Source: Agroathelia rolfsii (taxonomy: Eukaryota; Basidiomycota; Agaricomycetes; Amylocorticiales; Amylocorticiaceae). Taken from it: a stretch of DNA of 64,000 nucleotides. Of the stretch, positions 1-64,000 are shown piece by piece; the stretch's first letter is position 1; each line of letters opens with the position of its first letter. The stretch spans positions 4,464,001 through 4,528,000 of the forward strand of contig JABRWF010000001.1 of the NCBI GenBank assembly GCA_018343915.1. The letters are read 5' to 3'. Position numbers and translations under genes: made by a program. Below the pieces are notes generated by a model. It searched no databases and was not told the DNA's origin. It saw only the letters and a list, made by a program, of their open reading frames with translations.

Positions 1-40
1 TTTGTTTACAGAAACGCAAGTGGTCACCCAAGGGGCTGGA
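1..40 (-). repeat. E-family LTR fragment cut by the window edge
   Basis: These 40 bp match the interior of the E LTR (compare 370-410 and the reverse complement of about 61080-61120). The match stops at CTGGA where a second E LTR begins, so one E LTR appears to lie inside another. The outer copy does not resume downstream. Confidence 0.6.
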
Positions 41-1022
41 TATCAAGAGCACACCTGACTCTTGTCACTAAAACTCAACCTATGCCTACGTTAACCCCTC
101 AAAGGTACGGGGTAGCCAGGTAATGGCTATTTTACAACTCCTAAGGCTAGGGATGCATAGGTGTACACTTCCTTGCGCTGTTGTAGCTCTCACACAAACT
201 TGAGTCTTTATGTCACCAAGCTTTACTCCAAGTCTGCAAGACTTTCAAGTGAGGTCTACACTCAGAACACAAGTTGTCTTGTGTATGCCACTAGGCGTGC
301 AATGTATCTTAACCACGACAAGCACAGGGCAATGCCTTTACTTGCTTGAGTGCACAGAGCACTATGAGATTGTTTACAGCAGATGCAAATGGTCAGCCAA
401 AGGCCTGGACCTGTCTTATATACGCTAACAAAAGAGGGGCACAGAGCAACCTCTTTAACTACTGTAGCACTAAGCACACAGTAACCCTCTGGCACCAAGC
501 CTAAGGGATTTTGAGAAGGGAGAGGGAATGGGGGAGACAGGCAAACATGCCTTGAGAGAGAGTGGCTCTGAAGATAAAGTTTTTATTATATTAGCATATA
601 TCTAATACACAGCACTACTGTGCTTACCTGAAGATGAAGAGAACGAATCTGAGGTCTTCAGGTAGAGGCACTACAAGGTTATATATTAATTCTACCTGGT
701 CTGTGTGCAGTTTACATGGTCTGTGCACAGTAATGCTAAGTATAGTGTGATATTGCACTATTATTTGTTATAGTAAATCTGAAATAGTGTCATGATCCGG
801 ACCCATGTTCTAGACTTTAGCTTACATAATATGTCACATGACTAGTGGTCACATGATGGCCAGTCACGTGGTCGACTAGTCACATGACTTGCTTAGTCAT
901 CAGAGTGTGTGCTTATGTAATATACAATATATACATCAAAAAATAGAGAAAAATCAGGAAAAATTCAGAAAATTAGTGAAAAATTCAAAAGAAAATTATA
1001 ATACAATGAGCGACTTGTAACA
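41..1022 (-). repeat. E-family solo LTR, reverse orientation
   Basis: This 982-bp LTR runs from TATCAAGAGCACACC (consensus TGTCAAGAG, one G-to-A change) to CTTGTAACA. It aligns over its whole length with 52706-54545 (minus its insert) and with 60475-61452 reversed. The flanks do not match (CTGGA left, TGTTA right), so the locus was rearranged after insertion. The short open frames inside have no recognisable product. Confidence 0.8.
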
Positions 1023-1302
1023 TGTTAGGAATAGTTCAGGGAAAGGAAGGCTGTGTTCCTAGGCTGTGTATGATGGTGAAACAGAAGTACGCACAGCCCC
1101 AAGATTACTCCTGTGATGTGCAGCTTGGAACATGTGAGGGCCAATCACATGACCACTGCACTGCCCACAGTCCATGCCCTAAAGGGTAATTTCTTATAGA
1201 AAAATAGAAAAAGGAAAAGAAAATACAATAACTAATTAGATAATGGTCCAAATAATACAAGAAAATAGCCGAAAAATCGGCGAAAATTGTCTTCTCATGA
1301 CA
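1023..1302 (-). repeat. B-family LTR fragment, U3 part
   Basis: This is the U3 portion of a reverse B LTR. It starts mid-element at TGTTAGGAATAG and ends at the proper terminus TTCTCATGACA. Its right end sits in copia coding sequence (flank ATTGT). The other end is lost at the junction with the E LTR. Confidence 0.75.
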
Positions 1303-1975
1303 ATTGTGACAACACATGTTGCAGCAGATAATGCTAGAGTTTCCAGACTATGACAAATATGGTAAAGTATGCCAGATTTGTGAATCATGGCTATGTAATT
1401 TCCTTTCTTGTTATAAATTTTGATTTAATTGTTACCACCCTTCCAAGACTACCCAATTGCATCGAGAGCTCCTAATGAAATGAGTGTGTGTAGCATACTC
1501 AGTATATATAATACCTCTTTTAGGTATATGGTCTAACCACTATTTACCTTAGGAAATTCTATTTTCATGTTACCGGTCGCAGTGGCATGAAAAATTGTGT
1601 TATTTGCTGCACGAATGGGATGACCTCCGGTAATTTCCACTAAGTTAGTAAGATGCTCTATATTTGGAGTTATGTATGATGATGCGCCAGAATCAAAAAC
1701 ATTGGCATAATGGGTAATAGCAGTAGTAACTGCAGCAGTTTCAGATGTAATGCCAGATAGCGTGACATTGTCCGAATCAGTGGCTGTGCTCAATCCATAG
1801 GATTCTTCGGATTCTTCCTTAGATGGAATTTCTGTGGATCTAGATAAGGCATTATCATTTGATTTCTTCTTGCCTTTCTTGGAAATGCTACTATTTGCTT
1901 CACCTTTGCATTGGGGGCATTGAGGTGATTTGTGACCCTTGACACTGCATACAAAACATGTGATATTGCCATTAT
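1303..1975 (-). pseudogene. copia Gag C-terminus, zinc knuckle, protease and pre-integrase remnant
   Basis: Reading right to left on the minus strand there is a CX2C..H..C knuckle (CFVCSVKGHKSPQC), a Lys/Ser-rich linker, then the aspartic protease motif FDSGASSYITPN typical of Ty1/copia. A degenerate stretch follows that resembles the copia motif before integrase (KEVLYILSMLHTLISLGA, then KSGILYHI). Stop codons interrupt the later part. The upstream Gag lies across the B insertion at 4790-5491, with an apparent frame disagreement at the joint. Confidence 0.75.
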
Positions 1976-2561
1976 TGTCATGAGAAGGCAATTTTCGCTG
2001 ATTTTTCGGTTATTTTCCTGTATTATTTGGACCAATATTTAATTTATTATCATATTATCTTGCTTTTTCTTTTTGTTTTTCTTATAAAATTACTCTTTAG
2101 GGTGTGGACTATGGGTAGTGCAGTGGTCATGTGATTGGCCCTCACATGTTCCAAGCCGCACATCACAGGAGTAATCTCAGGGCTGTGCAAACTTCCATTT
2201 CATCATCACACATAGCCTAGGAACATAGCCTTCCTTCCCTGAACAATTCCTAATGATTACTGGTATTGGTCCGGAAACAAATCTCCACACGGATGCCCGG
2301 TGGAGTTAGGGTAAAAGTTCTTCCCCTGCATTGCCACCATTTATGCTTCTATCTCCCTCTACACACAGACCAATAAAGCTGCATATGGACTATTTTATAG
2401 TAGTATAAATAGTGTATATAACTTGTCCTGAAGAGCTTAGCTTTGACCTCTTTGCCTTCAGGCAAGTAACAAGGTTTGTATCCATTAAAATAGATTACTA
2501 ATTAAATCTTTGCCTTCAGGGTAAACTCCTTAGGCCTAGGCTATACATCCTAGCCCCCCCC

Positions 2562-3403
2562 TGTCATGAGATGGAATTTTTGCCAATTTTTTGGATATTT
2601 TTCTGTAGTATTTAGACCAATATTTAATTTGTTATTGTATTATCTTGCTTTTCTTTTGTTTTCCTTATAAAAATTACCCTTTAGGGCGTGGACTGTGGGC
2701 AGTGTAGTGGTCACCTGATTGGCCCTCATGTGTTCCAAGCCACACATCACAGGAGTAATCTTGGGGCTGTGTGAACTTCCATTTCATCATCATGCACAGC
2801 CTAGGAACATAGCCTTCCTTCCCTGAACAATTCCTAATGATTACCAGTATTGGTCCGGAAATGGATCTCCACACAGATGCCCAGTGGAGTTAGGGTAAAA
2901 GTTCTTCCCCTGCATTGCCACCATTTATGCTTCTATCTCCCTCTATGCACAGACCAGTAAAGCTGTGCACGGACTATTTCATAGTAGTATAAATAGTGCA
3001 TGTAACTTATCCTGAAGAGCTTAGCTTCAACCTCTTCACCTTCAGGCAAGTAACAAGGTTTATATCCATAGAATAGATTACTAATCAAATCTTTGCCTTC
3101 AGGGTTTATTCTTTTGGCCTAGAGCCAGGTTCCTAGCCCCCCCTCTTTCTCTCGCTCTCTCCCCATTTCTTCAATAGGAGGTGGTGTAAATCCCCTTGTA
3201 AGTATGTGATATTCATAAGAGCAATGTAAGGAATAGGCAGAGTACCTGGCGCATCCTCAATAGAACAAGGAATTGCATATCTGTGGGAAAACCTATCTTC
3301 TTAGGTACTTAGACTTGAAGTTAAGAAAGTTTATTCCTTGTTTGTGTCATAAGTAGGCCCTCTACACCCAACGTAACATAAGTCAAGGAGTAGACCCTTG
3401 ACA
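2562..3403 (+). repeat. B-family solo LTR nested in another B LTR
   Basis: This is an 842-bp LTR from TGTCATGAGATGG to ACCCTTGACA with a perfect CCCCC TSD (2557-2561 and 3404-3408). It landed in the C-rich tract that follows TCCTAGCC in the host LTR. A (CT)n run of about 17 bp lies just downstream at 3409-3425. Confidence 0.9.
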
Positions 3404-3536
3404 CCCCCCACTCTCTCTCTCTCTCCCCTCTATTTCTCTTCATTCAAAGGTGGTGAGAATCCCCTTAAGTATGTGTGTGTGAATGTAAGAGCCTCAATTA
3501 CAAGTAAGATAAGAAAGTACCCGGTTGCCCCCTCAA

Positions 3537-4643
3537 TGTTATGAGTTGGACATTTTTCGCCTTTTTCTTACGGACATGTACATAATTTTATTGTATTTTT
3601 ACGGTTTTTATTGACTGAGATATAGACGAAATACCTTGCAGGCAACATCTTGACGTGCGTGTGACTGGCTGTGTTAGCCCCACGTGACAGGAGTGCTCGT
3701 GACAAGAGTATATTAGGAAGGCGGAGTCTAGACCATTCCTTTTCATCAAAAGGTCTAGACTCAGGAACCAGGGTCGTTCCAATCACTGTGCGATTACTAA
3801 GGAGTACTAGACTCATCATTCCAATCAGTTGCTCATCGGACTTAGGAACAAAGCACTGCCCCTGCATTCTAGTCATTTCTGCTTACGAACCCCGCTGCGC
3901 ACAGACCATCAAGGCTGCGCACGGGCCCTTCATTTTATGTATAAATACAAGCTTGTAGCCCTTACCTGAACCTTAGCTTTGACCTTCTCGCCTTCAGGTA
4001 AGGGCACCCCCCCTCTTGTATACTTACATAATAACTAATATATTTCTCGCCTTCAGGCTTGTTCTCCTAGCTCCCCCTCTCTTTACCTTCTTGCCTATTT
4101 AGTATAAGGCCTCAACGGCATCTAAGTAGAATATGTAGCCCTAGTACCAGAGGGCCTCCCGAGTTATAAGTCCTCAATACAAAGAGGCATTGCACATGAT
4201 ACAAACCCTGTTCATTCAGGTAGGGGCAGTAACAAGACCCCTTAGGCGTTAGTTGTAGTATGGAGGGCTAAGCCGCCTACTCCAAGTAAGAAAGTTTTAG
4301 TAAAATCTATTTGACACAAAGAGAGCACACGGGAAGCCTTTGGCTAGAGTACCGACCGCGATCCTAGCAAAGTAGATTTGCTAGACTACTATTACGAAGG
4401 ATAGCAACGGGAGTACGTACATGCCTAGTAAAACCAAACATATACGCGTTGTAAAAGGGACCTTACAGTCCACCCTCGTACCTTTGAGAGGGTTTACGTT
4501 GTTTGGTTAAGTCAAGCGCGCAAGCCTTGACATTAGGTCGAAGCTAAACCTAAACCACTGTTGAGCCCCGCTCCAGTGTGCAGATTGATTCTCTGCCAAT
4601 TAGCACAAGCAAGAAAAAGGCGAAAAATATCCAACTCATAACA
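3537..4643 (+). mobile_element. Family A U3/U3 insertion: LTR + PBS + leader + inverted U3 tip
   Basis: A 996-bp A LTR (3537-4532) is followed by the PBS (4533-4545, TTAGGTCGAAGCT) and about 65 bp of untranslated leader that matches A1 downstream of 24790. The next bases, 4611-4643, are the reverse complement of the LTR's first 33 bp (32 of 33 identical). The unit is flanked by CTCAA at 3532-3536 and 4644-4648. Both ends are therefore U3 termini and there is no second LTR. The leader and inverted tip share AAGAAAA at the switch point. Confidence 0.9.
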
Positions 4644-4789
4644 CTCAATAGAATAAGGGTGGTAATATCTGTGGGAATACTTACTTGTAGGTACTTCTAC
4701 ATTTAGTATTAAGACATTTATTGTTTGATTTTGTTATAAGTAGGCTCTCCATGCCCAATGTAGTATAGTCAAGGAGTAGACCCTTGACA

Positions 4790-5491
4790 GTTATTAGTTC
4801 AGTGCTCGTTGTTGGACTAGTTCCCACAGTTGCCTCCGCAGCCACACCCTTGGTTCCATTGATTATTGCCTTTTCCATGTATTTGGCTTGGTGTGGCTAT
4901 GGCAGAAGCTTCAGCAATGGCATTTGATGATTCTTGGTGCTTCCCTCCTCTTTAGATAATACAACAGTCAGCCTCCTTCTGCATGGCAGTGATGACGAGG
5001 TTAACTGGGATCTCAATATATTTATCGGGCTGATTCAAGTCAGTCTTGCTAACAACATATGAAGATGTCACTGAGCTGAGGAGTGCATTATAGGCAGGGG
5101 GAAGTGCATAATGGCATTTACATAAACATAATTGGGCACGGGAGTACCTATGTCTATGAGCTCCTTCTTGATGTTCTCTATTTTGGTCAAATGTTGCCAA
5201 ATCTGCCAATTGTCCATGCACTTTGTTTGGAAAAGTTTTGCCATTGTAGCGGCCTTGTTGGCCAGTGAGCAGCTGCCAAATTTAGCTTTGAGTTTGCTGA
5301 GAATCTTGCAAACCTCCTCAATGTCATCATATTTCATTAAAATCGATGTGGGCAGGTGCTGCTGGATCGCATTGCTGATCTGGTTATGAATGTCAATTTC
5401 ATTTGCTGAGAAATTGTTTTGTCCATTAGTATTGGCATCCAATCACTTATCTAAAAAGGCTTGGCCCTTTGATGCCTTAATAGCTCCTTTG
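4790..5491 (-). pseudogene. copia Gag core
   Basis: The minus strand encodes a helical Gag (UBN2-type) region. An open frame from 5442 begins MDANTNGQNNFSANEID and continues through LPTSILMKYDDIEEVCKI and NKAATMAKLFQTKCMDNW. Upstream, toward 5491, it reads ELLRHQ/ IKASKGQAFLDK in the continuing frame with a TGA where Trp is expected. The downstream part (4795-4960) reads MEKAIINGTKGVAAEATVG and runs into the B LTR. Stops and frame changes make it nonfunctional. Confidence 0.7.
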
Positions 5492-6473
5492 TGTTATGAG
5501 TTGGAATTTTGGACTATGAATTTTTCGTTATTATTTAAACAATGTATTATATTTCGTTTCATTTTTCTTTTATTATATTACCCTCAGAGCGTGGTCTGTA
5601 GGTAGTGAGTGGTCCTATGATTGGCCCTCATGTAACTAAGCTGCATGCTACAGGAGTAATCATGAGTTGTGTGTTTCCTGTTCACCATTCCACACAACTC
5701 CGGAGTACAAACCTCCGATCACTGACCGACTTCTAACGGATACTGGTTCTGCTACATACCTCCGAGCTTCCGCTCTGGAACTCTTGAGGAGCTCCGCTCC
5801 TGAGTGCGGAGCTTCCGCAAGTGTTGTATCTCCGCACGGCTGCCTGTCGGAGTTAGGAAAAAGGTCTCCCCCTGCATATTCTACTTTTTCTATCTCTTGT
5901 CTCCGCATCGGAACTAGCGCAGAGCTTTCGTAGTAGTATAAGTAGTTGATGTAACTTGTCCTGAAAGGCCAGCTTTGACCTCTTCGCCTTTAGGCAAGTA
6001 TTTAGTGTTTGTATTCCTCTTAGAAATTACTCAATCAACTTTGCCTTCAGGGTTCTCTAACCTCCGGGCCTAGCCCCACATCTTAGCACATATAAACTCC
6101 AATTAGTAGGGTGAAATTCCCTAGACTAGTTAGTTAGATGCATGAAGTGTGATTCGGAACCTCCGGAAACTCCGCTCCCCTCCGACTTAAGTCTCCGGAG
6201 CTTTGTAAGGCATAAGCAGAGTACCCTTACCACCCTCAATAGATAAAGGGGTTTGCGTATTGTGGGAAAACTTCTGTCTTAGGTACTTTGCTAAAGGTTG
6301 GGAGGTTATTTTTGATTATCTCTGCATAGTCAAGAGTGATCCCTTGATATTAGGTCAAAGCTACCTGGATATCCCTTGGAATCTCTGCGTTCCAAGAAGG
6401 TGTGATTGGCGATCACATACAAAGAGCAGTAGATTAGTCTTTCCAAACCCGCTTCTTTTTCCAACTCATAACA
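5492..6473 (+). mobile_element. Family C U3/U3 insertion: LTR + PBS + leader + inverted U3 tip
   Basis: A complete C LTR (5492-6349, 858 bp, ending CCCTTGATA) is followed by a PBS (6350-6362, TTAGGTCAAAGCT) and about 96 bp of leader. The last 15 bp (6459-6473) are a perfect reverse complement of the LTR start TGTTATGAGTTGGAA. The perfect TSD CTTTG flanks it (5487-5491 and 6474-6478). It interrupts the copia Gag. The LTR 11-mer AGCTTTGACCT matches the PBS complement at 11 of 11. Confidence 0.9.
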
Positions 6474-6496
6474 CTTTGGTCCTGATAAACCATTCT

Positions 6497-7370
6497 TGTC
6501 ACAACCCGCCAACACACCTGGCCGCCAAATGTCCCGATTGCACACATCAACACACGCAAACATCTACGATGGAATCACTGGCAACGCCCTCCCTTCTGAG
6601 TCGCCGCGTACCCCGTGCACCGGAAGTGTTTCTAATGTGTCCGCCGACGTTTCCCTGGAGCCATATGCATGGCCGCCCTTCATGCTTCCTTCCCATCATT
6701 GGCATGCTTCTGCCCATCAGAGTGTTCCACATGCTGACTAGACTTCCCAAAGACAATCCCCAAGTTGCCATATGCCCCCACCAGTGGATCCTTCCTATCT
6801 AGGAAGATTGCGCTTGGTTCCCCACCATGATCGCACTCTGATCGACAATCAGACTGCCAATGGTTCCAAAGGAAGGCACTCCCGCCTTCGTGCACAGTGT
6901 GGCATGACTACCAGAGCACGTGGCGCACGCTATTACTTATTGTTTCTATTGTTCTTTATCCATTTCTTTATTTATCATTTTCACAACTACTGTACTTTGT
7001 ATATATGTACTGTACCTGATGTAGTAGTTACAGTAGTCAGAAAATTAAGTGTGTTTGGCCCTAAACAAGCCCTATACCCGCTGCATAGCCAGCAGTCAAT
7101 CTGTGGACTCGAGCATCCTCGAGTATCTCATCTAGTACCTCATCTCCGCTTGGTCTCTCTGCTCTACGCCTGATCTCGCTAGACCTCCCATTCAACCTGC
7201 CGTACGCTTGACTGCTCGCTGTGCCACCCATATCGCCACAGGCCCCGAGATATCGAAGAGACAACTCCACGAACCCACAGGGCTGCCATCTGGCAGTGAG
7301 CCACTTAGCAGTTAGCGCCCCAGGGGCATTGCCGCACTGCCCAAGCTAGCTGCAAAGGCAGCTCTTGACA
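6497..7370 (+). repeat. D-family solo LTR
   Basis: This 874-bp LTR starts TGTCACAACCCGCC, ends AGCTCTTGACA and has a perfect ATTCT TSD (6492-6496, 7371-7375). A TATATA box near 7000 sits inside an inverted repeat (ACTACTGTA at 6986-6994, TACAGTAGT at 7029-7037). A second small hairpin AGCTGC...GCAGCT lies next to the 3' end. No internal D coding region is seen anywhere in the window. Confidence 0.9.
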
Positions 7371-7375
7371 ATTCT

Positions 7376-7962
7376 CAGTAATTTATCCCTTGCTCCTCGA
7401 GCTTTGGTACACCATCAAATTCCTTGGAGGGCAACATCTCCCAGTCGTCTTTGTGGATAAAATAGTATTCAAATGCAGTAATAGGGCCTAAAAATTTGCT
7501 AGGTGTTGCTGCCCAACTAGGGTCAGGTGATGTGTCAATATAATAGGATACGGAATGCGGGCTTGATAGTGCCTGCTTCTTCTCAAGGTCAGGATCATCA
7601 GATCCCCAATAAGGTTTGTCTTCATTGAAAATTAAAGGGTTGTAAAGTTCATGTGAGAAATGAAGAGTTTCCTCTATGAGATCATGAGTTGCATGTGATG
7701 TATTTGATACAAATTCCTTGAGTTCTTCATCCTCTAAATTGAGAAGAAAATATTGCTCAATAGGGAAAGTGTCTGGCCAATTGGCATGATATAGGTCCCA
7801 ATTATCCCAATCTTCTTGTGATACAAAATAATCATTGTCTTCTTCTCCTTCAAAATAGCCATTTTGCCTCAGCCAATGGCAACTATAGATTTGATGACAG
7901 GTCTGATAATGTAATACAAAGTCTGTCTGATTTGTATAATTGATATACTTTACTGGTATCCA
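7376..7962 (-). pseudogene. copia Gag N-terminal extension, long open frame
   Basis: The minus strand is open from just after a TAG at 7965 down to a TGA at 7375-7377, almost 200 codons, but has no early Met. It encodes an acidic, aromatic-rich protein (SQEDWDNWDLYHANWPDTF; FEYYFIHKDDWEMLPSKEFD). The last part, FDGVPKLEEQGINY, leads across the D and C insertions into EWFIRTKGAIKASKG, which resembles the start of copia Gag (KL.G.NY..W...). I therefore read it as an N-terminal extension of the same Gag. A separate ancient gene is possible. The TGA sits where a TGG Trp is expected. Confidence 0.55.
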
Positions 7963-7985
7963 CTAGCCAAAAGGTTAATGGTGTT

Positions 7986-9397
7986 TGATCCAAAAAATAT
8001 TGCTAGCCTTAGAGTGTGGCAGGGCTTATAACCTCTAAAAGGGTATGATACCAGTAGGTAATGCATGACATGAGATAATCAAGCAGCACTGGAGTGTCAA
8101 ATTTAAATCAGACTAGTGTTATGAATTGGACATTTTTCGCATTTTCTTTACGTACCTGTACATATTTTTATGATATTTTTACGATTTTTATTCATGGAGT
8201 TATGGACAAAATACCTTGCAGGCGACATCTTGACGCGCGCGTGACTGGCTGTGTTAGCCCCACGTGACAGGAGTGCTTGTGACAAGAGTATATTAGGAAG
8301 GCGGAGTCTAGATCATTCTTTTTCATCAAAGAGTCTAGACTCAGGAACCAGGGTCGTTCCGATCACTGTGCGATTACTAAGGAGTACTAGACTCATTATT
8401 CCGATCGGTTGCTCATCGGACTTAGTCACAAAGCACTGCCCCTACATTTTACATGATCCTGCTTACGAACCCCAGCTGCGCACAGACCATCAAGGCTGCG
8501 CACGGGCCCTTCATTTTATGTATAAATACAAGCCTGTAGCCCTTACCTGAACCTTAGCTTCGACCTTTTCGCCTTCAGGTAAGGGCACCTCCCCTTTGTA
8601 TACTTACATAAAAACTAATATACTTTCGCCTTCAGGCTTATTCCAGTCCTAGCCCACTCCCCTCTTTACTTTCCCCTCTTATTAAGTGTAAGGCCTTAAG
8701 GGCATCTTAGTAAGCATATTCGTAGGCCTTGATATAAGAAGGCATAAGGTCATAAAAGTCCTCAATAAACAAGGAGGCATTGCGCGTGAACCCAAAACCC
8801 TATTCATTTAGGTCAAGGTAGCAAAAAGTCCTTGCGGAGATTTGTTGACCACGGTGGGCTAAGCCGCCTATCTCGAGTAAGAAATATTCTAGCAAACTAT
8901 TTGACGCAAAGCAAGTACACGGGAAGACATCACGTCTAGAGTACCGAACACAAGCCTAGCAAAGTAGTTGCTAGGGTATACTATTACAAAGAGTAGCAAC
9001 GGGAGCACGTGGGTCTCCGATAAACAACCAACCCAGAAATACACATAAAACCCGGCGTTACTGCCCGCCTGCGTACCTTACAAGCAGGTTGTGTTTGTTG
9101 GTTAAGTCAAGTGCGTAAGCCTTGACAACTAGATGAATAAATACACAAGAGACACTATAGATTGTAGTACATGTAAATTGTTCTTATATACATGTAAAAT
9201 ACTGAATAATTGTAATAATTCATCTCTGGTAAAGTGGCTATGACAGTGAAATATGAGAGCAAGAGAAAGTTGTACAGTAGGAATACAAAGAGATAGGAAA
9301 AACTCGTACATACAGTAGAAGAATAAATAAGGAAACTTGCCTATAACAGGCGTTTGTTACATTTGTGACACATCATGATAAGCTTGTGATTTCAACA
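7986..9397 (-). repeat. copia 5' leader and 5' LTR, split by an A LTR
   Basis: Noncoding AT-rich DNA lies between the copia Gag and the terminus TTTCAACA at 9397. A GGTATGATACCAG block near 8060-8075 could be a reversed TGGTATCA-type PBS, which would give an LTR of roughly 300 bp once the A insertion is removed. The inner LTR boundary is uncertain. Confidence 0.4.
8117..9127 (+). repeat. A-family solo LTR
   Basis: This 1,011-bp LTR runs from TGTTATGAATTGG to GCCTTGACA with a perfect ACTAG TSD (8112-8116, 9128-9132). It carries the TATAAATA box, the start-site hairpin and the intron-like unit found in A1. Confidence 0.92.
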
Positions 9398-9409
9398 CTA
9401 CTAGGGATA

Positions 9410-10270
9410 TGTCATGAGAAGGGAATTTTCGCCGATTTTTCGGTTATTTTCTTGTATTATTTGGACTATTATTTAATTAGTTAGTGCATTTTCTTTCCTT
9501 TTCCTTTATTTTTCTTATAAAAACTACCCTTCAGGGCGTGGACTGTGGGCAGTGCAGCGGTCATGTGATTGGCCCTCACGTGTTCCCAAGCCACATGTCA
9601 CAGGAGTAATCTTGGGGCTGTGCATACTTCTCTTTCATCATCACGCACAGCCTAGGAACACAGCCTTCCTTTCCCTGAACTATTCCTAACAGTTACCAGT
9701 ACTGATCCGGAAACGGATCTCCACACGGATGCCCGGTGGAGTTAGGCTAAATGTTCTCCCCCTGCATTGCCACTGATATGCTTCTATCTCCCTCTGCGCA
9801 CAGACCATTAAAGCTGCGCATGGACCATTTCATTATAGTATAAATAGTGCATGTAACTTGTCCTGAAGAGCTCAGCTTCGACCTCTTTGCCTTCAGGCAA
9901 GTAAAACCCAAGGTTGTATTCATTACATAGATTACTAATCAAACCTTCGCCTTCAGGGTATCTTCTTGTAGGCCTAGGCCTCTGCGTCCTAGCCTTTTCC
10001 TCCCTCTCTCTCTCTCTTTTCCTCCCCTATACTAGAAGGTGGTGAAAATCCCCTTACGCGTGTGAACACATAAAGAACATCGATTAAGTGTGAGCTAAGA
10101 AAGTACCCGGCCATCCCCTCAATAAGATTAGGGAGTGGTACCTGTGGGAAAACTCATACTTAGGTACTTCATTTAGGCTTAATTAGTTGAGAGTAGTGTG
10201 ACTTGTATTTTGGGTATTTTCGTAGGTGTTGACCAACGAATATCCTAAGTCAAGGAGTCTACCCTTGACA
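9410..10270 (+). repeat. B-family solo LTR
   Basis: This is an 861-bp LTR with a perfect GGATA TSD (9405-9409, 10271-10275). It shows the B layout clearly: TATAAATA near 9839, AGCTTCGACCT near 9873, an intron-like unit with donor CAG|GCAAGT (9897) or AA|GTAAAA (9901), branch-like ACTAAT and acceptor CTTCAG ending at 9956, then the terminal GTCAAGG/CCTTGAC hairpin. Confidence 0.92.
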
Positions 10271-10275
10271 GGATA

Positions 10276-10359
10276 TTGCTAAAGCTACTAGTGTATCCTA
10301 TTCTTCTATTAGCAGAATATGTTCTAAACACTGTCCCCACTTTTCTAAAAGCTTAGGAG
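10276..10359. other. Unassigned 84-bp stretch
   Basis: This piece and 9398-9409 match none of the LTR families or coding regions in the window. It could be host DNA or an older unrecognised repeat. I see no reading frame or RNA motif in it. Confidence 0.4.
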
Positions 10360-10976
10360 TATCAAGCAATCACTCTTAACTATGTGGAGATAACCAAAAA
10401 TAACCTCCCAACTTTTAGCAAAGTACCTAAGACAGAAGTTTTCCCATACTTTGCAAACCCCTTTATCTATTGAGGGTGGTAAGGGTACTCTGCTTATGCC
10501 TTACAAAGCTCTAGAGACTTAAGTCAGAGGGGAGCAGAGTTCCTAGAGGTTCCAAATCATGCATTACACGTCTAACTAACTAGTCTAGGGAATTTCACCC
10601 TACTAATTGGAATTTGTATGTGCTAAGACATAGGGCTAGGCCTAGAGGTTAGAGAACCCTGAAAGCAAAGTTAATTGAGTAATTCTAAGAGGAATACAAA
10701 CACTAAATACTTGCCTGAAGGCAAAGAGGTTAAAGCTAGCCTTTCAGGACAAGTTACATCAACTACTTATACTACTATGAAAGCTCCATGCTAGTTCCAA
10801 TGTGGAGATAAGAGATAGAGAAAGTAGAATATGCAGGGGAAGACCTTTTCCCTAACTCTGATGGGCAGCCATGTGGAGATACAACACTTGCAGAGGCTCT
10901 GCACTCAGGAGCAGAGCTCCTGAAGAGCTCCAGAGATGAAGCTTGGAAGTGTGTAGTAGAACTAGTATCCATTAGG
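10360..10976 (-). repeat. C-family LTR fragment, reverse
   Basis: It starts TATCAAGCAATCAC (consensus TGTCAAGGGATCAC, decayed) with left flank AGGAG and follows the C LTR until an A LTR enters at 10977 (left flank TTAGG). The missing U3 end is not found after the A fragment, so later rearrangement removed it. Confidence 0.8.
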
Positions 10977-12376
10977 TGTTATGAGTTGGACATTTTTGCC
11001 TTTTCTTTATGGATATGTACATATTTTTATTGTATTTTTACAATTTTTATTGGCTGAGATATAGACAAAATACCTTGCAGGTGACATCTTGATATGCATA
11101 TGACTGGCTGTGTTAGCCCCACGTGACAGGAGTACTCATGACAAGAGTATATTAGGAAGGCAGAGTCTAGATCATTCCTTTTCATCAAAAGGTCTAGACT
11201 TAGGAACCAGGGTCATTCCAATTACTATGCAATTACTAAGGAGTACTAGACTCATCATTCTAATTGGTTGCTTATTGGACTTAGTGTCAAGAGCTGCCTT
11301 TGCAGCTAGCTCAGGTGGTGTGGCAATGCCCCGGGAGCACTAACTACTAAGCAGCTCACTGCTAGATAGCAGCCCTGTGGGTTCGTGGAGTTGCCTCTTC
11401 GATATCTCGAAGCCTGCGGCAATACGGGTGGCACGGCAAGCAGTCAGATATACAGCAGGTTAAGCGGGAGGTCCGGCAAGATCAGGCGTAGAGCAAGAGA
11501 TGTCAAGCCAGAGGGAAGAAACTAGATGAGATGCTCAAGGATGCTCAAGTCCACAGGTTAACCACTGGCTATACAGCGGGTGTAGAGCTTGTTTAGGGCT
11601 AAACACACTTAATTTTCCGACTACTGTATCTACTACATCAAGTACAGTACATATATACAAAGTACAGTAGTTGAGAAAATGATAAATAAAGAAAGGCATG
11701 AAAACAATAAGAACAATAAAGAATAGCATGCACCGTGCACTCTGGTAGTCATGCCACGCTGTGCACAAAGGTGGGGGTGCATTCCTTCAGAACCATCAGC
11801 GGTCTGATTGTCGATCAGAGCACAATCATAGGGAGAACCAAGCGCAATCTTCCAAGATAGGAAGGATCTGCTGGTGGGGACACATGGCAACTTGGGGAAT
11901 GTCTTCAAGAAGTTCAGTTGGCATGTAGAATGCTCTGATGGACAGAAGCGCATCGGTGATATGAAGGAAGCGAGAGGGGTGGCCTTGCACATGGCTCTGG
12001 GGAAACATCAGCGGACACATCGGAAATACATCCAATGCACGGGGTACATGGTGACTCAGAAGGGAGGGCATCGCCAGTAACTCCGTCATAGATGTTCGCA
12101 TGTGTTGATGTGTGCAATCAGGACGTTTGGCGGCCAGGTGCATTGGCGGGTCATGACACTTAGTCACAAAGCACTACCCCTGCATTTTACATGTTCCTGC
12201 TTATGAACCCCAGCTGCACATAGACCAATAAGGCTGTGCACAGGCCCTTTTATTTATGTATAAATACAAGCATGTAACCCTTATCTGAACCTTAGCTTTG
12301 ACCTTCTTGCCTTCAGGTAAGGGCACCTACCCCTGTATTTACATAACTAACTAATATATCTCGCCTTCAGGCTTAC
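10977..12376 (+). repeat. A-family LTR, 5' part only, with a D insertion
   Basis: It has the A U3 and R sequence from TGTTATGAGTTGG, interrupted by the D LTR at 11285-12158, up to TTCAGGCTTAC where a B LTR begins. The last part of this LTR is not present downstream. Many CpG sites have decayed relative to A1. Confidence 0.8.
11285..12158 (-). repeat. D-family solo LTR, reverse
   Basis: This 874-bp LTR runs from TGTCAAGAGCTGCC to GCGGGTCATGACA with a perfect CTTAG TSD (11280-11284, 12159-12163). It has the same length as the plus-strand D copy at 6497. Confidence 0.92.
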
Positions 12377-12819
12377 TGTCATGAGAAGGCAATTTTCGCC
12401 GATTTTTCAGTTATTTTTCTGTATTATTTGGACCAATATTTAATTTGTTATTGTATTATCTTGCTTTTTCTTTTGTTTTCCTTATAAAATTACCCTTTAG
12501 GGTGTGGACTGTGGGCAGTGCAGTGGTCATGTGATTGGCCCTCATGTGTTCCAAGCCACATGTCACAGGAGTAATCTTGGGGCTGTGTGAACTTCCATTT
12601 CATTATTATGCATAGCCTAGGAACATAGCCTTCCTTCCCTAAACAATTCCTAACAATTACCAGTATTAGTCCAGAAATGGATCTCCACACAGATGCCTGG
12701 TAGAGTTAGGGTAAAAGTTCTTCCCCTGCATTACCACTATTTATGCTTCTATCTCCCTCTGCACACAGACCAATAAAGCTGCACATGAACCATTTCATAG
12801 TGGTATAAATAGTGCATAT

Positions 12820-13694
12820 TGTCATGACCTGCCAACACACCTGGCTGCCGAACATCCCGATTGCACACATCAACATTTACGAACACTTACGACGGAGTCA
12901 CCGGCAACATCCTTCCTTCTGAGTCGCTGCATACCCCATGCATTGGAAGCGTTTCCGATGTATCCACCGACATTTCCCCGAAGCTATATGCAAGGCCACC
13001 CTTTGCGCTTCCTTCCCATCATTGATGTGCTTCTATCCATCAGAGCGTTCCATATGCCAACTGGACTTCTCAATGTCAATCCCCAAGTTGCCATGTGCCC
13101 ACATCAGTGGATCCTTCTTATCTGGGAAGATTGCGCTTGGACTCTCCTATGATTGTGCTCTGATCGACAATCAGACTGCTAATGGTTCTGAAGGAATGCA
13201 CCCCTGCCTTCGTGCATAGCATGGCACGACTACCAGAGCACACGGCATGCGCTGGATCTTTATTGTCTTTATTGTTTTCTTTCATTTCTTTATTTATCTT
13301 TCTGCAACTACTGTATTCTAGTATATAGTACTGTACTTGATGTAGTAGATACAGTAGTCAGAAAATTAAGTGTGTTTGGCCCTAAACAAGCCCTACACCC
13401 ACTGCATCGTCAGCGGTCAACCTGTGGACTCAAGCATCCTCAAGTGTCTCATCTAGTTACTCCCTTCTTGCTTAATCTCTACGCTCTATGCTCAATCTTG
13501 CTGGAACACCTACACCAACCTGCTATGCGCTTATCTGTTTGCTGTGACACCCGTATTGCCACAGGCTCTGAGATATCGAAGAGGTGACTCTACGAACCCA
13601 TAGGGCTGCCATCTGGCAGTGAGTAGCTTTAGCAGTTAGCGCTCCAGGGGCATTGCTGCACTGCCCAAGCTAGCTACGAGGGCAGCTCTTGACA
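12820..13694 (+). repeat. D-family solo LTR
   Basis: This 875-bp LTR has flanks CATAT (12815-12819) and CATGT (13695-13699), one transition apart. Other B LTRs read CATGT here, so the left copy mutated. Confidence 0.87.
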
Positions 13695-14556
13695 CATGTA
13701 ACTTGTCCTGAAGAGCTTAGCTTCAACCTCTTCACCTTCAGGCAAGTAACAAGGTTTGTATCCATTAAAATAGATTACTAATTAAATCTTCGCTTTCAGG
13801 GTATACTCTCTAGGCCTAGGCCTCACGTCCTAGCCCCTCTCCCTTTTTCCCTTCCCTCTCTCTACATACTTGGAGGTGGTGCAAATCTCCTCACATATGC
13901 ATATGAATTAAGAGCAACAAATATATAAGAGCTAAGAAAGTACCCAGTCCACCTTCAATATAATAAAGGTTGGATATCTGTAGGAACACTCTTGTATAGG
14001 TACTTAAACTTAGTGTTAAGAAAGTATATTGATTGGTTAAGCATACAAGTAGGCTCTCTACGCCCAATGTCACTTAGTCAAGGAGTGTACCCTTTGTCAT
14101 GACCTGCCAATGCACCCGGTCACTGAACGTCCCGATTGCACACATCGACACACACAAACATCTATGACAGAGTCACCAGCAATGCCCTCCCTTCTGAGTT
14201 ACCGCGTACCCTATACATCAGAAGCATTTCTGATGTGTCTGCCAACATTTCCCTAGAGCCATGTACACAGCGCCTTCCCGCACTTCCTTCCCATCATCAA
14301 TGTGCTTCTGTCCATTAGAGTGTTCCACATGCCGACTGGCCTTCTCGATAACATTCCCCAAGTTGCCATGTGCCCGCACCAGCAGATCCTTCCTATCTGG
14401 GAAGATTGTGCTTGGACTTCCCCCATGATCACACTCTGATTGATGATTAGACTGCCAATGGTTCTGAAGGAATGCACCCCCGCCTTCATGCACAGCGTGG
14501 CACAACTACCAGAGCACATGGCATGCGCTATTACTTATTGTCTCTATTGTCTTTCA

Positions 14557-16052
14557 TGTCATGAGAAGGGAATTTTCAATGTCAAGGGTCTACTCCTTGA
14601 CTATGTTACGTTGGGCGTGGAGAGCCTACTTGTAACACAAACAAGAAAAAAACTTTCTCAACACTAAATCTAAGTACCTAAGAAAACAGGTTTTCCCACA
14701 GATACGCAATTCCTTATCTTATTGAGGATATGCTGGGTACTCTGCCTATTCCTTACAATGCTCTTATGTATGTCACATGCTTATGAGGGGATTTACACCG
14801 CCTCCAGTAGATATAGAGAGAAAAGAAGAGAGGGAGGGGGCACTAGGAACCTGGCTCTAGGCCAAAAGAATAAACCCTGAAGGCAAAGTTTTATTAGCAA
14901 TCTATTTAAGGGAATACAAACGTCTTTTACTTGCCTGAAGGTGAAGAGGTCAAAGCTGAGCTCTTCAGGACAAGTTACATGCACTATTTATACTATTGTT
15001 AAGTTTGGACGGACGGAGGGAGTACAAAGAGGAGGCGGAGCGGAAAGGTGTGGAGGCGGAGCGGGAGTGGAGGTGGAGACGGAAAGGGTGCGGAGATGAC
15101 GGAGTGGGTAGAAAGCAACGGGTGGGTAGATGAGATAAAGGGGGAACCGGACTTGGCCAAGACGTATGTGTCAGGCCCTTGCCTAGTTGCGGTCCGGGAT
15201 AGAGGTTGGACAGGAGATGGGGAACTTAGTTGATTTCCAAACTGAGGTGCTAAGTACATCATGTATCAGTATAAATACTATAGTAGTAGCAAGACACAGA
15301 AAAGCTAGAAGATAATAGGAATAGGGGGTGGGAAATGATCATATGGTATACATCAGAGCTAAGAGTGTTCATGGGAAATAAAATAAGGAACAGGGAACAA
15401 ACAATGGGAATGCACAAAAGATAGGAACGCGTGTGAGACAATTAACTCAGTGGTTTTGATCGACTCTAAAAGGTTCGCAGGATCCGGCTTCCGGAGCTGA
15501 TGGCGGAGGGAGAGGGCGGAGCGTGGGAGGAATATGTCATGTACGTTGCGGAGGCCCCAAGGCAGAGGTGCTATTGGAGATGGCGGAAATGTACTCCCGA
15601 GAGTATTGCGGAGCGGAACGTGACAACTATTGTAGAAAGGTCCGTATGCAGCTTTAATGGTCTGTGCACAGAGGGAAATAGAAGTATAATTGTGGCAATG
15701 CAGGGGAAGATCTTTAACCCTAACTCCACCGGGCATCCGTGTGGAGATCCGTTTCCGGACCAGTACTGGTAACCATTAGGAATTGATCAGGGAAGGAAGT
15801 TTACATTCCTAGGCTGTGCGTGATGATGAAATGGAAGTACGCACAGCCCCGAGATTACTCCTGTGACGTGCAGCTTGGAAACACATGAGGGCCAATCACA
15901 TGACCACTGTACTGCCCACAGTCCATGTCCTAAAGGGTAATTTTGATAAAAATAAAAGAAAAAGGAAAGAAAATGCAATAACTAATTAAGTTTTAGTCCA
16001 AATAATACAAGAAAATAGCTGAAAAATTGGCGAAAATTCCCTTCTCATGACA
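14557..16052 (-). mobile_element. Family B U3/U3 insertion, reverse, with a G LTR inside
   Basis: Read on the minus strand, a complete B LTR (16052 to 14580, about 839 bp without G) is followed by TT and then the reverse complement of its first 21 bp (14577 to 14557). The perfect TSD TTTCA flanks it (14552-14556, 16053-16057). The TT equals the first two bases normally found after an LTR, so the switch happened as copying left the LTR. Confidence 0.9.
14997..15625 (+). repeat. G-family solo LTR, only copy in the window
   Basis: This 629-bp unit has TG...CA ends (TGTTAAGTTTGG, CGTGACA) and a perfect ACTAT TSD (14992-14996, 15626-15630). A TATAAATA box lies at 15270-15277, supporting a plus-strand LTR. 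Its start is rich in GGAGGCGGAG-like repeats. Open frames inside are short and purine-biased with no recognised product. It is the youngest layer of this nest. Confidence 0.8.
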
Positions 16053-16480
16053 TTTCATCCATTTCTTTATTTATCATTTTCACGACTACTATACTTTGTA
16101 TATATGTACTATACCTGATGTAGTAGTTATAGTAGTCGGAAAATTAAGTGTGTTTAGCCCTAAATAAGCTCTACACCCGCTGCATAGCCAGTGGTCAACC
16201 TGTGGACTCGAGCGTCCTTGAGTATCTTGTCTAGTTTCTCATCTCCTGCTTGATCTCTCTGTCTACGCATGATCTCGCCAGACTACCCATTCAACTTGCC
16301 ACATGCCGTGCCTGCTCGCCGCATCACCTGTATCACTGCAAGCCCCAAGATATCAAAGAGGCAACTCCACAAACCCATAGGGCTGCCATCCGGCAGTGAG
16401 CAGCTCTAGCAACTAGCACTCCAGGGGCATTGCCGCACTGCCTGAGCTAGCTGTGAAGGTAGCTCTTGACACCCTTAACA

Positions 16481-16493
16481 TTAGGTCAAAGCT
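16481..16493 (+). other. B-element primer-binding site
   Basis: TTAGGTCAAAGCT abuts the 5' LTR. Its complement differs by two transitions from the LTR start-site sequence AGCTTCAACCT in this copy and matches AGCTTTGACCT of other B LTRs exactly. Confidence 0.7.
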
Positions 16494-16951
16494 ACCAGGA
16501 CATCCCTCGGACTTCCACGGTCTGAGAAGAAGTGAGTAGCAATCACTTATGAAGAGCCCCCCTTTTCAAATTCTTTACATACAAATTCTGAATACATAAG
16601 AAGCAAACTACTTCAGGAAGCCATTGTGTAGTGCCCTCTAAAGCCTATTTGCAACCCTGTTTAGATAGAGATAGCATGTACATTCCATGCAATTCTTTGG
16701 CTGTATCTAAAGCACTCAACAGGCCTTATAAGCTTGGTGTTCTAGGAGCCCTCATTAGGGGTTAAAGTTTATTGCTTCTAAGCATAAGTGGCACTTTTAC
16801 CACCCCCCCTGCCATTCAATATTTGTGTGATATTTGTGTGATTACAATACGGGCAAGCTCTAGCCCTGGATGAAGAAGAAAAATCCCACTAACTGCATTA
16901 GGAAACCGGTACAACCGCTGGTGATGAAGAAGATTGTAACTCACTCTATGA
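16494..16951 (+). other. B-element untranslated leader
   Basis: This noncoding stretch between PBS and gag contains CTAACTGCATTAGG and CCACCCCCCCTGCC blocks. The same leader appears reversed at 23020-23547 and at 40980-41297, which marks it as part of the B element and not host DNA. Confidence 0.6.
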
Positions 16952-18152
16952 ATGAGCATATGCAGGGGCACTTCCTACAAGCCCAAAGAAATACCGGTCC
17001 CTTGGGCCACTAAATCCACTGCATCCCCTCCAGAAGTCACCAAAGAAATCGCATCGAGCTCCGCTCCACACATCTCAGAAGAAGAAGAAGAAGAAGAATC
17101 TGGTGAAGAAGCCCTTTCTACACAGGTATCCCCACCAAAAACTCCCAAAGGAGAAGAAGAAGCCGCCTCTGAATACCCATCCCCATCAGAGTTTTGGTGC
17201 AAGTTCACCACTGAGTCCCCTTATCCTTCCTCTCCCATCATTCCTCACCCTTCTCCATCAAAAAGCCACCATGAATGCCACCACAAGAAAAGAAAAGAAG
17301 TCACCCCTGAAGAACCCACTGAGATGTCCCTTCCCCAAGAACTCGGCCAAATTTTGGCACTCCTACAAGCCAATCAGGCCCATATCTAGACCTCTATGGA
17401 ACAGATGCAGGAAATGCAAGCCCACTTTGCTGACCTTCTAGAAAGGGAACCCCCAATACCAGTCACTGTTGCATCAAGCAGTACCCCAAAAGAGATCAGC
17501 CAAGCACCCAAAAAATTCTCCGGCAACTAGTCCAAGTATCAGTCCTTTGTGTTTGGCTTTGAGAATCATATCAAGCTAAACCCAAGAATTTATTCCTCGG
17601 ACCAAACAAAGGCCTGTTACTTTGTTGGCCTTTTAGAAGGGGCACCCAAGGCTTGGAGCCAAAAGTTCAATGACACAATTGACACTAAGGGCTTCAACTT
17701 TGAGAAGGATTTGTATGCCAGATTCAAGGCACTATACGAATCAAGAGACTTTAGGAGGATCACCCTCCAAAAACTGCAGGACCTGAAACAGGGTACATTA
17801 TTGGTTGCGGACTTCATGGCAACCTTCTCCACACTTGCCAACTAAACCAAACTATTAGGCAAGGATCTTTGAGTTTGCTATTGGCAAGCCCTCTCCCCAA
17901 AAATCAAGGGCATCATTGGTGGCTACCCAAAAGAGTGCCATGATTCTTTAGAGCACCTAATAGAGGCTGCTGTAGATGCCAAAGAAGGGTTAAGGGATGC
18001 CAGAATTTGGATGGATAGCTGGAAACCAAGACCTTGTTTCCAGAACACACAAGGCATAGCTGCCAACCCAATTACCATCAATGCAGCACAAGCCTTACCT
18101 CCCACCCAAACTCCAGGAGCAACACAAGGAAGCTGACAACCACCCAGAGTGT
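16952..18152 (+). pseudogene. B-element Gag
   Basis: From the ATG at 16952 there is a Pro/Ser/Glu-rich N-terminus with a run of about eight Glu (HISEEEEEEESGEE), then a Gag capsid-like core: KKFSGN, FGFENHIKLNPRIYSSDQ, FVGLLEGAPKAWSQKF, LYARFKALYESRDFRRITL, LQDLKQGTLLVADFM. Codons after the first 145 residues continue in frame through stops (TAG near 17388, TAG near 17529, TAA near 17843), and TGA at 17869 and 18137. All are explainable as C-to-T or G-to-A changes. It is cut at 18152 by an A LTR before any zinc knuckle. Confidence 0.8.
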
Positions 18153-19167
18153 TGTCAAGGCTTGCACTCTTGACTTATCCAACAAATACAACCCTCTGTA
18201 AGGTACAAGGGCGGGCTGTAAAGCCGGGTTTTATGTGTATTGCTTGGTTGGATATATACAAACACCCACGTGCTCCCGTTGCTATCCCTTTGTAATAGAA
18301 CACTCCTTTAGTACTTTACTAGGCTCATGTATTGGTACTCTAGATGTTTTAGTCTTCCCATGTTACTCACTTTGTGTTAAATACTATTGTTGTGCTTCTT
18401 ACTCAGAATAGGCGGCTTAGCCCACCGTGGTCTACAAATGTTTGCAGGGACTTATTACTGCCCTGGCCTAAATGAATAGGACTTTATCACATGTATACCC
18501 TCTGATATATTAGGGACTTTGGACAACTTATGACCTCCTTATATCGAGGCCTTGTATGCTTACTAAGATGCCCTATAGGCCTTACACTTAATAAGGGGAG
18601 GAGAGAGAGAGAGAGAGAGAGGGAGCAGGCTAGGACATGTTTATAAGCCTGAAGGCGAAAGATATATTAGTTCTATGTAAAGGTTACAGTGGGGGTGCCC
18701 TTACCTGAAGGTGAAAAGGTCAAAGCTAAAGTTCAGGTAAGGGCTACATGGCTGTATTTATATATAAATGGAAGGGCCCGTGCACAGCCTTAGTGGTCTG
18801 TGTGCAGCTGGGGTTCGTAAGCAGGAACATGTAATAATGCAGGGGTAGTGCTTTGTGACTAAGTCTGATGAGCATCCGATCGGAATGATGAGTCTAGTAC
18901 TCCTTAGTAATCGCACAGTGATCGGAACAACCCTGGTTCCTGAGTCTAGACCTTTTGATGAAAAAGAATGATCTAGACTCCGCCTTCCTAATATACTCTT
19001 GTCACGAGCACTCCTGTCACGTGGGGCTAACACAGCCAGTCACACGCGTGTCAAGATGTTGCCTGCAAGGTATTTCGTTCATAACTCAGTCAATAAAAAT
19101 CGTAAAAATATAATAAAAATATGTACATGTTTGTAAAGATAATGCAAAAAATGTCCAACTCATAACA
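18153..19167 (-). repeat. 3' LTR of the chimeric A element
   Basis: It runs from TGTCAAGGCTTGC to TCCAACTCATAACA and is followed at once by TTACCCCCTTCTC, the reversed polypurine tract. A (GA)n run of about 20 bp sits at 18601-18620 inside it. Confidence 0.88.
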
Positions 19168-19635
19168 TTACCCCCTTCTCAAGGGAGTTACTCCGGAACT
19201 TCCCTAGTTCCCATCCTGCGGTTTCCTTCGTATTTGTCTCCGTAAAGTTTTCTATGGGTCTAAAAGGTAAATCTCCAAAGACTGCAGCATTTAAGTGTTT
19301 AGGTGCATTGGGATGCCTTTTGTGGAAGTCTCGAATCCTTGCTTTGGCATGTGTCAGATTATCTACAGGCTCCCAATTGTCTTCTCCTGGCGCGTCCTTC
19401 CAGCTGACAAGGTATTCAAGCCGCTTAGGTCTTCCGGAGATTCTAGAATCCTTGATTTTGGCAACCTCCTATTCTTCTTCTCCTTCCACCTCCACGGGTT
19501 TGGGTGGGGGTTGATCTTGGTCAGATGGCTTATGCCCGGTTAAAAGGGAGACATGAAAGACATCGTGAATAGATCAAGTGCGGGGAATCTTAAGGCGGTA
19601 GGCAAGGGGACCAATTTTTTCTAGAATTTCATAAG
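19168..19635 (-). pseudogene. A-element Pol C-terminus with chromodomain
   Basis: The minus strand encodes the end of Pol: the SIHDVFHVSLLTGHKP stretch after the GPY/F motif, then the chromodomain (RPKRLEYLVSWKDAPGEDNW, LTHAKARIRDFHKRHPNAP) and the tail ending near the polypurine tract. It is broken off inside the EILEKIGPL motif by the B LTR at 19636. Stop codons replace Trp residues. Confidence 0.8.
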
Positions 19636-20484
19636 TGTCATGAGTAGGACATTTTTGCCGATTTTTTGGTTACTTTCTTGTATTATTTGGACTATAAATT
19701 AATTAGTTATTGCATTTTCTTTCCCTTTCCTTTATTTTTCTTTATCAAATTACCCTTAAAAGGGCGTAGACTGTGGGCAGTGCAGTGGTTATGTGATTGG
19801 CCCTCACATGTTTCCAAGCCGCATGTCACAGGAGTAATCTTGGGGCTGTGCAAACTCTATTTTCACCATCACGCACAGCCTAGGAACACAGCCTTCCTTC
19901 CCTGAACAATTCCTAACAGTTACCAGTACTGATCCGGAAACAGATCTCCACACGGATGCCCGGTGGAGTTAGGATAAACGTTCTCCCCCTGCATTGCCAC
20001 TTTTATACTTCTATCTCCCTCTGCGCACAGATCATTCATGCTGCACACGGACTATTCCAGATTAGTATAAATAGTGCATGTAACTTGTCCTGAAGAGCTC
20101 AGCTTTGACCTCTTCACCTTCAGGCAAGTAAACCCCAGGTTGTATCCTCTTACATAGATTACTAATGAACTCTTTGCCTTCAGGGTTATATTCCTTAGGC
20201 CTAGGCCCTACGTCCTAGCCCCTCCCCTTTTATCTCTCTCTCTTACTTGGAGGTGGTGCAAATCCCCTCTTGTGTGTGTACACGTGTGAAACATTCTAAG
20301 AGCATCATAAAGAGAATAAGTAGAGTACCTGGCGCACCCCAATAGATAAGGGATTTGCATATCTGTGGGAAAACTTGTTCCCTTAGGTACTTAGGTTTAG
20401 TGTTAAGAGAGTTTATTGTTTGATAGCATTGTTAGTAGGCCCTCCACGCCCAAAGCAGTGAAGTCAAGGAGTAGACCCTTGACA
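19636..20484 (+). repeat. B-family LTR marking a deletion
   Basis: This 849-bp LTR starts TGTCATGAGTAGG and ends CCCTTGACA. The flanks ATAAG and CCAAG disagree. On the left is the end of A pol and on the right is the end of A gag, so about 3.5 kb of A coding sequence present in A1 (roughly 26290-29810) is missing across it. Recombination between two B LTRs is the simplest cause. Confidence 0.8.
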
Positions 20485-21591
20485 CCAAGGCCTCCATGTA
20501 TCCTGCTAAAGGCCAGTAGAACACAACCCTTGTTTGGCATACAAGGCTACATCCATAGCCTTCTGCACCGTTTCCAGGTTAGTTTGATCCCAACCACCAA
20601 GGACGTTTCGAATTTTGGGGTTTAACCCATCCAAGAAATGCATGTGCTAATCCTCTTCTGACAGGTCAGTTTGTTGTGCAGTAGACCAGAAGTCCATAAT
20701 GTAATCTTGGGTACTGCATGACCCTTGCTTCAGATTTTTCAGCTTCTCCAAAGCTGACCTTTTATAGTCCCATGACCCGTAAAGTCCACAAAAGGCCTAA
20801 TAGAAGTTTTCGAAGATAAAGGGAGGTGATCTCTTGACTTCCTCTTCTGCCTTAATTTGATCAGACCACTTCTCTAACCATCTTCTCGGGCCTCCTTCCA
20901 GCAATGAGATCAGTAGTCTCCCCTTATCCCAACCTGAACTGTACAAAGTGAGGTTCAAGCCAAGGTAGTTTTCGAACCCTAGGATGAAGTCCTTGTACTT
21001 TTCATAGTCACCTGTGAACTTCAAGGGCTCCTTGCCTCTTTCCTTTGTTAAGGCAACTATGACAACCTGAGGTGCAGGTGCTGGTGTGGGAACTGGTGCC
21101 AGTCTGTCTGCAATTTTGACTAGCTTACATTGTGTCTCAGTCATATGATGCATCATTTCTGTTGTTTGTCATTGCATCTCCAACATCTGACCCATGAATT
21201 GTTTGAATCCAGATGACATGGCTGGCAAAGAGGGACGTGTAATTGCAGGGGTTTGAGTATGAGGGGTAGGGATAGGGGTACGGATCTTTGGAGTGACTGC
21301 TGGTGTGGGCATGTGAGAATGAGTGCATAAAGTGATGGGTTCAGGTGCAGGTTCTGGCTAACAGAAATTAGATGGAGAAGGGTATTCTTCCTCTGGTTCT
21401 TCTTCATCATCCTCCTCTTCTTCTGATTCTTTGGGTGATGTGGGTTTAGGAGGGGAGGGAGCCTTAGGAGGTGTAGGGACTTTAGGTGGTTGCAAGAAGG
21501 TAGGTTGGGGAGCAGGTGTGGATATGGATGGATGAGCGGAGGTTTTGGCAGTAGGCTATGCGGGTGCCTTTCCTTTTCTGGATTGGCTCAT
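20485..21591 (-). pseudogene. A-element Gag (chimeric copy)
   Basis: It begins at the minus-strand ATG 21591-21589 (MSQSRKGKAP) and includes the Pro-rich acidic region, a coiled segment (MMHHMTETQCKLVKIADRLA) and the capsid-like core with KERGKEPLKFTGDYEKYKDF and SLLEGGPRRWLEKW. It stops at the B LTR before the zinc knuckle. Several in-frame stops are present. Confidence 0.8.
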
Positions 21592-22004
21592 AAACAGTGG
21601 AGCGGAGGCTCAACACACAGATTTTTCTTCTTCAAAACAAGGCAGTAAGCTGACCACCTTCTGGTAATGTAAAGGAAAAGGTATAGTAAAATTACCTAAG
21701 CAACCAAGCAGTTTTACTCCTAAAGAGGAGTCCCTATAAGCAGCAGACTAACTCTGCACTAGCACCTTTGGGTAACGACACAAGTTTTCCCTGGAAGTGC
21801 AGGTACTAACAAGTACAAATCTTAACGGGTTGAAATTGAGGGGTACTTAATCAATGGCTTCCGCAAACAGTTCGAGGTTGCTTATGTAATAACAATCATA
21901 GAAAATAAAATTGGTCCTTGGCTTATGCTATTTTGCAGATATCTGGAACTGCACACCTGGAGCAAAGGCTTGACAGGTGGTTTTTAGGTATAGCTTTGAC
22001 CTAA

Positions 22005-23019
22005 TGTCAAGGCTTGCACTCTTGACTAATCCAATAAACACAACCCTCTATAAGGTACAAGGGTGGGCTGTAAGGCTGGGTTTTACATGTATCACTTGAT
22101 TGGATTTGTAATGAACACCCACATGCTCCTGTTGCTGCCTTTCGTAATAGTGTATCCCAACACTCTACTTTGCTAGGATTGCGGTCAGTACTCTAGACTA
22201 CTTGTCTTTCCGTGTGCTCTCTTTGCGTCAAATAGATTGTTCAGATACTTCTTACTGAGGACAGGCAGCTTAGCCCTCTGTGGTCAACAGATGTTTGCAG
22301 GGACTTGTTACTGCCCTGGCCTAAATGAATAGGACTTGGATCATGCGCAATGCCTCTATGTATTGAGGACTTTATGTCTTATGGCCTTCTTATATCAAGG
22401 CTTACGTATACTCCTACTAAGACACCCTTGAGGCCTTATACTTAATAGGGAAAGGATGTAGGGAAGAGAGAGAGGTAGGGTGGGCTAGGACTTGGGTAAG
22501 CCTGAAGGCAAAATATATATTAGCTTATGTAAAGACTACAGTGGGGGTGCCTTTACCTGAAGGCAAAAAGGTCAAAGCTAAAGTTCAGGTAAGGGTTACA
22601 TGGCTGTATTTATACATAAATGGAAGGGCCCGTGTGCAGCCTTGATGGTCTGTGTGTAGCCAGGGTTTGTAAGCTGGAACATGTAATAATGTAGGGGCAG
22701 TACTTTGTGACTAAGTCCGATGAGCATCCAATTGGAATAATGAGTCTAGTACTCCTTAGTAATCGCACAGTGATTGGAATGACCCCGGTTCCTGAGTCTA
22801 GACCTTTTGATGAAAAGGAATGATCTAGACTCCGCCTTCCTAATATACTCTTGTCACGAGCACTCCTGTCACGTGGGGCTAACACAGCCAGTCACACACA
22901 TGTCAAAATGTCGCCTGCAAGGTATTTTGTCCATTTCTCAATGAATAAAAATCGTAAAAATATAATAAAAATATGTACAAGTTCGTAGAGAAAATGCGAA
23001 AAATGTCCAACTTATAACA
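22005..23019 (-). repeat. 5' LTR of the chimeric A element
   Basis: This 1,015-bp LTR runs from TGTCAAGGCTTGC to CCAACTTATAACA. The PBS lies at 21990-22004, where the reversed TAGCTTTGACCT matches the LTR's own start-site sequence (near 22570) over 12 bases. Confidence 0.88.
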
Positions 23020-23547
23020 CCCATGGGACTAGGACTTCTTTTGGCTTATAGGTTGTTCCTCTGCGTGTGCTCATTCACAGAGCAAAGAGGTGGTCTTCTT
23101 TGTCACCGGTGGTTGTACTGGTTTCTAAACGTTTAGCGGGATTGTCTTCTTCGGCTGGGGCTAGAGCTTGCCCATATAGTAATCACACAAAAAAGTCATA
23201 CAAAAGTTTGAATGGCAGGGGGGGGGGTGGTAAAAGTGCCACTCATGCTTAGCAGTGATAGACTTTGATCCCTATAAGGGACTCCTAGAACACCAAGTTT
23301 TTAGGCTTGTATTGTGCTTTGGATACAGCTAAGAAATCGGGTAGAATGTATACCCTATTCTTATCTAAATGGGGTTGTTAACAGGCTTTGGAGGGCGCTG
23401 TACAATTGCTTCCCAAAGTAGTTCACTGCTTTTGCGCTCAGAAAATTTTTGTGTAAGATTTAGAAGTGGGGTGCTCTTCATGCAAGATTGCTAGTCTTGC
23501 CATCTCAGACCACAGGAGTCCAAGGGAATCTGGTAGCTTCAACCTAA
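23020..23547 (-). pseudogene. B-element gag start, leader and PBS, reverse
   Basis: The minus strand carries the PBS (TTAGGTTGAAGCT, 23535-23547), the leader with a G9 run at 23219-23227, and the first gag codons (region equivalent to PKEIPVPWATK of 16980-17010). It is cut at 23020 by the A element, so only the start of gag survives. Confidence 0.75.
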
Positions 23548-24187
23548 TGTCAAGGGTATACTCCTTGACTTTGTGACATTGGGCGTGGGGTGCCTACTTG
23601 TGCACTAAATTAAACAATACACTCTTAACACTAAATACTTGAAGTACCTACGCACAAGTGTTCCCACAGATAACAGGACCTTGAATTTATTAAAGGCCTA
23701 TCCAGGTACTTTCTTATCTTATGTGTAATCAATGCTCTTATGGTTTCTCACACACACGTTTAAGGGGATTCACACCACCTCCTTGTTATGAGTTGGACAT
23801 TTTTCGCCTTTTCTTTACGAATATGTACATATTTTTATTGTATTTTTACGATTTTTATCCACTGAGATATGGACAAAATACCTTGCAGGCGACATCTTGA
23901 TGCGCGTATGACTGGCTGTGTTAGCCCCACGTGACAGGAGTGCTTGTGACAAGAGTATATTAGGAAGGCGGAGTCTAGATCATTCCTTTTCATCAAAAGG
24001 TCTAGACTCAGGAACCAGGGTCGTTCCGATCACTGTGCGATTACTAAGGAGTACTAGACTCATCATTCCAATCGGATGCTCATCGGACTTAGTCACAAAG
24101 CACTGCCCCTACATTTTACATGATCCTGCTTACGAACCCCGGCTGCACACAGACCATCAAGGCTGCGCACGGGCCCTTCATTTTATG

Positions 24188-24194
24188 TATAAAT
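24188..24194 (+). promoter_or_regulatory. TATA box of family A LTR
   Basis: TATAAAT lies 33 bp before TTAGCTTCGACCT, the sequence repeated in complement at the PBS. The distance suits a transcription start at or close to that sequence. All A copies keep this box. Confidence 0.65.
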
Positions 24195-24205
24195 ACAAGC
24201 CTGTA

Positions 24206-24253
24206 GCCCTTACCTGAACCTTAGCTTCGACCTTTTCGCCTTCAGGTAAGGGC
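24206..24253 (+). promoter_or_regulatory. Start-site hairpin of family A LTR
   Basis: A perfect 13-bp inverted repeat, GCCCTTACCTGAA (24206-24218) and TTCAGGTAAGGGC (24241-24253), encloses a 22-nt loop that contains the self-primer sequence. The 3' arm also contains the splice-donor-like CAG|GTAAGG. Families B, C and E have the same structure with changed but still pairing arms. Confidence 0.75.
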
Positions 24254-24303
24254 ACCCCCGTTTGTATCCCTATATATAACAACTAATATAATTTCGCCTT
24301 CAG
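24246..24303 (+). other. Intron-like unit in the A1 LTR (58 nt)
   Basis: Donor CAG|GTAAGG, branch-like CTAAT (24283-24287, 17 nt before the end) and acceptor GCCTTCAG. Size and spacing fit a basidiomycete intron. The exon end and the intron end share the direct repeat TTTCGCCTTCAGG, so removal would leave one copy. It is inferred from sequence only. Confidence 0.55.
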
Positions 24304-24790
24304 GCTTATCTACGTCCTAGCCCTACTACCACTCTCCCTCCTTTTTCCTCTATTTAGTGTAAGGCCTTAAGGGCATCTAAGTAGAATACGTAAGCCCTAG
24401 TACCAGAGGGCATAAGCCGAACATAAGTCCTCAATACAAGGAGGCAATTGCGCATGACAAAAACCCTGTTCATTCAGGTAGAGGCAGAAACAAGTCCTCT
24501 TAGGTGTTAGTTGTAGTACGGAGGGCTAAGCTGCCTACTCCGAGTAAGAAAACCTCGAGAATAACTATTTGACGCAAAGAGAGCACACGGGAAGCCCCTG
24601 GCTAGAGTACCAAACGTGATCCTAGCAAAGTAGGAATTCTAAGGTTACTATTACAAAGGATAGCAACAGGAGCACATACACGCCTACCAAAGACCAGACA
24701 TACATACGTGTAAAAGGGACCTTACAGTCCACCCTTGTACCTTCGAGAGGGTTACGTTGTTTGGTTAAGTCAAGAGCGTAAGCCTTGACA

Positions 24791-24803
24791 TTAGGTCGAA
24801 GCT
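24791..24803 (+). other. A1 primer-binding site (self-priming type)
   Basis: TTAGGTCGAAGCT starts at the base after the LTR. Reverse complement AGCTTCGACCTAA matches the LTR start-site sequence TTAGCTTCGACCT over 13 bases when TAA on the 3' side of the PBS is included. There is no TGG start as expected for a tRNA 3' end, which favours Tf1-style self-priming. Confidence 0.8.
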
Positions 24804-25203
24804 AAACCTAAAACCACTGTCGAGCTTCGCTCTAGTGTGCAGATTGATTCTCTGCCAATTAGCACAAGTGAAGAAAAGTTTTACATATGTTTCTTTTGTC
24901 AAATTTGTGTTGGGCTTGAACTGTTTGCGGAAGCAATTAGCTGAGATCTAATACTCAGTTTTAACCCATTCAGATTTTGGCTTGGGAGTACCTGCACGTT
25001 CCAGGGAAACCTTGTGTTGTTACCCGAAGGCGCTACTGCAGGGTTAGCCTGCTGCTTCTAGGGACACCTCTTTAGGTGTAAAACTGCCTGCCCAAACAAA
25101 TCTTTTATTTTTCTTTTATTACGCTACTAGAGGTACTCCGCTTGGTGCCTAAGTTTTGAAGAAGACAAGAGAATCCGTGTTGAGCCTTCGCTCCACAAGT
25201 TTA

Positions 25204-26708
25204 TGAGCCAATCCAGAAAAGGAAAAGCTCCTGCATAACCCGCTGCTAAGACCTCTGCCTATCCCTCCATATCTGCCCCTGCTCCCCAGGCAACCTTCTC
25301 GCAGCCTCCTAAAGTTCCTACACCACCTAAGCTTCCGTCTCCTCCCAAACCCGCTACTCCAGAAGAATCTGAAGAAGAGGAGGACGAAGACGAAGAAGAA
25401 CCCGAGGAGGAAGCTTACCCATCACCATCAGATTATCGCGAACCAGAACCAGAACCAATAGCCTCCCGTACCCGCTCCCGCATTCCCACACCAGTTGTCA
25501 CTCCTAGAATCCGCACACCTATACCTACTCCCCGTACCCACACACCTGCCATCACTCGTCCCCCCTCTCCCACCATGTCAGGCTTCGAACAGTTCATGGG
25601 TCAGATGCTGGAAATGCAGCGTCAGACCACTGAAATGATGAGGCATATGACCGAAACCCAGCAAAAGCTGGTGGAAATCGCTGATCGTCTGGCACCTGCT
25701 CCCGCTCCTGTTCCAGCACCTGCGCCTCAGGTAGTCACGGTTGCCTCAACCAAGGAAAGAGGCAAGGAGCCCTCCAAGTTCACGGGTGACCGAGAAAAAT
25801 ACAAGGATTTCATCCTAGGATTTGAGAATTATCTTGGGTTAAATCCTACCCTATATAGCTCAGACTGCGACAAGGGCAGGTTGCTTATTTCCTTGCTTGA
25901 AGGAGGCCCAAGGAGATGGTCGGAAAAATGGTCCGACATGATTAAAGCAGAAGAAGAAGGGGAAGTCAAGGCAGAGTCCCCCTTTGTCTTTAATGACTTT
26001 TACAAAGCCTTCCGGGGTCTTTACGGATCATGGGACTATAAGCGTTCCGCCCTCGACAAGCTTAAGGGCATGAAGCAGGGTTCCCGAAGTACACAGGAGT
26101 ACATTACCGATTTCTGGTCTACGGCACAACAGACTGACCTATCAGAGGAGGATTGGCGCGTGCGTTTCTTGGATGGGTTAAACCCCAAGATCCGGAATGT
26201 CCTAGGTGGTTGGGATCAAACCAACCTAGAAACGGTGTAGAAGGCCATGGATGCAGCCTTGCGTGCCGAACAGGGGCTATGATCGGCAGGTCTCTGGCAA
26301 GATACGTGGCGACCTCGGGTCCCTGTTGCTGGTTCTGCAACAAACCCCATCTTGATAAATGCAGCCCAGGTTGCTACTCCTTCCACCAGTCAACCCTCCT
26401 TCCAGGGTAGACCATCGTTCCCACCTAGGGATTGGTCGAAGGCACAATGCTTCCATTGTGGTCAACTAGGTCACCCTAAGCGTCGTTGCCCCCTTCTGGG
26501 TTACAAACCAAGACCTTTTGCGCCCCCCGGACAAGCCTCAATCTCCGCCTCTGTTCAACCTGGTCCTGCTACAACTGTTCCCGCTGTCACCGCCCCTTCG
26601 TCTTCTTCCAACCCACCAGCATATTTGGTTCCTGACCATGTAATACAGATTATGGAGGAACAGGCTGCCGCCATTGCCGCCTTAAAAGATCAGATGGGTT
26701 TTTCTTGA
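25204..26708 (+). pseudogene. A1 Gag polyprotein (three nonsense codons)
   Basis: The reading frame starts MSQSRKGKAPA at 25204. It has a Pro-rich acidic region (ESEEEEDEDEEEPEEEA), a helical segment (MGQMLEMQRQTTEMMRHMTE), a capsid-like core (KFTGDREKYKDFILGFENYL; LLISLLEGGPRRWSEKW; FRGLYGSWDYKRSALDKL) and a CX2CX4HX4C knuckle near 26448 (CFHCGQLGHPKRRC). In-frame TAA at 25237, TAG at 26238 and TGA near 26279 correspond to CAA, CAG and CGA by single C-to-T changes. The frame ends at TGA 26706-26708, overlapping pol in the -1 frame. Gag would form the particle shell and bind RNA. Confidence 0.9.
26694..26708 (+). promoter_or_regulatory. Candidate gag-pol -1 frameshift site
   Basis: Gag ends ATGGGTTTTTCTTGA. 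A U5 run directly before the stop and continuation of pol in the -1 frame suggest slippage here. It is not a textbook slippery heptamer. The B element at 37920-37931 has GGTGGGTTTTTAG with the same layout, and A2 keeps the same arrangement on the minus strand near 52250. Confidence 0.5.
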
Positions 26709-29700
26709 GGTCAGCTGAAAGGGCTATTCAGTCTGACCAATATGTTCAGAATCGTTTTTCTTCTCTATCTTCTTGTAACACTATTTCTATTTCTTCTTCT
26801 TCCTATTTTTCCCTTGCAGGTGCAAATGGACAGCACCTCAAGGTTCCCATTATGTTCCATGGACCTTTTAAGAATTTCTCTACCTTTGCCATGATTGATT
26901 CCGGTGCATCTTCTTCATTTGTAAACTATAGATACGTACAAAAACACAAAATCCCTACAAAAAAATTACCTCGCCCCATCCCACTATATAATATTGATAA
27001 CTCTGCCAATCAGATTGGGAGGATTGAATCCGTTGCCATACTTGATACCACGATTGGATCCGAACAAAAATACCTGCCATTGTGCATTGTTGATATTGGC
27101 CAAGAGGATATAATCCTTGGCATCGATTGGTTACGACTCGAAAACCCCGTGATAGACTGGAAATCCGCGGAAGTCACCTTCCTACCTGAAAGAGAATCTG
27201 CACAAGCCACTACCACCATGCCACCTGGATACGAAGATTTTGCTGATGTCTTCTCTGAAGAAGAAGCAAGTAGACTACCTAGCTACAAATCATCAGACCA
27301 TAAGATTGAGTTGCTTGATGAAACTAAGCTCAGACGAGGGCGTGTATACCCCCTCAGCAGCAATGAGACTGATGCACTCAATGAATGGATTGATGACAAC
27401 CTGGCCAAGGGGTACATTCATAAATCTGAAAGTGAATTCGCGGCTCCCATGTTCTTTGTACCCAAGAAGAATGGAAAGCTCCACCCTGTCCAGGATTACC
27501 GAGCCCTCAACGAGCAAACCGTCAAGAACACGTACCCCCTTCCCCTGATTTCTGAAATTGTGGAACATATGACTCGATTCCGCTGGTTCACAAAGATCAA
27601 CCTCCGTGCCGGGTTCAATAACATTCGTATCAGGGAAGGTGACGAGCGCGAAGCTGCCTTTATCACGTCACGAGGGCTCTTCGAACCCCTGGTTATGCCC
27701 TTTGGTCTATACAATGCTCCCTCCTCCATGCAGGCCCTAATGGATGACATCCTTCTTCGCCTAGTCCAACTAGGGTTTGTTAGGGTCTATATTGACGACG
27801 TCATCATTGGAGCTGAGACCAAAGAAAAGCTACGAGAAGTGACATGTGAAGTCCTTTCTATCCTACGAGAACATAACCTGTACGGTAACCTAGACAAGTT
27901 TGAGGTCGAAAAACCAGAAGTCAATATCCTGGGTTTCATTGTTTCTCATCGCCAAGTTTGCATGGATCCCGAAAAGGTCAAACCAATCCTTGATTGGCCA
28001 ACTCCTAAAAATGTCAAGGAGGTCCGTAAATTTCGAGGTTTAGCCAACTATTACCGACGATTCATCCGGGACTTTGGAAAGATCTACAAACCCCTGGATT
28101 GTCTTACGGGCAAGGTCGATTGGACCTGGGGTCAAGAGGAGCAGGAAAGTTTTGATAATCTCAAAAAGGCCTTCAGCACTGCTCCTGTTCTACGCTCCTA
28201 CAATCAAAAGGCCCTGACTCGAGTAGAAACAGATGCCTCCTCCTATGCCACCGGTGCAGTTCTTAGTCAGAAGGATGAATTCGGTGCCTGGCACCCTATC
28301 GCCTTCCTATCTCAATCTATGAACGATGCCGAAAGGAACTACGACATCTGGGATAAGGAGATGTTAGGGGTTATCCGCGCCCTGGATCATTGGCGTCACC
28401 TGCTTCAAGGACTTCCTGAACCATTTGAAATCTGGACAGATCACAAGAACCTGAAGTACTGGACCACAGCTCGTAACCTCACGCGTCGACAAGCTCGCTG
28501 GTCTCTTTTCCTGGCAGATTTCAACTTCCGCATTCATTATCAGAAAGAAGCTGAAAATGGCAAAGCAGATGCATTATCTCGGCGACCGGATCTTCAGGTA
28601 TTGGATGCCGAGGATAACCATGATGTGGTCTTGCTAGACCCAAAGCTATTCCGGATAAATGCTGCCCAACGAGGTCACGTCCTGATGGAAGGAGAATCTG
28701 AGCTGCTCAAGAAAATCCGGAATGCTTCCCCCAAAGCAGAGGTTGCAGAGGCGTTACAACTGGTCAAGGACTTAGGCCCTGTGAAGCTTCAGAAAGGTTT
28801 AGAAGAGTGGAATCAAGAAAATGGGATCATTCTACGACAAGGAAGGGTTTATGTACCAGCAGACAAGGAAATCCAAACACAGATTATCTCTATGTACCAT
28901 GACAGTCTGCTGAGTGGTCACCCCGGCCAATACAAAACTCTCGAATTAGTCTCACGCAATTACTGGTGGCCTGGCATGACAAAAGCAGTAAACGAATATG
29001 TAGAAACCTGCCAAATCTGCATTCAGAACAAATCCTCTCGTCTACTGGCTTTTGGCCCTCTTGAACCCCTCCCCACGCCTACACGCCCCTAGGATCACAT
29101 TACCATGGACATGATTGTTAAGCTTCCTGATTCTCAGGGTTATGACAGCATTCTGGTTATGGTAGATAGGTTTTCTAAAATGACCCATGTCATCCCCACT
29201 ACGGAGAAGATCAATGCCATCAGAACAGCTGAACTTCTGTGGTCTCATGTCTTCAAGCTCCATGGATTGCCATCCAGGATTACTTCTGATAGGGGACCCC
29301 AATTTGCAAGTAAGGTGATGCGAGAAGTACACAAGCGTATGGGAATCATCACAGCCATGTCCACCGCCTATCACCCGCAAACAGATGGACAATCTGAACG
29401 TGTCAATCAAGAACTTGAAGCATACCTGAGGTTCTTTGTATCTCACCGACAAGATGATTGGGCAAGACTACTCCCCTCTACCGAGTTCGCTTTGAATAAC
29501 TGACAACACTCCGCTACCAAGATGTCACCATTCAGAATGAACTATGGGTTTGACCCTCGTATGGATTTCTCTCTTACGGGTATCTTTGAAACACCAGCTG
29601 TAGAGGACTGGTTACACATCATAGCAGATGCACAATTGGATGCCCAAGCCGCCCTTAATCTAGCTGCAGAAAAGATGAAGGAATCTTTTGACAAGCACGT

Positions 29701-30280
29701 ACAAGAGTCACCTCAATGGCAAAAGGGCGATAAGGTCTGGTTATCCACCGAGAACCTGAAGACATCCCAGCCAACAAGGAAGCTATCTACTAGGTTCGCC
29801 GGCCCCTACGAAATCTTGGAAAGAATCGGTCCTCTTGCATATCGTCTCAAGATCCCTCGCACGTGGTCAATCCATGACGTTTTCCATGTCTCCCTTCTAA
29901 CCGGACATAAACCATCAGAACGGGATCAACCTCCACCCGAACCTGTAGAAGTAGAGGGTGAAGAAGAATGGGAAGTAGCTAAGATTAAGGATTCAAGAAT
30001 TTCAGGCAGACCGAAGCGGCTTGAATATCTTGTCAGCTGGAAGGACGCCCCAGGAGAAGACAACTGGGAACCTGCAAGTAACCTGACACATGCCAAAGCT
30101 AGGATACAAGATTTCCACAAGAAGCACCCCAATGCACCTAAACGCTTGAATGCTGCAGTCTTTGGGGAACTACCTTTTAGACCAATTGAAAATTACACGG
30201 AAACATCAACGAAGGAAAACGCAGGATGGGAACTAGGGAAGTTCCGGAGTAACTCCCTTGAGAAGGGGGTAATGTTATGA
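26702..30280 (+). pseudogene. A1 Pol polyprotein: PR, RT, RNase H, IN, chromodomain
   Basis: Counting from 26705: protease MIDSGASS (Asp near 65) and LGIDWL; RT with YIDD at 362-365 and MPFGLYNAPS; RNase H ETDASSYATGAVLS (Asp near 509); integrase zinc residues H730, H737, C767, C770. After TAG (29090, from TGG) the core follows with the D,D-35-E pattern: Asp in MDMIVKLP, TSDRGPQF, and Glu in GQSERVNQE. TGA at 29501 follows LNN. Then come GPYEIL and a chromodomain (RLEYLVSWKDAPGEDNW). RT motif A reads KINL where KIDL is expected, removing a catalytic Asp. The stop TGA is the 6th-8th base of the 3' LTR. Products would act in virus-like particles and the nucleus. Confidence 0.93.
30261..30272 (+). 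other. A1 polypurine tract
   Basis: AGAAGGGGGTAA sits directly before the 3' LTR and would prime plus-strand DNA synthesis. The equivalent in B is AGAAAGGGGGTAA at 63484-63496. Confidence 0.85.
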
Positions 30281-31279
30281 GTTGGACATTTTTCGCCTTT
30301 TCTTTACAAATATGTACATATTTTTATTGTATTTTTACGATTTTTATCCACTAAGATATGGACAAAATACCTTGCAGGTGACATCTTGACGTGCGTGTAA
30401 CTGGCTGTGTTAGCCCCACGTGACAGGAGTGCTTGTGACAAGAGTATATTAGGAAGGCGGAGTCTAGATCATTCCTTTTCATCAAAAGGTCTAGACTCAG
30501 GAACCAGGGTCGTTCCGATCACTGTGCGATTACTAAGGAGTACTAGACTCATCATTCCAATCGGATGCTCATCGGACTTAGTCACAAAGCACTGCCCCTA
30601 CATTTTACATGATCCTGCTTACGAACCCCGGCTGCGCACAGACCATCAAGGCTGCGCACGGGCCCTTCATTTTATGTATAAATACAAGCCTGTAGCCCTT
30701 ACCTGAACCTTAGCTTTGATCTTTTTGCCTTCAGGTAAGGGCACCCCCGTTTGTATCCCTATATATAACAACTAATATAATTTCGCCTTCAGGCTTATCT
30801 ACGTCCTAGCCCCACTACCACTCTCCCTCCTTTTCCCTCTATTTAGTGTAAGGCCTTAAGGGCATCTAAGTAGAATACGTAAGCCCTAGTACCAGAGGGC
30901 ATAAGCTGAACATAAGTCCTCAATACAAGGAGGCAATTGCGCATGACAAAAACCCTGTTCATTCAGGTAGAGGCAGAAACAAGTCCTCTTAGGTGTTAGT
31001 TGTAGTACGGAGGGCTAAGCCGCCTACTCCGAGTAAGAAAACCTCGAGAATAACTATTTGACGCAAAGAGAGCACACGGGAAGCCCCTGGCTAGAGTACC
31101 GAACGTAATCCTAGCAAAGTAGGAATTCTAAGGTTACTATTACAAAGGATAGCAACGGGAGCACGTACGCGCCTACCAAAGACCAGACATACATATGTGT
31201 AAAAGGGACCTTACAGTCCACCCTTGTACCTTCGAGAGGGTTACGTCGTTTGGTTAAGTCAAGAGCGTAAGCCTTGACA
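30273..31279 (+). repeat. A1 3' LTR
   Basis: It is 1,007 bp, the same length as the 5' LTR. The self-primer region here reads TTAGCTTTGATCT, two transitions from the 5' LTR. Confidence 0.95.
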
Positions 31280-31913
31280 CTCCTAGTTAAGGGATAAAGA
31301 GGGAGAGAAAGAGAAAGGAGAGGGGGGCTAGGACGAAGGCCTAGGCCTGAGAGTTATACCCTGAAGGCAAAGTTTTTTATTAGCAATCTATTTAAGGGAA
31401 TACAAATGTTTTACTTGCCTGAAGGCAAAGAGGTCAAAGCTGAGCTCTTCAGGACAAGTTACATGCACTATTTATACTATTGTGGAAAGGTCTGTGTGCA
31501 GCTCTGATGGTCTGTACACAGAGGGAGATAGAAGTATAATTGTGGCAATGCAGGGGAAGATCTTTAGCCCTAACTCCACCGGGCATCCGTGTAGAGATCC
31601 ATTTCTGGACTGGTACTGGTAACCGTTAGGAATTGATCAGGGAAGGAAGTCTGCATTCCTAGGCTGTGCGTGATGATGAAATAGAAGTATGTGCAGCCCT
31701 GAGATTACTCCTGTGACATGCGGCTTGGAAACACGTGAGGGCCAATCACATGACCACTGCACTGCCCATAGTCCACGCCCTAAAGGGTAATTTTTTATTA
31801 AGAAATAAGAAAAAGGAAGGAAAAGAAAAGAAAATATCATAACTTTGTAAATACTAGTCCAAATATTACAAGATAATACTCAAAAAATCCGCAAAATTTC
31901 CCTTCTCATGACA

Positions 31914-32605
31914 TAAATGAATAGGGTTTTATGTCATGCGCAATGCCTCTATCTATTGAGGACTTGGAACTTAAGGCCTTCTTGTAACAAGGCTTGCGTA
32001 TATACTTATTAAGGTGCCCTTGAGGCCTTATACTTAACAAGGGAGAGAGAGGGAAAGGTGGTGTGGGCTAGGACTTAAAATAAGCCTAAAGGCAAAAATA
32101 TATTAGTATTTATGTAAGCATACAAATGGGGGGGATGCCCTTACCTGAAGGCAAAAAGGTCGAAGCTAAGATTCAGGTAAGGACTACAGGATTGTATTTA
32201 TACATAAAATGAAGGGCCTATATGCAGCCTTGATGGTCTGTGTGCAGTGGGGTTTGTAAGCAGAAATGACTAGAATGCAGGGGCAGTGCTTTACAACTAA
32301 GTCCAATGAGCATCCGATTGGAGTGATGAGTCTAGTACTCCTTAGTAATTGCACAGTGATTGGAACGACCCTGGTTCCTGAGTCTAGACCTTTTGATGAA
32401 AAGGAATGATCTAGACTCCGCCTTCCTAATATACTCTTGTCATAAGCACTCCTGTCACATAGGGCTAACACAGCTAGTCACACGCACGTCAAGATGTCGC
32501 CTGCAAGGTATTTTTTCCATTTCTCAATGAATAAAAATCGTAAAAATATAATAAAAATATATACAAGTTTGTAGAGAAAATGCGAAAAATGTTCAACTTA
32601 TAACA
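31914..32605 (-). repeat. A-family LTR fragment, reverse
   Basis: It is the U5-proximal to U3 part of an A LTR, beginning at TAAATGAATAGGG next to the B LTR and ending AACTTATAACA. The U5 end is missing. The right flank (AAAAT) is in B-type RT coding sequence. Confidence 0.8.
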
Positions 32606-32722
32606 AAAATGTTAAAGAGGTCCAAAAGTTCCGAGGACTGGCCAACTATTATAGGTGCTTCATCCATGATTTTGGAAAGATCTGTAAACCTTTGGACCAT
32701 CTAACAGGCAAGGTTGACTGGA
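32606..32722 (+). pseudogene. B-type reverse transcriptase fragment
   Basis: It encodes NVKEVQKFRGLANYYRCF and FGKICKPLDHLTGKVDW, the RT connection region of a gypsy Pol. It is bounded by LTRs on both sides and its neighbours in the same frame are not found nearby. Confidence 0.8.
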
Positions 32723-33584
32723 TGTTAAGGGTCTACTCCTTGACTATGCTATGTTGGGCATAGAAGGCCTACTTGCAACACAACCAAATAAATAGACTTT
32801 CTCAACACTAAGACTAAGTACCTAAGGAAATAAGTTTTCCCACTGATATGCAAATCCCTTTATCTATTGGGGCGCACCAGGTACTCTGCTTAAGTCCTTA
32901 TACTTGCTCTTATGGATGTTTTACACACACATATGAGGGGATTTGCACCACCTCCAAGTAAAAGTAATGAGAGAGAGAGAGAGGGGGTAGGGGCTAGGAC
33001 AAAGAGCCTAGGCCTATAGAGTATTATAACCCTGAAGGCAAAGTTAATTAGGAATCTACTTAGATGGATACAAACCTTTGTTTACTTGCCTGAAGGCAAA
33101 GAGGTTGAAGCTGAGCTCTTCAGGACAAGTTATATACACTTTTTATACTACTATGAAATGGTCCATGTGCAGCTTTAGTGGTCTGTGTGCAGAGGGAGAT
33201 AGAAGCATAAATGTAGCAATGCAGGGGGAGATCTTTTAACCTAACTCCACCGGGAATCCGTATAGAGATCCGTTTCCGGACCGGTACCGGTAACCATTAG
33301 GAATTGATCAGGGGAGGAAGTCTGTGTTCCTGGGCTGTGCGTGATGATGAAATGAAAGTGTGTATAGCCCTGAGATTACTCCTGTGATGTGCAGCTTGGA
33401 ACACGTGAGGGCCAATCACATGACCACTGCACTGCCCACAGTCCACGCCCTAAAGGGTAATTTTCTTAAGAAGAAATAGAAAAAGAGATGAAAGGAAAAA
33501 GAAAATGTAATAACTAATTAAATAATAGTCCAAATAATACAGAGAAATGACCGAAAAATCGGCAAAAATTCCCTATTCATGACA
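32723..33584 (-). repeat. 3' LTR of a reverse B element
   Basis: This 862-bp LTR runs from TGTTAAGGGTCTAC to CCCTATTCATGACA, followed by TTACCCCCTTCCT (reversed polypurine tract) and pol on its right. The left flank is CTGGA. The element's other end is lost. Confidence 0.88.
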
Positions 33585-35408
33585 TTACCCCCTTCCTAAG
33601 GGGATTTCCTCTGGAGCATCCTAAGTTCCTCCAATCCTTTCCATGGTCTCCATCAAGTTTTCTATTGGCCTGAATAGTAAATCTGCAAAGACTGCAGCCA
33701 ATAGGCATTTAGGTGCTTTGGGATTTTTCTTATGGAAGTCCTTGATTAGGTGTGGGGCATTTGTAATGTTCAATTCCTTCTCCCATGAGTCTTCTCCAGG
33801 ATATCCCTTCCATTCAACTAGGTACTCCAACTTTTTTGTTCTTGGGCTTAAACAGCTGTCTTTGATATATAGGACCTTGTGTTCTTCTTCTCCTTCAATC
33901 TCAACAACTTCCGGAATGGGGGCAAGTGGTCTAGATTTGACTTGAATATGTGGCTTGATCAGGGATATGTGGAAGACATCATGGATGGTCCATCTTTTTG
34001 AAATAGCGAGCTATACTGCTTGGTTTCCTACAAGTTCAGTAATTTTGTAAGGACTGATCCATTTAGCTAAGAGCTTCTTTGAGGGTTGGGCTAATTTGAT
34101 GTTCTCTGTGCTTAACCACACCTTGTTGCTAACAGCATATTTTGGAATTTCTGCCACATGCTTATCAAAGAAGTATTTTATTTGGTTTGCCACATGGTTC
34201 AATACTGCTTTTGCGTCTTCTTGAAGTTCCTTGACTTTCTCTGTCCATATTTGTGCTCCTTCCATGCTAGGGATTCCAGCTGTAGTAAGATTCATTTATG
34301 GAGAGAAGCCATAGTCCATTTTGAAGGGGAAAGCACCAGTGGAGGCTTATTGTCGGTTATTGAGCGTGAATTCAGCCAGTGGAAGGAGACCTGCCCAGTT
34401 ATCTTGATGATGTGAAACATAATTTCAAAGGTACACTTCTACTTCCTGGTTGAGGCATTCCGTTTGACTATCAGATTGCGGGTGATAAGTGGTGGAGAGG
34501 GACGTTTTGATTTCTAGACACTTGTGAATTTCCTGCATGACTTTTCTAGTGAATTAGGGTCCTTGGTCTGAGGTCCATTGTTTCGGTAAGCTGTGGAGTC
34601 TGAAGATGTTTGCCAGATACAAATCTGCCATTTCCGAGGCTGTGATTACTTCTACACAGGGGATCAGGTGGCACATCTTGGTCAACCTATCTACTACTAC
34701 CAGAATAGAATCATAGCCTTGGGATTTGGGGAGTTTTACAATCATGTCTGAGGTTATATGTTCCCAGGGGTGTTCGGGAGTAGGTAGGGGTGCCAGAGGT
34801 CCCACAGGCATTGATTGGGAGGTTTTAGATGCGAGGCAGTCTGGGCATGAGGATACATAATCATTCACTGCTTTGGTAAGTCCTAGCCACCAGTAATTTC
34901 TTGATATGAGTTCCAAAGTCTTGTGGTGGCCCGGATGACCTGCTGCTAGTACATCATAATGTAAATGGATGATGTCGTTTTGCAAGGAGGTATCTCGTGG
35001 AATGTAAACCTTTCTGAGATGTAAAATTAGGCCGTTTTCTTCATTCCACTCTTCTAGACCCTTCTACAGCTTAACCGGTCCTAATTCTTTGACCAATCCT
35101 AGGGCATTCATGATTTTCGCATCCTTTACCTTGCTCCAGATTCTGTCCAGGATCCCCTTTTCCCCTTCTACTTCTACATGTCCTCTTCTTGCTGCATTGA
35201 TCCGAAAAAGTTTAGGGTCTAAGACTATTTGGTCTAGGTTGTCTTCTTTGTCAGAGCATTAGAAGTCCAATCAGTGGGAAAGAGGGTCTACCTATCCATT
35301 TTCTGATCCATGGAGGTAGGAGATTGTGAAATGGAATTTGGAAAGGAAAAGTGACCACCTTGCTTATTGCCTAGTAAGGTTATGAGCCGTTTTCCAATAT
35401 TCCAGATT

Positions 35409-37289
35409 TGTCATGAGTTGATCTTGTGGCCTATCCTATTCTCCTAATTTTTCTATATTTTCTACTATTTTTCTTGAATTTTTATCTTTTGATTTGAGTG
35501 CATAGGCTTTACTTCTCTATTTTGGGTTTATTACTGCATTGTTTATATGGTACTGTACTTCATTTGGGTATGCTTCCTGATCTTCTGATGTACATCATTG
35601 ATTTGCTTCTCCCATCTTTGATGCTTCTTCTATCATTGATCTTTCCCACACTGTACTTCTGTTCTAACTTGTTATGAGTTGGATATTTTTCGCCTTTTCT
35701 TTACGGACATGTACATATTTTTATTGTATTTTTACGATTTTTATTCATTGAGATACGGACAAAATACCTTGCAGGTGACATCTTGACACGTGTGTGACTG
35801 GCTGTGTTAGCCCCACGTGACAGGAGTGCTCGTGACAAGAGTATATTAGGAAGGCGGAGTCTAGATCATTCCTTTTCATAAAAAGGTCTAGACTCAGGAA
35901 CCAGGGTCATTCCGATCACTGTGCGATTACTAAGGAGTACTAGACTCATCATTCCAATCGGTTGCTCATTGGACTTAGTCACAAAGCACTGCCCCTGCAT
36001 TTTACATGTTCCTGCTTATAAACCCCGGCTATGCACAGACCATCAAGGCTGCGCACAGGCCCTTCACTTTATGTATAAATACAAGCCTGTAGCCCTTACC
36101 TGAACCTTAGCTTCGACCTTTTTGCTTCAGGTAAGGGCACCCCCCATTTGTATACTTATATATAAGAACTAATATATTTCGCCTTCAGGCTTATACAAGT
36201 CCTAGCCCACATCCCTCACTCTCTTTCCCCTTTCCTCACTAAGTATAAGGCCTCAAGGGCATCTCAGTGAGCATATACCTAGCCTTGTTACAAGAAGGCT
36301 GTAAGAGTTGTTTAAGGTCCTCAATATACTAGGAGGCATTGTGCGTGAATCAAGTCCTATTCAGTTAGGCCTAGGCAGTAAAAAGACCTAGCGAGTGTCT
36401 ATCAGTCATAGAGGGCTAAGCCGCCTATCCTGAGTAAGAAGTACCCAAGTTTTTATTAGACGCAAAGAGAAGCACATGGGAAGTCTCTTGACTAGAGTAC
36501 TGAACACTATCCTAGCATAGTAAAAGCAAGGATACACTATTACAACTGGTAGCAACGGGAGCACGTGAGTACTTGGTAAAATACCAAACAAGTCACAGAT
36601 GTAAAACCCGGCCTTACAGCCTGCCTGCGTACCTTACAAGCAGGTTGTCTTATTTGGTATAGTCAAGAGCGTAAGCCTTGACATAACTCCTCTGATCCTT
36701 TCTCTTTCCTTTCTTCTATTTCCCTTGATGTGGAGTTAAGGACTATTCTTAGAGTACTTGTAAACAGTATATAGAGGCCTGTCCTTGGGGCCTTTGCAAT
36801 CCAGCTTGACCACCTTTTGCCCTCTGAGTCATTCTCACTCACACCTGAAAGTTCTTATCTCCCACTCTCTCTCTTGTGTGTTTTACCCCCCCCCCCCCCC
36901 CATTATCATCTTTGACTTGTTATACCTGGACCCCAAGGTTAAGGGGATATGCTGTGACTCCATGCTCTAAGGGAGTATAATACTGAGTGAAAGCATGTGT
37001 CACCATGATGTGTGAACATGGACTCCTAGGATCAGGGAGTATAAAGAATTGTGTCTAGTCCAAGACAGCATGTCCCATCTGGTAAAGGGACTTTAAAGAA
37101 TACCAGTGATTATATGTTGCATGGAAGCCTTCATGAAACAGTGGGAGACCTTGCCTCTAGGTCTTTAAACATGAGTTGCACCTCCCTACTAGGGGAGATT
37201 AAAGATATCAGTAGTACCCCCCCCCCCTTTGCCTAGCCTTCCCAGGCTAGATGTGTTTGGTTGGTTTGAGTCATAAGTGACCCATGACA
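35409..37289 (+). repeat. F-family solo LTR carrying an A LTR
   Basis: It runs from TGTCATGAGTTGATC to GTGACCCATGACA, about 862 bp after removal of the A LTR. It has 7-bp terminal inverted repeats (TGTCATG/CATGACA) and a perfect AGATT TSD (35404-35408, 37290-37294). C-runs of 16 and 11 lie at 36886-36901 and 37217-37227. A 61-codon frame at 37051-37236 is repeated identically in the other F copy (43717-43532); this reflects young copies and I do not call it a gene. Confidence 0.85.
35670..36683 (+). repeat. A-family solo LTR
   Basis: This is a 1,014-bp LTR with perfect TAACT TSD (35665-35669, 36684-36688), nested in the F LTR. Confidence 0.92.
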
Positions 37290-37538
37290 AGATTCTTGTG
37301 GTTGGTCCAGATTTCGAAGGGGTGTGAAAGACCAATGAGGTAGTGATGCCAGGAGTCTAGGACATGAATGATTCCTAACATTTCTTTATCCCAGATGTCG
37401 TAGTTCTATTCTGCATCATTCATGGCTTGGGATAGGAAGGCAATTGGATGCCAGGAATTATCACCTTGCTTCTGAAGCAGGACAGCCCCAGTAGCAAAGT
37501 TGGAAGCATCCGTTTCTAGTCATGTCTCTGCCATCTAT

Positions 37539-37845
37539 TGTCAAGGCTTGCATGCTTGACTTATCTAACAAACACAACCTCCTGTAAGGTATGGAGGTGG
37601 GCCGTAAGGCCGGGTTTTATGTGTGTTACTTGGTTAGATATTTATCAGGGACCCATGTGCTCCCATTGCTGCTCTTTGTAATAGGACACCTTATCAACTA
37701 CTTTGCTAGGCTTGTAATTGGTACTCTAGACTTGTTGTCTTCCTATGTACTTGCTTTGTGTCAAATAGTTTATAAGATGTTTCTTACTGGAGACAGGCGG
37801 CTTAGCTCTCCATGGTCTATGTTATCCCTGCAAGGACTTGTTACT
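37539..37845 (-). repeat. A-family LTR fragment, U5 end
   Basis: It begins TGTCAAGGCTTGC (left flank TCTAT in RNase H coding sequence) and follows an A LTR for 307 bp. It breaks off at GACTTGTTACT, joined directly to plus-strand B gag-pol. Confidence 0.8.
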
Positions 37846-38879
37846 CCACAATGACGATGGTGGACCTGTAGGCTCTGGTAGAACAACAAGCAATGGCATT
37901 GGCCGCCTTTAAGGACAAGGTGGGTTTTTAGAAGGGTCAACAGAAAGGGCCATTTTGGCTGATCTATATCTCTCAAATTGCTTTTCTTCCTTTCTTTCTC
38001 TTAATTCCGTTTCTATTTCTGGTGCACATGGACAGCACCTTTATATTCCAATTATGTTCCATGGACATTTCTCTTCCCTTGTAATAGTAGCTGTGATCGA
38101 CTCAGGTGCTTCATCTTCCTTTATCCATTCCCATTTCATCAAAGAAAATAAAATAAATACAACAAAATTACCTCACTCTATACCTGTATTTAACATAGAC
38201 AATTCGCTCAATGCCCAAGGAAAAATTGAAGAAATTGCCATTTTTGAAACAAGTATTAGAGGAATTCAAAAGAAGCTCCTCTTTCTAGTCACCGACATAG
38301 GCCCTGAAAATATGATCCTTGGGATCGATTGGCTTCAGTTGGAAAACCCAGTGATAGACTGGTCAGCAGGCAAAGTTACACACCCAGACTGCCTAACCAT
38401 CTCATCCAGTATTTTACCAGAATGGGCTTCTGAATATACATCGGTCTTCTCAAAAGAAGCCTCCTAGAGATTGCCACTTAGGAAACCCTGGGATCACAAA
38501 ATCAAGCTTAAGGATGGAGCACAACTCCGTAGAAGCAAGGCCTATCCCCTTTTGGTTAAGGAAGAAGAAGCATTAGTGGATTACCTCAAAGAAAATCTTG
38601 AGAAGGGCTACATTAGAAAATCAGAAAGTCCTATTGCCACCCCAATGTTCTTTGTTCCTAAAAAGAATGAGACCCTTTGACCAGTCCAGGACTACTGCAG
38701 GCTAAACGCAGAAACCATTGAAAATGCATATCCCCTCCCCCTCATATCCGAACTTCAAGACAAGATGACAAAATTCCGCACCTTCTGTAAGATCAACCTA
38801 AGATGGGGTTTTAATAATATCTGGATTAGGGAAGGAGATGAACACAAGGTGGCCTTTATCACCAACAAAGGGTTGTTCA
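37846..38879 (+). pseudogene. B-type gag end, protease and RT start
   Basis: The gag tail (EQQAMALAAFKDKVGF, stop TAG at 37929) overlaps pol in the -1 frame. Protease follows with VIDSGASSSF and LGIDWLQLENPVIDW, then a TAG at 38465. RT begins KSESPIATPMFFVPKKNE and, after a TGA (38677), FCKINLRWGFNNIWI. The motif-A Asp is Asn here too. It stops at NKGLFK where a D LTR end is attached. Confidence 0.85.
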
Positions 38880-38954
38880 AACGTAGATGTTTGCATGTGT
38901 CAATGTGTGCGATCGGGACGTTCGGCAGCCAGGTGCATTTGGTGGGTCATGACA
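38880..38954 (-). repeat. D-family LTR terminal fragment
   Basis: These are the last 75 bp of a reverse D LTR, ending GTGGGTCATGACA. The rest is missing. It joins RT coding sequence to an A LTR fragment. Confidence 0.75.
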
Positions 38955-39347
38955 ATGCCTTCTGATACTAGGGCATACATGTACTACTTAGATGCCCTTT
39001 AGGCCTTATACTAAATAGGTAGAATAGAAAGGGGGATAGTGGAGGTGGCTAGGACTTATATTAGCCTGAAGGCGAAAATATATTAGTAATATGTAAAAGA
39101 ATACAAGTAGGGATGCCTATCAAGAGCTGCCTTTACAGCTAGCTTGGGCGGTGCAGTGATGCCCCGGGAGCACTAACTACTAAGCGGCTTACTGCCAGAT
39201 GGCAGCCCTGTGGGTTTGTGGAGTCGCCTCTTTGATATCTCGGAGCCTGCAGCAATATGGGTGGTGCGGCGAGCAGTTAGACGTACGGCAGGTTGAGCAG
39301 GAGGTCCGGCGAGATCAGGCGTAGAGCAAGAGATGTCAAGCCAGAGG

Positions 39348-40087
39348 TGTCAGGGCATGGCCAGAGGCCATGACCAACCACTCCAAACAACCATAAAAGG
39401 GGGGGGGGGGGTAGGAGACAATGGAAAAGGTGGTGGGGAACTGAGAAAATAAATATGGTGGGAATACCCCTGGCAAGGGCTAACAAATGCCAAACATCAT
39501 TAGACTTTACATACCTGTGTCCCTAACAGAGCAGACTATTGGGATACCCTATCCCTTACTGATTATCAGAGTACACAGCCTCTCCTAACAATATAGACAT
39601 AGAACATAAGCAGAGACAAGCCAGCATCATCATCACCAAGACATGAGAAAGTAAAAGAGTAGATTGAGCAAAGAACACTAAGTGGTGAACAGAGTGGTCT
39701 GAACTAGAGAAGCATTCTCTAGGACAGCCAGCCTTAAGTACATACATGAACTATACAGTAGCTGAGTCCTAATATTGAAGAGGAGAATGAAAGTGTAGCC
39801 ACATCAGCCACAAAGAGGAGAAATGCAAACATGTAAAGTAAAAAGCATATCCAATAAGATCAAAGATGAGATAAGATAATCAGAGTAGAAAATAAGGTAA
39901 AGGAATACTACCCTAAGGTCTCTCTAAAAGGATTCAATGATCAGAAAAGAAATGCAAGTACAGTAAGCAAAACATTCAATGCACAAAATTAAAGAAAATC
40001 ATATAAAATAAAATAAAATCAGGAAAAATATAGAAAAACCAGAGAAAAATCAAGAGAGTAGAAAAGCCAAAAGTTCAACTCATGACA
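39348..40087 (-). repeat. F2 solo LTR, divergent relative of F
   Basis: This 740-bp unit runs from TGTCAGGGCATGGCC to TTCAACTCATGACA with perfect AGAGG TSD (39343-39347, 40088-40092). Its U3 tip matches F but the U5 end differs; GGCCATGACC sits beside the terminus as part of a small palindrome GGCCAGAGGCC. A G-run lies near 39401-39411. Confidence 0.82.
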
Positions 40088-40602
40088 AGAGGGAAGAAAC
40101 TACATGAGATGCTCGAGGATGCTTGAGTCCACAGGTTGACCGCTGGCTATGCAGCGGGTGTAGAGCTTGTTTAGGGCTAAACACACTTAATTTTCCGACT
40201 ACTGTATCTACTACATTAAGTACAGTACATATATATGAAGTACAGTAGTCGAGAAAATGATAAATAAAGAAAGGCATGAAAACAATAAGAATAATAAAGA
40301 ATAGCGTACACTGCGCACTCTGGTAGTTGTGCTACACTGTGCACGAAGGCAGGGGTGCGTTCCTTCGGAACCATCGGCGGTCTGATTATCAATCAGAGCG
40401 CAATTATAGGGGAGAACCAAGCGCAATCTTCCAAGATAGGAAGGATCTACTGGTGGGGACACATAGTGACTTGGGGAATGTCTTCAAGAAGTTCAGTTGG
40501 CATGTGGAACGCTCTGATGGACAGAAGCGCATCAGTGATGGGGAGGAAGCAAGAGGGGCGGCCTTGCACATAGCTCCAGGGAAACATCAGTAGACATATT
40601 GG

Positions 40603-42157
40603 TGTCATAAGAAGGGAATTTTTGGATGGTGCTTCTTCTTGACCTTCTAGTGTCTTTGGTGGCGATGCTTGTGTGGAGAGGCCTTCTTCTCCTGACTCTT
40701 CTTCTTCTTCTTCGGAAATATGTGGAGCCAAGCTCGACGCAACTTCCCTTGTGACTTCGGGTGGGGATGCAGTGGATTTAGCGGCCCAGGGGACCGGTAC
40801 TTCTTTGGGCTGGTAAGATGTGCCCTTGCGTGTGCATATTCACAGAGCTTTTGTAACGGTTTTCTTCATCACCGGCGGTCGTACCGGTTTCCAATTGGTT
40901 AGCGGGATTTTTCTTCTTCAGCTAGGGCTAGAGCTCGCCTATATAGTAATCACACAAAAAGGGTCATGCAAGATTTGAATAGCAAGGGGGGGTGGAAAAG
41001 GTGCTACTCACACTTAGCAGTAATAAACTTTAATCCCCACTAGGGACTCCTAGAATGCCAAGCTTTTTAGGCTTGTATTGCACTTTGGATACAGCCAAAG
41101 AATCAGGTAGGACGTATACCCTATCTTTGTCTAAACAGGGTTGTAAGCAGGCTTTGGAGGGCTCTGCACAATTGCTTCCTGAAGTAGTTTACCACTTACG
41201 TGCTTAGAAAGTGTTCGTAGTAAAAATATGAAATGTGCTCTTTGTGCAAGATTGCTAGTCTTGCCTTCTCAGATTGTGGAAATCCAAGGGATCTTGGTAG
41301 CTTCGACCTAATGTCAAGGGTATACTCCTTGACTATGTGACGTTGGGCTTAGGGGGCCTACTTGTGCACACAATCAAACAATACACTCTTTTCACTAAGT
41401 CTTTGAAGTACCTACAAATAAGGTTTCCCATAGATATGCAATTCCCTTATCTATTGGGGATGCGCTGGGTACTCCGTTATCTTACTTGTATTCGATGCTC
41501 TTAGTTCACGCGCACACTTTTGAGGGGATTTGCACTGCCTCCTAATATAAGGTGGGAAGGGAGAGAGGGAAAGAGAGTGGCTAGGACGATGGCCTAGGCC
41601 TATGAGTGTATACCCTGAAGGCGAAGTTTTTATTAGTAATCTATTTAATGAATACAATCCTTGGTTACTTGCCTGAAGGTGAAGAGGTCAAAGCTGAGCT
41701 CTTTAGGACAAGTTATATGCACTATTTATACTACTATAGAATAGTCCATGCGCAGCATGGATGGTCTGTGCGCAGAGGGAAATAGAAGCATAAGGGTGGC
41801 AATGTGGGGGAAGAACGTTTACCCTAACTCCACCAGGCATCCGCGTGGAGATCCGTTTCCAGACCAGTACCGGTAACTGTTAGGAATAGTTCAGGGGAAG
41901 GAAGGCTGTGTTCCTAGGCTGTGCATGATGGTGAAGTAGAAGTTCGCACAGCCCCAAGATTACTCCTGTGATGTGCGGCTTGGAACACGTGAGGGCCAAT
42001 TACATGACCACTGCACTGCCCACAGTCCACGCCCTAAAGGGTAACTTTTATAAGAAAAATAAAGAAAAGAAAAGAAAATGTAATAATTAAATAAGTGGTA
42101 GTCCAAATAATACAAGAAAATAACCGAAAAATCGGCGAAAATTCCCTTCTCATGACA
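40603..42157 (-). mobile_element. Family B U3/U3 insertion with partial gag, reverse
   Basis: Read on the minus strand: a complete B LTR (42157-41312, 846 bp), PBS (41311-41299, TTAGGTCGAAGCT), leader and the first part of gag with its Glu-rich stretch (EEEEEESGEEGLSTQ) to about 40625. It ends with an inverted copy of the LTR's first 22 bp (40624-40603, two transitions). The perfect TSD ATTGG (40598-40602, 42158-42162) proves one integration event. Confidence 0.9.
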
Positions 42158-42770
42158 ATTGGAAATGCTTCCAATGCACGGGGTATGCAGCAACTCAGAA
42201 GGGAGGGCATTGCCGGTGACTCCATTGTAGTTATTCGCGAATGTCGATGTGCACGATCGGGATGTTTGGCGGCCAGGTGCATTGGCGGGTTGTGACAATG
42301 CCCTTACCTAAAGGCAAAAAGGTCGAAGCTAAGGTTCAGGTAAGGACTACATGCTTGTATTTATACATAAATGAAAGGGCCTGTGTGCAGCCTTGATGGT
42401 CTGTATGCAGCCGGGGTTTGTAAGTAGGAATATATAATAATGCAGGGGCAGTGCTTTGCACCTAAGTCTGATGAGCAACCGATTGGAATAATAAGTCTAG
42501 TACTCCTTAGTAATTGCACAGTGATTGGAATGTCCCTGGTTCCTGAGTCTAAACCTTTTGATGAAAAGGAATGATCTAGACTCTGCCTTCCTAATATACT
42601 CTTGTCATGAGCACTCCTGTCATGTGGGGCTAACACAGCCAGTCACACATGTGTTAAGATGTTACCTGCAAGGTATTTTGTCCATAGCTCAGTCAATAAA
42701 AATCGTAAAAATACAATAAAAATATGTACATGTTCGTAAGAAAAAGGCGAAAAAGTTCCAACTCATAACA

Positions 42771-42857
42771 GTATCTCAATGAATAAAAATCGTAAAAAAT
42801 ATAATAAAAATATATACACATCCATAAGAAAAGGCAAAAATTATCCAACTCATAACA
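42771..42857 (-). repeat. A-family LTR terminal fragment
   Basis: These are the final 87 bp of a reverse A LTR (GTATCTCAATG to CTCATAACA), the right remnant of the copy into which the preceding A LTR inserted. The right flank is TCAGG. Confidence 0.75.
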
Positions 42858-43349
42858 TCAGGCTTGTTTATCCTAGCCCACACTACCCCCTCTCTTTTCC
42901 TTACTTATTAAGTATAAGGCCTCAAGGGCATCTTAGTAAGCATACAAGTAAGCCTTGTTACAAGAAGGCAGTAAGACCCTATAAAGTCCTCAATATAGGA
43001 GGCATTGCACATGAATTAAAGTCCTATTCATTTAGGCCAGGGCAGTAATAAGTCCCTATGAACATCTGTTGACTATGGTAGGCTAAGCTGCCTACTTCAA
43101 GTAAGAAGTACTAAAACTAGTATTTAACACAAAGTGAGTAATACGGGAAGACTCATGTCTAGAGTACCAATACACAAGCCTAGTAAAGTACTAAATAAGT
43201 ACCCTATTACAAAGAGGTAGTAATGGGAGTATGTAGGTGTTCATTAAATATCCAACCTAGACATACATATAAAACCCAGCCTTACAGCCTACCTCTGTAC
43301 CTTATAGGAGGTTGTGTTTGTTGGATAGTCAAGAGTGCAAGCCTTAACA
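42858..43349 (+). repeat. A-family LTR 3' fragment
   Basis: This is the plus-strand A LTR from the intron acceptor (TCAGGCTTG) to the end GCCTTAACA. The 5' part is displaced by the previous fragment. Confidence 0.75.
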
Positions 43350-43416
43350 CCCAGCTCTGGGGTGCCTATGGGAACACGTAACTTCTGACATAATAGTTAA
43401 GCTCTCGGAATCACAA
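43350..43416 (+). pseudogene. B-type integrase fragment
   Basis: These 67 bp decode as LWEHVTSDIIVKLSESQ in one frame, the start of the integrase core as in 59460-59510. They lie between an A LTR end and a B LTR start. Confidence 0.75.
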
Positions 43417-43478
43417 TGTCATGAGAAGGGAATTTTTGCCGATTTTTCGGTTATTTTCTTGTATTATTTGGACTATTA
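43417..43478 (+). repeat. B-family LTR start, 62 bp
   Basis: It has TGTCATGAGAAGGG and the next bases of B U3 up to GGACTATTA, then the F LTR. The left flank is CACAA. Confidence 0.75.
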
Positions 43479-44333
43479 TGTCATGGGTTACTTATGACTC
43501 AAACTAACCAAACATATCTAGCCTGGGAAGGCTAGGCAAAGGGGGGGGGGGTACTACTGATATCTTTAATCTCCCCTAGTAGGGAGGTGCAACTCATGTT
43601 TAAAGACCTAGAGGCAAGGTCTCCCACTGTTTCATGAAGGCTTCCATGCAACATATAATCACTGGTATTCTTTAAAGTCCCTTTGCCAGATGGGACATGC
43701 TGTCTTGGACTAGACATAATTCTTTATACTCCCTGATCCTAGGAGTCCATATTCACACATCATGGTGACACATGCTTTCACTCAGTATTATACTCCCTTA
43801 GAGCATGGAGTCACAGCATATCCCCTTAACCTTGGGGTCCAGGTATAACAAGTCAAAGATGATGATAGGGGGGGGTAAAACACACAAGAGAGAGAGTGGG
43901 AGATGAAAACTTTCAGGTGTGAGTGAGAATGACTCAGAGGGAAAAAGGTGGTCAAGCTGGATTGCAAAGGCCCCAAGGGCAGGCCTCTATATACTGTTTA
44001 CAAGTACTCTAAGAATAGTCCTTAACTCCACATCAAGGGAAATAGAAGAAAGAAAAGAAAAAGGATCAGAGGAGTTAGAACAGAAGTATAGTGTGGGAAA
44101 GATCAATGATAGAAGAAGCATCAAAGATAGGAGAAGCAAATCAATGATGTACATCAGAAGATCAGGAAGCATACCCAAATGAAGTATAGTACTATATAGA
44201 CAATGCAGCAATAAACCCAAAATAAAGAAATAAAGCCTATGCACTCAAATCAAAAGGTAGAAATTCAAGAGAAATAGTAGAAAATACAGAAAAATTAGGA
44301 GAATAAGATAAGCCATAAGATCAACTCATGACA
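43479..44333 (-). repeat. F-family LTR, reverse, with unmatched flanks
   Basis: This 855-bp LTR runs from TGTCATGGGTTACTT to GATCAACTCATGACA and is nearly identical to 35409-37289 without its insert. The flanks TATTA (in a B LTR) and TAGGT (in an A LTR) differ, so it marks a recombination breakpoint. Confidence 0.85.
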
Positions 44334-44657
44334 TAGGTGGCTTAGCCCACCGTGGTCAACAAATCTCTGCAAGGTCTTTTTACTGCCTTGACCTAAATAA
44401 ATAGGGTTTTGTGTTTCACGCACAAAGCCTCCTATGTATTGAGGACTTATGACCTTATGCCCTCTTATAACAGGGCCTACGTGTATGCTTACTAAGATGC
44501 CCTGAAGGCCTTACACTTAATAAGGGAAAAGTAAAGAAGGGGAGTGGGCTAGAACTTAGATAAGCCTGAAGGCAAGAGGATATATTAGTTTTATGTAAGG
44601 GAATACAAAATGGGGTGCCCTTACCTGAAGGCGAGAAGGTTGAAGCTAAGGTTCAGG

Positions 44658-45667
44658 TGTTATGAGTTGGACATTTTTCGCATTTTCTCTACGAACATGT
44701 ACATATTTTTATTGTATTTTTACGATTTTATTTGAACTAGTTATGGATGAAATACCTTGCAGGCGACATCTTGACATGCGTGTGACTAGCTGTGTTAGCC
44801 CCACATGACAGGAGTGCTTGTGACAAGAGTATATTAGGAAGGTGGAGTCTAGATCATTCCTTTTCATCAAAAGGTCTAGACTCAGGAACCAGGGACGTTC
44901 CGATCACTGTGCAATTACTAAGGAGTACTAGACTCATCATTCCGATTGGTTGCTCATCGGACTTAGTCACAAAGCACTGCCCCTACATTTTACATGTTCC
45001 TGCTTACAAACCCCAGCTGCATATAGACCATCAAGGCTGCGCATGGGCCCTTCATTTTATGTATAAATACAAGCCTGTAGCCCTTACCTGAACCTTAGCT
45101 TCAACCTTTTCACCTTCAGGTAGGGGCACCCCCCCCATTTATATACTTACATAGGAACTAATATATTTTCACCTTCAGGCTTACACATCCTAGTCTACCC
45201 CCCCTCTCTCTCACCCCAACTTATTAAGTATAAGGCCTCAAAGGGCAACTTAGTAAGAACATACGTAGGCCTTGATATAAGAAGGCAATAAGTCTATAAG
45301 CCCTCAATACACAGAGGCACTTGTGCGTGAACACGAAAGCCCTATTCAATTAGGCCTAGGCAGTAAAAAGACCTAGCAGAGGTTACGTAGACCACGGTGG
45401 GCTAAGCCGCCTGTCCTCAGTAAGAAACACTAAGAAATCTATTTGACGCAAAGGAAGTACACGGGAAGCCCCTGGCTGGAGTACCGAACATGACCCTAGC
45501 AAAGTAGAGATCAGAGTGTCCTATTACGAAAGGCAGCAACGGGAGCACATGGGCATCTGATAAATTACCAAACTAGCAGTACACATAAAATCCGGCCTTA
45601 CAGCCCACCCATGTACCTTACGAGTGGGTTGTGTCTTTTGGTAGAGTCAAGTGCATAAGCCTTGACA
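44658..45667 (+). repeat. A-family solo LTR
   Basis: This 1,010-bp LTR has perfect TCAGG TSD (44653-44657, 45668-45672). It inserted in the start-site hairpin arm of the outer A LTR, in opposite orientation. Confidence 0.92.
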
Positions 45668-45815
45668 TCAGGTAAGGGCTACATACTTGTATTTATACAT
45701 AAATGAAAGGGCCCGTGCGCAGCCTTGTTGGTCTGTGCATAGCCGGGGTCCATAAGCAGGAACATATCAAATGCAGGGGCAGTGCTTTGTGCCTAAGTCC
45801 GATGAGCAACCAATC

Positions 45816-46821
45816 TGTCAAGGCTTGCACACTTGATATAACCAACAAACGTTAACCCTCTTGAAGGTACAAGGGATGGGTTGTAAGACCCCTTTTTACA
45901 ACGTGTTACTAGGTTGGTCTAATAACAGATGCACACATGCTCCCATTGCTATCCTTTGTAATAGTGCTACTTAAACTCCTACTTTGTTAGGGTTGCAGTC
46001 GGTACTCTAGCACTAGGCTTCCCATATGCTTCCTTCACGTCAAATAGGTTTTCAAATAACTTCTTACTCAGAGTAGGCAGCTTAGCCCTCCATGCTCTAC
46101 GTACATCTGAGAGGTCTTGTTACTGCCTCTACCTGAATGAACAGGATTTGTTTCACACATAATGCCTCTTTGTATTGAGGACTTATAGCTATAACGGCCC
46201 TCTGATACTAGGGCTTATGTACGCTACTTAGTTGCCCCTTAGGCCTTACACTAAATAGTAGAGAGGGGGAGAGAGTGGGGTGTGGGCTAGGATGAACAAG
46301 CCTGAAGGTGAGAAGATATATTAGCTTATGTAGGGGAATACAAAATGGGGTGCCCTTACCTGAAGGCAAGAAGGTTGAAGCTAAAGTTCAAGTAAGGGCT
46401 ACATGCTTATATTTATACATAAATGAAAGGGCCCATGCGCAGCCTTGGTGGTCTGTGTGCAGCCGGGGTTTGTAAGCAGGAACATGTCAAATGCAGGGGC
46501 AGTGCTTTATGCCTAAGTCCGATGAGCAACTAATTGGAATGATGAGTCTAGTACTCCTTAGTAATTGCACAGTGATTGGAATGTCCCTGGTTCCTGAGTC
46601 TAGACCTTTTGATGAAAAGGAATGATCTAGACTCCGCCTTCCTAATATACTCTTGTCACAAGCACTCCTGTCACATGGGGCTAACACAGCCAGTTGCACA
46701 CACATTAAGATGTCACCTGCAAGGTATTTTGTCCATAACTTGGTCAAATAAAATCATAAAAATACAATAAAAATATGTATATGTCCGTAAGGAAAATGCG
46801 AAAAATGTCCAACTTATAACA
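45816..46821 (-). repeat. A2 3' LTR
   Basis: It is 1,006 bp from TGTCAAGGCTTGC to CCAACTTATAACA, followed by TTAC of the polypurine tract, which is interrupted by the B LTR at 46826. Confidence 0.9.
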
Positions 46822-46825
46822 TTAC

Positions 46826-47671
46826 TGTCAAGGGTACACTCCTTGACTTTATGACGTTGGGCGTGGAGAGCCTACTTGTGCACAAAGCCAAATAATATAC
46901 TCTTAACTCTTAAGTACGGAAGTACCTTACACAAGAGTGTTCCCACAGATATGCAAACCCTTTATCTATTGAGGGTGCACCAGGTACTTTATTATCTCTT
47001 ATGTAATCAATGCTCTTAATCACGCGCACATGTAAAAGGGGGATTTGCACCACCCACAAGTAAGGGAGAGAGGGAGAGAAGGAAAGAGGGCTAGGACGGG
47101 AGGCCTAGGCCTAAAGAGAATACCCTGAAGGCAAAGTTTTATTAGCAATCTATTTTAAGTGAATACAACCTGGGATTACTTGCCTGAAGGTGAAGAGGTC
47201 AAAGCTGAGCTCTTCAGGACAAGTTACATGCACTATTTATACTACTACTGAAGGGTCCGTGCACAGCATGGATGGTCTGTGCACAAAGGGAAATAGAAGT
47301 ATGGTGGTGGCAATGTAGGGGAAGAACGTTTGGCCTAAATCCACTGGGCATCTGTGTGGAGATCCGTTTCCGGACCAGTACTAGTAACTTGTTAGGAATT
47401 GTTCAGGGAAAGGAAGGCTGTGTTCCTAGGCTGTGCGCGATGATGAAATGGAAGTGCGCGCAGCCCCGAGATTACTCCTGTGACGTGCAGCTTGGAAACA
47501 CGTGAGGGCCAATCACATGACTACTGCACTGCCCACAGTCTATGCCCTAAAGGGTAATTTTTATAAGACAAATAATGAGAAAGGGAAGAAAATGCAATAA
47601 CTAATTAAATAATGGTCCAAATAATACAAGAAAATAGCCGAAAAATCGGCAAAAATTGCCTTCTCATGACA
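46826..47671 (-). repeat. B-family solo LTR in the A2 polypurine tract
   Basis: This 846-bp LTR has perfect ATTAC TSD (46821-46825, 47672-47676). The insertion separates the last A of the A2 LTR plus TTAC from CCCCTTCTC, so it would disable plus-strand priming. Confidence 0.92.
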
Positions 47672-50600
47672 ATTACCCCCTTCTCAAGGGAGTTACTCCG
47701 GAGCTTCCCTAGTTCCCATCCAGCGTTTTCTGTTGTTGTTGTTTCTGTATAGTTTTCGATTGGCCTAAAAGGTAATTCCCCAAAGACTACAGCATTTAAG
47801 CGTTTAGATGCATTGGGGTGCCTCTTATGGAAATCTCGTATTCTAGCCTTGGCATGTGTCAGGTGATCTGCAGGTTCCTAATTGTCTTCACCTGGAGCGT
47901 CTTTCCAGCTGACAAGATATTCAAGCCTTTTAGGTCTTCCCGAGATCCTGGAGTCCTTAATCTGAGCGACCTCCCATTCCTCTTCTTCTTCAACCTCTAC
48001 AGGTTCAGGTGGTGGTTGATCCTAGTCTGATGGCTTGTGACCAGATAGAAGAGAAACATGGAAGATGTTATGTATGGACCAAGTACGGGGTATCTTGAGG
48101 CAATAAGCAAGGGGGCCGATTCTTTCCAAGATTTCATATGGACCTGCAAACTTGGCAGCAAGTTTCTTGGTTGGCTGGGAAGTTTTCAGGTTTTCTGTGG
48201 ATAGCCAGACTTTATCACCCTTCTGCCATTGAGGTGTTCCTCGTACATATTTATCGAATGACTCCTTCATCTTTTCAGCTGCTAAATTAAGAGCAGATAA
48301 TGCGTCTGCTTGAGCATTGGAGATGACGTATAACCAGTCTTCTACTGCAGGGGTTTCGAAGATTCCTGTTAAAGAGAAGTCCATCCATGGGTCAAAGCCA
48401 TAATTCATCTGGAAAGGTGATATCTTGGTAGCTGAATGCTGACGGTTGTTTAATGCAAATTCGGTGGAAGGGAGTAGTCAAGCCCAATCGTCTTGCCGGT
48501 GTGAAACAAAGAACCTAAGGTAAGCTTCCAATTCCTGGTTGACACATTCGGATTGCCCATCTGTCTATGGGTGATAGGCTGTGGACATAGCCGTGGTAAT
48601 TCCAAGACACTTGTGGACCTCCCCCATAACCTTGCTTGCAAATTGGGGTCCCCTATTGGAGGTGATTCTGGACGGTAACCCATGAAGCTTAAAGACATAT
48701 AACCAAAGAAGCTCGGCTGTCCCAATGGCATTGATCTTCTCTGTAGTGGGAATGATGTGGGTCATTTTCGAGAATCGGTCGACCACTACTAAGATACTAT
48801 TGTAGCCTTGGGAATCTGGGAGTTTGACTATCATGTCCATAGTGATGTAGTCCCAAGGTCTGGTAGGTGTAGGGAGAGGTTCAAGGGGGCCAAATGCGGG
48901 TAAGCAGGATGCCTTGTTTTGGAGGTAGATTTGATAGGTCTCTACATATTCATTTATGGCTTTAGTCATACCAGGCCACCAATAGTTGCGGGAAACTAGT
49001 TTGAGAGTTTTATGTTGGCCCGGATGACTGCTAAGCAGACTATTGTGGTACATAGATATGATTTGGGTCTGTATTTCCCTGTCTGCCAGTACATAAACCT
49101 TTCCTTGTTGTAAAATAACCCCATTCTCTTGGTTCCACTCTTCCAATCCCTTCTGAAGTTTCACGGGTCCTAAATCCTTGACCAGTTGTAATGCTTCTGC
49201 AACCTCTGCTTTGGGAGAAACATTCCGGATTTTCTTGAGCAGTTCACCTTCTCCTTCCATGAGGACATGACCTTGTCGGGCAGCATTTATCCAGAATAGC
49301 TTAGGATCAAGTAAGATCACATCCTGATTGTCTTTTGCATCAGAAATTTGCAGATCAGGGCGACGGGACAATGCATCAGCTTTGCCATTTTTGGCACCCT
49401 TCTGGTAGTGGATACGGAAGTTGTAGTCTGCCAGGAAAAGGGACCAGCGGGCTTGACGGTGAGTGAGGTTGCGAGCTGTTGTCCAATACTCAAGGTTCTT
49501 GTGATTGGTCCAGATTTCGAAAGGTTCTGGTAATCCCTGGAGCAAATGACGCCAATGATCTAGTGCATGAATTACCCCAAGCATTTCCTTATCCCAAATG
49601 TTGTAATTTCTTTTGGCATCATTTATGGATTGGGATAGGAAAGCTATTGGATGCCAGGCACCAGATTCATCCTTTTGACTAAGAACTGCACCAGTAGTAT
49701 AGGATGAGGCATCTGTTTCTACTCGGGTCGGGGCCTTTTAATCATATGCTCATAAGACGGGGGCAGAACTGAAAGCCCTTTTGAGGTTCTCGAAGCTTTC
49801 TTGTTCCTCGGGTCCCCAAGTCCAGTCGACCTTGCCTGTAAGACAATCTAGGGGTTTGCAGATCTTCCCAAAGTCACAAATGAAACGCCTATAATAATTG
49901 GCTAGACCACGGAACTTGCGGACTTCCTTGATGTTCTTAGGTGTAGGCCAGTCTAGGATAGGCTTGACCTTTTCTGGATCCATGCAAACCTGGCGGTAGG
50001 AGACAATGAACCCCAGAATGTTAACCTCAGGTTTTTCAACCTCAAACTTGTCTAGGTTACCATACAAGTTATGTTCCCGTAGGATACAAAGAACTTCTTG
50101 TGTGACCTCATGTAACTTCTCCTTTATTTCTGCTCCAATGATAACGTCATCGATGTATACCTGGACAAATCCTAGTTGAACTAATTGGAGAAGGATCTCA
50201 TCCATTAATGCTTGCATGGAGGAGGGGGCATTATAGAGGCCAAAAGGCATAACCAGGGGTTTAAAGAGTCTACGTGACATGATGAAGGCTGCTTTTTGCT
50301 TGTCTCATTCCCTAATCCTTATGTTATTGAATCCTGCTTATAGGTCGATTTTGGTAAACCAACGAAACCTGGTCATATGCTCAACGATTTTGGAGATCAG
50401 GGGGAGAGGATATGCATTTTTGACCATTTGTTCATTCAGGGCTCAGTAATCCTGGACTGGGCAAAGCTTCCCATTCTTTTTGGGGATGAAGAACATTGGT
50501 GCGGCAAATTCACTTTTAGATTTGTGGATATACCCCTTAGCCAGGTTGTCATCTATCCATTCATTGAGTGCATCAGTTTCATTGCTACTAAGGGGGTATA

Positions 50601-52250
50601 CATGCCCTTGTCTGAGCTTGGTTTCATCTAGCAACTCAATCTTATGGTCAGATGGCTTGTGGCTAGGTAGTCTACTTGCTTCTTCTTCAGAGAATACGTC
50701 AGCGAAGTCCTCATATCCAGGTGGCATAGTCATGGTAGCTTGTATGGTTTCCTTTTCAGGTAGGAAGGTGACTTCTGTAGACTTCCAGTCTATTACTGGG
50801 TTTTCAAGACGCAACCAGTTGATACCAAGAATAACATCTTCCTGGCCAATGTCTACAATGTAAAGGGGCAAGTATTTCCTTTCCGATCCTATCGTGGTAT
50901 CCAGAATTGCAACGGATTCAATCTTTCCAATTTGGTTTGCAGAGTTGTCTATATTGTACAAGGGAATAGGACTGTTATGAGTTGGACATTTTTCGCCTTT
51001 TTCTTACAAACATATACATATTTTTATTGTATTTTTACGATTTTTATTGACTGAGATACGGACAAAATACCTTGCAGGCAACATCTTGATGCGCATGTGA
51101 CTAGCTATGTTAGCCCCACGTGACAGGAGTGCTCGTGACAAGAGTATGTTAGGAAGGCGGAGTCTAGATCATTCCTTTTCATCAAAAGGTCTAGACTCAG
51201 GAACCAGGGTCGTTCCGATCACTGTATGATTACTAAGGAGTACTAGACTCATCACTCCGATCGGTTGCTCATTGGACTTAGTCACAAAGCACTACCCCTG
51301 CATTTGACATGATCTTGCTTACAAACCCCGGCTGTGCATAGACCATCAAGGCTGTACACGGGCCCTTTCATTTATGTATAAATACAAGCATATAGCCCTT
51401 ACCTGAACCTTAGCTTCGACCTTTTCGCCTTTAGGTAAGGGCACCCTCCCCACTTGTATCCCTTACATATAACTAATATATTTCGCCTTCAGGCTTACAC
51501 ACGTCCTAGCCCAACCTCTCTCTCCTCCCCTTCCTTATTAAGAGTAAAGCCTTTAGGGCATCTTAGTAAGCGTAGTAAGCCTTGATACAAGAAGGCACAT
51601 TAAATCTGCAAGTCCCTAATACATTAGAGGGCACACGCGTGATAAGAAGTCCTATTCACTTAGGCCAGGGCAGTAACAAGTCCCTGCAAACATTAGTAGA
51701 CCACGGTGGGCTAAGCCGCCTATTCTGAGTAAGAAGCACAACCACAGTATTTGACACGAAGCGAGTAACACGGGAAGACTAAACGTCTAGAGTACCGATA
51801 CACGAGCTTAGTAAAGTACTAAGGGAGTGCCCTATTACGAAAGGGTAGCAACGGGAGCACATGGGTGTTCGTATATATCCAACCAAGTCATACACGTAAA
51901 ACCCGGCTTTACAGCCCGCCCTCATACCTTACAGAGGGTTGTGTTTGTTGGATTAGTCAAGCGCGTAAGCCTTGACAAGGACAAGGTAATTTTTTTGTAG
52001 GTATTTTGTGTTTTTCTATGTATTGGTAATTTACAAAGGAGGAAGATGCACCAGAATCAATCATAGCAAAAGTAGAAAAATCTCTAAAAGGTCCATGGAA
52101 CATGATAGGAACCTTGAGGTGCTGTCCATTTACACCCGCAAGGGAGAAGTAGGAAGAAGAAGAAATAGAAATATTGTTACAAGAAGAAAGAGAGGAAAAA
52201 CGATTCTTAACATATTGATCAGACTGAATAGCCCTTTCAGCTGACCTCAA
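47672..52250 (-). pseudogene. A2 Pol: PR, RT, RNase H, IN, chromodomain
   Basis: Starting near 52250 on the minus strand (RSAERAIQSDQYVKN): protease with MIDSGASSSF, split by the A LTR at 50973-51977 and resuming at LYNIDNSANQIGKIES; LGINWLRLENPVIDW; RT motif A KIDL intact, MPFGLYNAPS and VYIDDVIIGA; RNase H; integrase with HPGQHKTLKLVSRNYWWPG, DMIVKLPDSQGYN and ITSNRGPQF (Asp to Asn in the second catalytic Asp); chromodomain near 48000-47800. Several stops break it (e.g. around 50330-50290 and 48480). Confidence 0.9.
50973..51977 (+). repeat. A-family solo LTR in A2 protease
   Basis: This is a 1,005-bp LTR with perfect AGGAC TSD (50968-50972, 51978-51982), opposite in orientation to A2. Confidence 0.92.
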
Positions 52251-52705
52251 GAAAAACCCATTTGATCCTTTAGAGTGGCGATGGCAGCAGCCTGTTCTTC
52301 TATGATTTGCATTACATGGTCTGGAACCATGTATGCCGGAGGGCTTGCAGGAGGGGGCAGGGCTATGGGTGGAGCGGCTGGTGGTGCTGCAGGCTGAACT
52401 AATGTGGAGATGGAGGCCTGGCCTTAAGGTGCGAAGGGTCTAGGCTTATACCCTAGGAGAGGGCACCAATGCTTAGGATGACCTAGCTGACCACAGTGGA
52501 AGCACTGAGCCTTTAACCAATCCCTAGGAGGGAACGATGGTCTTCCCTGGAATGAGGGTTGACTGGTTGAAGGTACAGCCACTTAGGCCGCGTTGATCGA
52601 GATGGGATTTGTAGCTGATCTGGCCACAGGGACCCGAGGTCTCCATGTATCTTGCCAAAGCCCAGCAGACCGCAATCCCTGTTCGGCACACAAGGCTGCG
52701 TCCAT

Positions 52706-54545
52706 TGTCAAGAGCACACCTGACTCTTGTCACCAAAACTCAACCTATGCCTACATCAACCCCTCAAAGGTACAGGGTAGCCAAGTAACGGCTTTTTTAC
52801 AACTTCTAAGGCTAGGGACACATAGGTGTACACTTCCTTGCGCTGTTGTAGCTGTTATGCAAACTCGAGTCTTTATGTCACCAGGCTTTACTCCAAGTCT
52901 ACAAGACTTTCAAGCGAGTGTCAAGGGTACACTCCTTGACTTTAGAGAATTCGTGGGACAACTCCCTCAAATATCTTTTAAGTCTAAGACTGTCCTTCTT
53001 AACACTAAGTTTCTTACGAAGTACCTAAATGCAAGGGTTCCCATAGATATCCCAACCTTATGTCTATTGAAGGAGGGACCAGGTACTTTATTAACTTGCA
53101 CTTATTTGATGCTCTAATTTCTTAAGTCACACGTAAGGGGATTTGCACCACCTTCAAGTAGAAAGAGAGGGGAAGAGAGAGAGAGAGAGAGGGTGCTAGG
53201 ACGGAGGGCCTAGGCCTGCGAGTATGTACCCTGAAGGCGAAGTGTATTAGCAATCTATTAATGGATACAAACTTTGGGTTACTTGCCTGAAGGCAAAGAG
53301 GTCAAAGCTGAGCTCTTCAGGACAAGTTACATGCACTATTTATACTACTATAGAAGGGTCCGTGCGTAGCTTTGTTGGTCTGTGCGCAGAGGGAAATAGA
53401 AGCATAGTTGTGGCAATGCAAGGGAAGATCTTTTAACCTAACTCCACCGGGCATCCGTGTGGAGATCCGTTTCCGGACCGGTACCGGTAAGCGTTAGGAA
53501 TTGATCAGGGAAGGAAGTCTGTGTTCCTAGGCTGTGCGTGATGGTGAAATAGAAGTACGCGCAGCCCCGAGATTACTCCTGTAACGTGCGGCTTGGTACA
53601 CGTGAGGGCCAATCACATGACCACTGCACTGCCCACAGTCCACGCCCTTTAAAGGGTAATTTTTATAAGAAAAATGGAAAAGGTGAAGGAAAATATGATA
53701 ACTAATTAAATAATAGTCCAAATAATACAAGAAATAGACCGAAAAATCCGCAAAAATTCCATCTCATGACAGCGAGGTCTACACTTAGAACACAAGTTAT
53801 CTTGTGTTTGCCACTAGGCGTGCAATATATCTTAACCACAACAAGCATAGGGCAATGCCTTTGCTTGCTTGAGTGCACAAAGCACTATAAGATTGTTTAC
53901 AGCAATGCAAATGGTCAGCCAAAGGCCTAGACCTGTCTTATGCAAGCTAACGAAAGAGGGGCATAGAGCAGCCTCTTTTAACTACTGTAGCACTAAGCAT
54001 ATAGCAACCCTCTGGCATGAAGCCTAAGGGATTTGAAGAGGGAGAGAGGGTAGGGGAGATAGGCAATCATGCCTTGGAGAGAAAGGGACTCTAAAGATGA
54101 AGTTTTTATTATGTTAGCATATATCTAATATATAGCACTACTATGCTTACCTGAAGACAAAGAGAATGATTCTGAGGTCTTCAGGTAGAGGCACTACAAG
54201 GTTATATATTAATTCTACCTGGTCTGTGCACAGTTTACATGGTCTGTGTGCAGTAATGCTAAGTATGGTGTGATATTGCACCGTTATTTATTATAGTAAA
54301 TCTGAAATGGTGTCATGATCCGGACCCATGTTCTAGACTTTAGCTTACATAATATGTTACATGACTAGTGGTCACATGATGGCCAGTCACATGGTCGACT
54401 GGTCATATGACTTGCTTAGTCATCGGAGTGTATGCTTATATAATATACAATATATATGTCAAAAAATAGAGAAAAATCAGGAAAAATTCAGAAAAATAAT
54501 GAAAAATTCGAAATAAAATTATAATACAACGAGCGACTCGTAACA
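52706..54545 (-). repeat. E-family solo LTR carrying a B LTR
   Basis: It runs from TGTCAAGAGCACACC to CGACTCGTAACA, about 982 bp without its insert. The perfect TCCAT TSD is at 52701-52705 and 54546-54550. Confidence 0.92.
52919..53771 (-). repeat. B-family solo LTR nested in E
   Basis: This 853-bp LTR has perfect GCGAG TSD (52914-52918, 53772-53776). It is the third level of nesting inside A2 gag. A (GA)n run lies near 53176-53190. Confidence 0.92.
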
Positions 54546-55987
54546 TCCATAGCTTTCTGCACTGTTTCTAGGTTGGTTTGATCCCAACCACCAAGTACAT
54601 TCTAAATTTTGGGGTTTAACCCATCCAGGAAATGCACACGCCAATCCTCTTCTGACAAGTTGGTCTGTTGTGCAGTTGACCAGAAGTCCATAATGTAATC
54701 TTGGGTACTGCGTGACCCTTGCTTTAGATTCTTGAGCTTATCCAAAGCTGACCTCTTGTAGTCCCATGACCCATATAGTCCATGAAAGGCCTTATAGAAG
54801 CTTTTGAAGTTGAAGGGAGGTGCTTCCTTAACTTCTTCCTCCACCTTGATTTGATCAGACCATTTTTCTGACCACCTTCTTGGACCTCCTTCCAACAACA
54901 AAATTAGCAATCTGCCCTTATCGCGATCTGTGCTATACATTGTGGGATTCAATCCTAGGTAGTTTTCGAACCCCAGGATGAAGTCTTTATACTTTTCACG
55001 GTCACCCGTGAACTTCAAGGGCTCCTTTCCCCTTTCCTTGGTAGAGGATATCATGACAACCTAAGGTGCGGATGTAGGTGCAGGTATCGGAGTAGGGCGA
55101 TTGGCGATTTCCACCAACTTGCATTGGGTTTCAGTCATGTGCCTCATCATCTCATTGGTCTGACGCTGCATTTCCAGCATCTGGCCCATGAATTGCTCGA
55201 AGCCTGAAGACATGGTGGGCAAGGGGGGATGAGTGATGGCAGGGGTGCAAGTTTGGGGGGTGGGGATTGGGGTGCGGATCTTTGGAGTAACCGCAGGTGT
55301 TGGAACACAAGAGCGAGTTCATGATGCAATTGGCTCAGGAGCCGGTTTGGGTTCTCTGTAATCGGAGGGAGAGGGGTATAGCTCTTCCTCTACTTTCTCT
55401 TCATCTTCTTCCTCCTCCTCGGATTCTTCTGGTGATGTGGATTTAGGAGGGGAAGGAACCTTAGGTGGAGTCAGTACCTTAGGTAGCTGCGAGAATATAG
55501 GTTGGGGTGCGGGAGCGGATATGGATGGGCATGCGGAGGTTTTGGCGGTGGGTTGTGCTGGTGCCTTTCCTTTTCAGGATTGGCTCATATACAGTGGAGC
55601 GGAGGCTCAACACACAGATTTTTCTTCTTCAAAATAAGGTGGTAAGCCGACTACCTTCTGGTAATGTAGTAAAATGTAAAGTAGAAAATTACTTAAGCAA
55701 CTGAGCAGTTTTGCTCCTAAAAAGGAGTCCCTAGAAGCAGCAGACTAACTCTGCGGTAACACCTTTGGGTAACGACATGAGCTTTCCCTGGAAGTACAGG
55801 TACTAACAAGTACAAATCTTAATGGGTTGAAATTGAGGGTCACTCAATCAATTGCTTCTGCAAATAGTTCGGGGTTGCTTAGGTAAGAACAATCGTAGAA
55901 GGAAAAGGTGTTCCTTTGGCTTATGCTACTTTGCAGGTTTCTGGAATTGCACACCTGGAGCAAAGGCTTGACAGGTGGTTTTAGGTG

Positions 55988-56001
55988 TAGCTTTGACCTA
56001 A
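55988..56001 (-). other. A2 primer-binding site
   Basis: Minus strand TTAGGTCAAAGCTA abuts the 5' LTR. It carries CAAAG where A1 has CGAAG, and the A2 5' LTR start-site sequence (reverse of AAGGTCAAAGCTAAA near 56567) carries the matching change. The complement holds over 12 bases. Confidence 0.8.
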
Positions 56002-56662
56002 TGTCAAGGCTTGCGCACTTGATGTAACCAACAAATGTTAACCCTCTCGAAGGTACGAGGGATGGGTTGTAAGACCCCTTTTTACAACGTGTTACTAGGT
56101 TGGTCTAATAACAGATGCGCATATGCTCCCATTGCTATCCTTTGTAATAGTGCTACTCAAACTCCTACTTTGTTAGGGTTGTGGTCAGTACTCTAGCGCT
56201 AGGCTTCCCGTATGCTTCCTTCATGTCAAATAGGTTTTCAAATAACTTCTTACTCAGAGTAGGCGGCTTAGCCCTCCATGCTCTACGTACATCTGAGAGG
56301 TCTTATTACTGCCTCTACCTGAATGAACAGGATTTGTTTCACACATAATGCCTCTTTGTATTGAGGACTTATAGCTATAACGGCCCTCTGATACTAGGGC
56401 TTATATATGCTACTTAGTTGCCCCTCAGGCCTTACACTAAATAGTAGAGAGGGGGAGAGAGTGGGGTGTGGGCTAGGATGAACAAGCCTGAAGGCAAGAA
56501 GATATATTAGCTTATGTAGGGGAATACAAAATGGGGTGCCCTTACCTGAAGGTGAGAAGGTCAAAGCTAAAGTTCAGGTAAGGGCTACATACTTGTATTT
56601 ATACATAAATGAAAGGGCCTGTGCGCAGCCTTGGTGGTCTGTGTGCAGCCGGGGTTCGTAAG

Positions 56663-57519
56663 TGTCAAGGGATCACTCTTGACTATGCGGAGATAATCAA
56701 AGTAACCTCCCGCCACTAAACAAAGTACCTAAGTCACAAGTTTTCCCACACTACACAAACCCTTTTATCTATTGAGGGTGGTAAGGGTACTCTGCTTATG
56801 TCTTATGAAGCTTCCGGAGACTTAAGTCGGAGGAGAGCGGAGGTTCCGGAACTTCCGATTCACGCGTCACGCGTCTAACTAAGTAATCTAGGGAATTTCA
56901 CCCTACTAATTAAATGTGTTGTTGTGCTAAGACGCTGGGCTAGGCCCGGAGGTAAATGAACCCTGAAGGCGAAGTTTTTATTAGTAATCTACTTTAATGA
57001 AATACAACCTGAATACTTGCCTGAAGGCGAAGAGGTCAAAGCTGGCCTTTCAGGACAAGTTACATACACTACTTATACTACTACAAAAGCTCCGCGCTAG
57101 TTCCGACGCGGAGGAAAGACAAAGAGAAAGTAGAGTATGCGGGGGAAGACCTTTTCCCTAACTCCGACGGGCAGCCGTGCGGAGATACAACACTTCCGGA
57201 GGTTCCGCGCTCAGGAGCAGAGCTCTGCAGGAGCTTGGGAGCGGAAGCTTGGAGGTATGTAGCGGAACCAGTATCCGTTAGGAATCGGTCAGTGATCGGA
57301 GGTTTGTACTCCGGAGTTGTGCGGAATGGTGAACAGGAAACGCACAACTCACGATTACTCCTGTAGCGTGCGGCTTAGTCACATGAGGGCCAATCATAGG
57401 ACCGCTCACTGCCTACAGACCACGCTCTGAGGGTAATAAAATAGAAGAAAAATGAAATGAAATATAATACATGTTTTAAATAATGAAAAATCTATAGTCC
57501 AAATTTACAACTCATAACA
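56663..57519 (-). repeat. C-family solo LTR
   Basis: This 857-bp LTR runs from TGTCAAGGGATCAC to TACAACTCATAACA with perfect GTAAG TSD (56658-56662, 57520-57524). It is the cleanest C copy and confirms the boundaries used for 5492-6349. Confidence 0.92.
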
Positions 57520-57659
57520 GTAAGCAGGAACATGTCAAATACAGGGGCAGTGCTTTATGCCTAAGTCCAATGAGCAACCAATCAGAATGATGAGTCTAGT
57601 ACTCTTTAGTAATTGCACAGTGATTGGAACATCCCTGGTTCCTGAGTCTAGACCTTTCG

Positions 57660-58662
57660 TGTTATGAGTTGGACATTTTTCGCCTTTTTCTTACAAACAT
57701 GTACATATTTTTATTGTATTTTTACGATTTTTATTCATTGAGATATAGATGAAATACCTTGCAGGCAACATCTTGATGCGTGTGTGACTGGCTGTGTTAG
57801 CCCCATGTGACAGGAGTGCTTGTGACAAGAGTATATTAGGAAGGCAGAGTCTAGACCATTCCTTTTCATCAAAAGTCTAGACTCAGGAACCAGGGTCGTT
57901 CCAATCACTGTGCGATTACTAAGGAGTACTAGACTCATCACTTCAATTGGTTGCTCATCAGACTTAGTCATAAAGCACTGCCCCTGCATTTGACATAACC
58001 CTGCTTACAAACCCCGGCTGCACACAGACCATCAAGGCTGCGCACGGGCCCTTTCATTTATGTATGAATATAAGCATGTAGCCCTTACCTGAACCTTAGC
58101 TTCAACCTTCTTGCCTTCAGGTAAGGGCACCCTCATTTTGTATCCCCTTACATATACTAATATATTATCTCGCCTTCAGGCTTGTTTGCCCTAGCCCATA
58201 CTCTCTCTCTCTCTCTCTTGCCTATTTAGTGTAAGGCCTTAACGGCATCTAAGTAGTATATACAAACCCTAGTACCAGAGGGTGTAAGACCTTAAGCCCT
58301 CAATACAAGAGACACTGCATATGATCATAAAATCCTGTTCATTCAGGTAGAGGCAGTAATAAGTCCTCTCAGACATACGTAGAGCACGGTGGGCTAAGCC
58401 GCCTACTCCAAGTAAGAAACTAGATAAAACCTATTTGACATAAAGGAAGCACACGGGAAGCCTAGTGCTAGAGTACCGATCATGACCATAACAAAGTAGG
58501 AGTTAGCTAGTACTATTACAAAGGATAGCAACGGGAGCACATGCATGTCTGCCTTAAAAACCAACCTAGTAACACGTAGTAAAAAGGGGTCTTACAACCC
58601 ATCCCTTGTACCTTACAGGGGGTTTACGTTTGTTAGTTACGTCAAGCATGCAAGCCTTGACA
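57660..58662 (+). repeat. A-family solo LTR
   Basis: This 1,003-bp LTR has flanks TTTCG (57655-57659) and TTTTG (58663-58667), one CpG-type transition apart. A (CT)n run lies near 58200-58218. Confidence 0.88.
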
Positions 58663-60474
58663 TTTTGATGAAAAGGAATGATCTAGACTCCGCCTTTCTA
58701 ATATACTCTTGTCACAAGCACTCCTGTTACGTGGGGCTAACACAGCCAGTCACACACGCATCAAGATGTTGCCTACAAGGTATTTCATCCATAACTTGGT
58801 TAAATAAAATCGTAAAAATACAATAAAAATATGTATATGTCCGTAAGGAAAATGCGAAAAATGTCCAACTTATAACACGATCGGAATGATGAGTCTAGTA
58901 CTCCTTAGTAATCACATAGTGATTGGAACAACCCTGGTTCCTAAGTCTAGATCCTTTGATGAAAAAGAATAGTCTAGACTCCGCCTTCCTAATATACTCT
59001 TGTCACAAGCGCTCCTGTCACGTGGGGCTAACACAGCCAGTCACACGCACAACAAGACATTGCCTGCAAGGTATTTCTTTCATATCTCAGTCAATAAAAA
59101 TCGTAAAAATACAATAAAAATATGTACATGTCCGTAAAGAAAAGGCGAAAAATATCCAACTCATAACAGAAGGGACTAGAGGAATGGAATGAGGAGAACA
59201 GCCTAATTTTACACCTCAGCAAAGTCTACATACTATACGACACCCCACTTCACAACAACATCATCGGACTCCACCATGATGTATCAGCAGCCGGTCACCC
59301 AGGATGGCACAAGACTCTAGAATTGGTCTCAAGAAACTATTGGTGGCCTGGCCTTACAAAAGCAGTCAATGACTATGTAGCCTCATGTCCCAACTGCCTC
59401 GCCTCCAAGACAGCCCAATCCATGCCCGTAGGACCTCTAGCACCTTTACCAACCCCTGAAAGACCTTGGGAACATGTTACTTCTGATATGATTGTCAAGC
59501 TCCCAGAATCCCAGGGGTTTGATTCTATCTTGGTAGTAGTAGACAGGCTGACAAAAATGTGTCACCTAATCCCTTGTGTAGAAGCAATCACAGCATTAGA
59601 AATGGCGGATTTATACTTGGCACATATCTTCCAGCTGCACGGCCTACCCCATCAGTGGACATTAGATTGAGGGCCCCAATTTGCAGGGAAAGTTATGAGA
59701 GAAATCCATAAGTGGTTAGATATCAAGACCTCCCTGTCCACTGCCTACCATCCACAATCCAATGGCCAGACCAAACGCCTTAATCAGGAAGTGGAAGTTT
59801 ATCTCCAAAACTACATTTCCCACTGGCAAGACAACTAGGTGGGCCTCCTCCCCCTTGCCAAATTCATGCTCAATAACTGACAGCAAGCATCAACAGGTGC
59901 TTCTCCATTTGAAATGAACTATGGATTCTCCCCATGTATAAACCTTACAACTGCCAGAATCCCAAGTACAGAAGGGGCACAAGTATAGACCAAAAAAGTT
60001 AAAGAGCTCCAGGAGGATGCAAAAGCAGCCCTAGACCATGTGGCCAGCCAAATGAAATATTTCTTTGACAAACATGCTATGTGTCATGAGTTGGAAAATA
60101 TGGACAGAATTTTTGCAAATTATTTAATTTTTATTGGAACTATTTTTATGAATTTTTGTCTCCTTTTATCTTTTTCTTTTATTACCCTTAGGGTGTGGAC
60201 TGTAGGCAGTGAATGGTCAGGTGATTGGCCCTCATGTGACTAAGCCGCACGCTACAGGAGTAATCATGAGTTGTGCGTTTCCTGTTCACCATTCCGCACA
60301 ACTCCGGAGTACAAACCTCCAACCACTGACCAATTCCTAACAGATACTGGTTCTGCTACACACCTCCAAGCTTCCGCTCCCAAGCTCCTGCGGAGCTCTG
60401 CTCCTGAGCGCGGAACCTCCGGAAGTGTTGTATCTCTGCACGGCTGCCCGTCGGAGTTAGGGAAAAGGTCTTCC

Positions 60475-61452
60475 TGTTACGAGTCGCTCGTTGTATTATA
60501 ATTTTATTTCGAATTTTCTATTATTTTTCTGAATTTTTTCTAATTTTTCTCTATTTTTTGATGTATATATCGCATATTACATAAGCATACACTCTGATGA
60601 CTAAGCAAAGTCATGTGACCAGTCAACCATGTGACTGGCCATCATGTGACCACTAGTCATGTGACATATTATGTAAGCAGAGTCTAGAGCATGGGTCCGG
60701 ATCATGACACCACTCTATACTCACTATAACAAATAATGGCGCAATATCACGCCATACTTAGCATTGCTGCGCACAGACCATATTACTGCGCATAGACCAG
60801 GTAGAATTAGTATATAACCCTGTAGTGCCACTACCTGAAGACCTCAGATTTGTTCTCTTCGTCTTCAGGTAAGCACAGTAGTGCTGTGTATTAGATAAAT
60901 GCTAACATAATAAAATCTTTGTCTTCAGAGCCCATAACTCTTAAAGGCGTGATTGCCTGTCTCCCCCCCTCTCTCCCTCATAAAAATCCTCCCTGCTTAG
61001 TGCTAAGAGGTAGCTAGCGTGCTCCGTGCTGTTAGTTGTTTAGAGGTAGCTCAGTGCTCCTCTACGTTAGAGCGTATAAGACAGGTCCGGCCCTTTGGGT
61101 GACCACTTACGCTTCTGTACACACATCATAGTGCTTAGTGCACTCAAGCGTATAAAGGCATTGCCCCGCATACGTTGTGGTTAAGATACATCGAACCCAT
61201 ATTTGCATACACAAGATATTTCTTGTCTTGACAATAGACCTTGTGCGAAAGCTTTGTAAGCTTGGAGTAACACCTGGTGATTGGAGAGCTAGAAGTTGAG
61301 TGACAGCAGAAACCGGGCAAAGAAGTGTACACCCACGCATCCCTAGTCCTGGGAGTTGTAAAAAAGCCGATACTTGGCTACCCCGTACCTTTGAGGGGTT
61401 AACGTGGACTTAGGTTGAGTTTTGGTGACAAGAGACAGGTGTGCTCTTGACA
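60475..61452 (+). repeat. E-family solo LTR
   Basis: This 978-bp LTR runs from TGTTACGAGTCGC to GTGCTCTTGACA with perfect CTTCC TSD (60470-60474, 61453-61457). It has a TATATAA box near 60811, an 11-bp hairpin (TACCTGAAGAC 60832-60842 with GTCTTCAGGTA 60861-60871) and the intron-like unit below. Confidence 0.92.
60869..60928 (+). other. Intron-like unit in the E LTR (60 nt)
   Basis: Donor CAG|GTAAGC, a textbook fungal branch site GCTAAC (60901-60906) and acceptor TTTGTCTTCAG. The direct repeat GTCTTCAG stands at both ends. It is the best-formed example in the window. Confidence 0.6.
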
Positions 61453-62164
61453 CTTCCCCTGCATAATCTACTTCCTCTATTCTTTGCCTCCGCAGCAGAA
61501 CTAGTGCGGAGCTTCCGCAAGTAGTATAAGTAGTCTATGTAACTTGTCCTGAAAGGCCAGCTTTGACCTCTTTGCCTTCAGGCAAGTATTATATGTTTGT
61601 ATTTCTCTTATAGTATTACTCAATGAAACTTCGCCTTCAGGGTTCATTCCGCAGGGCCTAGCCCATCTCAGCTATAAGCCTACACTCATACCGGAGGTGG
61701 TGGAAATCCCCTCAAGTAAGTTACGAAGTTTGTCGGAATAAGAGTCGGAGCCTTGGACATAAGTACAGAAGAGTACCCGGTGTTGCCCTTCAATAAATTA
61801 GGGGACATATCTGTGGGAAAACCTTATTTGTGCGGTACTTAGATTTTAGTGTTAGAAGTATACACTTTGCACAGTCAAGGAGTGTACCCTTGATACTGTG
61901 GAGATCCCAAAATATGCCATTGGCAACAAAGTTTAGCTAAGTACAAAAAATATCAAATTAGCCCAACCCTCAAAGAAGCTTTCGGCTAAATGGATTGGAC
62001 TATACAAGATCATGGAACTCATAGGAAACCAAGCGGTTTGGCTCACTATCCCAAAAGGATGGGCCATTCATGACATCTTCCATGTCTCTTTAATCAAGCC
62101 GCATGTCCAAGTAGAGACCAGGCTACTTGCTCCCATACCAGAGGTAGTCGAAATCGAAGGAGAA

Positions 62165-63180
62165 TGTTATGAGTTGGACATTTTTCGCCTTTTTCTTACG
62201 AACATATATATATTTTTATTGTATTTTTACGATTTTTATTTATTGAGATATGAACGAAATACCTTGTAGGCAATATCTTGACGCGCATGTGACTGGCTGT
62301 GTTAGCCCCACGTGACAGAAGTGCTCGTGACAAGAGTATATTAGGAAGGCAGAGTCTAGATCATTCCTTTTCATCAAAAGGTCTAGACTCAGGAACTAGG
62401 GTCGTTCCAATCACTGTGCGATTACTAAGGAGTACTAGACTCATCATTCCGATTAGCTGCTCATCGGACTTAGGTGCAAAGCACTACCCCTGCATTTTTA
62501 CATGTTCCTGCTTACAAACCCTGGCTGCACACAGACCATCAAGGCTGCGCACAGGCCCTTCATTTTGTGTATAAATACAAGCTTGTAGCCCTTACCTGAA
62601 CCTTAGCTTTGACCTTCTCGCCTTCAGGTAAGGGCGCCCTCATCTTGTATCCCCTACATAAGATTTACTAATATATGCTCTCGCCTTCAGGCTTGTTTCT
62701 CCTAGCCCACACATCTACCCCTCTCCTTTACCTTTCCTATTTAGTGTAAGGCCTAAAGGGCATCTAAGTAGAGTACACCGCCCTAGTATCAGAGGGCAGT
62801 ATAAGTCATTAAGTCCTCAATACAAGGAGGCATTGCACGTGAACCCGAAATCCTGTTCATTCAGGTAGAGGCAGTAAAAAGACCTCTCAGACGTACGTAG
62901 AGCATGGAGGGCTAAGCCACCTACTCCGAGTAAGAAATTAGTGAATACTCTATTTGACATAAAGGAAACAAATGGGAAGCCCAGTGCTAGAGTACCAAAC
63001 GTAACCCTAACAAAGTAGAGGATTGGCTAATACTATTATAAAGGATAGCAACAGGAGCACGTGTGCATCTGCTATTAGCCAACCTAGTAACACATAGTAA
63101 AAAGGGGTCTTACAACCCATCCCTTGTACCTTCGAGAGGGTTTACGTTAGTTGGTTAAGTCAAGAGTGCAAGCCTTGACA
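62165..63180 (+). repeat. A-family solo LTR
   Basis: This 1,016-bp LTR has perfect GAGAA TSD (62160-62164, 63181-63185). It lies between the integrase C-terminus and chromodomain of the B element. Confidence 0.92.
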
Positions 63181-63483
63181 GAGAAGAAGAACACAAAGTA
63201 TTATGAATAAAAGACAGTCGGTTAAGCCCTTGGACCAAGAAACTCAAATACTTAGTCAAATGGAAAGGATATCCTGGAGAAGACTCATGGGAAAAAGAAA
63301 CAAATATCATAAATGCACCATGGCTGATCAAGGAGTTCCATAAGAAAAATCCCAAAGTACCTAAATGCCTATTGGCTGTAGTCTTTGCAGACCTACCATT
63401 CCGACCAATCGAGAATTTCATGGAAACTATGGAAAAGATCGGAGGAACATGGGAACTAGGGATGTTCTGGAGGAAATCCCCTT

Positions 63484-63496
63484 AGAAAGGGGGTAA
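63484..63496 (+). other. B-element polypurine tract
   Basis: AGAAAGGGGGTAA directly precedes the 3' LTR start TGTCATGAG. Confidence 0.85.
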
Positions 63497-64000
63497 TGTC
63501 ATGAGAAGGCAATTTTTGCCAATTTTTCGAGCTATCCCTTGTATTATTTGAACTACTATTTAATTAGTTATTGTATTTTCTTTCAATTTTTCTATTTTCC
63601 CTTATTAAATTACCCCTTTAGGGCGTGGACTATGGGCAGTGCAGTGGTCAGGTGATTGGCCCTCATGTATTTCCAAGCCGCATGTTACAGGAGTAATCTC
63701 AGGGCTGTGCGCACTTCTTCTTCATCACTGCACACAGCCTAGGAACATAGGCTTCCTTCACTGATTAATTCCTAATAGTTACCAGTACCAGTCCAGAAAC
63801 GGATCTCCACACAGATGCCCAGTGGAGTTAGGGTAAAAGATCTCCCCCTGCATTGCCTCAACAATGCTTCTATCTCCCTCTGCGTACAGACCAACAAGGT
63901 TGCACATGGACCCTTCTATAGTAGTATAAATAAGGCATGTAACTTGTCCTGAAGAGCTCAGCTTCAACCTCTTCACCTTCAGGCAAGTAACCAAGAGTCT
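63497..64000 (+). repeat. 3' LTR of the B element, cut by the window end
   Basis: The first 504 bp of a B LTR: U3, TATAAATA near 63925, and AGCTTCAACCT with the start of the hairpin and donor GGCAAGTAA. The rest lies outside the window. Confidence 0.88.

Follow-up and report, generated by a model that had tools for sequence, protein, structure and literature searches.

The insertion at positions 3537-4643 of the window, the 64,000-nt stretch of DNA analysed here (C1:4464001-4528000; 44% GC; from a genome of 37.67 Mb in 8 contigs), consists of the LTR of a Tf1/sushi-type chromovirus, followed by leader and by the inverted U3 tip of the same LTR. U3 forms both ends of this and of every other complete insertion of the kind (6/6), in place of the normal one U3 and one U5, and all six are flanked by a perfect 5-bp host duplication (TSD); four lie in the window and two on contig C8. 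On balance, we take these insertions to be aberrant cDNAs from self-primed Tf1/sushi-type chromoviruses that became integrated after a plus strand had switched to a short U3-terminal strand. The features are collected in Table 1.

Table 1. Parts of the first U3/U3 insertion, further insertions of the same layout, and the normal reference element (window positions unless a contig or locus is named)
Feature	Position	Strand	Remarks
Left TSD CTCAA	3532..3536	.	Case 1
Family A LTR, TG...CA	3537..4532	+	Case 1; 996 bp
TT spacer and PBS AGGTCGAAGCT	4533..4545	+	Case 1
Leader	4546..4619	+	Case 1; final 9 nt (4611-4619), AAGAAAAAG, common to the inverted arm
Inverted U3 tip (first 33 bp of the LTR)	4611..4643	-	Case 1; 32/33
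Right TSD CTCAA	4644..4648	.	Case 1
Family B U3/U3 insertion	5492..6473	+	Case 2; TSD CTTTG; LTR 858 bp, leader 109 nt (114 including the homology TTCCA), arm 15 bp
Family C U3/U3 insertion	14557..16052	-	Case 3; TSD TTTCA; LTR (nested insertion inside), TT, arm 21 bp; junction exactly at LTR+TT
Family C U3/U3 insertion	40603..42157	-	Case 4; TSD ATTGG; LTR 846 bp, leader/gag 689 nt, arm 20 bp with 1 mismatch
Family A U3/U3 insertion, contig C8	L031:1501-2539		Case 5; TSD TACTG; arm 26 bp
U3/U3 insertion L035	C8:2995402-2996676		Case 6; TSD TTTCT; arm 21 bp
Partial U3/U3 insertion L033	C1:988857		Case 7; junction seen, far end not reached
Normal full-length family A reference element	23784..31279	+	TSD CTCCT

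Case 1 extends from a TG at 3537 to a final A at 4643, between two perfect copies of the host duplication, and its inverted arm differs from the start of the LTR by a single mismatch; leader and arm together measure 111 nt. The original prediction had given the coordinates, the TSD and the arm of this insertion exactly, and the three further U3/U3 insertions that it placed in the window, in families B and C, each carry a perfect 5-bp TSD. It had also proposed AAGAAAA as the homology at the junction. That word is indeed shared, but comparison with the closest normal copy (L025) gives a slightly longer overlap of 9 bp, AAGAAAAAG. The family A LTR has at least 84 matches in the genome (40 scored of 593 candidates).

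The window is densely filled with nested LTR elements. At 58653-59168, next to a complete plus-strand LTR, the minus strand carries two LTR-start fragments (225 and 289 bp) in head-to-tail order, and at 42299-43349 an LTR start of about 87 bp on the minus strand has a second minus-strand LTR start on one side and a fragment of a plus-strand LTR on the other, apparently the result of multiple nested insertion. Elsewhere on the same contig (L040:1240-1780; C1:1000539-1001079), two near-identical stretches with tRNA-like sequence, GGCAAGATAGCTCAGTTGGTAGAGCACC..., recognised by eye, adjoin an interrupted chromovirus pol and are possibly a tRNA-derived SINE or a tandem duplication. Nesting also affects two insertions outside the window. 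Case 5 is located inside the pol gene of another element, and the LTR of case 7 is interrupted by an A element which is itself interrupted. The insertion of about 2.6 kb inside this A element (C1:989777-992419; L033, L038) has a 195-bp repeat (93% alike) at its bounds and contains a roughly 1-kb repeat frequent in the window.

The genome was searched with sequence patterns, which favour short arms and near-consensus tips, and the genome-wide counts of U3/U3 insertions are lower bounds. A general tip pattern had 669 exact matches, compared with 8 for its control. The pattern of an LTR end with an inverted tip joined to it at a distance of up to about 60 nt was matched three times, by case 3, by L031, and by L030, the last without a U3/U3 pair. 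A pattern for family C tips which depart early from the normal LTR had four matches, namely L034 (by visual inspection a normal solo LTR), L033, and both ends of L035. Patterns with longer leaders recovered cases 1 and 2 only, and one further pattern had 14 matches, of which the two inside the window are case 2 and the start of a normal LTR.

The reference element has the order LTR, gag, protease/RT/RNase H/integrase zinc-binding, SH3_Tf2-1, chromodomain, PPT (GAGAAGGGGGTAA), LTR. Its open stretches contain the RVT_1, RNase H, Integrase_H2C2, SH3_Tf2-1 and Chromo domains of a chromodomain Ty3/gypsy pol; their domain matches did not include the integrase core. Three of the at least 120 protein relatives carry an organism name, in each case that of a mushroom (Lyophyllum twice, Moniliophthora once), which suggests a basidiomycete as the likely host. 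With the Tf1/sushi chromoviruses (Tf1, Tf2, Tj1), the element shares SH3_Tf2-1 together with a chromodomain at the 3' end of pol, a PPT adjoining U3, and a PBS complementary to the predicted 5' end of the mRNA, the self-primed Tf1-type layout described in extracts of PMC4600332 and PMC10085805. The PBS, AGGTYRAAGCT, starts two bases (TT) beyond the LTR end and its partner, AGCTTYRACCT, lies within the LTR. In case 1, AGGTCGAAGCT is complementary at 11/11 positions (G-T taken as a pair) to the LTR word AGCTTTGACCT, which sits 35 nt past the start of the TATA box. Among 24 LTR ends followed by TTAGG, with G-T counted and the primer word sought with up to 2 mismatches, the pairing was 11/11 in 17 and 10/11 in 3; it was 6/11 in L031, whose PBS is cut by the junction, and the primer word had no match in the LTR of 3 of the 24. 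The word begins 34-35 nt past the start of the TATA box in 17 of the 21 matching copies, and the other four, from family B and one further family, had no TATA box (by the word used) at that spacing. This layout points to a self-primer at the predicted 5' end of the mRNA. A tRNA primer was rejected, the PBS pairing with the element's own predicted 5' end. Rfam and tRNA scans of the window returned no matches. A purine-rich tract is present upstream of 22 of 107 tips and ends in AA before the TG in 21 of these 22; the remaining tips include those of 5' and solo LTRs.

Because self-primer and PBS pair over 11 nt, with a spacer of 2 nt, the minus strand is predicted to begin at LTR+TT, and plus-strand strong-stop DNA is predicted to end at the same position after removal of the primer. 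It is at LTR+TT that the inverted tip is joined in case 3 (family C) and in L031 (family A), the latter with three ambiguous bases owing to a shared AGG.

The overlaps between leader and arm, read by eye against normal copies, are 9 bp in case 1, 5 bp in case 2 (TTCCA), none in case 3, 4 bp in case 4 (CGAA, dependent on accepting a later CG-to-CA change), 3 bp in L031 (AGG) and 6 bp in L035 (AAAAAT), and a computed recheck confirmed those of 9 and 5. In L033, whose own LTR start is not known, the overlap is 5 or 6 bp. Microhomology of 4-9 bp is therefore found at the five junctions outside LTR+TT, one of them conditional on the later base change. Random breakpoints in normal leaders and in the insertions' own tips give a mean overlap of about 0.7 bp, and the summed overlap of the six complete cases, 27 bp, was reached in none of 20000 random draws. 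The longest available homology was not necessarily chosen: L035 used its 6 shared bases, and the longest word common to the leader near its junction and the first 45 LTR bases has 8 bases and lies elsewhere.

The leader ends anywhere from 2 to 689 nt past the LTR, and the arms are uniformly short (15-33 bp in 6/6). Six-base matches of the leader to the terminal 40 LTR bases number 13 in case 1, 7 in case 2 and 4 in L035, compared with 214, 205 and 224, respectively, to the rest of the inverted LTR. If homology alone had chosen the site, most arms would be far longer; their shortness, with most of the homology lying further in, indicates that the acceptor was probably short, or exposed at its end alone. 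The scans of the window, in which arm length was limited only by half the span, and of C1:380001-580000 carry no bias on this point, although the short arms of L031 and L035 may reflect the way in which these copies were searched for. The junctions of L033 and L035 occupy the same site, 422 nt past the LTR end. The two leaders share 76% identity; that of L033 shares 84% with L021, and that of L035 shares 84% with L024 (over 342 nt), L021 and L024 both being uninterrupted at this site. Since each leader resembles an uninterrupted copy more than it resembles the other, the comparison indicates two independent switches at one site.

We infer from these sequences the following course, including its timing, its priming and the forms of cDNA involved. 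The donor would be a plus-strand 3' end, belonging either to strong-stop DNA finished at LTR+TT or to a strand extended into the leader (by up to 689 nt), and it would switch to the terminal 15-33 nt of a plus strand initiated at U3. In our opinion, this acceptor was either a brief restart or a 5' flap that had been displaced, arising from repeated priming at the PPT. Copying of the acceptor to its 5' end would create a second U3 end that is exact; after completion of the complementary strand, integrase would treat both U3 ends as an ordinary pair and insert them with a 5-bp TSD. Repeated priming by the PPT has been proposed for Ty3 and Ty1; there, the second strong-stop strand would end at U5, and a third would displace it (PMC5371799, section 2.2). 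For the LTR+TT cases, such dead-end plus-strand strong-stop DNA would provide displaced strands that run from a 5' end at U3 to a 3' end at U5; in Ty3/Ty1 it is a cDNA intermediate, and the cited section reports no integrated U3/U3 product. By analogy with Ty3/Ty1, PPT recycling in the self-primed elements would supply both partners, i.e., the displaced strand ending at LTR+TT and the short U3-initiated strands or flaps. Counting against the plus-strand switch are the lack of microhomology in case 3, the longer shared word that L035 left unused, and the small number of complete cases (six); in addition, the homology of case 4 is conditional, and two of the six come from searches biased toward short arms or LTR ends. 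The template switch had been part of the original prediction, and its core stands: two-U3-ended molecules, mostly joined at short homology and normally integrated, are found in three families, at sites with an uninterrupted relative in 5/6 (see below), and elsewhere in the genome, where the pattern searches added the two TSD-flanked copies on C8. Two of its elements need revision, in that a short U3-terminal strand or flap, and not any part of an LTR, probably served as the acceptor, and that two junctions, located at LTR+TT, need no homology.

The main rival is a switch in the reverse direction, which would leave the same sequence. Here, a nascent plus-strand tip of 15-33 nt would leave the PPT region, anneal to the leader (as RNA or as plus strand) and prime a minus strand whose beginning would be the U3 tip, after which ordinary first-strand transfer and PPT priming would finish the molecule. 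The short arms would be explained directly, the same junctions and microhomology are expected, and at LTR+TT the tip would occupy the usual position of the 3' end of the self-primer. By our reasoning, however, the LTR+TT junction of case 3 would require priming without base pairing and the left end would need another step to become blunt, and we consider this course unlikely. A further step toward a duplex blunt at both ends is needed whichever way the switch went.

We regard as distinctly improbable, and as fitting less well than the plus-strand switch, a trans-integration in which integrase paired the U3 ends of two cDNAs and the product was trimmed and closed by microhomology-mediated end joining, the remainder on one side being cut down to the 15-33 bp protected by integrase. 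The TSDs, the short arms and the microhomology would fit such a process. However, it should also yield U5/U5 products, internally truncated LTRs and inner pieces of any length, and no U5/U5 pair with a TSD was found in the 264 kb scanned (the window and C1:380001-580000), two junctions end at LTR+TT, and the complete LTR end is kept in 6/6 with a leader of at most 689 nt (L031 having been found by a pattern anchored at the LTR end, which allowed no other outcome for this copy).

That chance or an assembly artefact has brought together nested inverted LTRs whose flanks match by accident is very improbable, even in so densely nested a window. For inverted tip pairs within 9.5 kb, with identical 5-bp flanks required, 4 of the 86 pairs in the window carry matching flanks where 0.084 are expected. 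The normal U3/U5 insertions with a TSD in the window comprise 10 solo-sized and 3 longer ones, against 0 in six shifted registers together. In C1:380001-580000, read separately as twenty 10-kb regions, the corresponding numbers are 18 and 8, against 2; none of its 34 inverted tip pairs has a TSD despite these 26 normal insertions, which counts against the plus-strand switch. The share of U3/U3 among TSD-flanked insertions is 4/17 in the window and 0/26 in C1:380001-580000. The statistics rest on the tip requirement, since in scans made without it some shifted registers matched the true one in their number of pairs: one found 6 pairs in the true register versus 5, 0, 2, 4 and 0, and a second found 5 versus 0 to 12. 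Two TGG...CCA pairs (about 10 kb apart) in the first of these scans and one L027 pair in the second were dropped, their ends not being LTR tips. When 90 bp of each flank were joined with a single copy of the TSD, the joined flanks matched an uninterrupted relative across the site at five of the six insertions; for case 2, where another repeat starts about 23 bp from the right end, there was no spanning relative. An artefact of nested insertion was rejected on the tip-pair statistics together with these empty sites.

It is scarcely credible, even with the layout recurring in three families, that a non-autonomous family replicates in U3/U3 form, given that searches with the junctions of cases 2, 4 and 6/7 (up to 3 mismatches) returned known copies only, that exact gapped patterns for the remaining junctions returned no further copy, and that among the A copies listed (40 of 593 candidates scored) none other crosses the A junction. 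The junction searches revealed no amplified copies, only the one site reused independently, and so give no sign of a replicating class.

Normal Tf1/sushi members end in U3 on one side and in U5 on the other, whereas the copies described here have U3 at both, stop in or before the early coding region, and consequently lack a 3' LTR. Solo LTRs are alike in their size of about 1 kb and their 5-bp TSD, but end in U5 (CTTGACA), where these copies run past U5 and end in inverted U3. Palindromic aberrant retroviral cDNA arises when a strand switches to complementary DNA over a short homology, and is known from unintegrated circles, not from TSD-flanked genomic copies with a minimal arm; the switch at short homology is common to both, and the TSDs and the minimal arm distinguish the present copies. 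DIRS-type elements with inverted LTRs employ a tyrosine recombinase and make no TSD, and are excluded by the 5-bp TSDs and by the integrase zinc-binding domain of the parent element. A TIR DNA transposon or MITE would form an amplified family with common ends and interior, and is excluded because the junction searches returned no further copies apart from the one independently reused site. A TRIM, with two direct terminal repeats, is excluded by the single LTR and inverted arm. The original prediction had pointed to no named element class with this layout, and among the literature matches listed (titles and beginnings of abstracts, most subscription journals being outside the coverage), there were no U3/U3 insertions.

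We expect that annotation may score U3/U3 copies as truncated elements or as solo LTRs. Tentatively, we suggest that, in self-primed chromoviruses, the recycling of plus strands at the PPT may regularly generate them as a by-product when displaced strands snap onto restarted U3 tips. If this is true, they would constitute a third class of integrated LTR product beside full elements and solo LTRs, as well as a sequence record of plus-strand pause sites. Direct observation of plus-strand transfer, a step in the reverse transcription of LTR retrotransposons, is difficult. If the copies are what they seem, genomes record failed plus-strand transfers, the junctions would report the 3' end of the plus strand, the length of the acceptor and the homology used, and concerted integration in vivo can make do with an identical pair of LTR ends.
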